From positions 1 through 52,632 of the forward strand of contig CAMWNF010000006.1 of the NCBI GenBank assembly GCA_947175535.1: a DNA stretch of 52,632 nt, given 5' to 3'. The stretch comes from an uncultured Bacteroidales bacterium. Its GTDB lineage: Bacteria; Bacteroidota; Bacteroidia; Bacteroidales; Muribaculaceae. How positions within the stretch are numbered: the first letter of the stretch is position 1; each line of letters starts with the position of its first letter. Below are positions 1 to 52,632 of the stretch, one piece after another. Made by a program: the position numbers and the translations under genes. The notes under the pieces are model-generated. The model was not told where the DNA came from. It ran no database searches and worked only from the letters and a program-made list of their open reading frames with translations.

Positions 1-322
1 TCTTAACCTGGAAAGTTTCGTTTTTGACACTGTAGACCATTGTACCGATTACGTAGGCAGGGATAAGGTCGTGAGTAAACTGTACGCGGCTGTATTTTGC
101 ATCAATCAGCTGGGCGAGCGTCTTGATGGCAAGTGTCTTTGCCAGACCGGGGACACCTTCGAGAAGAACGTGACCGTTTGACAGAAGGGCAATGAGAAGA
201 GACTCAACGAGGTGTTTCTGACCTACGATGGTCTGATCCATGCCGTGCGTAATCAGATTTATAAAATCGCTTTTGCTTGCTACGAGAGCGTTCAGCTCTC
301 TGATGTTAACAGATTCACTCAT
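1..322 (-). CDS. MoxR-family AAA+ ATPase, N-terminal part (runs off window)
   Basis: This is the N-terminal 107 residues of a MoxR-type AAA+ chaperone ATPase; the rest lies beyond the window edge. The start is the ATG at 322-320. A Walker A motif GVPGLAKT is present at about residues 55-62. In the family, these ATPases act with VWA-domain proteins on metallo- or membrane-protein maturation, and in Bacteroidales they usually head a Bat/aerotolerance-type operon. The segment after Walker A is odd: where the family reads close to FTPDLLPADVIGT, this one reads FTHDLIPAYVIGT, with two unusual residues, each a single G:C to T:A transversion from the usual codon. A TAATTTTG promoter box lies about 75 bases upstream. 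Confidence 0.85.
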   Translation of the reverse strand, partial: MSESVNIRELNALVASKSDFINLITHGMDQTIVGQKHLVESLLIALLSNGHVLLEGVPGLAKTLAIKTLAQLIDAKYSRVQFTHDLIPAYVIGTMVYSVKNETFQVK

Positions 323-367
323 AAGTGATGGTATAATTGAAAGATTTAATATATCGTTATAGGGCAA

Positions 368-382
368 AGTCTGACTCAGACT
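368..382. promoter_or_regulatory. Perfect 15-base palindrome in the moxR leader
   Basis: AGTCTGACTCAGACT is a perfect dyad with 7-base arms around one central base. It sits just downstream of the predicted moxR transcription start, a normal place for a repressor operator. No regulator for it can be named from the sequence. Confidence 0.4.
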
Positions 383-395
383 CGCTTTTCTTATA

Positions 396-403
396 CAAAA
401 TTA
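396..403 (-). promoter_or_regulatory. Bacteroidales -7 box for moxR
   Basis: On the minus strand this reads TAATTTTG, matching the Bacteroidales sigma consensus TAnnTTTG. The predicted start of transcription is near 389, giving a leader of about 65 bases before the moxR ATG. Confidence 0.45.
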
Positions 404-518
404 CAATTATAACAACTACTTACTTAACGGAGAATGTTAATTTTATCTATTAAGTCTTTAATGTGTTAAACTTTAACTTTTTTTGTGCGAAAACCGTTGT
501 CTTTCGAGCGTTTGCAGC

Positions 519-1547
519 CTATTCAAAGCGACTGTAGATATCACTGGCAAGGCTTTTGGCGCGGGCGAGTGTCTGCTCGCGGGAGCCTTCCGGCTCAAAA
601 TCAGAACGTGCAGGTATGATAACTCTTGTGCCGGGTTTGATTTTGTTCGGATTTCCGAGTTTATCGGAATTCGCCTCGTATATGAACACCCAGTATTCCA
701 TCTGATTGTAATATTGGCGTGCCATAGTTGTCAGGAAACGATTTGGCGTGACGGTGTCAAAGACTTGTGCTTCAGCTTTAATACGCGGAAGCTCTTTCGG
801 GGCGGTCGGTTCAGACTCAACCTTGCTTTCGGGCACTGTGTCTTCGATTACTTCTTCTACAACCAACGTTTCAACACTTTCGACTGCGGATGTAACACAT
901 GGCTCCGGTTTTAGATATTCGTTATAGTTCTCGTTGTTACCAAATAAATGACAGAGTGTATCATAACCGAAATATGCCATCACCGCACCCAATATCAATC
1001 CGGTTATGAATGCCAATATAGACCATGTAAGAGTATGATTGCGTGGCGAAGACACTTCCATTTCTAAAGGAATACCTTTGTATTCCTCGTAATATTGCGT
1101 TGACTGAGTCTCTATCTGAGAATCAGGCGGTGTCGGAGTGGCTGTGGTCTCTTGCTTTTCGTCGGCTACGGTATCTGTTTTAATGATAGATGCTTTCGGC
1201 TGATTGACAGATGTTTCAATGGGTGGTTCGGACGTGTTTTCCGGCACGTCTGCTATCATAGGTTCAGAGATGTCGGCATCACCTACTGCAATTGGTTCAA
1301 ACATCTCGAAGGGCTGATTTACAGCCGCCGCGAGTTCAGGGTCAATCGTAAATATAATGGGTTGTTCTGCTTCTGAGGTGCGGGTGAATGTACCGAGCCC
1401 TTTGATTGTAACGTTTTCACTGACTGCAAGCGCATCTTCGATATGTGAAAAAAATGCCTTGATGAATTTTTCAGCTTCATCACGGTTTATATTTTCAGTC
1501 TTCGCTAATATCTCAGCAAGGTGGGGGAGTGCAATGGTATTATTCAT
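519..1547 (-). CDS. HU-domain / transmembrane / LysM-like fusion protein
   Basis: This 342-residue protein starts with an HU-type DNA-binding fold (about residues 1-90, with the KGLGTFTR strand near 49-56). An acidic and Pro/Thr-rich linker follows, then one transmembrane helix (about 172-193, WSILAFITGLILGAVMAYFG). After a second acidic linker comes a C-terminal LysM-like module (about 265-312, with a YW-IYEAN core and an IKPGTRVIIP end). The architecture would tie a nucleoid-type domain to a domain placed across the membrane that may meet peptidoglycan, although many family members are annotated simply as HU proteins. It overlaps the upstream HU gene by 8 bases and is the last gene of the proS-umuDC-HU run. 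Its exact role is unknown. Confidence 0.8.
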   Translation of the reverse strand: MNNTIALPHLAEILAKTENINRDEAEKFIKAFFSHIEDALAVSENVTIKGLGTFTRTSEAEQPIIFTIDPELAAAVNQPFEMFEPIAVGDADISEPMIADVPENTSEPPIETSVNQPKASIIKTDTVADEKQETTATPTPPDSQIETQSTQYYEEYKGIPLEMEVSSPRNHTLTWSILAFITGLILGAVMAYFGYDTLCHLFGNNENYNEYLKPEPCVTSAVESVETLVVEEVIEDTVPESKVESEPTAPKELPRIKAEAQVFDTVTPNRFLTTMARQYYNQMEYWVFIYEANSDKLGNPNKIKPGTRVIIPARSDFEPEGSREQTLARAKSLASDIYSRFE

Positions 1548-1818
1548 GGGAGAGACGTTTTTTTAAGGATGAACCGGCTGTGAAATTCACTGATATGGCT
1601 GGTGGAAAAAGTTTGGTAACGCCATCAGTTTTATCCACATCAACATATTCTTCTCTTTTTACGGCTTCGAAACGACCAAATCCAGGCACCGCTATCGAGT
1701 CAAGATTACATAAGGCTTCTTTTATAGATTCGGTTAGTGCTGAAGCCAGGGTCTTCACTTCTGCGGGTTCTTTTCCTATTTGCCTGGCGAGGCCGGCGAT
1801 AAATGTATTATTATCCAT
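1540..1818 (-). CDS. HU-family DNA-binding protein
   Basis: This 92-residue protein has the length and pattern of HU/IHF subunits: a helical N-terminus, then the VPGFGRFEAVKREEY strand region in the place of the HU beta arm base, and a basic C-terminal end (KKRLSHE). HU proteins bend and compact DNA as dimers. The gene overlaps the end of umuC by 8 bases at its start and the HU/LysM gene by 8 bases at its end, so all three are almost certainly co-translated. Pairing of a plain HU with an HU/LysM fusion suggests that the two may dimerise (inference). Confidence 0.85.
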   Translation of the reverse strand: MDNNTFIAGLARQIGKEPAEVKTLASALTESIKEALCNLDSIAVPGFGRFEAVKREEYVDVDKTDGVTKLFPPAISVNFTAGSSLKKRLSHE

Positions 1819-3088
1819 GATGGGTGCAATTTATTCTTATTATATCAGAGAGTCGGGTTGAAAATAAGCGTGAGGGCATCTCCCGTCTGACAAACGTATC
1901 AATCGGGCAGTAGGCTGCGGTGTGGATTTTGTCGTGACCTAAAGAGCAACGGTTGATGGAATCAACAACCGACATCAGCTTTTTACGGCGTTCGCGCTGT
2001 GTCGGATTGCCGAAGAGAGACTGCTGGATATGTGCCGCGTCAGTCAAGTCAGTTATGATGATACCCGCTCTTTTATATTCATGAGTCTTACTATATATCG
2101 AGCGAAGCGCATCTGTAGCGACAGTGGTCAGCCTCAATGTGTCGGCAGTCGGTTCGTCAAAACTTCGGTGAGCGGAGCGCTGATATTGGTCGATATCATC
2201 ACGGAACCTGTCAGTTTGGATAAAGACAGACAAAGACGCCGCGCACAACGAACGTTCGCGGAGTTTTCTGCCTACAATGTTAGCGAAAGCCGCCATTGCG
2301 GATGCAAGTTCTTCAAATGTAGCGATTGGTTTTCCGAACGAGCGCGTGCATATCATATTTTTCTGCGGTGCTTCGTCCGACTCTATATCGACACAAGGCT
2401 GACTGTTTAGCTCCAACCATGTCTTTTCGCCTGTTATATTCAATACTTTTTCAATCTCTTCCTTAGTCCAGTCTGCGAATTGAAGGGCATTATTTATTCC
2501 GTAATCAGCCAGTCGACGGCTAAGTCGTCTGCCGATGCCCCATATCTCTCTGATTGGAGTCAGTTCAAGTGCTTTACGCCGTTTTTCTTCTGTATCTATT
2601 ACGCAGCAGGAGCGGTAGCCGGGATATTTTTTTGCAAAACGGGCGGCGACTTTAGCAAGGGTTTTTGTCGGTGCGATGCCGAGCGAGGTTGGTATGCCTG
2701 TATTGCGTCTCACTTTCCTGACAATTTCACGCCCGAAATCAGGTAAATCTTCAGAAAGCATATCGTCAAAATGGAGAAAGGCTTCGTCGATGGAATATAT
2801 TTCTATGTCAGGAACCATGGAGAAAAGCGTGGACATTACGCGCGATGACATGTCGCCATAGAGTTTATGATTACCTGAAAAGGTCTCGATACCATAGGCT
2901 TTACACGCTCCTCTGATTTTGAAGTAAGGGTCTCCGCGTTTTATGCCGAGGTCTTTGGCTTCGTTGGAGATAGATACGGCGCATCCGTCATTGTTGCTGA
3001 ATACAATAACGGGTTTCCTGCGTATGGACGGATTGAATACCCGTTCGCACGACACAAAGAAGTTATTGCAGTCAATCAGCCCTATCAT
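1811..3088 (-). CDS. umuC: Y-family DNA polymerase V catalytic subunit
   Basis: This 425-residue Y-family translesion polymerase is close to the normal UmuC length. It opens with the metal-binding LIDCNNFFVSCERVF motif, has the catalytic YSIDEAFLHF near residue 100, a helix-hairpin-helix thumb region (IREIWGIGRRLSRRL), and the little-finger domain behind it. UmuC with processed UmuD copies past lesions and is mutagenic. umuD lies 21 bases upstream on the same strand, and an HU gene overlaps the 3' end by 8 bases. SOS control is expected from the family, but I did not identify a LexA box. Confidence 0.95.
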   Translation of the reverse strand: MIGLIDCNNFFVSCERVFNPSIRRKPVIVFSNNDGCAVSISNEAKDLGIKRGDPYFKIRGACKAYGIETFSGNHKLYGDMSSRVMSTLFSMVPDIEIYSIDEAFLHFDDMLSEDLPDFGREIVRKVRRNTGIPTSLGIAPTKTLAKVAARFAKKYPGYRSCCVIDTEEKRRKALELTPIREIWGIGRRLSRRLADYGINNALQFADWTKEEIEKVLNITGEKTWLELNSQPCVDIESDEAPQKNMICTRSFGKPIATFEELASAMAAFANIVGRKLRERSLCAASLSVFIQTDRFRDDIDQYQRSAHRSFDEPTADTLRLTTVATDALRSIYSKTHEYKRAGIIITDLTDAAHIQQSLFGNPTQRERRKKLMSVVDSINRCSLGHDKIHTAAYCPIDTFVRREMPSRLFSTRLSDIIRINCTHHG

Positions 3089-3109
3089 GAAGAGGTTTTG
3101 AGTAGGACG

Positions 3110-3622
3110 TCAGCGACGGAATGAACGTTTTTTACGCGGACGGCGATTCTGTTTGATAGTGTATGTCACGACTCCCCATATCTCAAAACGATTATCGGGA
3201 GTGACAAGTATTGGGTCGAATGATTCGTTTGAGGGGATGAGCCATACCCGTTCGCGCTCAAGACGAATGCGTTTGAGGGTAAATTCTCCGTCAATGCAGC
3301 ACACTGTGAGGTCTCCGTCATCAGGTTCGATTGAACGGTCGATAACAAGCAAATCACCCGGTTCGATTCCTTCCTCAATCATGGATTCCCCTTCGACACG
3401 CCCATAGAACGTCGATGCAGGATGTTTTACAATCTCACGGTTAAGATCAATCGATTCATTGAGATAATCCTGCGCAGGAGAAGGGAACCCAGCTTGGATG
3501 CCCTCATCTGCATACGGAAGTGCCAACGAGCCTGATACATCGGCGTTAAATATGTCGACAGTTACCGAAGTGTTATTTGAGGAGGAAGTCACAGATAGCG
3601 GATGATTAATAGTTACGTGCAA
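3110..3622 (-). CDS. umuD: UmuD, LexA-like S24 self-cleaving Pol V subunit
   Basis: This 170-residue protein carries the S24 peptidase core of UmuD. The autocleavage bond is Ala44-Gly45 in QAGFPSPA. The catalytic serine is Ser80 in GESM, and the general base is Lys117 in FTLKR. RecA-stimulated self-cleavage turns UmuD into the active Pol V partner. The N-terminal arm before the cleavage site is rich in Ser/Thr/Asn and longer than in the enterobacterial protein. Its first 17 bases overlap the 3' end of proS, so it probably depends on the proS transcript or on a promoter inside proS. It is followed by umuC. Confidence 0.93.
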
Positions 3623-5087
3623 TAATCACACGGCGCGCTGAAGGCTTACCTGTAACCATACATACACCGGGGGTATCATCTCCGTCAAGAGGTATGCAAC
3701 GGATTGTTGCCTTGGTCTCTTCCTTGATGCGTTCCTCGGTCTCTGTTGTACCGTCCCAGTGACATAGGAAGAAGCCGCCGTCTTCGATTTTTTCTTTGAA
3801 TTCTTCGTAAGAGTCGCAGACGTAGGTTTTCTCGTTGCGCATTTTCAATGCCTTCTGATAGATATTGTTCTGGATGTCCTCAAGAAGACCGTTGATATGT
3901 TCGGCGATACCTGCGAGTGGAAGCACTTCTTTTTCAAGAGTGTCGCGGCGCATTAATTCGACTGTGCCGTTTTCGATGTCGCGCGCACCGATAGCGAGAC
4001 GTACAGGCACGCCTTTGAGCTCGTAATCAGCGAATTTGAAGCCGGGACGCTTGTTGTCGGCGTCATCATATTTGACACTGATTCCGAGTTCACGCAGGCG
4101 TTCGATAATCGGTAGCACCTTGTCGGTTATAGCAGCAAGCTGTTCTGCATTCTTTGATATTGGAATAATCACGACCTGTATCGGTGCAAGGTGGGGAGGA
4201 AGTACAAGACCGTTATCGTCAGAGTGGGTCATGATGAGCGCACCCATCAGTCGGGTCGATACACCCCAGGAGTTAGCCCATACATATTCGGGTTTGTTTT
4301 CTTTGTTGGCGAATGTTACGTCGAATGCCTTTGCGAAGTTCTGACCGAGATTGTGAGAGGTTCCCGATTGTAAGGCTTTTCCGTCCTGCATCATAGCTTC
4401 GATAGTATAGGTGTTAAGCGCACCGGCGAAGCGTTCGTTGGCACTCTTCACCCCCTTGATGACGGGCATAGCCATATATTTTTCGGCGAATTCAGCATAA
4501 AGATTAATCATCTCAACTGTGCGCGCTTCCGATTCTTCGGCGGTAGCATGTGCGCAGTGTCCTTCCTGCCATAGGAATTCGGCTGTGCGGAGGAACATGC
4601 GCGTGCGCATTTCCCAACGCATTACGTTAGCCCACTGGTTGCAGAGGATAGGAAGGTCGCGGTAGCTGTGAATCCAGTTTTTATAAGTACCCCAGATTAT
4701 AGTCTCGGAGGTTGGACGCACGATTAGTTCTTCTTCAAGACGGGCATCAGGGTCGACAACTACGCCGTTTCCATTGGGGTCATTTTTCAGACGGTAGTGG
4801 GTCACGACCGCACATTCTTTGGCAAAACCTTCGACGTGTTCAGCCTCACGACAGAGAAACGATTTCGGAATCAGCAGGGGAAAGTAAGCGTTCTGTACGC
4901 CGGTTTCTTTGAACATACGGTCGAGAGTCTGCTGCATTTTTTCCCATATAGCGTATCCGTATGGTTTGATGACCATACAGCCGCGCACTGCAGATTGCTC
5001 TGCGAGGTCAGCTTTGACTACGAGTTCGTTGTACCACTGTGAGTAATTGTCCTTGCGCTTGGTAAGGCCTTTGAGTTCGATTGCCAT
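3606..5087 (-). CDS. proS: Prolyl-tRNA synthetase, archaeal/eukaryotic type
   Basis: This 493-residue class II synthetase charges tRNA-Pro. Motif 2-like [16 protein letters not shown] and an [19 protein letters not shown] stretch identify ProS, and the length and the C-terminal [10 protein letters not shown]...RRVIIARNY end fit the short archaeal/eukaryotic-type enzyme used by Bacteroidetes, without the INS editing insertion of E. coli ProS. It is the first gene of a five-gene minus-strand run that continues directly into umuD, linking a housekeeping enzyme to mutagenic repair. A TAAATTTG promoter box is about 80 bases upstream. Confidence 0.96.
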
Positions 5088-5166
5088 ATCTTGTTGAGTG
5101 TCTTTTGATTATTCTTATGTTGTGTATAGTCTCAGAGTCATTTGTAGACTCCTATGAAAAGTTATG

Positions 5167-5174
5167 CAAATTTA
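5167..5174 (-). promoter_or_regulatory. Bacteroidales -7 box for proS
   Basis: The minus strand reads TAAATTTG, matching TAnnTTTG. Transcription would begin near 5160, leaving a leader of roughly 70 bases ahead of the proS start at 5087. Confidence 0.5.
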
Positions 5175-5238
5175 CTAAAATCTTTCAAGCCGACAAAATC
5201 ATCGTCACTCCTTAAATCGGCGTCTGATTATATTTTTA

Positions 5239-5246
5239 TAACTTTG
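5239..5246 (+). promoter_or_regulatory. Bacteroidales -7 box for the ECF sigma gene
   Basis: TAACTTTG matches TAnnTTTG. It predicts transcription from about 5253, which rules out the GTG at 5246 as a start codon and supports the ATG at 5345 (or 5294) for the sigma factor. Confidence 0.5.
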
Positions 5247-5344
5247 TGACTCTCAATGCGCTAAAATCGGCACAAAAAATAATTTACTGCGAAATGAAAC
5301 TATTAGGCAGCCACTTGCACCTTATAAAGCAAAATCCTTCAGAA

Positions 5345-5836
5345 ATGAAAAGTCCGCCACTCAACGAAAGGGAGTTTGCTTGCTTGGTTAAGGAGCACTC
5401 CCGCATCATCAACAAAGTCTGTTATTTCTACGCTACAGAAAAAATGCCTTTCGAAGATTTGCGTCAGGAAGTCTACGTCAATCTTTGGTTAAGCATTAGT
5501 CAGTTCCGTGGAGACAGCAAACTCTCAACATGGGTTTATCGCGTCGCTGTAAACACGGCATTAATGACACTGCGTTCATCAAAGTCAAAGGTCGAAACCG
5601 GTCCGCTCGATTTAAGGTCAATTGATGTTTCAAGCGAAATTGATGATGAACAAAGAGAAAATCTCCAGACGCTTTATAACTTAATCAGTCGTTTGGATGA
5701 TATAGAAAAGGCAATAATTCTTCTTTGGCTTGATGAATATACATACGATGAAATTGCCGAAACCATAGGTTTGAAACGTAATACTGTTGCGACCAAATTA
5801 CATAGAATAAAAGAAAAACTCTCAAAAGCAATATGA
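5345..5836 (+). CDS. RNA polymerase ECF-type sigma factor
   Basis: The chosen start gives a 163-residue sigma-70 family ECF factor. Region 2 (EDLRQEVYVNLWLSISQFRG, then STWVYRVAVNTAL) is followed by a short linker and region 4 with its helix-turn-helix (YDEIAETIGLKRNTVATKLHRI). Such factors direct RNA polymerase to a small regulon and are usually held by an anti-sigma factor. The frame stays open to 5246, but the promoter box at 5239-5246 makes starts upstream of about 5253 unlikely; 5294 remains possible. The next gene begins one base after the stop and encodes a membrane protein, which may be the cognate anti-sigma or sensor (inference). Confidence 0.9.
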   Translation: MKSPPLNEREFACLVKEHSRIINKVCYFYATEKMPFEDLRQEVYVNLWLSISQFRGDSKLSTWVYRVAVNTALMTLRSSKSKVETGPLDLRSIDVSSEIDDEQRENLQTLYNLISRLDDIEKAIILLWLDEYTYDEIAETIGLKRNTVATKLHRIKEKLSKAI

Positions 5837-5837
5837 T

Positions 5838-6389
5838 ATGCAGATTGAAGAATTGAAAAAAAACATGTCGCTCCTTGAGCACGTACTTGCTAAAACCGAT
5901 ACTAAGATTAAAATAAACGTAGCGGCGTCGGAAACCGCTCAAAAGAAAATACTGAAACGGTATCGTCTGGGCATTATATCCTGCACCGTACTTGCAGTCG
6001 TTTTTATCATTGCTTGGATGGGGAAAGGTATATTCCAGTCTTTCCAGCCATACCAACGAGGTTTTCTCGCCATTTACCTGACAATGGCGGCAGTATGGTA
6101 TATATTTTTATATATAAAGCTAAAAAAGATAAATGTCGCGCAACTGACGCCCTCCCGACTATTCCTTAAAACAACCCGATTGAAAATTTACACATTCTCA
6201 GGTGAAGCGGTATCAGTCATCGGACTTGCGGTTTTCTTCACATTATTCCTTTCCGACCTTGTAACTGTTAGCCCGCTTGCTTTTTGGTTATGTGTTATTA
6301 CGTTAGCTGTCGGATTTATCCGTTCAGCCGTATATTTTCTGCCAAAATACATTGAGTTATATAACAACCTCAATACTGTCGCAGAATAA
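5838..6389 (+). CDS. Four-helix membrane protein, possible anti-sigma partner
   Basis: This 183-residue protein has a charged cytoplasmic-looking N-terminus of about 40 residues (MQIEELKKNMSLLEHVL...) and then four hydrophobic helices at about 44-64, 72-95, 118-137 and 143-165. It has no recognisable zinc-binding anti-sigma HxxxCxxC motif. Its one-base spacing from the ECF sigma gene argues for coupled translation and a joint role. Membrane proteins of this shape often follow ECF genes in Bacteroidetes, but the function here is inferred from position only. Confidence 0.75.
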   Translation: MQIEELKKNMSLLEHVLAKTDTKIKINVAASETAQKKILKRYRLGIISCTVLAVVFIIAWMGKGIFQSFQPYQRGFLAIYLTMAAVWYIFLYIKLKKINVAQLTPSRLFLKTTRLKIYTFSGEAVSVIGLAVFFTLFLSDLVTVSPLAFWLCVITLAVGFIRSAVYFLPKYIELYNNLNTVAE

Positions 6390-6395
6390 AGCCAT

Positions 6396-7199
6396 CTACA
6401 AGTCGATTATATCAAGGTCGGCAGGAATGGTTACTTTCCCGGAAAAATATGCTGACGCTTCGTGGGCATATTTTTCCTGTTTTTCAATTGTCGAATCTTC
6501 GCTGTGATATAATATCAGATGCTTTATGTCGCATCTCTGTGCAGTTTTGGCTACATCTTTGACTGTCAGGTGATGTTTTTCGTACGGATGGAAAATATCA
6601 CGGTCGGCATAGCGGCAGAATGCTCCGCAAATAAGATAGTCTGTATTTTTTGCAGCCTCGCGATTTTGCTGAGTCAGAGCCTCGTCACCAAGTGAGACAA
6701 TAGAACGACCATCGGTAAATGTCAGTCTGAATCCGAGTTGCTTAACATTCTCTGACATTACATCGAAAAAATCCACGGTTGCGTTGCCAACCACAATCTG
6801 CGATGGAGGGTTAATTACATGTATATCGGTGACGTCTTTAATCATTGAGAAATATGAATCAAGAAATGTCAGTCGGCATATTTCAATCAATGCGGAGACG
6901 GTAGGTTCGTTTGCATATATATGTAGCGGTGGAAGTGTTTTTCCGCTTTTTACAAGATTTATTCTTGCCCGGACTATCCAGACCGCTCCGAGAATATGGT
7001 CGGTGTGGGCGTGGCTTATAACAAAATGTGTCAGCTCCGCCGGAGCAATTCCGGCACGCTCAAGTCTTTCGAATATACCATTGCCGCCGCCCGCATCCGC
7101 CAGCAGTGTGAAGTGATCGCTCTTGATGATAAAGCAGGAGTTATAGCTGTGTGTGGGAAAGGCACTTCCGGTGCCGAGCATTATAAGTCTGGCTACCAT
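6396..7199 (-). CDS. MBL-fold metallo-hydrolase (RNase Z/phosphodiesterase-like)
   Basis: This 267-residue metallo-beta-lactamase-fold protein carries the metal signature HAHTDH at residues 63-68, an N-terminal strand LIMLGTGSAFPT typical of the RNase Z/ElaC-like branch, a later SLGDEAL (aspartate ligand) and a C-terminal histidine region (HPYEKHHLTVKD, LILYHSED). Substrates in this branch include tRNA 3' ends, cyclic nucleotides and small phosphodiesters; which applies is not decidable. It begins one base after the stop of the upstream glycosidase gene, so the two are co-transcribed. The convergent 5838-6389 gene ends 6 bases away. Confidence 0.85.
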   Translation of the reverse strand: MVARLIMLGTGSAFPTHSYNSCFIIKSDHFTLLADAGGGNGIFERLERAGIAPAELTHFVISHAHTDHILGAVWIVRARINLVKSGKTLPPLHIYANEPTVSALIEICRLTFLDSYFSMIKDVTDIHVINPPSQIVVGNATVDFFDVMSENVKQLGFRLTFTDGRSIVSLGDEALTQQNREAAKNTDYLICGAFCRYADRDIFHPYEKHHLTVKDVAKTAQRCDIKHLILYHSEDSTIEKQEKYAHEASAYFSGKVTIPADLDIIDL

Positions 7200-7200
7200 T

Positions 7201-9204
7201 TCAGAGACTGATATTTATCTTGTTACTGGATTTTAGTGTAAAGTGTTGAACCTTACCATTATGGTCTGTTACTGTGACTTTCAGCCTTTCCGGTGAAATT
7301 CGGGTGATATTTATATCGAAGTCTGTGCCGAACGCACGTATATGCTTCAGTTCGGCGAAATTCCAGTCGGTTGGTAACTCAGGTTTAAGTTCGAATCTCT
7401 TGAAACCGGTGGGACGAATGCCGAAAAGCCCCTCTGTGATGACGCGACAGTAGAGTCCGCTTTCGGCAGAAAGATGACGCTGGCTACCTTCTGGCCATGC
7501 TTCGACAGGATAGGGGACATGGTCGCCCAGAAGACGACGGCGTGAGAAATCAGATAGGCGAGGAATGACTTCATCAGGATAACCGGCGTGGAGAGCACCC
7601 CTCAGAGTGTATAGCGTGGCGCGATCCCAGAAGACCGGATAGCCCTGACAGGTCAGCACGCCATCTTCAGTATACATTTCAGGACTGAACAATGCTTTGA
7701 CGGTCTGGTCGGCGCGTTCATCGATATCCATGACAAGCGGGATGCATATCCATGATCTCAGGACATCGTTGCCATCGTAATATCTATACGTGTCAAATCC
7801 CTGGACGTTAGCACCGAAATAACTTTCAATCGCTTTACGCAGTTCCTTAGCCTGACGGCTGTAAGAAGCGAGTTGTTTCGATGGCTTGCCGAGTTCCTTA
7901 CCGAGGTAGACAGCCGAAACCAGAGCATCGTAATATAGCGAGGCTGTGCATAGATTGGCATTTCCGGCTGGGAAGCGACCTTCGAGTTCGTCATGGTCGG
8001 ATATGACGACACCTTCTTCGTTGAGTTTACGTCGGCAATATTCGAGACACCATTCTATAAGTGTCCATAACTCTTCTGACTCAACTTTATCGCCGTGTGC
8101 GAGAGCATATCTTGATGCTCCGTAAGCAAGCATGGCTGCATCGCCGCGGTCACCCGCTCCGTTCCAAATGTCATCTCCTTCGGCAATTATAGAGCTGGGA
8201 ATAGGCTTGTATTCATCATTGATGAAGCGTACGTAGTGGCGGAAGCAGTTAAGCGCGGATTCATTTCCGACATCATATCCGAGGAAGGGGAAAAACGGGT
8301 TGATATATTCAGCCTGATCGTTGCACCACAATGCGGCATAATAACTTTCGCCGCCCGGACCGTGCATATAACCGCCTTTAGTTTTATAGATACTCTCGGC
8401 TCCGCGGATTTTGGCATAGCGGAATTCGGTGTCTATTGCCTTATCAGGAGTATTGAGAATTAGATTGTTGTCGATAATGTCGATAAAAGCCAGTCGTTCA
8501 GCGAGTTCTTCCGTTGCATTTAATTCCAACGGAGTGTCCCCGTTAGCCTTATATGCCTGGATAATCAGTGAAAAATCGGCTGTTTCGCCGGGTTGGAGCG
8601 TTATTGCTCCCGCCCCGTTCACATCGCTTTGGATAACATAGGCTCCGTCAACTCCTTTAGCGGCATCTGTGGTATAAGTCTGTTTCAGTTCTGGCACAAG
8701 AAGTGTTACGTTTTTATCTCCGTTATTGCGGGCGGTGTAAAGTTCTATCATCGCAGGATGCTCCATCGTGGGGAATATTGTGCGACTCAGTTCAACAGAA
8801 GCCCCGTCTGGAGTAATATAGTCTGAAACTACTTTCATCATGCCGTTTAGCTCCACACTTTTCGTTATCGGCGATACTTTCCTGCCGTTAATACGGAGCA
8901 TCGATGCGACGTCGACATCATTGTTGAGCATCAGACTGGCGTGTGTGTCATTGGGAATGGTGCGGAGCATAGGAAAGACGAGTGCGCGGTTAAGTTCGAA
9001 AACAGAACTACTGTCTAAATCCCAATAAAGGACAACAGCCATTTTCTTACCACTCATCTCGACGTGGTCTGCATGAGGCAACCGGTCTTTTGTTACAGAC
9101 ATAGCTATGACTGAACTATCAGGTAAAATACTCCAACGGTCAGAAGCATATATTGCACTTGTAAGACCTAATGCGATTATGAGGCTCAATAATGTTTTTT
9201 TCAT
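7201..9204 (-). CDS. Secreted six-hairpin-type glycoside hydrolase
   Basis: This protein of about 667 residues starts at the ATG at 9204, which gives a clean signal peptide (MKKTLLSLIIALGLTSAIYA). An N-terminal beta-sandwich region spans roughly 25-240. A long alpha-helical part then follows with acidic and aromatic motifs of (alpha/alpha)6 glycosidases: WCNDQAEYINPFFPFLGYD, EGDDIWNGAGDRGDAAML, EGRFPAGNANLC, and YPVEAWPEGSQRHLSAESGLYCRV near the end. A beta-rich tail closes the protein. The catalytic acids cannot be assigned with certainty. It is probably periplasmic and acts on a host or dietary glycan. Another in-frame start 24 bases upstream would bury the signal peptide. The MBL gene follows. 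Confidence 0.7.
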   Translation of the reverse strand: MKKTLLSLIIALGLTSAIYASDRWSILPDSSVIAMSVTKDRLPHADHVEMSGKKMAVVLYWDLDSSSVFELNRALVFPMLRTIPNDTHASLMLNNDVDVASMLRINGRKVSPITKSVELNGMMKVVSDYITPDGASVELSRTIFPTMEHPAMIELYTARNNGDKNVTLLVPELKQTYTTDAAKGVDGAYVIQSDVNGAGAITLQPGETADFSLIIQAYKANGDTPLELNATEELAERLAFIDIIDNNLILNTPDKAIDTEFRYAKIRGAESIYKTKGGYMHGPGGESYYAALWCNDQAEYINPFFPFLGYDVGNESALNCFRHYVRFINDEYKPIPSSIIAEGDDIWNGAGDRGDAAMLAYGASRYALAHGDKVESEELWTLIEWCLEYCRRKLNEEGVVISDHDELEGRFPAGNANLCTASLYYDALVSAVYLGKELGKPSKQLASYSRQAKELRKAIESYFGANVQGFDTYRYYDGNDVLRSWICIPLVMDIDERADQTVKALFSPEMYTEDGVLTCQGYPVFWDRATLYTLRGALHAGYPDEVIPRLSDFSRRRLLGDHVPYPVEAWPEGSQRHLSAESGLYCRVITEGLFGIRPTGFKRFELKPELPTDWNFAELKHIRAFGTDFDINITRISPERLKVTVTDHNGKVQHFTLKSSNKINISL

Positions 9205-9249
9205 CGGTCGAATTAGTTTCTTCAACAAAATTATACAATATTTTCGACC

Positions 9250-9296
9250 TGCAAAAACGGCGGATGCCCTGACTCAATTAAAAATCAGGGCATCCG
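9250..9296 (-). terminator. Intrinsic terminator after the lipoprotein gene
   Basis: Perfect 12-base arms CGGATGCCCTGA (9261-9272) and TCAGGGCATCCG (9285-9296) form a hairpin. Reading on the minus strand, it is followed by CGTTTTTG, a T-run, and so ends the transcript of the 9321-9929 gene. Confidence 0.75.
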
Positions 9297-9320
9297 TTAA
9301 TATCTTGTAATTTCTTTTCT

Positions 9321-9929
9321 TTACATAGCGCGCCGCAAGGTATAATCACGGTCGTGAATTTCGCATGACATTATGCCGTTGCTGACTTTGATGTCAGATA
9401 TTTTATTCAATTGATAGAAGCGGTCGCTCATGGCTTTAGTAATTGATTTCTGCCATTCTGCCGCTGTGGCGTTTGACAGAGAGTCAAGCATCGGCTGCTG
9501 AGTGCCTGTGAGTATGTCGTTCGAGAAAGTCACTCCGTGAGGGTCGACATTAACAGCGAGTGTACTGGGGTCGAGAGTCAGAACGATATCCTCCTCATCG
9601 TCTTTTTCATATGACCATCTGCCTGTGATGACAGCAGTGGCAGCCACGCTGACCTCGTATGGTTGGTTCAAAGCCGACTGTGTCGCTTCGACAGGCTGAT
9701 TGGCGTCTATCACGGCGGAAATCACAACCTCGCCGCTTTCAGCTTTCTTATTGTCGGTTGAAAAACTTATCGAATATGTCGCACTTGCATCGCAAGCGGC
9801 TGATATATTTTCTATACGGGTAGGAGTCGCGGTCCATGTGCCGATAACATCCGGACGGTCAGAGCACGAAGAAAGTGTAATTGCCGCGCTTAAAGGCAGA
9901 ATAAGTGTGAGAAATTTAGGTAGAGTCAT
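9321..9929 (-). CDS. Lipoprotein of unknown function
   Basis: This 202-residue protein has a lipoprotein signal: a hydrophobic leader ending in the lipobox LSSC with the acylated Cys at about residue 23. The mature part begins SDRPDVIGTWTATPTRI and alternates strands (YSISFSTDN, GEVVISAVID, VAATAVITGRWSYEKDDEEDIVLTL), which suggests a lipocalin-like beta barrel such as those seen in many small Bacteroidales lipoproteins. It is likely tethered to the outer membrane or the periplasmic face of the inner membrane. No enzymatic motif is visible. It is bounded downstream by a strong terminator. Confidence 0.75.
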   Translation of the reverse strand: MTLPKFLTLILPLSAAITLSSCSDRPDVIGTWTATPTRIENISAACDASATYSISFSTDNKKAESGEVVISAVIDANQPVEATQSALNQPYEVSVAATAVITGRWSYEKDDEEDIVLTLDPSTLAVNVDPHGVTFSNDILTGTQQPMLDSLSNATAAEWQKSITKAMSDRFYQLNKISDIKVSNGIMSCEIHDRDYTLRRAM

Positions 9930-9983
9930 GATTGATGTCTTTTAATTCTAATTACCCAACAAACTTATCGCGTAAAATGTTCA

Positions 9984-10703
9984 TTACGATTTTTCAGGGA
10001 GTGCTGAAATTATCTGTTCGCGTGATTCTTCGATGAGAGATTTAAGGTCATGACCGTCTGCCGGTGCTTCAATCGGACGATGAATGGTCAGTTTTATATG
10101 TCCCGGTCGAGGTAATATCGCAGTGCGGGGCATAACCTTGAATGCTCCGTCGATGGTAATCGGTACTACGGGCAATCCGAATTCGACAGCCAGTGTATAT
10201 GCACCGCGACGGAAGGCATGCACCTTGCCATCGAGTGTGCGCGCACCTTCAGGAAAGACCACAACTGACATTCCGCCTGCAAGCTGGCGCTCGGCATCCT
10301 GCATTGTGTGACGTATGGCTGCGGGTGTGCGGTTATCGACATAGATATGCCCTGCTTTACGGCAGCTATAACCGACAAGAGGAATTGATTCGAGCCCTTT
10401 TTTCATCATCCACTTGAAGTTATGATTGAGGTAACCGTAGATGGAAAAGATATCGTATGCTCCCTGATGGTTTGCGACAAAGACATAAGAGGTGCCCTTT
10501 GATATATTTTCGCGACCGGTCACCGTAACTCTCACAAACGACATTATGCAGAAGAGCCGCGCCCATATATGGGCTGGCCAGTAGCCCCACCATCTGCCTC
10601 CGAATAATATGGAGCCGACAGATGTCAGTAGAGCGGCTATTATTGTAGCTGTCAGCAGTATCGGCAGCATTATAAATATCTGATAGATGCGGTAAAATAT
10701 CAT
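9984..10703 (-). CDS. plsC: 1-acyl-sn-glycerol-3-phosphate acyltransferase
   Basis: Starting at the ATG at 10703 gives about 239 residues with a membrane-anchoring N-terminus (IYQIFIMLPILLTATIIAALL). The PlsC/LPLAT signature NHQGAYD supplies the catalytic His-x4-Asp, and FPEGART is the second conserved block, with VPITIDG as the third. It adds the second acyl chain in phosphatidic acid synthesis on the cytoplasmic face of the membrane, or acts on a related acceptor. The frame is open for 10 more codons upstream, but the chosen start places the hydrophobic segment at the N-terminus as usual. Confidence 0.88.
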   Translation of the reverse strand: MIFYRIYQIFIMLPILLTATIIAALLTSVGSILFGGRWWGYWPAHIWARLFCIMSFVRVTVTGRENISKGTSYVFVANHQGAYDIFSIYGYLNHNFKWMMKKGLESIPLVGYSCRKAGHIYVDNRTPAAIRHTMQDAERQLAGGMSVVVFPEGARTLDGKVHAFRRGAYTLAVEFGLPVVPITIDGAFKVMPRTAILPRPGHIKLTIHRPIEAPADGHDLKSLIEESREQIISALPEKS

Positions 10704-10741
10704 ATGACTTGATTTATCGGTTTTCGGTTGCAAATGTAATC

Positions 10742-10780
10742 AAAAAAAGTCAGTCAGCGCTTGATCGGGCACTGACTGAC
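10742..10780 (-). terminator. Intrinsic terminator after clpC
   Basis: The arms GTCAGTCAG (10749-10757) and CTGACTGAC (10772-10780) pair perfectly. Reading on the minus strand they are followed by a run of seven T, just past the clpC stop at 10802. The plus-strand side is also T-rich, so it may act in both directions. Confidence 0.8.
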
Positions 10781-10801
10781 ATGTTATTTTTCTATAATCG
10801 A

Positions 10802-13387
10802 TTATTTTTCTTTGCTTTCGCTTTCCGTTTCTACCGTTTCCGGCTCAGACACCTCAGCGACTATGCGGGTGACAATCTTATCATTTTCCTTGTCATAGTT
10901 CACTTCAACAAGATTACCAGGAAGCATCGCGGCTGTGATGATTAGCTCGGCAAGCTCATCTTCGAGATATTTCTGGATTGCTCGTTTGAGCGGGCGTGCA
11001 CCGAATTGTATATCATAGCCTTTCGATGCGATAAACTCTTTCGCCTCTTCCGATAGCTTGAGTTTATAGCCCAGTCCTTCGAGACGGCGGGTGAAGCCTG
11101 CAAGCTCGATATCTATAATCTTGAAGATTGACTCTTTGTTGAGCTGGTCAAACATTATTATATCGTCGATACGGTTGAGGAATTCGGGAGAGAACGCCTT
11201 GTTGAGAGCCTTCTGAAGCACCCCGTGGGTGAATTCCTTGCTTATCTCCTTGGTCGTGAAGCCGACGCCTGCACCGAAATCCTTCAGTTGACGTGTACCG
11301 ATATTCGACGTCATTATTATTATAGTGTTCTTAAAATCGATGCGGCGTCCGAGACTGTCGGTGAGTCTGCCTTCGTCCATTACCTGAAGAAGAAGGTTGA
11401 ACACATCGGGGTGGGCTTTCTCGATTTCGTCAAGCAAAACGACAGAGTAGGGGTGACGGCGCACCTTTTCGGTGAGCTGACCGCCTTCTTCGTATCCTAC
11501 ATATCCGGGAGGCGCACCGACAAGACGAGACACGGTGAATTTTTCCATATATTCGCTCATGTCAATTCGTATCAGCGTGTCTGCCGAGTCAAACAGATAT
11601 TCCGCGAGCTTTTTGGCAAGGTGGGTTTTACCTACGCCTGTCGGACCGAGGAACATGAAAGTGCCGATAGGTTTGTTGGGGTCTTTCAGACCGATTCGGT
11701 TACGGTGGATAGCCTTCACAATCTTTGCAACCGCTTCGTCCTGACCTATGATGGCGCGTTTGAGAGTCGGAGCCATCTCAAGCAGACGGATGCCTTCTGC
11801 CTGAGCGATACGCTGAACGGGCACACCGGTCATCATCGCCACAACTTCGGCAATCTGTTCTTCATCGACCGTCTGGCGGTGTTCGGCGAGTTCTTTTTCC
11901 CATGCCGCGGTCAGTTCGTCCAGTTTCACGCTGAGTTCCTGCGCTTTGTTGCGCCATTCTGCGGCTGCGTTGTAGTTAGAGGCTCGGGCGGCCTCCTGTT
12001 TGCGCTGCTGCGCTTCGTCGATTTCACGTTCGAGATTTTCAATCTCTTCCGGAACTGCCACATTAATTATATGTACGCGCGAGCCGGCTTCGTCGAGAGC
12101 ATCGATAGCCTTGTCGGGGAAGTTACGGTCGGTGATATAGCGGTCGGTGAGTTTCACGCAGGCATCAAGGGCAGCATCGGTATAAGTTACATTGTGATGC
12201 GCTTCATACTGAGCCTTGATGTTTTCGAGTATCTGGCGTGTCTCCTCTGCCGAAGTCGGTTCGACCATGACTTTCTGGAAACGGCGTTCGAGTGCGCCGT
12301 CTTTTTCGATGTTCTTGCGGTATTCATCGAGGGTTGTAGCTCCAATGCACTGCAGTTCGCCGCGTGCAAGAGCCGGCTTGAGCATATTTGCAGCGTCCAT
12401 CGACCCTTGAGTGTTTCCGGCACCGACGATTGTGTGGATTTCGTCGATGAAAAGAATCACATTGGGATTCTTCGAAAGCTCGTTGAGTATGGCTTTGATG
12501 CGTTCTTCGAATTCGCCGCGATACTTTGTTCCGGCGACGATAGCAGCCATATCAAGCGACACAACGCGTTTGTCGAAAAGTATACGTGGCACCTGGCGTT
12601 TCACAATTCTTAATGCCAGACCCTCGACGATGGCGGATTTACCGACACCCGGCTCACCGATAAGCACCGGATTGTTCTTTTTACGGCGGCTGAGAATCTG
12701 GGCAAGACGTTCGATTTCAGTTTCGCGACCTACAACAGGGTCGAGCTGGTTTTCAGCAGCTGCACGGGTCATGTCATGACCGAACTTGTCAAGTACAGGT
12801 GTGTCGGTCGAGCCGCTACGGCTGCGTTTACCTTTGGTCTGAGATGACTTGTAGCCGCTTTGTGAAGACGATTCTTCGGATGATTTCGGCATATCTTCGT
12901 CATCATCGTCGCTGATGAAGTCCGAACCGGCTACCGGTGTCGACTGTGCTTCACGGGCAAGGCTCAGAAGTTTATCATACGTTACGCCGGCGTTAAGGAA
13001 GGGTTGCATATATTTCATATTCTGAACTTCGTAGTTATGGAAAAGCGCCAGCAGGATATGGATTGTGTCGACTGGCTGAGATTTCATCAGACGCGCCTCA
13101 AGCACGCTGAGTTTGACTATGCGATTGGTGAGGTCGCTGACACTCAGTTCCTTGATAGGTCCGTTTGACTCGTTGAAAAGATATTCGTCGAGTTGCTGCT
13201 TCAATTCATACGCAGACGCTGATGTTGACGCCTTCTCAATCATACGGCTCGGAGCGCTTTCCATTTCAGACAGCATCGCAATCAGCAGATGCGCAGGGCT
13301 GATACTGCTGTTGTTGTGCCGCAGCGCTTCCTTCTTGCTTCGTTCGAGCAGGCGTTGGATATCGCTTGAGAAATTATTGTCCATCAT
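10802..13387 (-). CDS. clpC: ClpC-type AAA+ unfoldase of the Clp protease
   Basis: This 861-residue protein has the ClpC/ClpB layout. A Clp-N double repeat (about 5-145) is followed by an acidic and serine-rich linker ([16 protein letters not shown]). AAA+ domain 1 has Walker A GEPGVGKS near 244-251 and Walker [11 protein letters not shown] short coiled middle region ([19 protein letters not shown]) comes next, with AAA+ domain 2 behind it (Walker [10 protein letters not shown] near 590) and a C-terminal D2-small domain. The middle region is too short for ClpB, so ClpC is preferred. It would feed unfolded substrates to ClpP. Two adjacent ATGs (13387 and 13384) are both possible starts. It is transcribed alone and ends at a strong terminator. 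Confidence 0.93.
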
Positions 13388-13494
13388 CGTTTATACAGTG
13401 TTTTTAATTTTGGAATGAGACATTCGTTTATTTAATTCCTTGCAATAACTGTGCCAAGAATGGTTAAACGAATTGTCCTGACATATATTTATAA

Positions 13495-13502
13495 CAAAGT
13501 TA
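13495..13502 (-). promoter_or_regulatory. Bacteroidales -7 box for clpC
   Basis: The minus strand reads TAACTTTG (TAnnTTTG). Transcription would start near 13488, giving a leader of about 100 bases before clpC. No CtsR/HrcA-type operator is evident. Confidence 0.45.
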
Positions 13503-13629
13503 CCGATTTTTGTTCACTCTTCATAGTCGCCCTGTGTCAAAAATAAATAAAACATGCTAATATATCACATCCGCAACAAAACGTTTCTTGTGGTGTTTAT
13601 ATTGAAAATATCTTAATTTTTAATTTGTT

Positions 13630-13848
13630 ATGGCATTACTTTGGATTGGGATAGTGATATTTATAATCGGCGTTATCGTTAGGAATATATTTAAAATCAA
13701 ATGTTATAACGATTTACGTGCTAACGCTCACACCGACATGGAGCAGCAGGAAATCAAAGCCCGTTACCGCCCGAAGATTTTCATTGGTTTAGGCATAGAA
13801 ATTCTCGGCGTCATTCTAATCTTTTTGACCATCTTGTTTAATACCTGA
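13630..13848 (+). CDS. Small two-helix membrane protein
   Basis: This 72-residue protein has a first transmembrane helix at about 2-19 (ALLWIGIVIFIIGVIVRNI), a central charged segment with MEQQEIKARYRPK, and a second helix at about 50-70 (IFIGLGIEILGVILIFLTIL). It is unrelated in sequence to anything I can name. It stands alone on the plus strand between clpC and the panC leader. The local sequence is AT-rich upstream. Confidence 0.6.
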   Translation: MALLWIGIVIFIIGVIVRNIFKIKCYNDLRANAHTDMEQQEIKARYRPKIFIGLGIEILGVILIFLTILFNT

Positions 13849-14288
13849 TTTTGCTCCGCAAATAATTGGGCATCACTGATTAGCGAAGCAAATCGCCGTT
13901 TTAACCCAAGTTAAGACGGACAGTCCTGCGAAAACACTAAACATCATATCGATTTACCCTATAACTTTGCAACCGAAAACCATTGGTCATGGCTTGTGGG
14001 GGGCTCTAACCGATGTGTAATAATGAGAGCGATAACCGAAGTCTAACTAAATTCTATCAACATTGTTCAACTCACTAAAAACTGTTCGCCTATAAGCTAA
14101 ACAACTGAAATATAAAATAATTGTCACGTCGGTTAATGCACATAGGCGTGATATGGAACAACAAACTGTCATCTTCTTGCATATATTATTGTGGTCGGTT
14201 TGCATGGTTGGCGGGAAATGTTTAATTTTGCACCTTGATTAAAAGGACATAATATTCCTTTGTTATAGTTTTTTTGTTACAGACAGAA
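13849..14288 (+). other. Intergenic region of 440 bases before panC
   Basis: No convincing gene is present. Two Bacteroidales promoter boxes are visible: TAACTTTG at 13962-13969 and TAATTTTG at 14223-14230. The second serves panC. The first would make a transcript of over 300 bases before panC, so it is either a second panC promoter with a long leader or the promoter of a small RNA. The best short ORF begins at about 14153 (29 codons), but it runs over the proximal panC promoter and is not supported. Confidence 0.4.
14223..14230 (+). promoter_or_regulatory. Bacteroidales -7 box for panC-panD
   Basis: TAATTTTG matches TAnnTTTG and predicts initiation near 14237, about 50 bases before the panC ATG at 14289. 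Confidence 0.5.
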
Positions 14289-15131
14289 ATGAATGTCATA
14301 AGAACAGTCAAGGAGCTGCGTCAGGCTGTCGCCGAGGCTAAGGCGGCAGGTATGAAGGTGGGACTCGTTCCCACGATGGGCGCTTTGCATGCAGGACATG
14401 TATCATTAATAGATCGCGCACGTCGTGAATGCGACTTTGTGGTGGTCAGCGACTTTGTAAATCCCACTCAATTCAATAATCAGCAGGATCTTCTGACTTA
14501 TCCGCGGACTGAAGAGGCGGACTGTGAGAAGATGGAGCGCGCCGGTGTCGACGTAGCTTTCATTCCGACAGTCGAGGAGATATATCCCGAACCTGATACC
14601 CGTCAGTTTGACCTCGGTCCGGTCGCAGAGGTAATGGAAGGAGCGATGCGTCCGGGTCATTTCAACGGTGTGGCTCAGATTGTCAGTAAACTGTTTGCCA
14701 TTGTCGAACCAGATAAAGCATATTTCGGCGAAAAAGATTTTCAGCAGATTGCAGTAATCCGTCGCATGGTAGAACTTGAGGGCTTCTCGTTGGAGATTGT
14801 CGACTGCCCTATAATGCGCGAGCCTGACGGTCTCGCCATGAGTTCGCGAAACGTGCGTCTTGATGCCGAACATCGTGCGCTTGCCCCGGCAATAAACAGG
14901 GTATTGCGAGAATCTCTTGATTATGCTAAAAAACATACTGTCGCTGAAACCGAGCGTTTTGTTACAGATAAAATCAACTCGACAGGCGATCTTGAGACTG
15001 AATATTACCGTATTGTCGATGCGCTCACTATGCAGCCCGTCGACCCTCAGGCAAAACCGGCAAAAGGAATGGTCGGATGTGTGACGGTCTACTGTGGTGG
15101 AGTGCGTCTGATTGATAACATTAAATATTGA
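14289..15131 (+). CDS. panC: Pantothenate synthetase
   Basis: This protein of about 280 residues joins pantoate and beta-alanine with ATP to make pantothenate. The nucleotide-binding PTMGALHAGHVSLI (HxGH motif) is near the N-terminus, followed by NPTQFN, the GEKDFQQ block and the KMSKS-like MSSRNVRL. The ATG at 14289 is preferred over an in-frame TTG 15 bases earlier because it matches the family N-terminus. panD follows 18 bases after the stop, so the beta-alanine supplier and user are co-transcribed. Confidence 0.96.
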   Translation: MNVIRTVKELRQAVAEAKAAGMKVGLVPTMGALHAGHVSLIDRARRECDFVVVSDFVNPTQFNNQQDLLTYPRTEEADCEKMERAGVDVAFIPTVEEIYPEPDTRQFDLGPVAEVMEGAMRPGHFNGVAQIVSKLFAIVEPDKAYFGEKDFQQIAVIRRMVELEGFSLEIVDCPIMREPDGLAMSSRNVRLDAEHRALAPAINRVLRESLDYAKKHTVAETERFVTDKINSTGDLETEYYRIVDALTMQPVDPQAKPAKGMVGCVTVYCGGVRLIDNIKY

Positions 15132-15149
15132 GAATTCATATCGGAAACC

Positions 15150-15500
15150 ATGAATATCGAAGTATTGAAATCAAAAATTCATCGTGTCACTGTCACCGAG
15201 GCATGCCTCGACTATATCGGCAGTATAACTATCGATGAAGACCTTATGGACGCTGCGGGTATAATTGCCGGCGAGCGTGTCTATATAGTCGATAATAATA
15301 ACGGGGCGAGACTTGACACATATACTATACCCGGCGAACGTGGCAGCGGGGTTGTATGTCTCAACGGAGCGGCAGCGCGTATGGTCCAGCCAGGCGACAT
15401 AGTGATAATAATGAGCTATGCCTCAATGCCCATTGAAGAAGCCCGCACCTTCAAGCCTAAGGTAATATTCCCCGACACGGCGACAAACCGTCTTGTCTGA
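15150..15500 (+). CDS. panD: Aspartate 1-decarboxylase proenzyme
   Basis: This 116-residue pyruvoyl enzyme converts aspartate to beta-alanine for pantothenate. The self-cleavage site Gly-Ser is seen in [10 protein letters not shown] near residues 24-25, where Ser becomes the pyruvoyl group; [13 protein letters not shown]-like and [12 protein letters not shown] segments match the family. It is of normal length. It lies directly behind panC and 44 bases before ffh. Confidence 0.96.
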
Positions 15501-15544
15501 AAAGTCAATCAAGAATAAATCATCATCACCCATATCACTGATAT

Positions 15545-16882
15545 ATGTTTGAAAATCTAAGCGACAGATTAGAGAGAAGTTTCAAACTTCTGAAAGGTCA
15601 AGGTAAAATCACTGAAATCAACGTTGCCGAGACACTAAAGGACGTGCGCCGTGCGCTCGTCGATGCCGACGTCAACTACAAAGTGGCGAAAACATTCACC
15701 GACAACGTTAAGCAGAAGGCTCTCGGTCAGAATGTAATCAACGCCATTAAGCCGAGCGAGCTTATGGTTAAGATTGTCCATGATGAACTTACGTCACTTA
15801 TGGGAGGTGATGTCACACCTCTTAATCTTTCAGGCAAGCCTGCGATTATCCTTATGTCGGGTCTTCAGGGTTCAGGAAAGACCACTTTTTCGGGTAAACT
15901 TGCCAAGAAGCTCAAAAGTGAGAAGGGCATGCGTCCGTTGCTCGTTGCGTGCGACGTTTATCGTCCCGCGGCGATTGACCAACTGAAAGTCCTCGGCGAA
16001 TCAATCAATGTTCCGGTATATTCTGAGGAAGGGAATAAAAATCCTGTCGAAATAGCTAAGAATGCTATTGATTATGCCAAGCGTAACAGCCATGACCTCG
16101 TAATTGTCGATACGGCAGGTCGTCTGGCTGTCGACGAACAGATGATGGATGAAATCGAAGCGATTAAAAATGCCATCAAACCGACAGAAATCCTGTTCGT
16201 CGTCGACTCTATGACCGGTCAGGACGCGGTCAACACAGCCAAGACCTTCAATGACCGACTTGATTTCGGTGGCGTAGTGCTCACCAAGCTCGACGGTGAT
16301 ACCCGCGGTGGTGCTGCACTGTCAATTAGAAGCGTAGTTGACAAACCAATCAAGTTTGTCGGCACGGGCGAAAGTCTCGACGGTCTCGATGCATTCCATC
16401 CCTCGCGTATGGCTGACCGTATTCTTGGCATGGGTGATATCGTCTCTCTTGTTGAAAAGGCTCAGCAACAGTATGATGAGAAAGAAGCGGCTGAGATTGC
16501 TGCCAAATTGCGTAAGAACCAGTTCACTTTCAATGATTTCCTGAAACAGATTCAGCAAATCAAGAAAATGGGTAATATCAAGGATCTTGCATCAATGATT
16601 CCCGGCGTCGGAAAGGCTATCCGCGATATTGATATTGATAATGATGCTTTCAAAGGGGTTGAGGCGATAATTATGTCTATGACTCCTTACGAGCGTGAAC
16701 ATCCCGAGGTTATCAACGGTAGCCGCCGTCAGCGTATCGCTAAAGGTTCGGGAACATCTGCCCAGGACGTAAACCGTCTGCTCAAGCAGTTCGACGATAT
16801 GCGCAAGATGATGCGTGCCGCAACGACAATGCGTAATCCCATGAAGATGATGCAACAGATGCGCAAAGCTAAGCGCCGCTGA
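15545..16882 (+). CDS. ffh: Signal recognition particle protein
   Basis: This 445-residue SRP54 homologue binds 4.5S RNA and signal peptides and delivers ribosomes to the membrane with FtsY. The N domain is at the start, the G domain has GLQGSGKTT (106-114), DVYRPAA, DTAGR and TKLDGD, and the methionine-rich M domain ends the protein ([27 protein letters not shown]). The C-terminal tail is basic, as usual in Bacteroidetes. It sits between panD and folD in a likely shared transcript. Confidence 0.97.
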
Positions 16883-16917
16883 TAGATAAAAGTATTCATA
16901 TAAGAAAAAAGCACATT

Positions 16918-17793
16918 ATGCAACTGATTGACGGAAAGAAAACATCAACCGAAATCAAACAGGAGATAGCAGCGGAAGTGGCTGCCATGGTCGCTGATGG
17001 AAAACGTCGCCCTCATCTTGCGGCTATACTTGTAGGTCACGACGGCGGTAGCGAGACTTATGTCGCAAACAAGGTCAAGTCATGCGCTGAATGCGGTTTC
17101 GAATCAACTCTGCTGCGTTTTGAAGATGATATCACAGAAGAGCAGTTACTCGCCGAAGTCCGCAAACTCAACGACAACCCTGAGATTGACGGTTTTATTG
17201 TCCAACTTCCGTTGCCGAAACACATTGACGAACAACGCGTGATTGAGACTGTTAATCCCGATAAGGATGTAGACGGTTTTCATCCTGTCAATGTCGGTCG
17301 TCTTTCAATCGGTTTACCCGGTTTCAAATCTGCCACTCCTGCCGGAATTATTGAACTTCTCCGTCGTTACAATATTCCGACCTCTGGTAAACACGTCGTT
17401 GTCATCGGACGCAGTAATATTGTCGGTAAGCCGGTCGCATCATTACTAATGCAAAAAGGCAACCCTGGCGATGCCACAGTGACAGTCTGCCACAGCCGAA
17501 CTACCAACCTGCCGGAAATTACCCGTCAGGCAGACATAATTATCGCTGCGCTCGGAAAACCCGGTTTTGTAACGGCGGATATGGTTAAAGATGGTGCGAC
17601 CGTCATTGACGTAGGTACTACCCGCGTTCCTGATGCTACCCGCAAGAGCGGTTTCCGTCTGAGCGGTGATGTGGATTTTGAAAATGTAGCACCGAAATGT
17701 GCGTTCATTACTCCCGTTCCCGGTGGAGTAGGACCTATGACAATCTGCAGTCTGATGCTCAACACGCTCCAGGCTGCCAAGCAACGCCGCTAA
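16918..17793 (+). CDS. folD: Bifunctional methylenetetrahydrofolate dehydrogenase/cyclohydrolase
   Basis: This 291-residue enzyme interconverts 5,10-methylene-, methenyl- and 10-formyl-tetrahydrofolate. It shows the Tyr-x3-Lys pair in SETYVANK (residues 46-52), [12 protein letters not shown], the [13 protein letters not shown] block, the NADP-binding [12 protein letters not shown] and the terminal [10 protein letters not shown]. It lies 35 bases after ffh. Confidence 0.97.
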
Positions 17794-17810
17794 ATAGCTG
17801 ATAGACATTC

Positions 17811-18866
17811 ATGCTCTTTCTTCCTCTCTTCGTCTCTCTTGTCAATCTGCTCTTTGGAGTGGATGAGGCTGAGATTGTGTTTGCAGGCGACGCCATGCAG
17901 CATCAGGCTCAGCTTAATTCAGCAAAGGTTGTCGGGGGCGGATACGATTATATCGGATGCTTTGATGCAATAGCACCGTTGATTCAAAGTGCTGACTATG
18001 CGGTCGTAAATCTTGAGACACCGATTGGTGGAAATAATTTTTCGGGCTATCCCTGTTTTAATGCGCCGGCATCATTCGCACATGCTCTTCGCGATGCAGG
18101 GTTTAATCTGATGCTGACAGCCAACAATCACACTCTTGACCGTCGCGACCGTGGCTTGCATGCGACAATCGATTCGCTCGATGCAGCAGGAATAGAACAT
18201 ATCGGGACATATCATAATTCAGCAGCCCGCGATACCGTGCTGCCGTTTGTAAAAAATATTGCAGGTATTCGAGTCGGTTTTCTTAACTACACATACGGCA
18301 CTAACGGAATTTCAGTAAGCGGCGATGCTGTGGTTGATTATATCGACAGACAGAAAATCACTACAGATATAAAAAATATTCGTGACGCCGGGGCAGAAAT
18401 CGTTTGTGTGGCGGTGCATTGGGGCGACGAATATCATTTGCTTGAAAACGCATCACAGCGTTCGCTTGCCGATTTTTTAGTTGATAATGGAGTGGACCTT
18501 ATTATCGGCGGTCATCCTCATGTGATTCAGCCTATGGAAGTGCGCCATAACGATGAACTTGATAAAAACGTGCTGGTGGTTTATTCATTGGGTAACTTTA
18601 TATCAAACATGAAAACACGTGACACGCGGGGAGGAGCAATTGTAAGAGTAAGACTTGTCAGAGGTCGCGACGGAGTGGCGCGTTTCGATTCTGCTACTTA
18701 TGACCTTGTTTTCACTGTTCCTCCTGCCGATGCATCGGAAAATTATCGCCTTGTGCCCGCGGATGAATGCACCGGCAGATGGGGTGATGCATGCAAAGCT
18801 TTCGTTTCATCTGCCGAGAAGATATTCAAGGAGCATAATATCGGAGTAGGGCGTGTCAGTCGATGA
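17811..18866 (+). CDS. CapA/PgsA-family metallophosphoesterase-like protein
   Basis: This 351-residue protein belongs to the CapA family (calcineurin-like fold, poly-gamma-glutamate synthesis type). FAGDAMQHQAQ carries the first metal-binding Asp, then VVNLETPIGG, LTANNHTLDR, VAVHWGDEYH, IIGGHPHVIQPME and YSLGNFISN. These are the conserved metal and active-site blocks. The short hydrophobic N-terminus may be a signal peptide. In other bacteria the family takes part in extracellular polymer handling; in Bacteroidales single copies such as this are common and their substrate is unknown. It overlaps the convergent CPBP gene by 11 bases. Confidence 0.88.
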   Translation: MLFLPLFVSLVNLLFGVDEAEIVFAGDAMQHQAQLNSAKVVGGGYDYIGCFDAIAPLIQSADYAVVNLETPIGGNNFSGYPCFNAPASFAHALRDAGFNLMLTANNHTLDRRDRGLHATIDSLDAAGIEHIGTYHNSAARDTVLPFVKNIAGIRVGFLNYTYGTNGISVSGDAVVDYIDRQKITTDIKNIRDAGAEIVCVAVHWGDEYHLLENASQRSLADFLVDNGVDLIIGGHPHVIQPMEVRHNDELDKNVLVVYSLGNFISNMKTRDTRGGAIVRVRLVRGRDGVARFDSATYDLVFTVPPADASENYRLVPADECTGRWGDACKAFVSSAEKIFKEHNIGVGRVSR

Positions 18867-19704
18867 TACGGCGACGTTTTATGACATAAATAATCCCGGT
18901 CGTCAGAATTATACTGATGATGACTGCCACCCAATTACCGTCAGTCCCTATTGTGTCGACAGGAGTCGTTTCATCGCCTGTTGTTCCATAAGCCCATTGG
19001 CAGCAAATATACATAATATTGTTGGCGGCGTGAATGATAATCGGTATCCATAGACTTCGACTGCAGTAAAGCAGATATCCGAAATATGCTCCTAACAATG
19101 TTCTTGGCACGAAGCCGAAAAACTGTAAGTGCATGGCACTGAAAACTATTGCTACTGTCCAGATAGCGACGTGAGGATTTATGCGCCCTGTTGTCATAAG
19201 TCTCATGAATGTGCCTCTGAAAAACAATTCTTCTCCGAATCCTGCAAGCACACCTATAATCAGAATATTCATGAGCAGATTTCCTACCGTATGTGAGCCT
19301 TGCAACAGTGAAATGGATTTGGCGGCGTTATCTTCCATGGTTCGAAGTGCGGTTTCGAGTCCGGATAACGATTCGGGCAATGATAGAGACTGATTGAGGT
19401 TTATGATTAAATTCATCGCAGGAGTCGCCGCCAACAATCCTGCGAATGCAAGTAAGACAATCGGTAGATTTATCTGACGGTCAACAGCCAGAAATGTCGC
19501 CGGACGACGTGTGACAATCAATGCGGTAACGATTGCCGGAAGTATGAGTTGAAATATACTTTGAATCACGGCGGCAATACGCATGGCAGCCGTTGAATCC
19601 GGAAATTTAGACAATAGTAACCCGCCGCAAACACCTGAAATGAGGAATCCGATTACTGCTATACATATAAAAAAAATAAAACGCTGTCGAAGAGTCAATA
19701 ACAT
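18856..19704 (-). CDS. CPBP-family intramembrane protease (Abi-like)
   Basis: This 282-residue polytopic protein has about eight hydrophobic helices. The CPBP/CAAX-protease motifs are present: FGEELFFRGTF with the paired catalytic Glu, a later AIVFSAMHLQFFGFVPR (HxxxF-type) and IIHAANNIMY with the third ligand His and Asn. Family members cleave prenylated proteins or peptide maturation substrates, or confer immunity to bacteriocins. It is transcribed with nothing obvious downstream. trmN6 lies 14 bases upstream on the same strand. Confidence 0.85.
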   Translation of the reverse strand: MLLTLRQRFIFFICIAVIGFLISGVCGGLLLSKFPDSTAAMRIAAVIQSIFQLILPAIVTALIVTRRPATFLAVDRQINLPIVLLAFAGLLAATPAMNLIINLNQSLSLPESLSGLETALRTMEDNAAKSISLLQGSHTVGNLLMNILIIGVLAGFGEELFFRGTFMRLMTTGRINPHVAIWTVAIVFSAMHLQFFGFVPRTLLGAYFGYLLYCSRSLWIPIIIHAANNIMYICCQWAYGTTGDETTPVDTIGTDGNWVAVIISIILTTGIIYVIKRRRIID

Positions 19705-19718
19705 ATGATTAATCCAAT

Positions 19719-20426
19719 TTATAGTTCAAGATAAAAATCCTTGCATAATTTGCTGAATTGTGGCGTGTATTGATTGTTTTCGTTTTCTCGAATCGTCAGT
19801 TCGCTTGTTTCGATAGGTCCGTCAATTTTCGAAAATTCAAACATAGTCCTTACGAATGGTCTGTCCACCCGTTGTCTCATGTGGCAGATGCGTCTGAGTT
19901 TGATATGCGACATTTCCGCCTTATAGATGATTTCATCTTCACGCCCTGTGGGATAGATAAAAGCCAGTCTGCCTGTATCGTTGAGCCATTTTACTGCGAA
20001 ATCAATCAGCGTAGAATAGTTCAACTGCCCTTCATGACGGGCGAGTGCTCTTTGCATGTCAGGAGCTATCTCATTCTCTCCGAAAAACGGAGGATTGCTT
20101 ACAATTAAATCTAATTTTGATTGTGGAATATAGTCGATAAAACTGCATTCGTGAATATTGATTTTATCACACCACGGTGAGAACGATGCATTTTCGCGAG
20201 CGTCGGTCGCTGACAGATGGTCAATCTCTACGGCATCGATTTCATCGACACCTCGCTGTGCCAGCATAAGGGAGATAAGTCCAGAGCCAGCTCCGATATC
20301 GGCAGCCCGGCTGACGCCGATGCAATTGACCCACGCTCCGAGCACGACACCGTCGGTGCCTACTTTCATGCCGCATCTACGGTCGTCAACGCCGAATTTC
20401 TTAAAACGAAAGCTCTCTTGTCTCAC
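19719..20426 (-). CDS. trmN6: tRNA1(Val) adenine-37 N6-methyltransferase
   Basis: This 235-residue Rossmann-fold SAM methyltransferase is of the YfiC/TrmN6 type. It has the N-terminal FRFKKFGVDDRRCGMKVGTDGV block, SAM-binding DIGAGSGLISLML, the acidic DAVEIDH, and the N6-adenine catalytic motif SNPPFF. It methylates A37 of tRNA-Val in enterobacteria; the substrate in Bacteroidales is taken from the family. It precedes the CPBP gene on the minus strand. Confidence 0.9.
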   Translation of the reverse strand: MRQESFRFKKFGVDDRRCGMKVGTDGVVLGAWVNCIGVSRAADIGAGSGLISLMLAQRGVDEIDAVEIDHLSATDARENASFSPWCDKINIHECSFIDYIPQSKLDLIVSNPPFFGENEIAPDMQRALARHEGQLNYSTLIDFAVKWLNDTGRLAFIYPTGREDEIIYKAEMSHIKLRRICHMRQRVDRPFVRTMFEFSKIDGPIETSELTIRENENNQYTPQFSKLCKDFYLEL

Positions 20427-20571
20427 TTATGAAAAGTTATATCTGATACAAAATTAGATAAAACCATAATAATGTGCAAGTAATCCGTATAGAGTGGTCC
20501 TGTCATGCAACCTATGGGCTGATTAATGTGTTTTTAATAAAAATGATTAACTTTACAACAAAAAAAGAATT

Positions 20572-21171
20572 ATGATAATCAATACAGCTCGCTTTCTGAT
20601 CAGCAACAGTGACCCGTCGAAATGTCCGACAGACAGAAAACATGAATATGCATTCATAGGGCGTTCGAATGTCGGAAAATCTTCGCTTATCAATATGCTT
20701 ACCAATCGTAATGACCTTGCCAAAACATCGTCTACGCCGGGTAAGACAATGCTTATCAATCACTTTATCGTAAATGATGAATGGTATATTGTCGATTTGC
20801 CGGGGTATGGCTATGCGCGACGAAGCAAAGAAGACAGAGTGAAGCTCGAGAAAATGATTAAGAATTATATCGCGACGCGTGAGGAAATGACAAACCTGTT
20901 TTTACTTATTGACTCGCGTCACAAGCCGCAGAAGATTGACCTTGATTTCATGAATTGGCTTGGTGAAAACGGTATACCGTTCAGTATTGTGTTCACAAAA
21001 CTTGATAAACTTACATCAACGGCAGCAAAGAAACAGATTGCATCATATTGCGAAACATTACTCGAACAGTGGGATGAATTGCCACCTATCTTCAAAACCT
21101 CAAGTGAAGACCGTCGCGGTCGCGATGCAATCCTTGATTATATAGAGGAAATGAACCGTTTGCCGCTTTAA
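20572..21171 (+). CDS. engB: Ribosome-biogenesis GTPase EngB/YsxC
   Basis: This 199-residue small GTPase aids 50S subunit assembly. G1 is [10 protein letters not shown]2 TPGKT, G3 DLPGYGYA with the adjacent RRSKE, G4 TKLDK and G5 TSSEDRRG. Length and motif order are exactly those of YihA/YsxC. It is divergent from trmN6. Confidence 0.96.
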
Positions 21172-21242
21172 GTTGAAAACACTTTCGCGGTCATAGATGT
21201 TATAATTTTAGAATTAGTAATAACATTAAAATTTATATCATC

Positions 21243-21410
21243 ATGGATAAGAAAGACAAATTAACCGAGCAACAGGAGATAACAGCTGAAATGAAATACC
21301 CCGGTGTCGCTACTGACCACGCGGATGACGAGCATGAAAACTCTGAAATGGTTAAGTGTGATGTCAAATCGCTTAACAACAATCCCCGCAACAACGATAT
21401 CGACCAGTAA
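21243..21410 (+). CDS. Small acidic hydrophilic protein, 55 residues
   Basis: A complete 55-codon ORF begins at the ATG at 21243 and ends with TAA at 21408-21410, with a strong intrinsic terminator just behind it. The product starts MDKKDKLTEQQEITAEM, is rich in Asp, Glu and Asn, has one Cys, and ends NNNPRNNDIDQ. It has no transmembrane segment and is likely soluble and partly disordered. Position between engB and udk and its own terminator support it as a real short gene. The function is unknown. Confidence 0.6.
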   Translation: MDKKDKLTEQQEITAEMKYPGVATDHADDEHENSEMVKCDVKSLNNNPRNNDIDQ

Positions 21411-21434
21411 GAAATATTATTTTATATGTTGTAA

Positions 21435-21467
21435 GTCTTCCGGTATTCTTATCGGAAGACGTTTTTT
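21435..21467 (+). terminator. Intrinsic terminator after the 55-residue gene
   Basis: GTCTTCCG (21435-21442) pairs perfectly with CGGAAGAC (21453-21460), followed by GTTTTTT. Confidence 0.85.
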
Positions 21468-21560
21468 ATATGACCAATATTGGAGAGAATAGGGTAAGTA
21501 TTCATTTTGTCGGCTTTTTTTTGTAATTTCGTGGCAACGTAAAATCCAAAAGAAGAAATT

Positions 21561-22184
21561 ATGCTGATAATCGGTATAGCCGGCGGCACAGGGTCTGGTA
21601 AGACGACTGTCGTCAATAAGATATTAACCAGTTTCCCTGCCGGCGAAGTCGCTGTGATTCCGCAGGATTCCTATTATAAGGATTCAAGTCATATTCCGCC
21701 TGAAGATAGGAGTAAGATAAATTTCGACGAACCGGCGGCAATCGAATGGACATTGTTAGCTGAACATCTGCGCAAGTTAAAAGCAGGTGAGTCGATTGAT
21801 ATGCCAACTTATTCGTATCTTACATGCACGCGGCAGGAAGAAACGGTCAAAGTGGAGCCGCGCGATGTTGTCATTGTAGAAGGTATTCTTGTGCTTAACG
21901 ACCCTGAATTGCGTGATATGATGGATGTCAAGGTGTTTGTCGACGCTGACCCCGACGATCGTTTAATCAGAGTTATAGCACGAGACTGCATATCGCGAGG
22001 CAGAACACCGCAGATGGTTATTGACCGCTATCAGGATGTGCTTAAACCGATGCACTGTCAATATATCGAGCCGTCGAAACGTTTTGCCGATATTATTGTG
22101 CCGCAAGGCGGGAGCAACATAGTTGCAATCAATCTTCTGACAGATTATATTGAAAGTCGTTTACGGCGTAACCGCACGGAATAA
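21561..22184 (+). CDS. udk: Uridine kinase
   Basis: This 207-residue P-loop kinase phosphorylates uridine and cytidine in pyrimidine salvage. Walker A is GGTGSGKTT near the N-terminus. The QDSYYKD block, FDEPAAIEW, the YSYLTCTR loop and VEGILVLND follow the family order. lptB begins 8 bases after its stop. Confidence 0.95.
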   Translation: MLIIGIAGGTGSGKTTVVNKILTSFPAGEVAVIPQDSYYKDSSHIPPEDRSKINFDEPAAIEWTLLAEHLRKLKAGESIDMPTYSYLTCTRQEETVKVEPRDVVIVEGILVLNDPELRDMMDVKVFVDADPDDRLIRVIARDCISRGRTPQMVIDRYQDVLKPMHCQYIEPSKRFADIIVPQGGSNIVAINLLTDYIESRLRRNRTE

Positions 22185-22192
22185 AGTTCAAT

Positions 22193-23059
22193 ATGGGAAT
22201 CAACTTTGAATTAAAACGTAAGGATGATGAGCAGCTTCCCGTTGCTCAGTTTGCAGAGACCGAGAACGTTGAAGCGGAATTGGCAGAGCTATCCGAGCCT
22301 AAACGCGGTTCTGATGATAAAATGGTTCTCCGTACAGATAACCTTGTAAAAAAGTACGGAAAACGCACCGTCGTAAACCATGTGTCTATCGATGTGACGC
22401 AGGGCGAAATTGTCGGGCTGCTTGGTCCTAATGGTGCAGGCAAAACCACAACATTTTATATGACCGTGGGACTCGTCCAGCCTAACGAAGGCCGTATTTT
22501 CCTAAATAATCTCGATATAACGAAATATCCTGTATATAAACGCGCTCAGAATGGTATCGGTTATCTTGCGCAGGAAGCGTCGGTGTTTCGTAAGTTAAGC
22601 GTTGAAGATAATATCCGGGCTGTCCTTCAGATGACTAACACTTCGCGCGAATATCAGAAGGAAAAACTTGAAAGTCTGATTTCGGAATTCCGCCTTCAGA
22701 AAGTCCGCAAGAACCTCGGTGACCGCCTTTCGGGTGGAGAAAGACGACGCACGGAGATTGCCCGTTGTCTTGCCATCGACCCGAAATTCATTATGCTTGA
22801 CGAACCTTTCGCCGGTGTCGACCCGATTGCCGTAGAAGATATCCAGTCGATTGTTTATAAGCTTAAAGAGAAAAACATAGGCATTCTCATAACAGACCAT
22901 AATGCACCGGAGACACTGAGCATCACCGATCGTGCATACCTTCTTTTCGATGGTCGCATTCTCTTTCAGGGAACATCGGAGGAACTTGCTGAAAATCCTA
23001 TTGTGCGCGAGAAATATCTCGGACGAAATTTTATCTTCCATCGTAAGAAATTCGATTGA
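22193..23059 (+). CDS. lptB: LPS-export ABC transporter ATPase LptB
   Basis: This 288-residue ABC ATPase powers lipopolysaccharide extraction with LptF/LptG. Walker A is GPNGAGKTT, the Q-loop lies in YLAQEASVF, the signature is LSGGERRRTE, Walker B LDEPFAGVDP and the switch histidine is in ITDHNAPE. The core LptB domain begins at an internal Met near residue 44 (22322); the first 43 residues are an acidic extension, and the true start could be either one. The close spacing to udk favours the long form. It ends before an intrinsic terminator. Confidence 0.93.
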   Translation: MGINFELKRKDDEQLPVAQFAETENVEAELAELSEPKRGSDDKMVLRTDNLVKKYGKRTVVNHVSIDVTQGEIVGLLGPNGAGKTTTFYMTVGLVQPNEGRIFLNNLDITKYPVYKRAQNGIGYLAQEASVFRKLSVEDNIRAVLQMTNTSREYQKEKLESLISEFRLQKVRKNLGDRLSGGERRRTEIARCLAIDPKFIMLDEPFAGVDPIAVEDIQSIVYKLKEKNIGILITDHNAPETLSITDRAYLLFDGRILFQGTSEELAENPIVREKYLGRNFIFHRKKFD

Positions 23060-23099
23060 TAAAGATACTGTAGAATAATACTTTCCAAGTTCATACAAG

Positions 23100-23140
23100 A
23101 ATAGGGTCGATTCCTGCTTATGGCATTGACCCTATTTTTT
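23100..23140 (+). terminator. Intrinsic terminator after lptB
   Basis: AATAGGGTC (23100-23108) pairs with GACCCTATT (23128-23136), followed by TTTT. Confidence 0.85.
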
Positions 23141-23234
23141 ATCTGATATCATATTGTTTTATCAATCATCAGTAAAATGTTTAATAACATATATTTGTCA
23201 GCCTTGAAAATATATGACTTTGCGGAATTTTCAT

Positions 23235-23344
23235 TATATTTGCGTACAATAAGTTATGTGATTAAGGGAGGTGTCGGATGTTGAGCACCAACAGGTTTCA
23301 ACCTCACAACTTATCATAAATTTATTAAAGAAAGGGCTGGAAAA
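23235..23344 (+). promoter_or_regulatory. Promoter and structured leader with a 13-residue leader ORF
   Basis: A TATATTTG box (23235-23242) predicts transcription from about 23249, exactly where the arm ATAAGTT (23249-23255) begins. That arm pairs with AACTTAT (23308-23314). GAGGT (23268-23272), which forms part of an unusually good Shine-Dalgarno GGGAGGTG, can pair with ACCTC (23301-23305). Competing local hairpins are TGTTG/CAACA (23279-23293) and AGGTT/AACCT (23293-23304). A short ORF (ATG at 23278, stop at 23317-23319, peptide MLSTNRFQPHNLS) starts right behind the Shine-Dalgarno sequence. Confidence 0.4.
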
Positions 23345-23731
23345 ATGACTGAAAATACATTCAAAATATTGAAAGGCGCGATATTAACGTTCATAGCAGC
23401 GGTTTTCGTATTCTTCCTGACGTTTTTCTTAAACCGGAAAGATAGTGTGATTGAGGCTGTATTTGATGCAGTTTGCGTGACAATTTGCGTTATAACTCTT
23501 ATCGTTCTTTTAATTTTTATTGGTTTGCGTCTCTTCACTAAGGAAGGTCGTGAAATTTCAAGGACATCTAAACACACCGTTTACTATAAAGACGAATGGT
23601 ATAGTGATTGGGAAGATTACGAAAAATACGTCGACAAAGATTCATACAAACACCGCCGTAAAGGAAGTACCCTCAATCGCGACTATGAAAGATCCGCAGG
23701 TTGTGACTACGGAGATGGAAGTTACTACTGA
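23345..23731 (+). CDS. Small membrane protein, two helices, unknown function
   Basis: This 128-residue protein has two transmembrane helices at about 9-27 (ILKGAILTFIAAVFVFFLTFF) and 40-59 (VTICVITLIVLLIFIGL) and a charged, Tyr-rich C-terminal half (YYKDEWYSDWEDYEKYVDKD...) that probably faces the cytoplasm. No family is recognised. It stands alone after the structured leader at 23249-23344, which suggests post-transcriptional control. Confidence 0.65.
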   Translation: MTENTFKILKGAILTFIAAVFVFFLTFFLNRKDSVIEAVFDAVCVTICVITLIVLLIFIGLRLFTKEGREISRTSKHTVYYKDEWYSDWEDYEKYVDKDSYKHRRKGSTLNRDYERSAGCDYGDGSYY

Positions 23732-23902
23732 GGACATCCTACCCAGTATCCAAATTGAGGCTTAACGTCCTTTGCCTCTCATAGAGGCGATTCTAACTAA
23801 TGTTAACGCAAAGTTACACCGGACTATATAGAGTGGGTTTTATCGCTCAACGCAACTCATTATTTGGTTACTTTTTCAGAGTTTTATCAGACTGCAATAA
23901 TA

Positions 23903-23935
23903 AATAAAGGCTCGCTGAAGAAACGAGCCTTTATT
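23903..23935. terminator. Bidirectional intrinsic terminator
   Basis: AATAAAGGCTCG (23903-23914) pairs with CGAGCCTTTATT (23924-23935). It lies between the 23345-23731 gene and the convergent OPT gene and has A/T-rich flanks on both sides, so it can serve both. Confidence 0.75.
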
Positions 23936-23956
23936 ATTGTTATGGAGTTGAAAATA

Positions 23957-25951
23957 TTATTTCTTTGCTGAACGAGCACTGCAATACAGATAGGCTATAA
24001 TTGCAGCATAGAAGACCAGACCGAGAATCTGCGGGACAAATTCTTCTCCGTTTGAGGGCACTTCTTTTCCGCACATGATAGTAACCGCTGCAAGCACACC
24101 GAACAATGCGCCGCCGGCGATAAGACCTGATGCGACAAGTGTTCCGCGGTCATTACGAGCCTTACGAAGCTCGGGGTCTTTAGTACTTCTGCCGACAAAC
24201 CAAGAAATGAGACCACCGACAAGCATCGGTGTGTTGAGATGCAGAGGAAGGAACATACCCAGACAGAATGCAAGAGCCGGAACTCCGAGCCAGTTTAAGA
24301 TAAGCGCAAGAACCGCACCAATAATATAAAGAGTCCAGGGTGTCTCGCCGCCCATCATCATCGGTTCAAGCACTTTTGCCATGGCGTTAGCCTGAGGAGC
24401 CGCGAGTGCGTCAGGACCGGAGAAACCATAGACGTTTTTAAGCATGAGAATCACGGCTCCGACTGTAGCAGCGGAAACCAGTGTGCCGAGGAATTTCCAG
24501 CTTTCCTGTTTGCGGGGCGTAGAGCCGAGCCAGTAACCGATTTTGAGGTCAGTTACAAAACCTCCTGCCATAGAAAGAGCTGTGCAGACAACACCTCCGA
24601 CAACCATAGCCGCTACCATGCCTGAAGTGCCGTTTAATCCTATCGCAACAAAAATGCCGGATGCGATGATAAGCGTCATAAGCGTCATGCCGCTGACAGG
24701 ATTACTGCCGACGATTGCAATAGCATTGGCTGCGACTGTTGTGAACAGGAATGCTATGATTGTAACGACTATCCATGCGATAAATGCTTGTCCGAAAGAG
24801 TGGATGACTCCTATCCAGAAGAAAATGAGTACAGCGATTAAAGCGATGCCTATGAAATATGCGATATGTTTCATCGATATATCGCGTTGCCAACGGACTT
24901 CGCTCTTTGCAGCTGCAGCTCCGCGGAGTTCGCGAGCGGCAAGACCGACAGCCTGGGCGATGATTGGCCATGATTTGACGATGCCGATGATTCCTGCCAT
25001 TGCTATGCCGCCGATGCCTATCAGGCGTGCGTAATCCTTAAAAATAGAGGCTGGTTCCATAGCTGCGATTTCCGCTGTGCCATATGTTCCCATCAAAGGA
25101 ATGATGAACCACCATACGAAAATAGAGCCGGCAAAAATTACAAAGGCGTATTTAAGTCCTACGATATAACCGAGACCAAGCACTGCCGCTCCTGTGTTGC
25201 ATGAAGCTACAAATTTGAATTTTGCGGCTAATGTCTGTCCCCAGGAATAGGCTGCGGTTGTGATATTGTCAGCCCAGAAACCGAAAGTAGCTACAAGATA
25301 GTCATAGACACCTCCGACCAGCGACGCGATGAGAAGTGTCTTTGCCTGACCGCCGTTTGATGATTTTGTCTGACTGCTGATAAGGACCTGTGTTGTGGCA
25401 GTTGCTTCCGGGAACGGATATTTGCCGTGCATATCCTTAACGAAATATTTTCGGAAAGGAATGAAGAACAATATGCCGAGTACACCGCCGAACAACGAAC
25501 TTAAAAATATTTCAATGAAACTGACAGTTATCTCGGGGTGCGTTTCCTGAAGGATGTAGAGTGCCGGCAAGGTGAATATTGCACCTGCAACAATCACACC
25601 CGAGCAAGCGCCTATAGATTGTATTATGACGTTCTGACCAAGTGGATTCGCTTTTTTCAATGCGCCTGAAAGTCCTACGGCGATGATTGCGATAGGAATG
25701 GCGGCTTCGAAAACCTGTCCGACTTTGAGTCCGAGATAAGCAGCGGCAGCACTGAATATTACCGCAAGAATCAGACCCATTGTCACTGAATAAGGAGTTA
25801 CTTCGGCATAGTCGCGGGCAGGATGCATCACCGGACGGTAATGCTCGTCTTCTGCCAGTTGACGGAAGGCATTGTCGGGAATTTCAATCGGATCAATGTC
25901 TGTAATCGGCGGTTGAGGTATCTCGCCCCCCGGTTTGAAATCTTTTTCCAT
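23957..25951 (-). CDS. OPT-family oligopeptide transporter
   Basis: This 664-residue protein has roughly 15 hydrophobic helices and the features of the bacterial OPT family: an N-terminal ARDYAEVTPYSVTMGLILAVIFSAAAAY, FPEATATTQVL in an early loop, and NPVSGMTLMTLI. OPT proteins import peptides or metal-chelate complexes by proton symport. The gene follows mltD by 28 bases and ends at a strong terminator. It is thus the last gene of the parAB-DUF5683-mltD run or is separately transcribed. Confidence 0.9.
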   Translation of the reverse strand: MEKDFKPGGEIPQPPITDIDPIEIPDNAFRQLAEDEHYRPVMHPARDYAEVTPYSVTMGLILAVIFSAAAAYLGLKVGQVFEAAIPIAIIAVGLSGALKKANPLGQNVIIQSIGACSGVIVAGAIFTLPALYILQETHPEITVSFIEIFLSSLFGGVLGILFFIPFRKYFVKDMHGKYPFPEATATTQVLISSQTKSSNGGQAKTLLIASLVGGVYDYLVATFGFWADNITTAAYSWGQTLAAKFKFVASCNTGAAVLGLGYIVGLKYAFVIFAGSIFVWWFIIPLMGTYGTAEIAAMEPASIFKDYARLIGIGGIAMAGIIGIVKSWPIIAQAVGLAARELRGAAAAKSEVRWQRDISMKHIAYFIGIALIAVLIFFWIGVIHSFGQAFIAWIVVTIIAFLFTTVAANAIAIVGSNPVSGMTLMTLIIASGIFVAIGLNGTSGMVAAMVVGGVVCTALSMAGGFVTDLKIGYWLGSTPRKQESWKFLGTLVSAATVGAVILMLKNVYGFSGPDALAAPQANAMAKVLEPMMMGGETPWTLYIIGAVLALILNWLGVPALAFCLGMFLPLHLNTPMLVGGLISWFVGRSTKDPELRKARNDRGTLVASGLIAGGALFGVLAAVTIMCGKEVPSNGEEFVPQILGLVFYAAIIAYLYCSARSAKK

Positions 25952-25979
25952 CTGTTAAATGATATGATTGGGTTTGAAA

Positions 25980-27626
25980 TTATTTTGCGGGTATTTTCAA
26001 CTCTTGTCCTGCACGTATGTTATCGTTGGTCATGCCGTTGGCTTTCTTCAGTGCATCGACGGTTACTCCGTGACGTTTTGCAATTTTATAGAGATTGTCA
26101 CCGCTCACAATTTTATAAGTCGTAGCCTTTGAAGATGTTTTCTTCTTGGTGTCGGCTTTAGGTTTTGCCGGAGCAGCGGGAGCTTTTTCCGTAACTTTTT
26201 TCTGTGGAGCTGCCGGTTTGACTTCCTTTACAGGCACTTCTTCTGTAACCGTTGCACTATCAGTCGGTTCTATCGATGGCTCAACCTGCACGGCTGCAAT
26301 GCTGTCAGGCAAAATCTCAGTTTCCTTATAGTGCCGTTCTACGGTTATGATTTTAAGCTTTTGCCCGCGGCGGACACTTTTTCCGATTTTATTATTCTGC
26401 CGGATTGAACTTACTGTAACGCCATACTTCTTGGCAATTGAAGTAAGGGTTTCGTTTCGGGCAACCGTATGATACTGAACGGTCTGCTCCTCTATATATT
26501 CACCTTTTGAATCGCTTCCTGCAATTGTTATTCCCGTCGCAGGCTCGACAACATCGCGATGAGCATAGCGCGAAGCGTTGTGATTAAGGATGGAATCTTC
26601 ATTTGCGATGTAAGCGTAGACCTGAAGAGAGGGTAACACCAGCAATGAGGGTTTGACATTTCCGGGGATGACGTCTTTTCGGTATTGAGGATTTAGTGCT
26701 CGAATTTCATCGACCGGAATTGCAAGCACGTCTGCAATTTGGTTGAAGTGAACTCGTTTGTTTACATGAACAGAGTCCGTCACAATCGGTTTACGAGCTA
26801 AAGCAGGTGATATATTATGTTTGTTATAATATGTCATCACATAATTTGCAGCAATAAAAGCCGGCACGTAGCTGCGTGTTTCGGCAGGTAGGATAGGGTA
26901 GATTTCCCAAAAATCCTTTTTGCCACCTCCTGCGCGTCTGAGAGCTTTGTTTACGTTGCCCGGACCGCAATTGTATGCGGCTATGGCGAGCGACCAATCT
27001 CCGAATGTTTCGTACAGCTGTTTAAGATAGACAGCAGCGGCTTCGGATGATGCATACGGGTCACGTCGCTGGTCGACAAGAGTGCTTACTTCAAGACCAA
27101 GACCGGTAGCGGTAGGAATCATGAACTGCCACAATCCTGTCGCACCTGCTTTTGAAACCGCGGACGGATTGAGCGCGGATTCAATAACGGGAAGATATTT
27201 AAGTTCCAACGGTAAACCGTGGCGGTCAAGTGCTTGTTCGAATATAGGCATATAATACAGGCTCAATCCGAGCATATTTTCCACCAATTGGCGACGGCGT
27301 TGGGTGTACATGTCGATGTAACTCCTTACAATCGAATTGTAGGGCATCTCTATCTCTGTCGGCATTGCTGCGAGACGCTCGATGATTTCCTGTTCTGAGG
27401 TGACTACGTCGTCTTTGTTATCAGCCGATTTATCGAGTTCGGTATAGTTACGCAGATACCAGTTCTCAAGCATCTTATGAGTGTCGGTTTCGAAACTTTC
27501 AGGATAGAACTGCGAAGTTTCTACGGTGGTATTTACTTCACGAACGGTTGTGTCGCTCCATGCCGGAAAAGCTATTCCAGCAATCAGCAAGGCTGCCGAG
27601 ATGGTTTTATAAGGTAAGTGGTTCAT
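25980..27626 (-). CDS. mltD: Membrane-bound lytic transglycosylase with LysM repeats (MltD-like)
   Basis: This 548-residue protein has a signal peptide (ISAALLIAGIAFPAWS), then an SLT domain with the catalytic Glu in LPVIESALNPSAVS near residue 160 and the GLWQFM and AAYNCGPGNV motifs. Two LysM peptidoglycan-binding repeats follow: one begins YHTVARNETLTSIAKKYGV, and the second forms the C-terminus (YKIVSGDNLYKIAKRHGV). A Pro/Ala/Lys-rich linker separates them. It cleaves glycan strands of peptidoglycan with anhydro-muramic products. It starts 10 bases after the DUF5683 gene. In the family it works in cell-wall turnover, and here it is grouped with chromosome-partition genes. Confidence 0.93.
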   Translation of the reverse strand: MNHLPYKTISAALLIAGIAFPAWSDTTVREVNTTVETSQFYPESFETDTHKMLENWYLRNYTELDKSADNKDDVVTSEQEIIERLAAMPTEIEMPYNSIVRSYIDMYTQRRRQLVENMLGLSLYYMPIFEQALDRHGLPLELKYLPVIESALNPSAVSKAGATGLWQFMIPTATGLGLEVSTLVDQRRDPYASSEAAAVYLKQLYETFGDWSLAIAAYNCGPGNVNKALRRAGGGKKDFWEIYPILPAETRSYVPAFIAANYVMTYYNKHNISPALARKPIVTDSVHVNKRVHFNQIADVLAIPVDEIRALNPQYRKDVIPGNVKPSLLVLPSLQVYAYIANEDSILNHNASRYAHRDVVEPATGITIAGSDSKGEYIEEQTVQYHTVARNETLTSIAKKYGVTVSSIRQNNKIGKSVRRGQKLKIITVERHYKETEILPDSIAAVQVEPSIEPTDSATVTEEVPVKEVKPAAPQKKVTEKAPAAPAKPKADTKKKTSSKATTYKIVSGDNLYKIAKRHGVTVDALKKANGMTNDNIRAGQELKIPAK

Positions 27627-27636
27627 TGCTCTGGTA

Positions 27637-28455
27637 TTAAAAAGTTAGTGCCCACATCAGACCGACCGATGGTTTTACGTTTCTTCCGTCAAGAAAGACT
27701 GCCGGTGATACATCCATCGACAGATCGGGGGTTATATCAAAGTGTGAAAGAGAGGCATCCACGTATGCGTCGACCATAGCTACGAGATAAACACCTATCA
27801 TGCATATCACGCATAGGTCTCGGTTTCTGCGGTAGAAGTTTTTACGTGACCGCAAAACATTTGTCAGCCAAGTCTTATCAAGGTCTTCTTCTTTTATTGT
27901 GGGCGGGAAAAAGTCCATGTATGATTTTGTAGCCGGGTCGGTATCCATTATGTCGCGGTATGCGCGAGTATAGTCGTTGAGCATCCCGTTGTTCCATGAT
28001 GTAGCATATCCTAACCCGAGATATGCACCTACAACGATAGGCAATTTCCAGTATCTTCGGTTATATATCTGTCCTAAACCCGGAAAGAGAGCCGACATCC
28101 AGACAGCTCGTGTCGGGTCGGGATTGAATTCTGTTTCCCGTGGAATCCATACATCATATTTGCTGATGGCTTTGACCTCGACTGTATCGACTGCTTGCAA
28201 TGTGACGGAGTCGCCCGACACTGTGAGCCGGTCCTCTATGACAGCCGCGCGTCCTAAGACAGGGGCACCTGTCGGAATGCTGTCGGGCAGCGCTGCAAGA
28301 GCTGCGGAATCTGTTACTTCCACAGCCGGAGTTCCTTTACGTGTAGGCATGTGGTTGCGGGTTTGTGCATTTGATTGTGCGCAAATCGCAACGCCGACCG
28401 CGATAGTCACGGCATAACGCATTAAGACTGATTTTATCTTCGTGAGATTGGACAT
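27637..28455 (-). CDS. DUF5683-family inner-membrane/periplasmic protein
   Basis: This 272-residue protein has a hydrophobic N-terminal signal region, a Pro/Val/Asp-rich linker, and then the conserved block FNPDPTRAVWMSALFPGLGQIYNRRYWKLP typical of DUF5683, followed by a membrane helix with GAYLGLGYA. The C-terminus is strand-rich and ends GLMWALTF. The molecular role is unknown. It is found next to parB and mltD in many Bacteroidales, as here. Its start touches the parB stop by one base. Confidence 0.85.
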   Translation of the reverse strand: MSNLTKIKSVLMRYAVTIAVGVAICAQSNAQTRNHMPTRKGTPAVEVTDSAALAALPDSIPTGAPVLGRAAVIEDRLTVSGDSVTLQAVDTVEVKAISKYDVWIPRETEFNPDPTRAVWMSALFPGLGQIYNRRYWKLPIVVGAYLGLGYATSWNNGMLNDYTRAYRDIMDTDPATKSYMDFFPPTIKEEDLDKTWLTNVLRSRKNFYRRNRDLCVICMIGVYLVAMVDAYVDASLSHFDITPDLSMDVSPAVFLDGRNVKPSVGLMWALTF

Positions 28456-29369
28456 CAGTCTGCAGGCTTATCGTTAATGTGCTGTTTGAGGTTATCGAAG
28501 AGCGTAATCAGACGTTCAAGCTCATCATCATTTTTGAATGGGAATGTTATCCTGCCTTTTCCCGATTTGTCGCAAGCGAACTGAACCGGAGTATTGAAAG
28601 TAGCCGAAAGATGCTTCTTGAGAATATCAAAATCGCTTGATTTATATCTCGAAGTTCCGGCTTTAACTTTACTCTGTGGTTTCGGGTTCTCTCCATTTTC
28701 ATAAGCTTTCGCGAGTTCTTCGACGCGTCTTACCGAAAGACCGTTTCGCAGAATCTCATTATATAATTTCAATTGAAGAGACGGATCACTGATTGTCAGC
28801 AATGCGCGGGCATGTCCCATATCGACGCGCTTGTCCCGGAGGCCGAGCTGCACTTCAGCCGGAAGTTTAAGCAGACGCAGGAAGTTGGCGATTGTGGCGC
28901 GTTTTTTGCCGATGCGTTCGCTCAGTCGTTCCTGTGTAAGTTCGTATTGGTCTATGAGCTTTTTGAATGTCAAAGCAATTTCGATGGCGTTGAGGTCTTC
29001 GCGCTGTATGTTCTCAATCAATGCCATTTCAGTCAGCTCGGCGTCGTTAGCAGTGCGGATATATGCGGGAACTGAAGTCAGACCTGCTAATTTAGCGGCT
29101 CTGAAACGTCGTTCGCCGGCAATAATCTGATAGCTGTCCGAACCGACCTTTCTAAGAGAGATAGGCTGAATGATACCAAGTTCGCGGATAGATGCCGCCA
29201 GTTCGTTGATAGCTTCTTCGTCGAAATTTGTTCGGGGCTGGTCAGGATTTGGCTGAATTTGCGAGATTGCTATGTCGTTTATCGCCGATGCGCCGCGTGC
29301 GGGCGTATCATCCATAGGTATCAGCGATTCGAGACCTCTGCCGAGGGCATTGCGTTTGGGGTGTGACAT
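28455..29369 (-). CDS. parB: Chromosome-partitioning protein ParB
   Basis: This 304-residue ParB/Spo0J starts RNALGRGLESLI. The N-terminal CTPase/ParB-Srx domain has IQPNPDQPR and the GERRFRAAKLAG motif, the central helix-turn-helix is TQERLSERIGKKRATIANFLRLLKLP, and a C-terminal dimerisation region ends the protein. It loads on parS as a CTP-dependent clamp and works with ParA. It lies 29 bases after parA. Confidence 0.96.
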   Translation of the reverse strand: MSHPKRNALGRGLESLIPMDDTPARGASAINDIAISQIQPNPDQPRTNFDEEAINELAASIRELGIIQPISLRKVGSDSYQIIAGERRFRAAKLAGLTSVPAYIRTANDAELTEMALIENIQREDLNAIEIALTFKKLIDQYELTQERLSERIGKKRATIANFLRLLKLPAEVQLGLRDKRVDMGHARALLTISDPSLQLKLYNEILRNGLSVRRVEELAKAYENGENPKPQSKVKAGTSRYKSSDFDILKKHLSATFNTPVQFACDKSGKGRITFPFKNDDELERLITLFDNLKQHINDKPAD

Positions 29370-29398
29370 GAGTGGTTATTGCGTGAGGTGAGAAATGA

Positions 29399-30181
29399 TT
29401 AATTCTTTGATTTCTGATGACTGTGCTTTGCGATTATTTCTTTTGCAAGCAGAGTGTGGCTTGTCGCTCCACGGCTTTCAGCGTCGTATAATATTGCCGG
29501 AAGTCCGTGGCTCGGAGCTTCGCTCAGACGTATGTTGCGGGGAATGACCGTGTCAAACACCATATCGCCGAAATAGCTCTTCAGTTCTTCATAAATCTGG
29601 TTGGCAAGACGAAGGCGGGCATCATACATGGTAAGCAGGAAACCTTCGATTTCAAGCTGTGGATTTAATCTCGATTTGATGATACGGATTGTATTCATAA
29701 GTTTGCTGATACCTTCGAGTGCGAAATATTCAGCCTGCACGGGAATGATGACCGAATCTGCCGCAGTCAGAGCATTGACGGTTATAAGACCGAGAGACGG
29801 TGAGCAGTCAATCAGGACATAATCATATTTTTCGGCAACAGGACGTAAGAGGTTTCGAAGCACATTCTCGCGACCGGGTTTATTGATAAGTTCAATCTCC
29901 GCTCCCGCGAGATTGATATTTGAGCCTACAAGTTCCAGCCCTTCCATGCAGGTCTTTACCTGTGAACCGTCGATTGGATATCCGTCGACAAGACATTCGT
30001 AGATAGAAGATGTCATCGTACGCGGGTCAATTCCGTAACCCGAAGTTGCATTTGCCTGTGGGTCGGCATCCACAATCAGCACCTTCTTGCCTTCGTGAGC
30101 AAGTGATGCAGCAAGATTTATAGTCGTTGTTGTCTTACCTACACCGCCTTTCTGGTTGGCGATAGCTATTATTTTACCCAT
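29399..30181 (-). CDS. parA: Chromosome-partitioning ATPase ParA/Soj
   Basis: This 260-residue Walker-type ATPase has the deviant Walker A KGGVGKTTT, VDADPQANAT, and DCSPSLGLIT. It forms DNA-bound dimers that move ParB-parS complexes in chromosome segregation. It is first in the run parA-parB-DUF5683-mltD. The upstream region, where a promoter and often a parS lie, has been cut short by the prophage scar, which begins only about 63 bases before its start. Confidence 0.96.
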   Translation of the reverse strand: MGKIIAIANQKGGVGKTTTTINLAASLAHEGKKVLIVDADPQANATSGYGIDPRTMTSSIYECLVDGYPIDGSQVKTCMEGLELVGSNINLAGAEIELINKPGRENVLRNLLRPVAEKYDYVLIDCSPSLGLITVNALTAADSVIIPVQAEYFALEGISKLMNTIRIIKSRLNPQLEIEGFLLTMYDARLRLANQIYEELKSYFGDMVFDTVIPRNIRLSEAPSHGLPAILYDAESRGATSHTLLAKEIIAKHSHQKSKN

Positions 30182-30243
30182 TGCGTTGTATCTATTCCTA
30201 TACTTATATATTTAACATGCAAAGTAAGCCAAAAAAAAGCAAA

Positions 30244-30768
30244 TTACGAAATCTTTGTTCCACATTTTTTGTTCCACGCAATTAAAATTAGAATGTAGTT
30301 GTCCGTAAAATTTGAATATCTCATCACCGGAATAAGGGCGGCAAGACTGTTTTTCTCCGATAAGAATGACGCTAATTTTTGCGCTCCGGCTAATTGAACT
30401 TCATCACCAATTACGCCTAACTGCTGCTGTGCAGAGCATAGATCTTTGATACTTTGTATCTCGGCATCTGTTGCAGACATGGTGTTACGCATACTGTTTT
30501 CAAGCTGAGTCTCAGTCTGAATTTGCACCGCATAAGCGTCTGTAAGACCTTTTAATGCCGACTGAAAATTTTGTATTACACCTTGTAATTGGTCGATACC
30601 CACAGCAACGCCGGACAAGTTTGCTAATTTCTGAGTAAAACGGTCTGCTTCGCTTACATCGCTTTTCAACGCTTTTGCTAATCCTTCAGCGTCTAAGGTC
30701 AGCGTTTTCATGCCATCGGCTCCGTCTTCAATCTTAAAGCTTATGGATATTGTACTTTTTGACGACAT
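30244..30768 (-). pseudogene. Phage tail tape-measure protein, N-terminal remnant
   Basis: This 174-residue ORF resembles only the beginning of a tail tape-measure protein as found in Bacteroides-type siphoviral prophages: KLANLSGVAVGIDQLQGVIQNF, then QTETQLENSMRNTM and a segment with TDAEIQSIKDLCSAQQQLGVIGDEVQ. Tape-measure proteins are normally several hundred to over a thousand residues. Here homologous-looking sequence stops after about residue 149 (LIPVM) and runs into an unrelated tail that reads through the half-parS repeats to a chance stop. This marks the deletion point of the prophage. Confidence 0.8.
30254..30277. repeat. Two direct half-parS octamers upstream of parA
   Basis: TTTGTTCCAC occurs at 30254-30263 and again at 30268-30277. 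The octamer TGTTCCAC is one full arm of the parS family consensus TGTTYCACGTGRAACA. They are in direct, not inverted, orientation with a 14-base period and fall inside the 3' end of the truncated tape-measure ORF, at the chromosome/prophage junction. Confidence 0.5.
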
Positions 30769-30802
30769 AATTGGTGGTTTTATAAAATTTTCTGTCAGTT
30801 TA

Positions 30803-30834
30803 TTTGTTATTTCGCTATAAATCTGTTATATTTG
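30803..30834 (+). promoter_or_regulatory. Complete Bacteroidales promoter for the moron gene
   Basis: TTTG at 30803-30806, a 20-base spacer and TATATTTG at 30827-30834 match the -33/-7 consensus. Transcription should start near 30841, some 14 bases before the ATG at 30855. Confidence 0.6.
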
Positions 30835-30854
30835 TGATATAAATATTTGGCGAT

Positions 30855-31121
30855 ATGAAAAAACGTACGAAATACATAGTTTTTTATCTCAGTGCCATTA
30901 TAGGTCTAATTATCTCTTGGTTTAAGCCTACACACGAGAGTCCTTTGGGATACTTATGGGCATGGACCTTGTTAATTTTGGGTTTAAACGCTTTGGTATT
31001 TTTAATTTTAACATTAATTCCTACCAATAAGAGAGAAAAAGTTATCGCAAGAGCAGAAGTGAGAAAAGAGCTAGAGAACTATGGTGGATTTGGCAGCCTA
31101 CGGGGAGGGATGTTTAATTAA
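30855..31121 (+). CDS. Small two-helix membrane protein within the prophage scar (moron)
   Basis: This 88-residue protein has two membrane helices at about 8-25 (YIVFYLSAIIGLIISWF) and 33-56 (YLWAWTLLILGLNALVFLILTLI) and a basic C-terminal tail (NKREKVIARAEVRKELE). It lies on the strand opposite the flanking tail genes, has its own promoter, is more AT-rich than they are, and overlaps the end of the tail-chaperone gene by 8 bases. This is the classic arrangement of a moron. Small membrane morons often act in superinfection exclusion; that role is inference here. Confidence 0.7.
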   Translation: MKKRTKYIVFYLSAIIGLIISWFKPTHESPLGYLWAWTLLILGLNALVFLILTLIPTNKREKVIARAEVRKELENYGGFGSLRGGMFN

Positions 31122-31401
31122 TTTTATTGATAATATTCTCAAACCTACGTATCCTATCTTCAGAACTCATATTCTCAGCGGGTGCCTTTCGGGTAGCCGC
31201 TTTGTTTTTTGAGTCCCATGCGAACGGCAGAAGTTTCTGAGGAGTGATTTTGCGACGCACATGAGGCTGAATACCTATCGTCGCAGCAATCCTCATTCGC
31301 TCCCACTCATCCTGCCTGTCCTCTTGCCTGACTTCGCTATATGCTTTGAAGATGGCTTCAAGCTCGTCGGGATCACAACGGCAGAAATCATCATAACTCA
31401 T
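31114..31401 (-). CDS. Phage tail-assembly chaperone, GT-type C-terminal part
   Basis: This 95-codon ORF is rich in charged helices (DELEAIFKAYSEVRQEDRQDEWERMRI) and lies where the T part of the lambda gpG/gpGT pair would be. Its frame is open upstream of the ATG, back through the A9 tract at 31452-31460, and is -1 relative to the preceding ORF. It is therefore probably made as a fusion by ribosomal frameshifting, although independent initiation at 31401 cannot be excluded. The tape-measure gene normally follows directly; here the moron intervenes. Confidence 0.7.
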   Translation of the reverse strand: MSYDDFCRCDPDELEAIFKAYSEVRQEDRQDEWERMRIAATIGIQPHVRRKITPQKLLPFAWDSKNKAATRKAPAENMSSEDRIRRFENIINKIN

Positions 31402-31433
31402 GCCGATGATCCCGACAGCCTGACCGAACAGGT

Positions 31434-31748
31434 CTAAGATCGGGACTGAGCTTTTTTTTTGCCACTCGGTTCCGACTCATCCTGCCCCATGACCATAGAG
31501 GACCACGCAACAAGAGCTGACTGATCGATACGGTCGGCAAAATCAATCAGCGGCAGGTCGAACTGCTTGCCTTCGGCAGAAGAAGCTGACTTCACACAGC
31601 ACCATAGATAGGTGCAGATATCCGTCAGACTGTCGCCTTTCATTTCTGTGACTTCACGACCGGTTTCCTTCTTGAAACGGAGCATGGCTCCCATTGTAGG
31701 ACAGCACGGGAATTTCTGACCGTCGACGTTGATGGTTATCTCTTTCAT
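31434..31748 (-). CDS. Phage tail-assembly chaperone, G-type
   Basis: This 104-residue protein (MKEITINVDGQKFPCCPTMG...) resembles the first tail-assembly chaperone gene of siphoviral prophages: a beta start, a helical middle (GAMLRFKKETGREVTEM) and an FADRIDQSALVAWSSM block. It ends SGKKKAQSRS just after an A9 slippery run. Lambda-like phages make gpG and a frameshifted gpGT in fixed ratio to load the tape-measure protein. Upstream phage genes (major tail protein and others) are missing. Confidence 0.7.
   Translation of the reverse strand: MKEITINVDGQKFPCCPTMGAMLRFKKETGREVTEMKGDSLTDICTYLWCCVKSASSAEGKQFDLPLIDFADRIDQSALVAWSSMVMGQDESEPSGKKKAQSRS
31452..31460 (-). promoter_or_regulatory. Slippery A9 tract for programmed -1 frameshifting
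   Basis: On the minus strand the message reads GGC AAA AAA AAA GCT. The zero frame stops five codons later (TAG). A -1 slip on the A9 run gives AAA AGC TCA GTC and then stays open for 17 codons into the next ORF at its ATG, and on to 31114. This matches the conserved -1 frameshift of tail-assembly chaperone genes. Confidence 0.75.
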
Positions 31749-31805
31749 GAATATGGTTCAGCAATCGAAGTTCAAAAAGATTCGCCCTATGTCAGATTTT
31801 TTGTG

Positions 31806-31813
31806 TATGTTTG
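31806..31813 (+). promoter_or_regulatory. Bacteroidales -7 box for the nucleoside permease gene
   Basis: TATGTTTG matches TAnnTTTG and predicts transcription from about 31820. It therefore excludes translation starts before that point and supports the ATG at 31848 or 31839. Confidence 0.5.
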
Positions 31814-31847
31814 CACAATCTTTACGCTTAATAAATCAATGCCAATC

Positions 31848-33206
31848 ATGAACGCAATAAAAACACGTCTTGCCGCGCTGAGCTTTCTTGAGTTTGCAGT
31901 GTGGGGGTCTTATCTCGTATCTTTAGGTCTATATCTTGGTTCCGTCGGTCTTGGCGGATATATATTCTGGTTTTACACCGTTCAGGGACTCGTGTCGCTG
32001 TTTATGCCCGGACTGGTCGGCGTGATAGCAGACAAGTTTATTCCGGCGCAAAAGATGCTGAGTCTCTGTCATGTGTTGGCAGCAACGTTTATGTTTGCAG
32101 CAGGATGGTATGCTATGGATGCGGGTGCTTCGGTTGAATTCGGTCCGCTCTTCACTTTCTATACATTGTCAGTGGCATTCTTTATGCCTACAATCGGACT
32201 TAATAACTCTGTGGCATTCAATGCGCTGACTAAGGCAAATCTTGATACGGTCAAAGCATTCCCGCCGATTAGAGTGTGGGGAACCGTAGGTTTCATCGTT
32301 GCCGAATGGTTTGTCAATTTCGTGCCTGTTGGCGGTGCGCCAATCATGAACACTTATTGGCAGCTTTTCACCTGCGGAGCGATAAGTATCATTATGGCGG
32401 TCTATTCACTTACTATGCCGGATTGTCCCGTTAATAAAGCGGCAGCGACATCGCTCACAGATTCACTCGGACTCAGCGCCTTCAAGCTGTTTAAGGATAA
32501 GAGAATGGCGATATTCTTTATTTTCAGTATGCTTTTGGGTGTCTCTTTGCAGATTACCAACAGTTACGGAACTTCTTTTATAGAGCATTTCAGCAAAGTC
32601 GCAGAGTATGCAAATGACTTCTTTGCCAAGAATCCGACCTTCCTTATTTCATTGTCGCAGTGTAGCGAAGCATTATGTATACTGCTGATACCGTTCTTCC
32701 TGAAACGTTTCGGCATCAAAGGCGTCATGCTAATCGCCATGTTCGCGTGGGTGATGCGCTTCGGATTTTTCGGCCTCGGCAACACAAGTTTGTCAGGTGT
32801 TTGGTTGTTGATGCTCTCATGCATTGTCTACGGAGTGGCATTCGACTTCTTCAATGTGTCGGGAGGTCTTTATGTTGACAAGCAAACCACGCCTGAGTTG
32901 CGTTCTTCGGCTCAGGGTCTCTTTATGATAATGACAAACGGTATCGGTGCATCGCTCGGTACATGGATTGCCGGCACGTTTGTTGTCAATGAATTTGTCT
33001 TTACAGAAGGTCTTGATGCAGTGCAGCAGCTTGAAGGATGGCGAATTTCGTGGTATATCTTTGCGGCATATGCTCTTGTGGTCGGTGTATTATTCTTCTT
33101 TATATTCAAGGAGAATAACGGACACCCGTCAAAATTGGAAATCAGTGAGGCGGAGGCAACGGCAGCCGGAGCGGATGCTGCTGCAATAGTTGAAGATAAA
33201 AACTGA
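31848..33206 (+). CDS. Nucleoside:H+ symporter of the MFS (NupG/XapB-like)
   Basis: This permease of about 452 residues has twelve predicted helices and the NHS-family look: the N-terminal RLAALSFLEFAVWGSYLVSLG, GVIADKFIPAQKML after helix 2, PIRVWGTVGFIVAEWFV, and YGVAFDFFNVSGGLYVD late in the sequence. It should import nucleosides by proton symport. The start at 31848 (MNAIKTRL) is chosen because the promoter box lies upstream; 31839 is an alternative. rsmE starts 2 bases after the stop. Confidence 0.88.
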   Translation: MNAIKTRLAALSFLEFAVWGSYLVSLGLYLGSVGLGGYIFWFYTVQGLVSLFMPGLVGVIADKFIPAQKMLSLCHVLAATFMFAAGWYAMDAGASVEFGPLFTFYTLSVAFFMPTIGLNNSVAFNALTKANLDTVKAFPPIRVWGTVGFIVAEWFVNFVPVGGAPIMNTYWQLFTCGAISIIMAVYSLTMPDCPVNKAAATSLTDSLGLSAFKLFKDKRMAIFFIFSMLLGVSLQITNSYGTSFIEHFSKVAEYANDFFAKNPTFLISLSQCSEALCILLIPFFLKRFGIKGVMLIAMFAWVMRFGFFGLGNTSLSGVWLLMLSCIVYGVAFDFFNVSGGLYVDKQTTPELRSSAQGLFMIMTNGIGASLGTWIAGTFVVNEFVFTEGLDAVQQLEGWRISWYIFAAYALVVGVLFFFIFKENNGHPSKLEISEAEATAAGADAAAIVEDKN

Positions 33207-33208
33207 TA

Positions 33209-33925
33209 ATGATACGTTTCTACGCTCCTGACATAAATCAAAGCACATTCTTGCCTGAAAGCGACTCGCAGCATTGTTGCAGGGTGCTTCGCATGCAGGC
33301 GGGTGATTGCATTGAGATTGTTGACGGACGTGGAGCACTATACAAATGCCGCATTGCGATGGCACACAATAAACGGACGGAGGTTGAAATCATCGAACGT
33401 ATTGACCTTCCTCCAGTATGGCAATATAATATCACTGTGGCGGTTGCTCCTACGAAACATCTTGATCGGATGGAGTGGCTTGTCGAAAAACTTGTCGAAA
33501 TCGGAGTGAACCGTATCGTGCCGATACGCTGCATGCGGTCAGAGCGAAAAGAACTCAAGACAGAACGGCTTGAAAAAATAGCCGTTTCAGCGATGAAGCA
33601 ATCTCTGAAAGCAGTGGTGCCGCGGATTGATGAAATGATGTCTCTTCAGTCATTTCTGACATCGGTTGATAAGTCGGACCAGCGGTTTGTGGCATATTGC
33701 GATGACTGGGTCGAACGCAGATTGCTCGCGCGTGAATATCGTCCCGGCTCGTCGGTAACGGTGCTTATCGGTCCGGAAGGTGATTTTTCACCCGAAGAAA
33801 TCAAAATGACGATTGATGATGGATTTGTGCCGGTGACGCTCGGTGACAACCGTCTGCGCACCGAGACAGCTGCACTGGTCGCATGTGATACATTTCATAT
33901 AATTAATCAGGCGTTTCAAAAATAG
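33209..33925 (+). CDS. rsmE: 16S rRNA m3U1498 methyltransferase
   Basis: This 238-residue SPOUT-family methyltransferase modifies U1498 of 16S rRNA. The N-terminal PUA-like part has SQHCCRVLRMQAGD; the SPOUT knot shows KHLDRMEWLVEKLVEIGV, SERKELKTERL, VLIGPEGDFSPEE and LGDNRLRTETAAL, all conserved blocks. It is co-transcribed with the permease before it and kdsA after it. Confidence 0.95.
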   Translation: MIRFYAPDINQSTFLPESDSQHCCRVLRMQAGDCIEIVDGRGALYKCRIAMAHNKRTEVEIIERIDLPPVWQYNITVAVAPTKHLDRMEWLVEKLVEIGVNRIVPIRCMRSERKELKTERLEKIAVSAMKQSLKAVVPRIDEMMSLQSFLTSVDKSDQRFVAYCDDWVERRLLAREYRPGSSVTVLIGPEGDFSPEEIKMTIDDGFVPVTLGDNRLRTETAALVACDTFHIINQAFQK

Positions 33926-33943
33926 GTATAATATAAATTGATA

Positions 33944-34771
33944 ATGGCAGACACATTACAATATTTGAAATCATCGCCGACCGGTAATTTTTTTCTGCTT
34001 GCCGGCCCGTGTGTGATTGAAGGCGAAAAAATGGCTCTTGACATAGCGGCGCATATCGTGCCGATATGTCAGCGGCTTAATATTCCATATGTATTCAAAG
34101 GCAGTTACCGTAAGGCTAACCGCTCACGTGTTGACTCATTTACCGGAATAGGTGATAAAAAAGCGCTTGAAATATTACGCAAGGTAAGAGAAGAATTTGG
34201 AGTCCCGGTTGTAACGGATATCCACGAAGCGGCAGAGGCTGAAATGGCAGCTGAATATGTCGATATCCTACAGATACCGGCGTTTCTTTGCCGTCAGACA
34301 GATTTGCTTGTCGCGGCAGCGCGTACGGGTAAGATGGTCAATATCAAGAAAGGTCAGTTTCTTGCGCCTGAGTCAATGCGTTTTGCAGTCCAGAAAATTA
34401 TTGATAGCGGCAACAGACAGGTTGCTGTTACCGAGCGCGGAACGACATTCGGCTACGGAGATTTAGTGGTCGATTACCGTGGCATACCGACTATGCAGCA
34501 GAGTGGGGATGTGCCTGTGATACTCGATGTGACTCATTCTCTCCAGCAGCCTAACACCGCAGCCGGAGTTACCGGCGGTCGTCCGGAGCTTATCGAGACA
34601 ATCGCGCGGGCGGGTATCGCAGTCGGTGCTGACGGTCTTTTCATCGAGACGCATCCAGACCCGTCGGTGGCAAAGAGCGACGGAGCCAATATGCTCAGAC
34701 TCGACCTGATAGAAGGTCTGCTTTCCAGACTTACAGATATACGCATGACCGTCAATTCATTTACGAAGTAA
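33944..34771 (+). CDS. kdsA: 3-deoxy-8-phosphooctulonate (KDO-8-P) synthase
   Basis: This enzyme of about 275 residues condenses PEP and arabinose-5-phosphate in lipid A inner-core synthesis. Blocks seen are LLAGPCVIEGE, FKGSYRKANRSR, VVTDIHEAAEAE, KKGQFLAPESM, ERGTTFGYGDLVVDYRGI and DVTHSLQQPN. The ATG at 33944 is chosen over an in-frame TTG at 33938. The TPR gene follows after 23 bases. Confidence 0.96.
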   Translation: MADTLQYLKSSPTGNFFLLAGPCVIEGEKMALDIAAHIVPICQRLNIPYVFKGSYRKANRSRVDSFTGIGDKKALEILRKVREEFGVPVVTDIHEAAEAEMAAEYVDILQIPAFLCRQTDLLVAAARTGKMVNIKKGQFLAPESMRFAVQKIIDSGNRQVAVTERGTTFGYGDLVVDYRGIPTMQQSGDVPVILDVTHSLQQPNTAAGVTGGRPELIETIARAGIAVGADGLFIETHPDPSVAKSDGANMLRLDLIEGLLSRLTDIRMTVNSFTK

Positions 34772-34794
34772 AAATTATTCAGCTACAATATAAT

Positions 34795-36393
34795 ATGAAG
34801 AAATCATTTGTTCTGCTCTCCCTCTTCCTTTTATCTGTGATTATGCCGGCTTTCGCCCAGCAACGAGGCATTGACAATCCTATCACTAAAGCAGTGCTTG
34901 ATGTTTATGAAAAGATGCTCCGCGAGAATCCCGATGAATATATGATTTGGTTCCGTCGCGCAAATGAGTATTATCGTCATGACGAATATATGAAGGCCCT
35001 GAAGGACATCAATGAGGCACTTCAACGTACGCCTACGTCAGATTCGGACCTTCGTTTCCAGGAGTATATGTTGCGTGCGGGTATCTACAATCAGACTTCA
35101 CGCAAGCAGGAGGCTCTTGCCGACCTTAACGAAGCATGTCGTCTTGACCCCAATTCATATGCAGCAATCTATCAGCGCGCAAACACAGAATATGAACTCG
35201 AACAATTCGCTGACGCTAAGACTGACTACACACGTCTTCAACGATTGAATTCGCGTAGCGCCGAAGCACCGCTCGGTCTCGCGCGTATCGCTATCCGCGA
35301 AAATAATCTCGGAATGGCTAATGACTATCTCGAGCAGGCTGTTTCGCTTGATCCGAACAACGCAGAAACATATGTGCGCCGTGCGTCAGTGCGTAAACTT
35401 ATGGGAAACAACAACGGTGCGGTCGATGATTTAATCCTTGCCATCAGCATCGACAGTAACCACACCAAAGCCATCGAGGCATTAGTTGATTACGGCAATA
35501 CAAACTTTGCCGCTACAATCAACGGTCTGTCATCTGCAATCCGGCAGGCACCTCAGGTCGGTATGTTCTGGTATCTGCGTGCGGTTATCGAACAGGCTCA
35601 TTATCACTACAAGGCAGCCATCGACGATTACCGCCACATAATCGACAACGGACTATACAAGTATCAGGGTCTTTATGCTTCGATTGCAGAATGCGAGTAT
35701 GCGCTCGGCGACTTTGATGCCGCTCTTTCAGACATAGATTATGCTCTCGGCATGTCGACCAACGAGGCCCAGTATTTCACGCTCAAATCGAAAGTGCTCC
35801 GCGCTCTCGGTCGCTATGACGAGGCAGTCGAAGCTGCCGCTCGTGCACTGTCTGTTGACAGAAATTATGCTGACGGACTTGCAGAGATGGGTTTATGCTA
35901 CATGGCTAAAGAAAATTATAAGGAAGCATCGGCTCTTTTCGGCGAAGCCATGATGACGAATGCTGAGAATCCGTATTATTATATGCTTCGCGCATGGTTG
36001 CTGCGTGATTATATGAATCAGCCCGAGGCGGCAAACGGTTTCTACGAGCAGGTTGCCGAAATGGACTTTTTCTATGTTGACAATGTTAAATCTCTCAAAG
36101 GATTCGCACAGCTGTTCCTTGACCGTTACACACGTGCTGAAGGCTGGATGAACAATATTCTCACGACAGTCACGGACAATGATGGTCTTATCAATTATTA
36201 TGCAGCATGTTTCTACTGCGCTGCTGACGACAGCGACCGCGCACTGACATGTGCAGAAGCAGCCTTAAAGGCAGGATATGCCAATTATTATGATTGGATG
36301 TACAACACCGACGCTCGCATTAATGTTGCGCCTCTCCGTGACGACCTTCGTTTCCTCAATCTTTTGCATCGCTACGAAGGTATCTTCAAATAA
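34795..36393 (+). CDS. Secreted tetratricopeptide-repeat protein
   Basis: This 532-residue protein has a signal peptide (VLLSLFLLSVIMPAFA) followed by about a dozen TPR-type helix pairs, for example EYYRHDEYMKALKDINEALQ, EARRLDP-like and AEMGLCYMAKENYKEASALF. TPR arrays are scaffolds for protein contacts, and this one would sit in the periplasm. The partner is unknown. It lies between kdsA and nadE on the same strand. Confidence 0.85.
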   Translation: MKKSFVLLSLFLLSVIMPAFAQQRGIDNPITKAVLDVYEKMLRENPDEYMIWFRRANEYYRHDEYMKALKDINEALQRTPTSDSDLRFQEYMLRAGIYNQTSRKQEALADLNEACRLDPNSYAAIYQRANTEYELEQFADAKTDYTRLQRLNSRSAEAPLGLARIAIRENNLGMANDYLEQAVSLDPNNAETYVRRASVRKLMGNNNGAVDDLILAISIDSNHTKAIEALVDYGNTNFAATINGLSSAIRQAPQVGMFWYLRAVIEQAHYHYKAAIDDYRHIIDNGLYKYQGLYASIAECEYALGDFDAALSDIDYALGMSTNEAQYFTLKSKVLRALGRYDEAVEAAARALSVDRNYADGLAEMGLCYMAKENYKEASALFGEAMMTNAENPYYYMLRAWLLRDYMNQPEAANGFYEQVAEMDFFYVDNVKSLKGFAQLFLDRYTRAEGWMNNILTTVTDNDGLINYYAACFYCAADDSDRALTCAEAALKAGYANYYDWMYNTDARINVAPLRDDLRFLNLLHRYEGIFK

Positions 36394-36416
36394 TTGTAAA
36401 ATAAGCTCATAACCAT

Positions 36417-38348
36417 ATGTACGAAGGATATTTGCGCGTAGCTGCAGCTATTCCGGCAGTTCAGCCGGCAGATGTCAGCCATAATGTCGCGTCAATAATA
36501 AAGATGATTGAAAAACTGAGTTGCCGGAATGCTGACATGATAGTTTTCCCGGAAATGTCAGTTACAGGGTACACTTGTGCAGACCTGTTTCATTCGGCAA
36601 CGCTAATCAGTTCCGTCAAAGATGCGATTCTGCGTATTTGTCATGTAACAGTACGTCCTGACAGTCCGCTTGTGTTTGTCGGTGCTCCATTGCTGGTCAA
36701 CGATACTCTTTATAATTGTGCGATAGCCATCAGAGGAAATGTTCTTGCTGTCATACCGAAGACTTATATCCCTAATTACAACGAGTTTTACGAAAAGCGG
36801 TGGTGGGCTTCTGCTCCGGATGAGAATCTAAAATGGACTGCTCCCGATGGTTCAGTGGTGCCATTCGGTGTTCACACGCTCTTGTCGTTTAATAATGTCA
36901 AAATCGGAGTAGAGATTTGCGAGGATCTCTGGACTCCTGTTCCTCCAAGCTGTAATGCGGCTATGGCAGGAGCCACTGTTATCGCGAATCTCTCGGCAAG
37001 TGATGACCTTATCGGTAAGTATAATTATCTGCGTGACCTTGTGGTGCAACAGGCAGGTCGTTGTAAATGCGGTTATGTCTATGCTTCAGCCGGATATGGA
37101 GAGTCTTCGACTGATTTGGTATTCGACGGAAAAGCTTTCATCGCCGATAATGGCAACATGATAGCTTCTAATCCGCGATGGCAGCGCCATCCGCAGTATT
37201 CGATTGCTGATATTGATATAGAGGCATTGATACGTAGCCGCATGGTCACCAATTCCTATTCCGATTGCCGTGAAAGAACAGGCGTGAGTGGGTATGAAAT
37301 TGTTGATTGTGGTGTACGGGAGGGCGTTGATGACGGAAAATTGCTTCGTCGTGTCAATCCTCTGCCTTTTGTTCCGGCTTCTGACTCCCGTTTGCGTGAG
37401 CGTTGCGAAGAAATAATCAACATTCAGGTCGCAGGGCTTTGCCGGCGTCTTGAGTTTACCCATTGCAGAAATCTTGTCATCGGTATTTCCGGTGGTCTTG
37501 ATTCTACGCTTGCTCTCCTCGTTGCTGTAAGAGCCTTCGATAGCCTCGGCTATGACCGTAAAGGCATATGCGGCGTTACTATGCCAGGATTTGGAACGAC
37601 AGACCGTACGCATGATAATGCAGTCGCATTGATGAATGCTCTGGGAGTTTCTACACGAGAAATATCAATTGTCCCAGCTGTCAATCAGCATTTTGAAGAT
37701 ATCGGTCATGATGTTTCGGTTCATGATGTCACATATGAAAATTCACAGGCTCGCGAGCGTACTCAAATACTGATGGATATTGCCAATCAGCTTGGCGGTA
37801 TGGTTTTGGGTACTGGTGATTTATCGGAACTTGCTCTCGGTTGGGCAACTTATAATGGTGACCATATGTCAATGTATGGAGTGAATGCAGGTGTGCCTAA
37901 AACCCTTGTGCGTCATCTCACAAAGTATTTTGCAGATGAAGTCGTTGACGGCGAATGTCGCAAAACGCTGCTTGATATTGTCGATACACCTATCAGTCCG
38001 GAGCTTATTCCTGCTGAAACGGACGGAACAATAAAACAGAGAACAGAAGATCTTGTCGGACCTTATGAACTCCATGATTTCTTCTTGTATTATACTCTCC
38101 GTTTCGGCTTCACGCCTAAACGAATTTTCAGACTGGCTATGAATGCGTTTGACGGACGTTATGAACGTGATGTCATAAAGCATTGGATGACTGTTTTCTT
38201 CCGCCGTTTCTTTGCGCAACAGTTCAAACGTTCATGTTTGCCTGACGGACCGAAAGTCGGTTCTGTATGTCTGTCGCCACGTGGAGACTGGCGCATGCCG
38301 TCCGACGCATCTTCCGCTCTCTGGCTCGCCGAGTGCGAAGCGTTGTAA
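36417..38348 (+). CDS. nadE: Glutamine-dependent NAD+ synthetase
   Basis: This 643-residue two-domain enzyme makes NAD from deamido-NAD. The N-terminal nitrilase-type glutaminase has the Glu-Lys-Cys triad in VFPEMSVTGY (Glu46), IPKTYIPNYNEFYEKRWW, and GVEICEDLW. The C-terminal synthetase has the PP-loop GISGGLDSTLAL near residue 360 and LGTGDLSELALGW. Length and order match the long bacterial/eukaryotic type. It ends at a strong terminator and marks the last chromosomal gene before the integrative element. Confidence 0.95.
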   Translation: MYEGYLRVAAAIPAVQPADVSHNVASIIKMIEKLSCRNADMIVFPEMSVTGYTCADLFHSATLISSVKDAILRICHVTVRPDSPLVFVGAPLLVNDTLYNCAIAIRGNVLAVIPKTYIPNYNEFYEKRWWASAPDENLKWTAPDGSVVPFGVHTLLSFNNVKIGVEICEDLWTPVPPSCNAAMAGATVIANLSASDDLIGKYNYLRDLVVQQAGRCKCGYVYASAGYGESSTDLVFDGKAFIADNGNMIASNPRWQRHPQYSIADIDIEALIRSRMVTNSYSDCRERTGVSGYEIVDCGVREGVDDGKLLRRVNPLPFVPASDSRLRERCEEIINIQVAGLCRRLEFTHCRNLVIGISGGLDSTLALLVAVRAFDSLGYDRKGICGVTMPGFGTTDRTHDNAVALMNALGVSTREISIVPAVNQHFEDIGHDVSVHDVTYENSQARERTQILMDIANQLGGMVLGTGDLSELALGWATYNGDHMSMYGVNAGVPKTLVRHLTKYFADEVVDGECRKTLLDIVDTPISPELIPAETDGTIKQRTEDLVGPYELHDFFLYYTLRFGFTPKRIFRLAMNAFDGRYERDVIKHWMTVFFRRFFAQQFKRSCLPDGPKVGSVCLSPRGDWRMPSDASSALWLAECEAL

Positions 38349-38365
38349 AAGATTTGAAATATATT

Positions 38366-38408
38366 AAAAGTGCTCAAAATGTAGTTGCCTGCATTTTGAG
38401 CACTTTTT
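38366..38408 (+). terminator. Intrinsic terminator after nadE
   Basis: AAAAGTGCTCAAAATG (38366-38381) and CATTTTGAGCACTTTT (38392-38407) are fully complementary and are followed by T. Confidence 0.9.
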
Positions 38409-38440
38409 ATGATATTACATCGCTGCTTATCTGCAATTCA

Positions 38441-38845
38441 TCATTCCCACTCGATTAAGCGTTTGATTTGTGAATGGGCTGATATATCGTGAGTTATATT
38501 TGCTGTTCGTTTCATCGGGGTTGAAAATCGGGGTTGTTTTTGATTTTGCAGGCGCGCTGTAGGACAGTCAGTTAGATTGAAAATTCCACGCTGGCTGCTG
38601 GGATTTTTACTCTGTTCATGCCGTTTCAGACGTCTTGCGACTGCAAAGGTGCGCATTCTCGTTAACATACACAACACCAACGCTTTGCATTTTTTTCGCT
38701 CTCCCTCTGTGGCTTTAGCAATGCAGCCTGGGAGTGTTGTAACGAGATATTTGGAATACTCATAGTGTTGAGAAAGTGGAAGGTAGGTAACCCACCATTC
38801 CCCCTCCCTTCCTCCATACCTTAAGGGGCGCACATCGTTTGCCAT
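38441..38845 (-). CDS. Doubtful ORF reading through the left att site
   Basis: This 134-codon ORF ends in the att repeat, so its last residues IEWE equal the GuaA C-terminus. The product is basic with Arg/Lys/Pro/Thr-rich composition and little sign of a fold (for example RRLKRHEQSKNPSSQRG). It may be no more than open frame in a conserved element end. The tandem ATCGGGGTTG repeats lie within it. Confidence 0.2.
   Translation of the reverse strand: MANDVRPLRYGGREGEWWVTYLPLSQHYEYSKYLVTTLPGCIAKATEGERKKCKALVLCMLTRMRTFAVARRLKRHEQSKNPSSQRGIFNLTDCPTARLQNQKQPRFSTPMKRTANITHDISAHSQIKRLIEWE
38443..38456. repeat. Left attachment site (att) of the guaA element
   Basis: ATTCCCACTCGATT is identical to 50303-50316 in the 3' end of guaA. 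On the minus strand, with the two bases before it, it still encodes Ile-Glu-Trp-Glu and a TGA stop, that is, the original guaA tail displaced by insertion. Confidence 0.85.
38514..38536 (+). repeat. Tandem ATCGGGGTTG repeats at the left end of the element
   Basis: ATCGGGGTTG occurs at 38514-38523 and 38527-38536 with AAA between them, about 60 bases inside the left att site. Related copies lie inside the right end (50111, 50130). Position and direct repetition resemble arm-type integrase sites. Confidence 0.55.
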
Positions 38846-38954
38846 GGAAGATGTAGAAAATTTTCCTGGGAAATTTCACAGAGTGTGTCAACTGTTGAGG
38901 TGTGCCATTTTAATCTTGCCGAGGGCGTTTGATACACTCTCAAAGTGTAACAGC

Positions 38955-39734
38955 CTAATCTTTTAGGTTATTCTGTCGCAACCGATGTAGAAAGTGGTCG
39001 ATTTCGGACTGGTCACGAGTATTGCGCGGATAGCCGTTCCTCTTAAACCAAGGATTCATTTCGTTGGTTATAATTCCCAGTTTCTCGTATAGACCTCTGA
39101 ACGAGTAAACGTAGAGGTCATTCACAAACCAGCCTACGAAGAGTCGTCCTTCATCTAACCAAACATCCAAATCTATTGGGTACTTAAAGGTACTGGGTAC
39201 TTCCAGTTTCTTTTCTGCTTCCACCAGTTGAGGTATGATGGCTTGTTGTATAAGGGCTAACTCTTCGCTGTAATCATCGAAAGAATAACAGCGTCGAGGG
39301 TTCTTCGCATCCATACCCATAAGCCGACGTGAAAGATAATAGCGCACCCGCCATGCTGAATAGCCGTCATGGTAAAACGCAGCGTCCAGTATAGCAAATC
39401 TTTCGGCAATGGTGGAGAAGGCTCGGTAGTCCTGCCGTTGAGCGAACCAACGATATGCGCTTATATTCTCGAAGAGGTGCCAGTCGATGAAGCGGAAGAG
39501 TTTGACATAATGCCGTGGTGGATTCGGACTATTCTTGAATGAGAAGTCATCATAATCGCATAGCCCCAAACGTATAAGTTGTGCAATGGCTTTGTGCGGT
39601 ATGTTGAAGACAAGGACACAGTGGCGTTCATAATCTATGGCATGAATATAATGTGCATGAGTCAGCCAGTTTGAAACTTCAACTACTGACGTGGAATCAA
39701 ATGGAATGGTAAGAAAGTTGTGAATATGTTCCAT
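38955..39734 (-). CDS. Unknown protein, third gene of the NADAR operon
   Basis: I do not recognise this 259-residue protein. It is soluble, rich in aromatic residues (HYVKLFRFIDWHLFENISAYRWFAQRQ; AWRVRYYLSRRLMGM), and mixed alpha/beta, with a C-terminal YVYSFRGLYEKLGIITNEMNPWFKRNGYPRN segment. There are no membrane helices and no known catalytic signature. It is the most distal gene of the three-gene minus-strand operon headed by the NADAR gene and lies 89 bases after the 125-residue gene, with a hairpin in the gap. If the operon is a toxin/antidote or defence system, this is a candidate effector (inference). Confidence 0.65.
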   Translation of the reverse strand: MEHIHNFLTIPFDSTSVVEVSNWLTHAHYIHAIDYERHCVLVFNIPHKAIAQLIRLGLCDYDDFSFKNSPNPPRHYVKLFRFIDWHLFENISAYRWFAQRQDYRAFSTIAERFAILDAAFYHDGYSAWRVRYYLSRRLMGMDAKNPRRCYSFDDYSEELALIQQAIIPQLVEAEKKLEVPSTFKYPIDLDVWLDEGRLFVGWFVNDLYVYSFRGLYEKLGIITNEMNPWFKRNGYPRNTRDQSEIDHFLHRLRQNNLKD

Positions 39735-39763
39735 ACTATATAATGTGTAGATTGCTTAAGTTA

Positions 39764-39796
39764 ATTGGGCTGCGCTGAGGGGATACGCAACCCAAT
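39764..39796. repeat. Hairpin between the second and third genes of the NADAR operon
   Basis: ATTGGGCTGCG (39764-39774) and CGCAACCCAAT (39786-39796) pair with one mismatch around an 11-base loop. No T-run follows on the minus strand, so it is better read as an RNA-stability or translation element than as a terminator. GGGCTGCGC also occurs, inverted, in the leader hairpin region near 41065. Confidence 0.45.
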
Positions 39797-39823
39797 CTCC
39801 GTCGTTTGTGGTGAGCGCGGATG

Positions 39824-40201
39824 TTATCTTTTTATTACGATATGTTTGTTAAGTGCAGGGATGAGGCTCAAAAGAGAGCTGAAAGTATTAGTGACTTCTG
39901 ATGGAGTAGTTGGATTCCATTTGAAACCTAACGTATTTGAGATATTGTACAACCTTATGTTGAGACCAATAGCAAGCCCAATCTCTATTGTTCTATTCAT
40001 TGTGGTTGCAAGGTCATAATCCCACACCCACATTACCTTAAGACTTGTTATAATGCTGTCGTAAGAAACGATGGATGCAGAAATGCGTATAGGGGGCTGA
40101 AAGTGTCCTTCGTTGAAAACCCACTCCTCAATTAGCTGTTCTGTCTCACGAGGTGAATTTGGGAGTAGGCGCACCACTGGCGCGCACTCATGGCTATTCA
40201 T
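39824..40201 (-). CDS. Unknown protein, second gene of the NADAR operon
   Basis: This 125-residue protein begins MNSHECAPVVRLLPNSPRE and has an acidic helical N-terminal part (TEQLIEEWVFNEGHF), a central strand-rich part with IVSYDSIITSLKVMWVWDYDL, and a C-terminal helix (TNTFSSLLSLIPALNKHI). No family is recognised and no membrane helix is convincing. It lies 19 bases after the NADAR gene, so translation is likely coupled. Confidence 0.6.
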   Translation of the reverse strand: MNSHECAPVVRLLPNSPRETEQLIEEWVFNEGHFQPPIRISASIVSYDSIITSLKVMWVWDYDLATTMNRTIEIGLAIGLNIRLYNISNTLGFKWNPTTPSEVTNTFSSLLSLIPALNKHIVIKR

Positions 40202-40220
40202 AAGCGAAATTGTTTTGCGG

Positions 40221-40985
40221 TTAGAATGTTAAATGATTGCCCAATATGGTGATATTGGCTGAGTTGAGAAGAGCGCGGTCGATGGGAGGCTCAATACCTT
40301 CAATGAGGCAGCGACGGCAAATCATTAGAATCTTGCCTATGTTGTTCTGACCCTCGAAAGTTCCTATATTGCGGACTGAATTGGTCTCAATGTTGATTTT
40401 GAGGTCAAGAGCCTTCTTGGTGAGGTTCGCACCGCTCCATCGCTTGATACGCTGCGCGAGCTTTCTACGCTCGGCTATCAATTCGGGATTCTTACAGCCC
40501 CAAATCTGAGCCGTGCCACCAGTGTCGCGAGTGGTCTCTTCAACCAGTACCACACCCTCAGGGATGGATAGCAATTTGGCTCTAAAATCGGTATTGCCGA
40601 GGCACTTCTGCCAAATCACAAACAGCATCCACTGCAAGCGGAATGTCGGGAAATCCTCACGGACTTGTTTCTTGTACTTTGCCTTAATGAAACGTTTGGC
40701 AGCGTAACCGCTTGTTACAGAGAGAAACTCTCTCTGAATAGCCTCCTCAGCATACTCCCCACAAAGGTAAAGTTGCTCGGACGAAAGCCAGTTAACGCCT
40801 GCAAGCTCAAAGGGATAGCCCCCTGCCATGTTGCTAAGTCTCAACTCAATCCCCTCCACGATGTCAGTGACCTTCTTGAAGCACCACACGGGCTGCGCAG
40901 ACGCAACGATTCTCTCCTCACGCCCCAAGGACGCAACGAGTTCAGACACGAGAGATGAAGTCGAAAGATAATTTGGATTATTCAT
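40221..40985 (-). CDS. NADAR-superfamily protein (YbiA-like)
   Basis: This 254-residue protein contains the NADAR fold over about residues 35-165. LSNMAGGYPFELAGVNWLSS stands for the family's FSNF...PF block, SSEQLYLCGEYA (68-79) for its SxEhyfqA helix, AAKRFIKAKYKKQVREDF for the middle helix, WMLFVIWQKCLGN for the WmlxvvxxKfxqN helix, and VVLVEETTRDTGGTAQIWG (145-163) for the LvExsxxDxxWG end with the acidic catalytic residues. NADAR proteins act on ADP-ribose-derived compounds, and some reverse guanine ADP-ribosylation by toxins. The last 85 residues are extra and basic. It heads a three-gene operon with a structured leader. Confidence 0.8.
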   Translation of the reverse strand: MNNPNYLSTSSLVSELVASLGREERIVASAQPVWCFKKVTDIVEGIELRLSNMAGGYPFELAGVNWLSSEQLYLCGEYAEEAIQREFLSVTSGYAAKRFIKAKYKKQVREDFPTFRLQWMLFVIWQKCLGNTDFRAKLLSIPEGVVLVEETTRDTGGTAQIWGCKNPELIAERRKLAQRIKRWSGANLTKKALDLKINIETNSVRNIGTFEGQNNIGKILMICRRCLIEGIEPPIDRALLNSANITILGNHLTF

Positions 40986-41066
40986 AACTCTTTATTTTAT
41001 AGTTATTTACTATCGCGTCTGGATTTCTCCGACCACCGTGGCCAGTTATGCTTGGCTCGGTTGGCG

Positions 41067-41082
41067 CAGCCCCGAAGGGCTG
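41067..41082 (-). promoter_or_regulatory. UUCG-capped hairpin in the NADAR operon leader
   Basis: On the minus strand the leader reads CAGCCC-TTCG-GGGCTG, six base pairs closed by an extra-stable C(UUCG)G tetraloop. It lies about 80 bases before the NADAR start and about 30 bases after the predicted transcription start. Confidence 0.55.
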
Positions 41083-41118
41083 ACTCTTGACACTAAGGGA
41101 TTCTCCCTCTTCAGACTG

Positions 41119-41126
41119 CAAAGTTA
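41119..41126 (-). promoter_or_regulatory. Bacteroidales -7 box for the NADAR operon
   Basis: The minus strand reads TAACTTTG. Predicted transcription starts near 41112, giving a leader of about 125 bases with the UUCG hairpin. Confidence 0.5.
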
Positions 41127-41259
41127 CAAAATCAACATACCTCTTGTCAAGTTCTCGGTGTTAAAAATTGATAAGGACATTGTAGCAATAAATGACATTG
41201 TGATTATCACCTATACTGTTCCTCCTACCAACGGAAATACTTAAGTATATCAACATTTC

Positions 41260-42090
41260 TCAGTCTAAGTAAGACAAGTAGATAGTGTAGTGAGGTTTAT
41301 CCGTGAGTGAGAATTTAACATCAACACTTCTCAGTACATCTCCATCAAAATTATACTCCATCTTTTCAAACCATATCGTTGACAACATCTTCCGTGACTT
41401 TACTGGAATCCATTGAACCAGCATAAAGAAATTACTGTCTAAATCTATATTAAGTAAGCGTCCTCCTACATTACAACATCCTCAAATGATTTGCGATATA
41501 TCAACATTCAAGTCATTGTCATAAGATGAGTAGGAGACATTTTTATCTCTGCTACAACTTTTGGATTCGTTCCCGTTTGTAAGGTTGATGACATTGTAAA
41601 ATACATACACATTATTATCCATCATTTTAACTGACTCGCGTAATGCTGCGAAGTTATCCCCAGCATCTCGGTGTACTATTGAAAGAGCATAATCTTGAAA
41701 GTCATAATCATAACAGAACATTCCTATTTTGAGGGGTCTATTCTTTTCAATGTCATATCGGGACATCTCGACTGGTCTCTTTTCAGCATCGACCTTTATT
41801 TCATACTGACTATTTTTTTTGTTGTCGGAAAAGTCCTCTCTTATAATGTTTCCGTCTTCATTTTTGTGTATCTTGACAGTCTCGTAAGCAATGGCTTGTC
41901 GTCCAAATACTACTGAATTAATCTCACCTCTATTGTCATATTCCAATTTGATTAGATATGGGAGGGCTGAGCTGTCGGAATAATCTACTCTAATCTCGGA
42001 CACCATTTTCTCGCTTCGCTGATTCAATCTTACTGCATTTGCGGAAAATGAAAACAACGCCACGATTATCAAAATTACTGACTTCTCCAT
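41260..42090 (-). pseudogene. Secreted protein gene interrupted by an in-frame TGA
   Basis: From the ATG at 42090 the gene encodes a signal peptide (MEKSVILIIVALFSFSANA) and a strand-rich protein resembling Bacteroidales DUF4595-type proteins (YLIKLEYDNRGEINSVVF...). A TGA at 41482-41484 stops it after 202 residues (ISQII). The same frame continues past it for about 73 codons of protein-like sequence (NVGGRLLNIDLDSNFF...) and ends with the family-like LTDKPHYTIYLSYLD. The uninterrupted product would be about 275 residues. A single GGA to TGA change explains the break. It is the last gene of the zinc-ribbon operon. It could be a recent pseudogene, a readthrough case or a base error. Confidence 0.65.
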
Positions 42091-42139
42091 GGTTCTATGT
42101 TTATTGAAATTAAAGAGGAGACCGAAGCCTCCTCCATTC

Positions 42140-43813
42140 TTATTTTGCATAATATACTTCGCTACCACTTGAAACTGAGCCATTAGCAGCATTGATATAT
42201 AGCGTAAGTATTTGCCCTCCTGAATATGGGTCAGACGTTTGCAGCGTAGCGCGTGAACCATTGAAATTAACGATTCTTACGCCACCTGTCTGTGGTGAGC
42301 CATTGACTTCCAAATAACGCGGTGTTATCCGAAAACGAGTCCCACGTCCATAATATACTGTTGATGATAAATACGCCCATACATCAGCCTCAGTTCTAAA
42401 GGTTGTAGATGATGAAGAATATGTAGAGGATGAACTGTTGTAAGATGAAGTTGAAACTTTTGAGTAGTATTTCCCTCTGTCAAATTCAATTCGATGTGAA
42501 TAGGAATCAAATTTGATTACAAATGATGAACCGTTTCTACTGTCATATACTATCTCATTGTCGCGTATCTCATAGTAGCCGTTATAGACCAATTCTCCAT
42601 TATCATACACTTTGAGGTTATCATCGGAAATGATTAGTTTTGAAGTTACTCTTTTAACTCCTCCTAAGTAACGTCCCATATCAACAGTGCCACTATATTC
42701 CCATGAGCCGTAAAGCCATTCTCTCTGCCGTTGGCGTTCTTCTTCCTCACGCTTTTGACGTTCTTCTTCAGCGGCTCGTCTTAGTTGTTCATTGTGGCTA
42801 TCCAGTAGAGATGCAATCAACCCATTAAGATGTTGCTCCATCTCGTCTTGCTGTGTTGAGGTTAGAGTGGAGTTACCATGATTATCAATGAAGTATTGGA
42901 TTGTTTTTTCTTCCGTCTGATAGGGATAACTGTTTGCATCCAATATCTGCCAAGTTACTAATCTCGCTCCATTATCGCATTCAACCGTATCACGAGCAAT
43001 GGTGATAGCATAATCGTCATAGACAATTTTCTTTTCATGTATTGGTGCGATATCTTTATAGGGAATGGGACAAGGATAGGGCTGAAACTGTATCATTTTA
43101 TATCCAATAGAATCTGCTACTTCATGGAGAGTCCCCTTGGCATCAACTAATTTTATTTCGATATCGTCAAATGCTTCCTGTGTTCCATTGCTCCAGACTG
43201 CACACTTGCCATCTTTGAAGGATGGTAATTTATGACTTTCTTCCTCCCATACTGACCCCATATTTGGATTTTCCGTAAAGTAATCTCCCGTCAATATCCA
43301 TTCACCCTTTTTATTGATGAAACCGACGCGCTGATTCCATAGCTTTTTATCTTCTTCGTCTCGGTCATCAACCACACAAGCTAACCCCTCTGAAAATTGA
43401 CCAGGAGGGAAAGCATCGGAAAATTGGCAGGGAATTACTTCTTCTCCTTTGAGATTGATATACCCCCATTTTCCATTACGTCTCACGGCAGCAAGCCCCT
43501 CGGAAAAAGCATCTATTTGGTCGTAACGTTCAAGTGCTTTAGTGAATTCGGGGGTAATTGCCAGAGTTGGTTTTCCGAAAGAATTATTACCGAAAAGGAG
43601 GAAAGAACCAGTAATGATAGCTAATGTTCCAACCACTACGAGAGTAATCAATAATTGTTTATGGATTTTTCGAGGATTAGTCGGTTGTGGTTGCTCATTC
43701 TGAGGCTCGGATATTTCCTCTTTCTGAAATTCAATCGGGCATCCGCAATGAGGACATTCCGCAGCACGGTCAGACATCGTGCCTCCGCACTCTTTACAAG
43801 TAATCAAAGCCAT
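42140..43813 (-). CDS. Zinc-ribbon membrane protein with WG repeats
   Basis: This protein of about 557 residues starts with a zinc ribbon (Cys6, Cys9, Cys20, Cys23 in ITCKECGG...ECPHCG), has one transmembrane helix at about 52-74, and then WG-type repeats (FSEGLAAVRRNGKWGYINLKG, FSEGLACVVDDR...VGFINKKGEW). A coiled, Arg/Glu-rich stretch (RRAAEEERQKREEEERQRQR) near the middle leads to a lipocalin-like and Ser-rich C-terminus. The topology puts the ribbon in the cytoplasm and the repeats outside. It overlaps the preceding zinc-ribbon gene region (stop at 43816, start at 43813). An in-frame TTG 6 bases earlier is a possible alternative start. Confidence 0.75.
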   Translation of the reverse strand: MALITCKECGGTMSDRAAECPHCGCPIEFQKEEISEPQNEQPQPTNPRKIHKQLLITLVVVGTLAIITGSFLLFGNNSFGKPTLAITPEFTKALERYDQIDAFSEGLAAVRRNGKWGYINLKGEEVIPCQFSDAFPPGQFSEGLACVVDDRDEEDKKLWNQRVGFINKKGEWILTGDYFTENPNMGSVWEEESHKLPSFKDGKCAVWSNGTQEAFDDIEIKLVDAKGTLHEVADSIGYKMIQFQPYPCPIPYKDIAPIHEKKIVYDDYAITIARDTVECDNGARLVTWQILDANSYPYQTEEKTIQYFIDNHGNSTLTSTQQDEMEQHLNGLIASLLDSHNEQLRRAAEEERQKREEEERQRQREWLYGSWEYSGTVDMGRYLGGVKRVTSKLIISDDNLKVYDNGELVYNGYYEIRDNEIVYDSRNGSSFVIKFDSYSHRIEFDRGKYYSKVSTSSYNSSSSTYSSSSTTFRTEADVWAYLSSTVYYGRGTRFRITPRYLEVNGSPQTGGVRIVNFNGSRATLQTSDPYSGGQILTLYINAANGSVSSGSEVYYAK

Positions 43814-43815
43814 AA

Positions 43816-44547
43816 TCAATCCCCGTGATAACGTTTTTTGAGAACGATGGTATTTCCATCGACTTCTAAATCTGTACCAGTCCAGTAAATCTCATCATAT
43901 TTAGGTCCCTGGTAAGAATTTGATGAAACTTTGGTAAAGTGATTGTTTTCTGCATCTGATAAGAATGTGTTCGCTAATTTTTTGTCGGAAAAGACAATTT
44001 CAATATTACCGTTCCTAACAATGTCATATTCGTCATCAATGCCTTCAATTTTGACTTTTATATAATTTTGACCGTCTCCTCTTTCATAGGTATAATTTTT
44101 TATTTTGCGGAAATCAGTATATGAGTCATCAGTGGCAAAATCAATCTCGGATTCAGTTTCAGAGGTCTTTTGGAATTTAAGTTCTTCCAATGACCGAATT
44201 AGCTGACTTACCTTTTTAATATCCATAACTTCCACTTCTGCATCAAAGAAACAGAACGAAAGAACATCAATCGGAGCAAAATCTTGGGAGATTACGGAAG
44301 TATCTGTATCTTCAACAACTTTATTATCCTCAACTACCCCTGTCGAAGTCTCCTTATAAAACATGAACAAAATCCCTAAAAAAGTAAAGACTACTACGGC
44401 GCAAATGTATAATACCAATCCTTTTTTTCTACTCGCTTTTTTTCGAGTAGTAGATTGCGTCACATTTATGTCAACTCCGCAATGAGGACATTTTTTTGCT
44501 CGGTCAGAAACTTGTTGACCGCACTCGGGACATTTAGTAAGAGCCAT
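43816..44547 (-). CDS. Zinc-ribbon single-pass membrane protein
   Basis: This 243-residue protein has the same start as its downstream neighbour: a zinc ribbon (Cys6, Cys9, Cys20, Cys23; TKCPECGQQVSDRAKKCPHCG), a basic stretch (TTRKKASRKKG), then a membrane helix at about 44-65 (LVLYICAVVVFTFLGILFMFY). The outer part of about 180 residues is acidic and mixed alpha/beta, with no named domain. The two paralogous N-termini suggest that both proteins answer to one cytoplasmic partner or form a complex. It heads the operon and has a leader of about 310 bases with attenuator-like structure. Confidence 0.7.
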   Translation of the reverse strand: MALTKCPECGQQVSDRAKKCPHCGVDINVTQSTTRKKASRKKGLVLYICAVVVFTFLGILFMFYKETSTGVVEDNKVVEDTDTSVISQDFAPIDVLSFCFFDAEVEVMDIKKVSQLIRSLEELKFQKTSETESEIDFATDDSYTDFRKIKNYTYERGDGQNYIKVKIEGIDDEYDIVRNGNIEIVFSDKKLANTFLSDAENNHFTKVSSNSYQGPKYDEIYWTGTDLEVDGNTIVLKKRYHGD

Positions 44548-44612
44548 ATTACTTTTTAATGCCCATAGCGGCTCGATAGGGCGATTTTAATTGTTACTCT
44601 TGGAAGGCACAT

Positions 44613-44660
44613 AAAAAAGAGTGAGCTGCAATCGGCATTTTATCTACGATGCAGGCTCAC
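44613..44660 (-). terminator. Intrinsic terminator inside the zinc-ribbon leader
   Basis: On the minus strand GTGAGC-C-TGCA-TCG pairs with CGA-T-TGCA-GCTCAC, leaving single-base bulges, and is followed by TCTTTTTT. It lies 66 bases upstream of the start codon it would control. Confidence 0.7.
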
Positions 44661-44672
44661 CACAAGCCACGG

Positions 44673-44721
44673 AGTCGATATTATACGCGATGCAACTCAC
44701 CCACAGCGTATATTATCGACT
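44673..44721. repeat. Long inverted repeat with a third matching arm
   Basis: AGTCGATATTATACGC (44673-44688) and GCGTATATTATCGACT (44706-44721) are complementary at 15 of 16 positions across a 17-base loop. AGTCGTAATATGC (44725-44737) is a third arm that can pair with the second, so two alternative hairpins exclude each other. Confidence 0.75.
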
Positions 44722-44862
44722 GGAAGTCGTAATATGCAACCATGGGGAGAGCGTTACGCAGTTCCTGACTCCGATTGGCAAAGGTGGTGATTTTGCATCG
44801 TCAAGAAAAGCCTAAACACTTTCCTATATGTCTCGTTAAAGCCTAATACAGCAATAACACTG

Positions 44863-44870
44863 CAAATTTA
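44863..44870 (-). promoter_or_regulatory. Bacteroidales -7 box for the zinc-ribbon operon
   Basis: The minus strand reads TAAATTTG followed by CAGTGTTA, the same TTTGCAGTGT start context as three other promoters in the element. Confidence 0.5.
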
Positions 44871-44925
44871 CGAAAAAATTCTAAGATTCCCAGTATAACA
44901 TCCTGATAATTTGTAGAAATATGAT

Positions 44926-44951
44926 TAACTTTGCAGGTTAAAATCCCCGAT
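44926..44951 (+). promoter_or_regulatory. Promoter box and ATCGGGGAT site before the 293-residue gene
   Basis: TAACTTTG at 44926-44933 predicts transcription near 44940. ATCCCCGAT (inverted ATCGGGGAT) at 44943-44951 then fills the space between start of transcription and the ATG at 44953. It is well placed as an operator or translational control site. Confidence 0.5.
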
Positions 44952-44952
44952 A

Positions 44953-45834
44953 ATGCCTACAACTCTTGATACATACCCCCATCCTCAACTTCGCTACACG
45001 GTGAGATTGCGATATATCTGCCCCATTTATGGTGAGCTGATAACTGATTATATCTTTATGAGCGAAGATGAACATGATGAGGAAACATCTTATCGACGGA
45101 TTTTGGAGGACAAGAAGCGGGAGCTAAATACTTTGGTGTATGATGGTGATGAGAAAATAGCGGAATGGGAGACCATTGCAGAAATTGAGAACACCTTCTA
45201 TGAGAGTGAAATTCTTTCCGATGCTGTTCTGTCTCTTCTTAAAGATGGGAGGGTATCTTTTATAGATGAGTGTGCTACTGATGAGGATATAAGATTGGCT
45301 TTATATTACCTTTACTCAATCTGCGACCAGTATAGTAAAGCAAGAGTTAAAAAGGAATTTAAGCGTCTGCCTTTCGCTCCGTTAAAGAATATAGTTGATA
45401 GAATCCTCTCGATATGGAATACTTCAACGAGAACGAAAAGTCAGAAGAATGGTAGAATTGAAACCGCATGGAGTAAGAAAGACCAGGAACTATCTCGACT
45501 GCTCTCGGAACAGTCAAAAGAGGCAGTTGATGTGTTTCGCAAGGATTTAATCAAACTAAATGAAAAATGGGGAATCCGTGCCGAGGAAGACAATTATAGA
45601 AGAGCTGTAATCATTGCTAAGTTTTTATGTGATTACCCTGCTACCAAAGGGCTTAATGTGGGCTTTTCTGAGGGGATGAGAATCCTATGCAATTATTTTC
45701 GTGTGCCACAAACCACTTATAAGAGAAGGGTGCTGATGCCGTCTCCCGAAGTTCTTGAAACATTATCAAAGCCTCAACGTGCATTCCAAGAGCAAATTAT
45801 AGAGCCGTGGAAGAACTTCATCAGTAAATTCTGA
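44953..45834 (+). CDS. Unknown 293-residue cargo protein
   Basis: I do not recognise this protein. It is soluble and mainly helical after a strand-rich start (RYTVRLRYICPIYGELITDYIFM). It contains a charged region (DEHDEETSYRRILEDKKRELN), a basic stretch (TRTKSQKNGRIETAWSKKDQELSRLLSEQ) and a Lys/Arg-rich end with TTYKRRVLMPSPE, which could contact nucleic acid (inference). It is followed by an intrinsic terminator and so forms a single-gene transcript. Confidence 0.6.
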   Translation: MPTTLDTYPHPQLRYTVRLRYICPIYGELITDYIFMSEDEHDEETSYRRILEDKKRELNTLVYDGDEKIAEWETIAEIENTFYESEILSDAVLSLLKDGRVSFIDECATDEDIRLALYYLYSICDQYSKARVKKEFKRLPFAPLKNIVDRILSIWNTSTRTKSQKNGRIETAWSKKDQELSRLLSEQSKEAVDVFRKDLIKLNEKWGIRAEEDNYRRAVIIAKFLCDYPATKGLNVGFSEGMRILCNYFRVPQTTYKRRVLMPSPEVLETLSKPQRAFQEQIIEPWKNFISKF

Positions 45835-45872
45835 CCTCGTTCCCGAATCGTTCCAAAAATATAAGTTATAAA

Positions 45873-45909
45873 AGGCTGATATAGTGTCAACTATGTCGGC
45901 CTGTTTTTT
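45873..45909 (+). terminator. Intrinsic terminator after the 293-residue gene
   Basis: AGGCTGATATAGT and ACTATGTCGGCCT form a 13-base-pair stem with two G-U wobbles around GTCA, followed by GTTTTTT. Confidence 0.85.
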
Positions 45910-45924
45910 ATTGACAACCGATAA

Positions 45925-45949
45925 ATCGGGGATGATGGTGCTAATTTTG
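45925..45949 (+). promoter_or_regulatory. ATCGGGGATG site and promoter box before the 170-residue gene
   Basis: ATCGGGGATG lies at 45925-45934 in the upstream part of the promoter, and TAATTTTG at 45942-45949 is the -7 box, followed by CAGTGTCA. The site would let a bound protein block polymerase. Confidence 0.5.
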
Positions 45950-46007
45950 CAGTGTCAAATCGCCTCGGATAGTCCGAAAGCGAGGATTGACACAATGCAA
46001 AAGAGAA

Positions 46008-46520
46008 ATGACAAAGAACAAATCAAACATCCCCGAATGCTCCAATTTCTTCATCAATGAAGAATCTCAAACCGACCTCGCAGACTTCCTCGCTTTCGCT
46101 GCGGATGAGATAGAGGATGCAGTCTGCCCGCTTAAGGACATCGACCTCGACGATTTCGATAATCTTGATGATGAGGAAAGAGAGTATGCTATCAGCGGTT
46201 TATGGTTTGCTGCTAATATCACTGCCGATGAGGTTTGTCGACTCTTAGATGAATGTGAGAGAGTTGTGGCTGATTATCGCAGGCTCTCCTTAGCTCTTCG
46301 CAGATGGAAGCATGGAGACCCTAATCCACTCATCGACTCAAATCTCGTGTCCTCATTTCACTGGATTCAAAGAAAGAGCAAAGAGGGTATCATCTACGAA
46401 TTGCAGCATGAGGATGTAAACGTTCTTTCCAATTATATGATTGAGGATTTATTCCCCTATTTCGGTGAAGCATACTTTACCGAGGATGCTCTCGACTATA
46501 TCAACGAAACTATTCATTGA
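46008..46520 (+). CDS. Unknown acidic 170-residue protein
   Basis: The start at 46008 (MTKNKSNIPE) gives about 170 residues; an in-frame TTG at 45987 is a weaker alternative. The protein is highly acidic (DEIEDAVCPLKDIDLDDFDNLDDEEREY), mostly helical, with an EVCRLLDECERVVADYRRLSLALRRWKHG segment. Strong negative charge could point to a DNA-mimic or antitoxin-like role, but nothing proves it. It ends 7 bases inside the convergent XRE gene. Confidence 0.6.
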   Translation: MTKNKSNIPECSNFFINEESQTDLADFLAFAADEIEDAVCPLKDIDLDDFDNLDDEEREYAISGLWFAANITADEVCRLLDECERVVADYRRLSLALRRWKHGDPNPLIDSNLVSSFHWIQRKSKEGIIYELQHEDVNVLSNYMIEDLFPYFGEAYFTEDALDYINETIH

Positions 46521-46816
46521 TTTATCCAATCCTTCAATTCCGACTTACTATGAAACAGATAAGTTTTCCCTTCCTCAACTACCATAGCTGTAAATTCCGA
46601 GGTCAGCGGTTCATACGACCGCCCACCAGTTAATAACTCGGCTACTCCTACTCCAAGGGCATTGGCGATATTCTTCATGGTAGAGAGATGAGGATTGCCA
46701 CCGAGGGCACGACTTAGGCTTTCGGGTTTTATCCCCATGGTCTCAGCCAGTTGTTTGAGGGTAATACCATGCTTTGAGCAGAGTTCTTTGACTCGATTAG
46801 AGAGTGATTTATCCAT
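46514..46816 (-). CDS. XRE-family helix-turn-helix repressor
   Basis: This protein of about 100 residues from the ATG at 46816 has a phage-repressor-type helix-turn-helix at about 19-40 (ITLKQLAETMGIKPESLSRALGG) and NIANALGVGVAELLTGG typical of XRE proteins. A small C-terminal strand region (EFTAMVVEEGKTYLFHSKSELKDWI) follows. It is divergent from the recombination operon and separated from it by repeated operator-like sites, so it probably controls excision and its own expression. A longer frame start at 46849 would lie before the promoter-derived leader and is less likely. Confidence 0.85.
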   Translation of the reverse strand: MDKSLSNRVKELCSKHGITLKQLAETMGIKPESLSRALGGNPHLSTMKNIANALGVGVAELLTGGRSYEPLTSEFTAMVVEEGKTYLFHSKSELKDWINQ

Positions 46817-46835
46817 ATAAGTTGAATTTACACTG

Positions 46836-46936
46836 CAAAGATAGCGCAATTAACTTGGAATATCAATTTTGCAAGACTGAATTAACTTTAGTTAGCTGTG
46901 ATAATTTGGATTCACTTAACTTTAGCTGTAATTTTG
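46836..46936. promoter_or_regulatory. Divergent switch region with three TTAACTT sites
   Basis: The leftward promoter is TATCTTTG on the minus strand (46836-46843). The rightward promoter is TTTG (46905-46908), 20 bases, TAATTTTG (46929-46936). Between them lie TTAACTTGG (about 46850-46858), TTAACTTTAGTTAGCT (about 46882-46897, containing the dyad TAACT-TT-AGTTA) and TTAACTTTAGCT (about 46916-46927). The last one sits inside the rightward promoter spacer and the first is upstream of the leftward box. Confidence 0.6.
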
Positions 46937-46968
46937 CAGTGTGATTCTTAACCGATAATATCAAAAAT

Positions 46969-47277
46969 ATGGCTGAATACATTCTTCAAATCCTCCGCTC
47001 GCAACTCATGGTAATGTTGTCTTGGGGCTTCAACTCTCCGACACGCCTCCCCGAAGACCATGGCCTCGCCTTCAAAGTGCAAGGCTACAAATACAAGGGC
47101 TGGGTCGAGGTCATCTACGATGAGGGACTTGACACTTTCACAGTTGTTCTCAAAAAGACTGGCAAGGTCGTTGAAGATGTGTACTTCGATGAACTGGTGA
47201 ATGTCTTTGACAGTCTTGTTGAACGCACTGACGATTACGAGGAGCGAGTAAAGAACGAGTATGTTTTCACCGCTTAA
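46969..47277 (+). CDS. Unknown 102-residue protein, first gene of the recombination operon
   Basis: This 102-residue protein is mixed alpha/beta: an N-terminal helix (YILQILRSQLMVMLSWGF), then strands (GLAFKVQGYKYKGWVEVIYDE, TFTVVLKKTGKVVEDVYF) and a C-terminal acidic helix. Its composition fits a small DNA- or protein-binding accessory factor of mobile elements. It lies 11 bases before the serine recombinase gene and directly behind the switch promoter, so an excision-factor role is conceivable (inference). Confidence 0.65.
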   Translation: MAEYILQILRSQLMVMLSWGFNSPTRLPEDHGLAFKVQGYKYKGWVEVIYDEGLDTFTVVLKKTGKVVEDVYFDELVNVFDSLVERTDDYEERVKNEYVFTA

Positions 47278-47288
47278 TAATCATTTAG

Positions 47289-47936
47289 ATGGAGAAGACC
47301 AAAGCTGTTATTTACGCTCGTGTTTCCACAAGTAGTCAAGACTATGACCGCCAATTACATGACCTACGTGAGTATGCTACTCGCCAAGGTTACGAAGTCG
47401 TTAAAGAGTTCTCCGAGAAGATAAGTGGAGCTAAGAAGGTCGAAGAGCGTCAAGCCATGACAGAACTTCTTGACTACACCAGTAAGCATAAGATTGATAA
47501 AATACTCATCTACGAGTGTAGCCGTCTGAGCCGTAGAGCTGTTGACTTCCTCAAACTCATAGAGACCTTTACCGAGCGCGGAATATCTGTCTTCATCCTC
47601 CAAAATGGGCTTGAAACCATGCTTCCCGATGGGAAAGTCAATCCGATTGCCACCTTGGTTCTTGGTATTCTTGCTCAGTTCAACGCGATGGAACGCGGTC
47701 TTATCCGAAGCCGTATGCAGAGTGGATATTCCAATTACCGTGCTAACGGTGGAAAGGTTGGACGCAAGGACGGCTATAACAAGCCCATTGAAGCCTATAA
47801 AGAGGAGTATGCCGAGGAGTTACGACTCTTAAAACGAGGCTACAGCCTCCGAAATATTTCAAAAATAACTGGCACCAGCGTGACTACAATCCGCAAGGTA
47901 GCCGATTTAATCAACAAAGAAAAGAAAGCTGTATGA
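47289..47936 (+). CDS. Small serine recombinase (resolvase/invertase type)
   Basis: This 215-residue protein has the catalytic serine at Ser13 in IYARVSTSSQDYDRQ, the conserved YECSRLSRRAVDFL arginine block near residues 75-88, and a C-terminal helix-turn-helix (SLRNISKITGTSVTTIRKVADLI). It is of resolvase/invertase size and lacks the large C-terminal domain of serine integrases. The GTATGA junction makes its stop overlap the integrase start by 4 bases (ATGA). In this context it may resolve multimers of the excised form or invert DNA; no inverted gix-like pair was identified. Confidence 0.92.
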   Translation: MEKTKAVIYARVSTSSQDYDRQLHDLREYATRQGYEVVKEFSEKISGAKKVEERQAMTELLDYTSKHKIDKILIYECSRLSRRAVDFLKLIETFTERGISVFILQNGLETMLPDGKVNPIATLVLGILAQFNAMERGLIRSRMQSGYSNYRANGGKVGRKDGYNKPIEAYKEEYAEELRLLKRGYSLRNISKITGTSVTTIRKVADLINKEKKAV

Positions 47937-49264
47937 AGATACGTTTTAACTTGCAATATCCAAATCGCGAAAAGTCATTAATAATGGCGATAATTCGTGA
48001 TAAAGGGCAGCAGACTAAAAAATCCATAGGAGTCTCTATCCCGACCCATCTATGGGATAAGTCAAAGCAACGATGCAATGAGGAAGGAGGTTCTACAGTC
48101 CGCGAAAAACGCGAATTGCACAAAATCAACAAGCAACTCGATGAGATAGAAAAACGATGTTCCCAAGTAGGTAACTTTTGTCTATTTGGCTCAATTAAAA
48201 TGTCAGACATAGACTTTACCCCTGCTTTCGACAATGCTGTAAAATCAGCTAAAAGAAAGGTGGATGAGGTGGAAGCCAAGTCTCAGCGCACCCCTACGCA
48301 GTTCTTTCAAGAGTACATTGAAAGAATACCTACGATGATATGTAAGGGTACAAAGCGAAATATCAGCGTTAAGACGCAGGGACATCATAGAGTAATTCTT
48401 AAACGGCTTGAGACTTTTATGAGAGATACTCGTACACCTGATAGTTTCGAGATGTTCAATGAGAAATTTAATGACCGCTTCACTAACTGGGCATATCATA
48501 TAGCTCGCCCTGGTCGTGGTTATAGCCTCAACTCGGTGTGTGCTACTTTTTCAATATTGAAATTGTGGTTAAATGCAGCAACAAAAGAAGGATTGCTTAC
48601 AACGACTTGTTATAAAGACCTACCAACCAAGGAAGAAACGGAGAAGAAAATTTCCCTTACAGAAGATGAGATAACGGCTTTATATAATCTTGACATTTCT
48701 CAGTTGATGGAAGATGGTCTTATTGACTCGAAATCAACAATGGAAGTATCGCGTGATTTGTTCATAATTGGCTGTTGGACTGGGCTGAGACGTGCGGACT
48801 TGAATCGTATTAACGAGGCAATATTTGACTTTCCAAAGAACATTCTCACCATCCAAACCCAAAAAACAAAAGCGATGGTTACAATTCCCCTCCATCCTTA
48901 TGTGAAGGCATTATATGCAAAATACAATGGGAAGTTCCCCAAACTGGTGGATAAAAGCAAAAGTAATGCACACCTCAAAGAACTGGGACGGCTCGCAGGT
49001 CTTAATGATATAGTTCAGCAATCTCAAACGGTTTGTGGTGATAGGGTATCAAAGAAATATTTGAAGTACCAATGTATAGGTTTCCATACTGCTCGACGAA
49101 GTTTCGCGACTAACCTTTATCGCAAGGGTATGCAAACACTCGCAATTATGAGCATGACAGGTCACACCACAGAAGAAAACTTCTTGAAATATATCAAAAT
49201 TGAAAAAGAAGAATATGCGGAAAGGAATCAGGAATTTTTCACTGGTAACAAGACAGTCGTATGA
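47933..49264 (+). CDS. Tyrosine recombinase (phage-type integrase)
   Basis: This 443-residue integrase has an N-terminal arm/SAM-like region typical of Bacteroidetes integrases and a C-terminal catalytic domain. The catalytic Arg is in WTGLRRADLNRI, the HxxR box is HTARRSFATNLY, the second His is in MTGHTTEENFLKYI, and the nucleophile Tyr should be in FLKYIKIEKEEYAERN. It is the likely enzyme for insertion at the guaA tail. It overlaps both neighbours by 4 bases (ATGA at each end), so the three genes are co-translated. Confidence 0.94.
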   Translation: MKIRFNLQYPNREKSLIMAIIRDKGQQTKKSIGVSIPTHLWDKSKQRCNEEGGSTVREKRELHKINKQLDEIEKRCSQVGNFCLFGSIKMSDIDFTPAFDNAVKSAKRKVDEVEAKSQRTPTQFFQEYIERIPTMICKGTKRNISVKTQGHHRVILKRLETFMRDTRTPDSFEMFNEKFNDRFTNWAYHIARPGRGYSLNSVCATFSILKLWLNAATKEGLLTTTCYKDLPTKEETEKKISLTEDEITALYNLDISQLMEDGLIDSKSTMEVSRDLFIIGCWTGLRRADLNRINEAIFDFPKNILTIQTQKTKAMVTIPLHPYVKALYAKYNGKFPKLVDKSKSNAHLKELGRLAGLNDIVQQSQTVCGDRVSKKYLKYQCIGFHTARRSFATNLYRKGMQTLAIMSMTGHTTEENFLKYIKIEKEEYAERNQEFFTGNKTVV

Positions 49265-50103
49265 AGAAGAACGAACACAAATATCAGTTTACGGCTATGC
49301 CCGTGAACTTGACCGCGTGTATGGATGTAAATTGTAGGAGTATGCTCTTTACGCTCCTGCAATTATCATCATATTACGCAGATGAGGATGGTTGGTTTTT
49401 CCGCAGTAATGCAGACCTCCAAGCTCAAAGCCGTCTAAGTGAGAACTTAGTTAGAGCCACAATCAGCACACTTTATCGATTAGGTGTTATTGATGTTCGG
49501 ATAGATGGAAAATCAAAGAGTCAATCGCCTAATCACTTTAAGGTGAATGAAACGGCAATGCTCCAATGGGAGAAGTATAGCATCGAAGATTGCATTAAGA
49601 ACCCCGACTATGCCATAATGACCGACCAGTATAGGACAACTGGATGGAAGCCGTCTTATCTTGACAAATCAGCTAAAGCAACTCCTCATTCACAACAGTC
49701 TCTCCCCGAAATTGAGGACAATATAGATAATGCAGCAAATGAAGAGAATACAGTTAATATACTCTCTGCAGGGGCGCATGAGAGAGTTTCTACTCATCCG
49801 AGAGAATTCCGCTCACCAACTATGGCAGAGTACAAACAAAATGAAGATGAACTCATGGAACGACTAAAGAACGTTACATCATGGCTTGATTATGAAAGAA
49901 TATCCAAGGAAGTGGACTGGCTGTTAATTAACGTTCCAAGTGAGAAAGCAAAGGAGTACACTTACCAACGGTTACAAGCATTGACTACTTCAAAAATTCC
50001 CTACTTCTCCAAGAAGTATCAGTCAGAGCCAGACAACCCCATCGGAAAACAATTTTTCAAGTGGTTGGATAATTGGAGAAAACTTCATGGCAAATCTATC
50101 TGA
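49261..50103 (+). CDS. Winged-helix protein, possibly replication initiator-like
   Basis: This 280-residue protein has an N-terminal winged helix at about 20-100 (MLFTLLQLSSYYADEDGWFF, NADLQAQSRLSENLVRATISTLYRLGVIDV) as in HTH_36/RepA-like proteins of Bacteroidetes elements. A disordered, Asn/Glu-rich linker follows, then a C-terminal helical part (LMERLKNVTSWLDYERISKEVDWLL, KEYTYQRLQALTTSKIPYFSKKY). It may initiate replication of the excised circle or act in excision. It is the last gene of the recombination operon and ends about 200 bases from the right att site. Confidence 0.75.
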   Translation: MKKNEHKYQFTAMPVNLTACMDVNCRSMLFTLLQLSSYYADEDGWFFRSNADLQAQSRLSENLVRATISTLYRLGVIDVRIDGKSKSQSPNHFKVNETAMLQWEKYSIEDCIKNPDYAIMTDQYRTTGWKPSYLDKSAKATPHSQQSLPEIEDNIDNAANEENTVNILSAGAHERVSTHPREFRSPTMAEYKQNEDELMERLKNVTSWLDYERISKEVDWLLINVPSEKAKEYTYQRLQALTTSKIPYFSKKYQSEPDNPIGKQFFKWLDNWRKLHGKSI

Positions 50104-50110
50104 CAATCCC

Positions 50111-50150
50111 ATCGGGGTCATTTTCTCTCATCGGGGATGAATAGCGGGGG
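50111..50150 (+). repeat. Right-end ATCGGGG repeats
   Basis: ATCGGGGTCA at 50111-50120 and ATCGGGGATG at 50130-50139, 19 bases apart, are followed by the weaker ATAGCGGGGG at 50141-50150. They mirror the left-end pair and fit integrase arm sites. Confidence 0.5.
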
Positions 50151-50177
50151 CGATTCTCTCAAAACTGGCAAAATAGA

Positions 50178-50248
50178 CAATCCACGGAAAACTCAGCGAG
50201 TTAACCGTGGATTGCTTGTAAGTGGTTGGTATCAATCCGTGTGGATTG
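50178..50248. repeat. CAATCC dyads near the right att site
   Basis: CAATCCACGG (50178-50187) and CCGTGGATTG (50205-50214) are perfect inverted arms, with a second inner dyad AACTC-AGC-GAGTT between them. A related dyad CAATCC-GTGT-GGATTG follows at 50233-50248. There is no T-run behind them. They lie 55-125 bases from the att core and may be sites for an excision factor or an origin of the excised form. Confidence 0.65.
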
Positions 50249-50300
50249 TTCCGAAGTGGTGTAATCGACTATAGTTCAGAGGGGTCTGAATGAGCCTCTA

Positions 50301-51824
50301 TTATTCCCACTCGATTGTGGATGGTGGTTTGGAGGAGATGTCGTAGCATACGCGGTTGACTCCACGAACCTGATTGATGATGTCGTTTGACACTTTTGCA
50401 AGGAATTCGTAGGGTAGGTGTGCCCAGTCTGCGGTCATTGCATCTGTTGAAGTTACAGCACGAAGAGCGACGGCGCGTTCGTAGGTGCGTTCATCACCCA
50501 TAACGCCTACACTTTGAACCGGAAGCAGAATAACACCTGCTTGCCATACTTTATCATAAAGATTCCAGTCGCGGAGACCCTGAATGAAAATATCGTCTGC
50601 TTCTTGAAGAACACTTACCTTTTCGGGGGTGATATCGCCGAGTATTCTGACTGCAAGACCAGGCCCTGGGAAAGGATGACGTTTAATAAGGTGTTCGGGC
50701 ATGCCTAACGAACGACCCACGGCGCGCACCTCGTCTTTGAAAAGGAGACGGAGAGGTTCGCAGAGTTTCAGGTTCATCTTTTCGGGCAGACCGCCGACGT
50801 TGTGATGACTCTTTATGACCGTTCCGGTTATAGAGAGAGATTCGATGCAATCGGGATAGATTGTGCCTTGTGCAAGCCATTTAACGTCTTTGATTTTGTG
50901 CGCCTCTTCGTCGAACACGTCGATGAAGCCTTTTCCGATTATCTTACGCTTGCGCTCAGGGTCTGTTACTCCTTCAAGCTCTTTGAAGAAACGGGCAGAT
51001 GCGTCGACACCGATAACATTCAGTCCGAGACATTCATAGTCATGCAATACGTTGCGGAACTCATTCTTGCGCAGCATGCCGTGGTCGACGAATATACATG
51101 TCAGATTCTTGCCGATTGCACGGTTGAGAAGCACTGCAGCTACAGACGAGTCCACACCGCCACTAAGTCCGAGTACGACTTTATCATCTCCGAGCTGTTC
51201 GCGAAGAGCGGCAACTGTCGATTCTATAAATGATTCCGCACTCCAGCTCTGAGAGCCACCGCAGATATCGACAACAAAGTTTTTAAGAAGCTGAGTGCCA
51301 CAGGTCGAATGGAATACTTCAGGATGGAACTGTACGCCCCAAGTCTTTTCGCCTTCGACATGGTAAGCTGCGATAGCAACTTCTTTGGTTGAAGCGATAA
51401 TATTGAATCCTTCAGGTAGCCGGGTGATTGTGTCGCCGTGACTCATCCAAACCTGAGAACCGACTTCGATATTTTTTAGCAGCGGGTCTGCTTCATTTAC
51501 TTTTGTAAGTATAGCTCGACCATATTCGCGGGAAGGAGCAGGTTCGACAGCTCCTCCTGCTTCGTATGCCATAAGCTGTGCGCCATAGCAGATGCCGAGC
51601 ACTGGATAATGGGTACGGAGACGGTCAAGTTCGGTTTTGAATGCTTTTTCATCGTAGACCGAGAACGGACTTCCGGACAAAATAACACCGATTACGTTTT
51701 TGTCTTCGTAGGGAAATTTGTTGTAGGGAATGATTTCGCAATAAGTGCTGAGTTCGCGAACGCGTCGACCGATAAGCTGTGTGGTCTGCGAACCGAAATC
51801 AAGAATTATGATTTTCTCTTGCAT
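50301..51824 (-). CDS. guaA: GMP synthase (glutamine-hydrolysing)
   Basis: This 507-residue enzyme converts XMP to GMP. The class I amidotransferase domain has the nucleophile Cys in [15 protein letters not shown] and the HPE partner in [11 protein letters not shown]. The PP-loop is [12 protein letters not shown], and the C-terminal dimer domain has [15 protein letters not shown] and the canonical ending [10 protein letters not shown]. Its last codons are the integration target of the element, which restores the protein exactly while changing the stop from TGA (left copy) to TAA. Confidence 0.97.
50303..50316. repeat. Right attachment site (att) in guaA
   Basis: ATTCCCACTCGATT matches 38443-38456 exactly. 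It encodes the last guaA codons on the minus strand; the TAA stop at 50301-50303 uses two bases supplied by the element. Confidence 0.85.
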
Positions 51825-51870
51825 ATTATGTGAATGTTGATTGGCGTTGGAACGGCATTTAACTTCACTG

Positions 51871-51901
51871 CAAAGTTACAGCATTTCCGCCGATTCACAA
51901 A
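51871..51901 (-). promoter_or_regulatory. Complete Bacteroidales promoter for guaA
   Basis: On the minus strand TTTG (51901-51898), a 19-base spacer and TAACTTTG (51878-51871) match the -33/-7 consensus, with transcription near 51864 and a leader of about 40 bases. Confidence 0.65.
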
Positions 51902-52006
51902 AATAATATTATTGGATAAGTCAAAAGTTGGTGGTGGCTCGTGTCGCGTATTTCGGAAAATATTCTTAAATTAGCGAGGAAAAGTATTCATCTACATATT
52001 TAACTC

Positions 52007-52573
52007 ATGTCGGATATATCAGCTGAATGGCAAAAAATGATTTCCGGAGAAATCTATAATGCTTGCGACAACCATCTATTAGATGTTTTAGCCAGTACCC
52101 GTATAAAATTATGGCGTCTAAACAATCTTTCGCCTGAAGATAAAGTTGAATCGCGCAGTATAATTAGGTCTCTACTTGGTTCATGCGGTGAGAATTTCCG
52201 CTTTAATACACCATTCAGGTGTGACTATGGTTGTAATATCCATATCGGTGAAGATTTTTTTGCTAACTTTAATCTCACAATTTTAGATGAAGCACCAGTA
52301 AAAATTGGCAATCATGTTTTTATTGGTCCCAATGTAAGCATATATACAGCGTGTCATCCACTTGATGCCGATGAACGTAATACTTGGGTTGAATGGGCGG
52401 AATCTGTAACCATCGGTGATAATGTATGGATTGGAGGAAGTGTGACTATATGCCCCGGAGTGACTATCGGGGATAATGTGGTGATTGGAGCTGGTGCGGT
52501 TGTCACCCGTGATATCCCTTCTGATGTAGTTGCGGCAGGAAATCCGGCAAGAATAATTAAAACTCTTAAATAA
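52007..52573 (+). CDS. Maltose/galactoside O-acetyltransferase family protein
   Basis: This 188-residue left-handed beta-helix acetyltransferase is of the Maa/LacA/NodL type. An N-terminal helical Mac domain (EWQKMISGEIYNACDNHLLD) is followed by hexapeptide repeats (IGNHVFIGPNVSIYTACHPLD with the catalytic His, then VTIGDNVWIGGSVTICPG and VVIGAGAVVTRDIPSD). It acetylates a sugar hydroxyl using acetyl-CoA. The natural acceptor is unknown. A secreted-protein gene follows within 10 bases. Confidence 0.9.
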   Translation: MSDISAEWQKMISGEIYNACDNHLLDVLASTRIKLWRLNNLSPEDKVESRSIIRSLLGSCGENFRFNTPFRCDYGCNIHIGEDFFANFNLTILDEAPVKIGNHVFIGPNVSIYTACHPLDADERNTWVEWAESVTIGDNVWIGGSVTICPGVTIGDNVVIGAGAVVTRDIPSDVVAAGNPARIIKTLK

Positions 52574-52581
52574 TGACATAT

Positions 52582-52632
52582 ATGAAAAAAATACTCATGG
52601 CTGCCATGTTATGCAGTGCGGTTATTGCAAAT
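52582..52632 (+). CDS. N-terminal signal peptide of a gene running off the window
   Basis: Seventeen codons from the ATG at 52582 encode MKKILMAAMLCSAVIAN, a typical signal peptide, possibly with lipobox character around the Cys. An in-frame ATG at 52573 overlapping the previous stop is an alternative start. The gene is probably co-transcribed with the acetyltransferase. Confidence 0.5.
   Translation, partial: MKKILMAAMLCSAVIAN

Follow-up and report, generated by a model that had tools for sequence, protein, structure and literature searches.

The DNA analysed here (the window, the whole stretch at its full length) comprises 52,632 nucleotides of an uncultured Muribaculaceae bacterium. An 11.9-kb island lies in it between nadE and guaA, and its features are given below from the nadE side, with handles beginning with G denoting genomes of the comparison.

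38443..38456 (no strand): attR core repeat ATTCCCACTCGATT, nadE side; same place in G271, G102, G290 and G074
38457..38954 (no strand): noncoding DNA of the left end; conservation is very high around CTGTAGGACAG (38557-38567; blastn, four-member alignment)
38513..38533 (+): iteron-like ATCGGGG repeats of the left end (38514, 38527), read from the sequence
38955..39734 (-): hyp259, backbone protein; homologue in 6/6 members, 39-96% (partial in G031)
39765..39816 (no strand): hairpin TTGGGCTGCG...CGCAACCCAA then TTGTGGTGAGC, upstream of hyp259; aligned in five members
39824..40201 (-): orf125, divergent backbone protein with homologues; G102 linked only via the G271 and G031 homologues
40221..40985 (-): NADAR-domain protein
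40983..41098 (-): SAM-I/IV riboswitch aptamer (RF01725, 49.4 bits, gathering 41.1)
41482..42261 (-): cargo ORF from the ORF list, 259-aa frame, signal-peptide-like inner stretch by eye, start uncertain
42140..43819 (-): cargo, zinc-ribbon-like N-terminus (by eye) and WG repeats (WG_beta_rep 1.2e-18)
43816..44547 (-): cargo, zinc-ribbon protein (Zn_ribbon_3 1.6e-8)
44634..44812 (-): rod-like structured RNA (or ssDNA), 5' of the cargo operon (folding, comparison)
44860..44872 (-): possible promoter box CGTAAATTTGCAG of the rod/cargo transcript; TGCAAATTTA conserved in 5/5
44953..45834 (+): orf293, backbone protein with homologues at 30-98% in all six members
45987..46520 (+): orf177, accessory gene that varies between members (start listed as TTG)
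46514..46849 (-): XRE/Cro-CI-type repressor (HTH_26 2.1e-8; phrog_8 1.1e-12), 6/6 members
46850..46968 (no strand): divergent control region, TTAACTTTAG at 46882 and 46916, GTAATTTTGCAG at 46928 (six-member alignment)
46969..47277 (+): orf102, which accompanies the serine recombinase gene; present in 6/6 members
47289..47936 (+): small serine recombinase of the resolvase/invertase class (Pfam Resolvase 9e-36)
47933..49264 (+): tyrosine integrase (Phage_integrase 1.4e-10)
49261..50103 (+): WH280, replication-initiator-like (phrog_428 replication initiation 6.9e-8; phrog_186 DnaD-like 1.7e-6)
50110..50136 (+): iteron-like CATCGGGG repeats directly after WH280, one or more exact copies in 5/5
50178..50248 (no strand): inverted repeats CAATCCACGG/CCGTGGATTG and CAATCC...GGATTG, putative arm-type sites of the integrase
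50303..50316 (no strand): attL core repeat, the last guaA codons (from the sequence)
50301..51824 (-): guaA of the host; the element restores its 3' end, and the IEWE terminus and stop codon are preserved

The initial annotation had described exact 14-base repeats bracketing 11.86 kb, one of them in the last guaA codons, and this holds: ATTCCCACTCGATT occurs at 38443-38456 and 50303-50316 (spacing 11,860; 16/17 match when extended). The repeat alone is weak evidence because such repeats arise by chance. The surrounding 13.5-kb stretch contains six exact 14-mer pairs, and 200 mononucleotide shuffles of it gave a mean of 0.44, with at least one pair in 28%. What shows the island to be real, beyond the repeat, is its position and the comparison of relatives. 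Among 297 sampled genomes of the gut family Muribaculaceae, the island family was found at guaA in six, from four genera (G000, G271, G102, G290, G074, there on two contigs, and G031, where it runs off the contig). The same guaA site is occupied in all six, and both core repeats are present in the five members with both ends assembled (G000, G271, G102, G290 and G074). The trio of resolvase, integrase and third gene, which it had earlier been suggested to seek in other guaA tails, recurs in these members. An empty guaA-nadE site, also proposed as something to look for, was found in the near relative G003, where nadE, convergent with guaA, is its immediate neighbour and the guaA tail is present once. 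Together with the five repeat pairs, this empty site supports the discrete guaA-tail element that had been proposed. As the island sits between duplicated guaA-tail copies, guaA stays intact.

The integrase genes of G000 and G290, which belong to two genera, differ by 2 mismatches in 1,332 bases, whereas their guaA DNA is 63% identical; the island therefore moves, and its integrase gene has crossed genera recently. To judge from these sequences, the 11.9-kb island is real, discrete mobile DNA at the guaA tail in several genera of gut bacteria. We consider it highly improbable that it is a decayed, immobile remnant kept at guaA by descent. An ORF at 44621-44815 that corresponds to the beginning of a longer ORF in G102 is readable as decay, and one scar is known, in G304, where only ~165 bp of the island right end lie beside guaA; however, the recombinases are intact, the integrase is near-identical across genera, an empty site exists, presence is patchy, and the short ORF falls in a structured noncoding region.

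Both island ends carry conserved noncoding DNA. The left end matches G102 by blastn at 73% over the first ~390 bp and lies inside longer matches to G271 (75%) and G290 (88%). The first ATCGGGG copy is present in all four members whose left end was fetched, the second in three (in G290 it is not exact), and iteron-like CATCGGGG repeats occur at both island ends. The inverted repeats at 50178..50248, shared by 5/5 members and the G304 scar, are putative arm-type sites for the integrase.

The serine recombinase combines a Resolvase domain, the Ser/Arg set (S13, R54, R79 and R82, invariant in eight aligned proteins) and a short C-terminal HTH (HTH_7 match 7.6e-4, below cutoff), as expected of a small serine recombinase, and its catalytic domain matches structures 1gdt, 2r0q and 1zr2. 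In the integrase, R286, K311, H385, R388, H411 and Y420 are invariant in six; both enzymes thus keep their catalytic residues. WH280 gave no meaningful match in Pfam, NCBIfam or PDB, its structure model is poor (pLDDT 54), and its PHROG matches, to phage replication-initiator and DnaD-like families, are weak. In the window ATGA is found at both operon junctions, as initially annotated. Across the family the integrase/WH280 overlap was retained in 6/6 members and the serine recombinase/integrase overlap in only 4/6, with a 121-aa ORF between the two recombinase genes in G271 and G074. The view that two recombinase families are locked in one translational unit thus does not extend to the family. 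The third gene does belong to the operon, but is better described as replication-initiator-like, on weak PHROG matches, than as winged-helix. With the iteron-like CATCGGGG at both ends, these matches lend some support to the replicating form postulated earlier.

The serine recombinase also occurs elsewhere without the island integrase and is therefore a separable module. In the 3.6-kb loci L019, L021, L023 and L025 it stands beside an orf102 homologue, and the island integrase has no match there; at L064-L068 it is accompanied by a different integrase; the orf102 homologues beside it in L019, L021, L023, L025 and L121 are 38-42% identical. It would resolve dimers, and no clear dyad of a res site was seen by eye in the control region or beside the homologues. 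Its best PHROG match is a DNA invertase (3.3e-40) and its best NCBIfam match, below cutoff, the Mpi invertase family, which raises the alternative of an invertase or cargo-swap enzyme acting on an inverted repeat pair. GTGGTGAGC in the 39765..39816 hairpin has an inverted partner at 44655 in 5/5, and this GTGGTGAGC/GCTCACCAC pair flanks the NADAR-cargo block in 5/5 members. A search for distant inverted repeats of 20 bp with at least 18 matches returned one in the island and one in 1/15 mononucleotide shuffles, and a ~10-kb stretch of G173 has another serine recombinase at both of its ends, as identical copies in inverted orientation. However, no member examined has the block in the other orientation, and the pair is accounted for by the rod's own stem and the hyp259 leader, so that we regard inversion as quite unlikely. 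Gamma-delta/Tn3 resolvases, Sin/Bin3 and Mpi-type invertases have a catalytic domain like that of the island enzyme, for which, in contrast, no res or inversion site was found, and which adjoins orf102 and, in the island family, lies near a tyrosine integrase.

The XRE gene is divergent from the recombination operon, and the TTAACTTTAG and GTAATTTTGCAG motifs of the intervening control region may be operators. The middle of the island is taken up by a cargo operon with exchangeable genes, preceded by a structured leader. The 42140..43819 cargo gene has relatives in G290 and G074 and is replaced by different genes in G031, G271 and G102, and a search of the available island DNA of the other members at E 1e-3 found nothing similar to the 41482..42261 ORF. 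Folding of the segment 44615-44800 gave z values of -6.7 (+) and -5.7 (-). The rod of ~180 nt, which is new here and lies ahead of the cargo in 6/6 members, has a similar fold in all six with paired changes in its outer stem, and an exact marker motif of it occurred in 6/297 genomes, namely the six island members and no other genome; no Rfam match was obtained. We take CGTAAATTTGCAG to resemble the Bacteroidota -7 promoter consensus. Among the backbone proteins, hyp259 had no family match in profile scans, and the AF2 model of orf293 has a pLDDT of 48.6.

NADAR is the constant gene of the island, and its protein shares 80-87% identity with its counterparts in the other five. It scored 34.8 bits against a Pfam NADAR cutoff of 35.1 (2.5e-8), and its match to NCBIfam DS32_2, an anti-phage NADAR family (1.1e-16), is far below cutoff. 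A second new feature is the SAM-I/IV riboswitch at its start codon, with which the aptamer ends in 6/6 members. RF01725 scores were 46.7-55.6 bits against 41.1 in the six members and G140 (aptamer alignment). Three carrier genomes have no RF01725 match besides the island riboswitch, and the empty-site relative has none at all, which fits import with the island and not host metabolism. For this riboswitch type, presence of SAM means off, and phage SAM-cleaving anti-restriction enzymes are a possible SAM-depleting trigger. A metabolite-gated phage alarm, in which the riboswitch would hold NADAR off and release it when a phage consumes or destroys SAM, protecting host and island, is a possible but unlikely reading; the rod-like leader would then likewise gate the exchangeable cargo operon.

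Relaxase, type IV secretion and virion families were not recognised among the island proteins scanned, in agreement with the earlier statement that the island lacks relaxase and conjugation genes and falls outside the NBU/ICE plan. XRE gave a weak match to the regulator TrbA, below cutoff (4.9e-4) and probably due to the HTH only. The 292-aa ORF found in G102 only had no family match and may be an unrecognised relaxase. PICIs comprise a repressor, an integrase, a replication gene and swapped cargo. It is quite possible that the island is such a phage satellite, in which a helper phage would induce repressor, integrase and replication initiator and package the island: the layout is the same, WH280 and XRE match phage families, and G102, a 99%-complete carrier, has no PF03432 relaxase match. 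Satellites are described as defence hotspots in the available part of PMC9122126, and the island likewise combines swapped cargo with a constant gene akin to the anti-phage NADAR family. Against this, no capsid, large-terminase, redirecting or capsid-size gene was found among the scanned island proteins, whose only small-terminase matches are weak and probably HTH-only (XRE 0.02, a G102 ORF 0.089). WH280 was absent from INPHARED and, in a pattern-based scan, from IMG/VR, and neither the island-end pattern nor the attP junction pattern of an excised circle (0 matches) was found in viral contigs. Compared with PICIs and the other satellites, as far as covered in PMC11389934, the island differs in having no identified packaging or capsid gene.

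Alternatively, and more tentatively, the island may be a relaxase-less mobilizable element (iOriT), with the relaxase of another element nicking a candidate oriT in 39765-39816 or 44609-44812. These hairpin-rich noncoding regions are conserved, and four of the six carriers, including the window's own genome, encode a relaxase above the PF03432 cutoff outside the contigs that carry the island. Yet G102 has no such match, and the rod fits a leader RNA equally well. Precedent exists in guaA-tail islands with Rep proteins: the part of PMC5704250 available lists Rep-type proteins for GIsul2 and an IncP island, and 'None' for GIsul2 in what appears to be the relaxase column. Both alternatives name the helper that our preferred explanation leaves open and are compatible with it.

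We consider it probable that this is a site-specific, helper-dependent integrative island of Muribaculaceae, whose excised circle would replicate and be resolved by the serine recombinase. The XRE protein would silence the divergent promoters; once this repression is lifted, orf102, serine recombinase, integrase and WH280 would be produced. With the help of the arm repeats, the integrase would act at the 14-bp core to excise a circle, and WH280 would start its replication at the CATCGGGG repeats, brought by circularisation to either side of attP. Dimers from replication or recombination would be split into monomers by the serine recombinase, a phage or conjugative element of the same cell would carry the circle to a new cell, and the integrase would re-insert it there at guaA.

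GIsul2, IncP islands and ATE-1 likewise use a tyrosine integrase at the guaA 3' end; they belong to other phyla, Trb proteins are listed for GIsul2, and a serine recombinase, SAM riboswitch or rod is not mentioned for them in the part of PMC5704250 available. According to the same portion of that source, NBU1, NBU2, Tn4555 and other Bacteroidota mobilizable elements are also helper-dependent and have a tyrosine integrase, but encode MobP relaxases, whereas none was recognised in the island, and NBU1 and NBU2 use tRNA 3' ends instead of guaA.

Together, these data define a coherent integrative family in gut bacteria, at a guaA-tail site used by islands of other phyla. Its mobility is clear although no transfer genes can be recognised, which makes the means by which relaxase-less islands spread in Bacteroidota a testable question. 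Whether mobile elements control defence genes by metabolite sensing can be asked cheaply and concretely with the NADAR gene behind its riboswitch and with the rod confined to the island.

The island at the 3' tail of guaA was analysed through the following features of the window:

38443..50316, island bounded by 14-bp core repeats, with nadE on the side away from guaA
40221..40985, minus strand, NADAR gene
40983-41098, minus strand, SAM-I/IV aptamer
44609-44812, rod-like structured region (rod)
46514..46849, minus strand, XRE repressor gene
47289..47936, serine recombinase gene
47933..49264, tyrosine integrase gene
49261..50103, gene for the replication-initiator-like protein WH280

By itself, the 14-bp repeat is unremarkable: a 13.5-kb stretch holds six exact 14-mer pairs, and at least one pair occurred in 28% of 200 simple shuffles. 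A chance origin was nevertheless ruled out by the guaA loci, by the presence of both repeats in other members and by an empty site. Among 297 sampled genomes of the family, relatives of the serine recombinase were detected in 33 (E up to 1e-20), of the integrase in 13 (E up to 1e-40), of the NADAR protein in 13 (E up to 1e-15) and of WH280 in 8 (E up to 1e-10). A guaA-adjacent backbone was found in six genomes from four genera, namely the window's own genome G000 (2.56 Mb in 184 contigs), G102, G031, G271, G290 and G074, in the order hyp259, orf125, NADAR, cargo, orf293, XRE, orf102, serine recombinase, integrase and WH280; orf125 of G102 was recognised solely via the G271 and G031 versions. 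All five members whose island is assembled at both ends carry the two core repeats (the G031 member lacks the distal end, and that of G074 is split over three contigs), and the four single-contig members measured 11.9, 12.0, 13.0 and 15.7 kb. The 14-bp repeat, the guaA position and the operon are as the initial annotation described them, according to sequence, ORF and family checks, and the trio of serine recombinase, integrase and WH280 recurs at the other guaA tails that carry this backbone.

Within the genus of the window, guaA was matched in 38 of 49 genomes and 30 guaA loci were examined, two of which (G000 and G102) contain the island. The comparison of related guaA-nadE loci yielded an empty site in G003 (guaA 94% identical), where guaA meets nadE across a gap of at most 68 bp without an island. 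In G304, approximately 165 bp of the island's right end adjoin guaA (L108, ~1680-1850); this remnant, which includes arm repeats and beyond which no island gene was found, is a scar of the island. In the remaining 26 loci, the available stretch, in some cases just 101 bp, contained no island gene and no nadE. A literature search limited to titles and the start of abstracts found, among the papers listed, none on a guaA-tail element of Bacteroidales. Side observations on individual members included an extra 292-aa ORF of G102 between hyp259 and the distal att site (L061:9805-10683), which was not seen in other members; it looks Rep-like by eye, and searches of families, PDB, phages and plasmids gave no match. 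By tblastn, orf259b matched the window alone; of 10 proteins submitted to PADLOC, one was matched, an ORF of G102 whose Mads/methyltransferase hits are weak; the structure model of orf293 was poor (pLDDT 48.6); and mir-17 and Spd-sr07 matches at a guaA-nadE hairpin, below gathering, were taken as chance.

Comparison of G000 with G290, which belong to different genera and share 63% guaA DNA identity, shows that the island moves. The right half of the island is 92% identical between them, the integrase gene has 2 mismatches in 1,332 positions, and the 250-bp bins flanking this gene are 78 to 94% identical. Such mosaic identity reflects recent exchange between islands in addition to transfer. Seven distant integrase relatives (34-46%) were found, and three were inspected: those of G173 and G099 adjoin guaA in opposite orientation and without the trio, while the 8.2-kb contig carrying that of G257 contains no guaA. 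An older guaA preference of the integrase lineage is likely.

Both recombinases retain their catalytic residues, which are invariant in alignments. With 215 residues, the serine recombinase falls short of the size of large serine integrases; its matches are to resolvases and to invertases of the Mpi type, and it is among the best-conserved island proteins (90-96%, versus 58-100% for the integrase). The initial annotation had the recombination genes locked by successive ATGA overlaps, which holds for integrase and WH280 in all six members. The two recombinases overlap in this way in four (G000, G031, G102 and G290), and G271 and G074 instead carry a 121-aa ORF between them without ATGA coupling; a strictly locked serine/tyrosine translational unit was therefore rejected. 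The serine recombinase also occurs together with an orf102 relative in four further loci (L019, L021, L023 and L025) and in viral contig L121, and loci L064-L068 combine a 58-62% identical serine recombinase with a 108-136-aa ORF, a different tyrosine integrase and other cargo, with no guaA within the available stretch. Integrase and WH280 thus form the invariant unit; the serine recombinase together with orf102 makes up a module that is linked to it yet can be separated from it.

Given the presence of a replication-initiator-like gene, dimer resolution is the likeliest use of the serine recombinase; by eye, no res site was recognised in the control region or beside homologues. The enzyme may alternatively work as a DNA invertase, a less likely reading, toward which the inverted serine recombinase copies of G173 counted slightly. 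In that genome (L073, 1883-15884), a stretch of ~10 kb beside the guaA-adjacent integrase lies between two copies, in inverted orientation, of a pair formed by an 80-aa ORF and a serine recombinase, the latter 37% identical to that of the island; the two copies were confirmed as identical at the DNA level, and the stretch is possibly a large invertible segment.

The PHROG families matched by WH280, to which dimer resolution as the preferred use is tied, are of the replication-initiation and DnaD-like kinds, at E-values of 6.9e-8 and weaker. The protein had no meaningful match in Pfam, NCBIfam or PDB, where peridinin-chlorophyll proteins, the sole sequence matches, were taken as spurious. Its structure model (pLDDT 54) gave no Foldseek match at E 0.001 or better, and the highest-ranked entries, all with E above 1 and among them one from an F-plasmid relaxosome as well as small terminases, were given no weight. 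A known plasmid or phage origin of WH280 was rejected, as PLSDB and INPHARED gave no match and a pattern-based IMG/VR scan confirmed none. Repeats of CATCGGGG directly follow WH280 and recur at the other island end, so that an excised circle would carry them on both sides of its junction, attP. The XRE gene is divergent from orf102, and the conserved region between them contains repeated TTAACTTTAG. The repeats after WH280 and at the other end may act as iterons, those of the control region as operators, and the arm repeats at the right end as arm sites.

Relaxase, T4SS, large-terminase and capsid families were absent among the island proteins scanned, a subset of the members' ORFs; weak small-terminase matches of HTH proteins were given no weight. 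Membership in the NBU or ICE groups was rejected on the absence of relaxase and T4SS families among these proteins. The finding is real, and the core reading of the initial annotation, a discrete island at guaA that does not follow the NBU/ICE plan, stands. At the sensitivity of the searches, WH280 was absent from the collections of phages, plasmids and viruses, and patterns for the island's right end and attP had no match in viral contigs. On these findings, the island is expected to need a helper. Elsewhere in the carrier genomes, PF03432 relaxases were detected in five of six at E 0.001 (four of six over cutoff), with no match in G102.

All six members have the rod on the upstream side of their exchangeable cargo operon, and its exact marker motif was found in these alone among the 297 genomes; the rod matched no Rfam family. 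In the window copy, z-scores were -6.7 on the plus strand and -5.7 on the minus strand; the minimum energy was lower on the minus strand in five of six members, while the window z-score is stronger on the plus strand. Single folds of the six members agree, and the outer stem stays paired through two-sided changes (e.g. ACGATGC/GCATCGT versus ACTAACG/CGTTAGT), as judged from single folds and an ungapped outer-stem comparison of about four distinct sequences. When plain MAFFT alignments were folded with RNAalifold, the consensus was poor (-23 and -33 kcal/mol). The rod could serve as a leader RNA or, in single-stranded DNA, as a signal of the oriT type.

Riboswitches of the SAM-I class repress their genes in the presence of SAM. 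In all six members the island carries a SAM-I/IV aptamer, scoring above the Rfam cutoff, whose end falls on the start codon of NADAR; in G000, G102 and G290 it is the only RF01725 match of the genome, and G003 has none. An aptamer of this kind also lies ahead of NADAR in a partial relative from G140, where neither the serine recombinase nor the integrase was matched at the thresholds used; six more distant NADAR loci lack the aptamer. The G140 locus, on a short contig (L176, G140:C74, 7717-11535), comprises riboswitch-NADAR, an orf125-like gene and a relative of a G102 cargo gene, and by eye adjoins thrS- and infC-like genes. Among the papers listed that contain both terms, none was, judging by its title and the opening of its abstract, about a pairing of riboswitch and NADAR. 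The island NADAR protein matches the anti-phage family NCBIfam NF053876, below its cutoff, and NADAR proteins include anti-phage members; NADAR domains are named in PMC13092281. An IMG/VR contig (L110) has parts similar to those of the island in a different arrangement: an XRE-NADAR fusion, a 42% identical integrase, a small replication-initiator-like ORF and, by eye, several proteins with zinc-ribbon-like N-termini.

The island's most original parts lay outside the view of the initial annotation. As a whole, it belongs to a known kind, the helper-dependent integrative islands, and calls for no new category.
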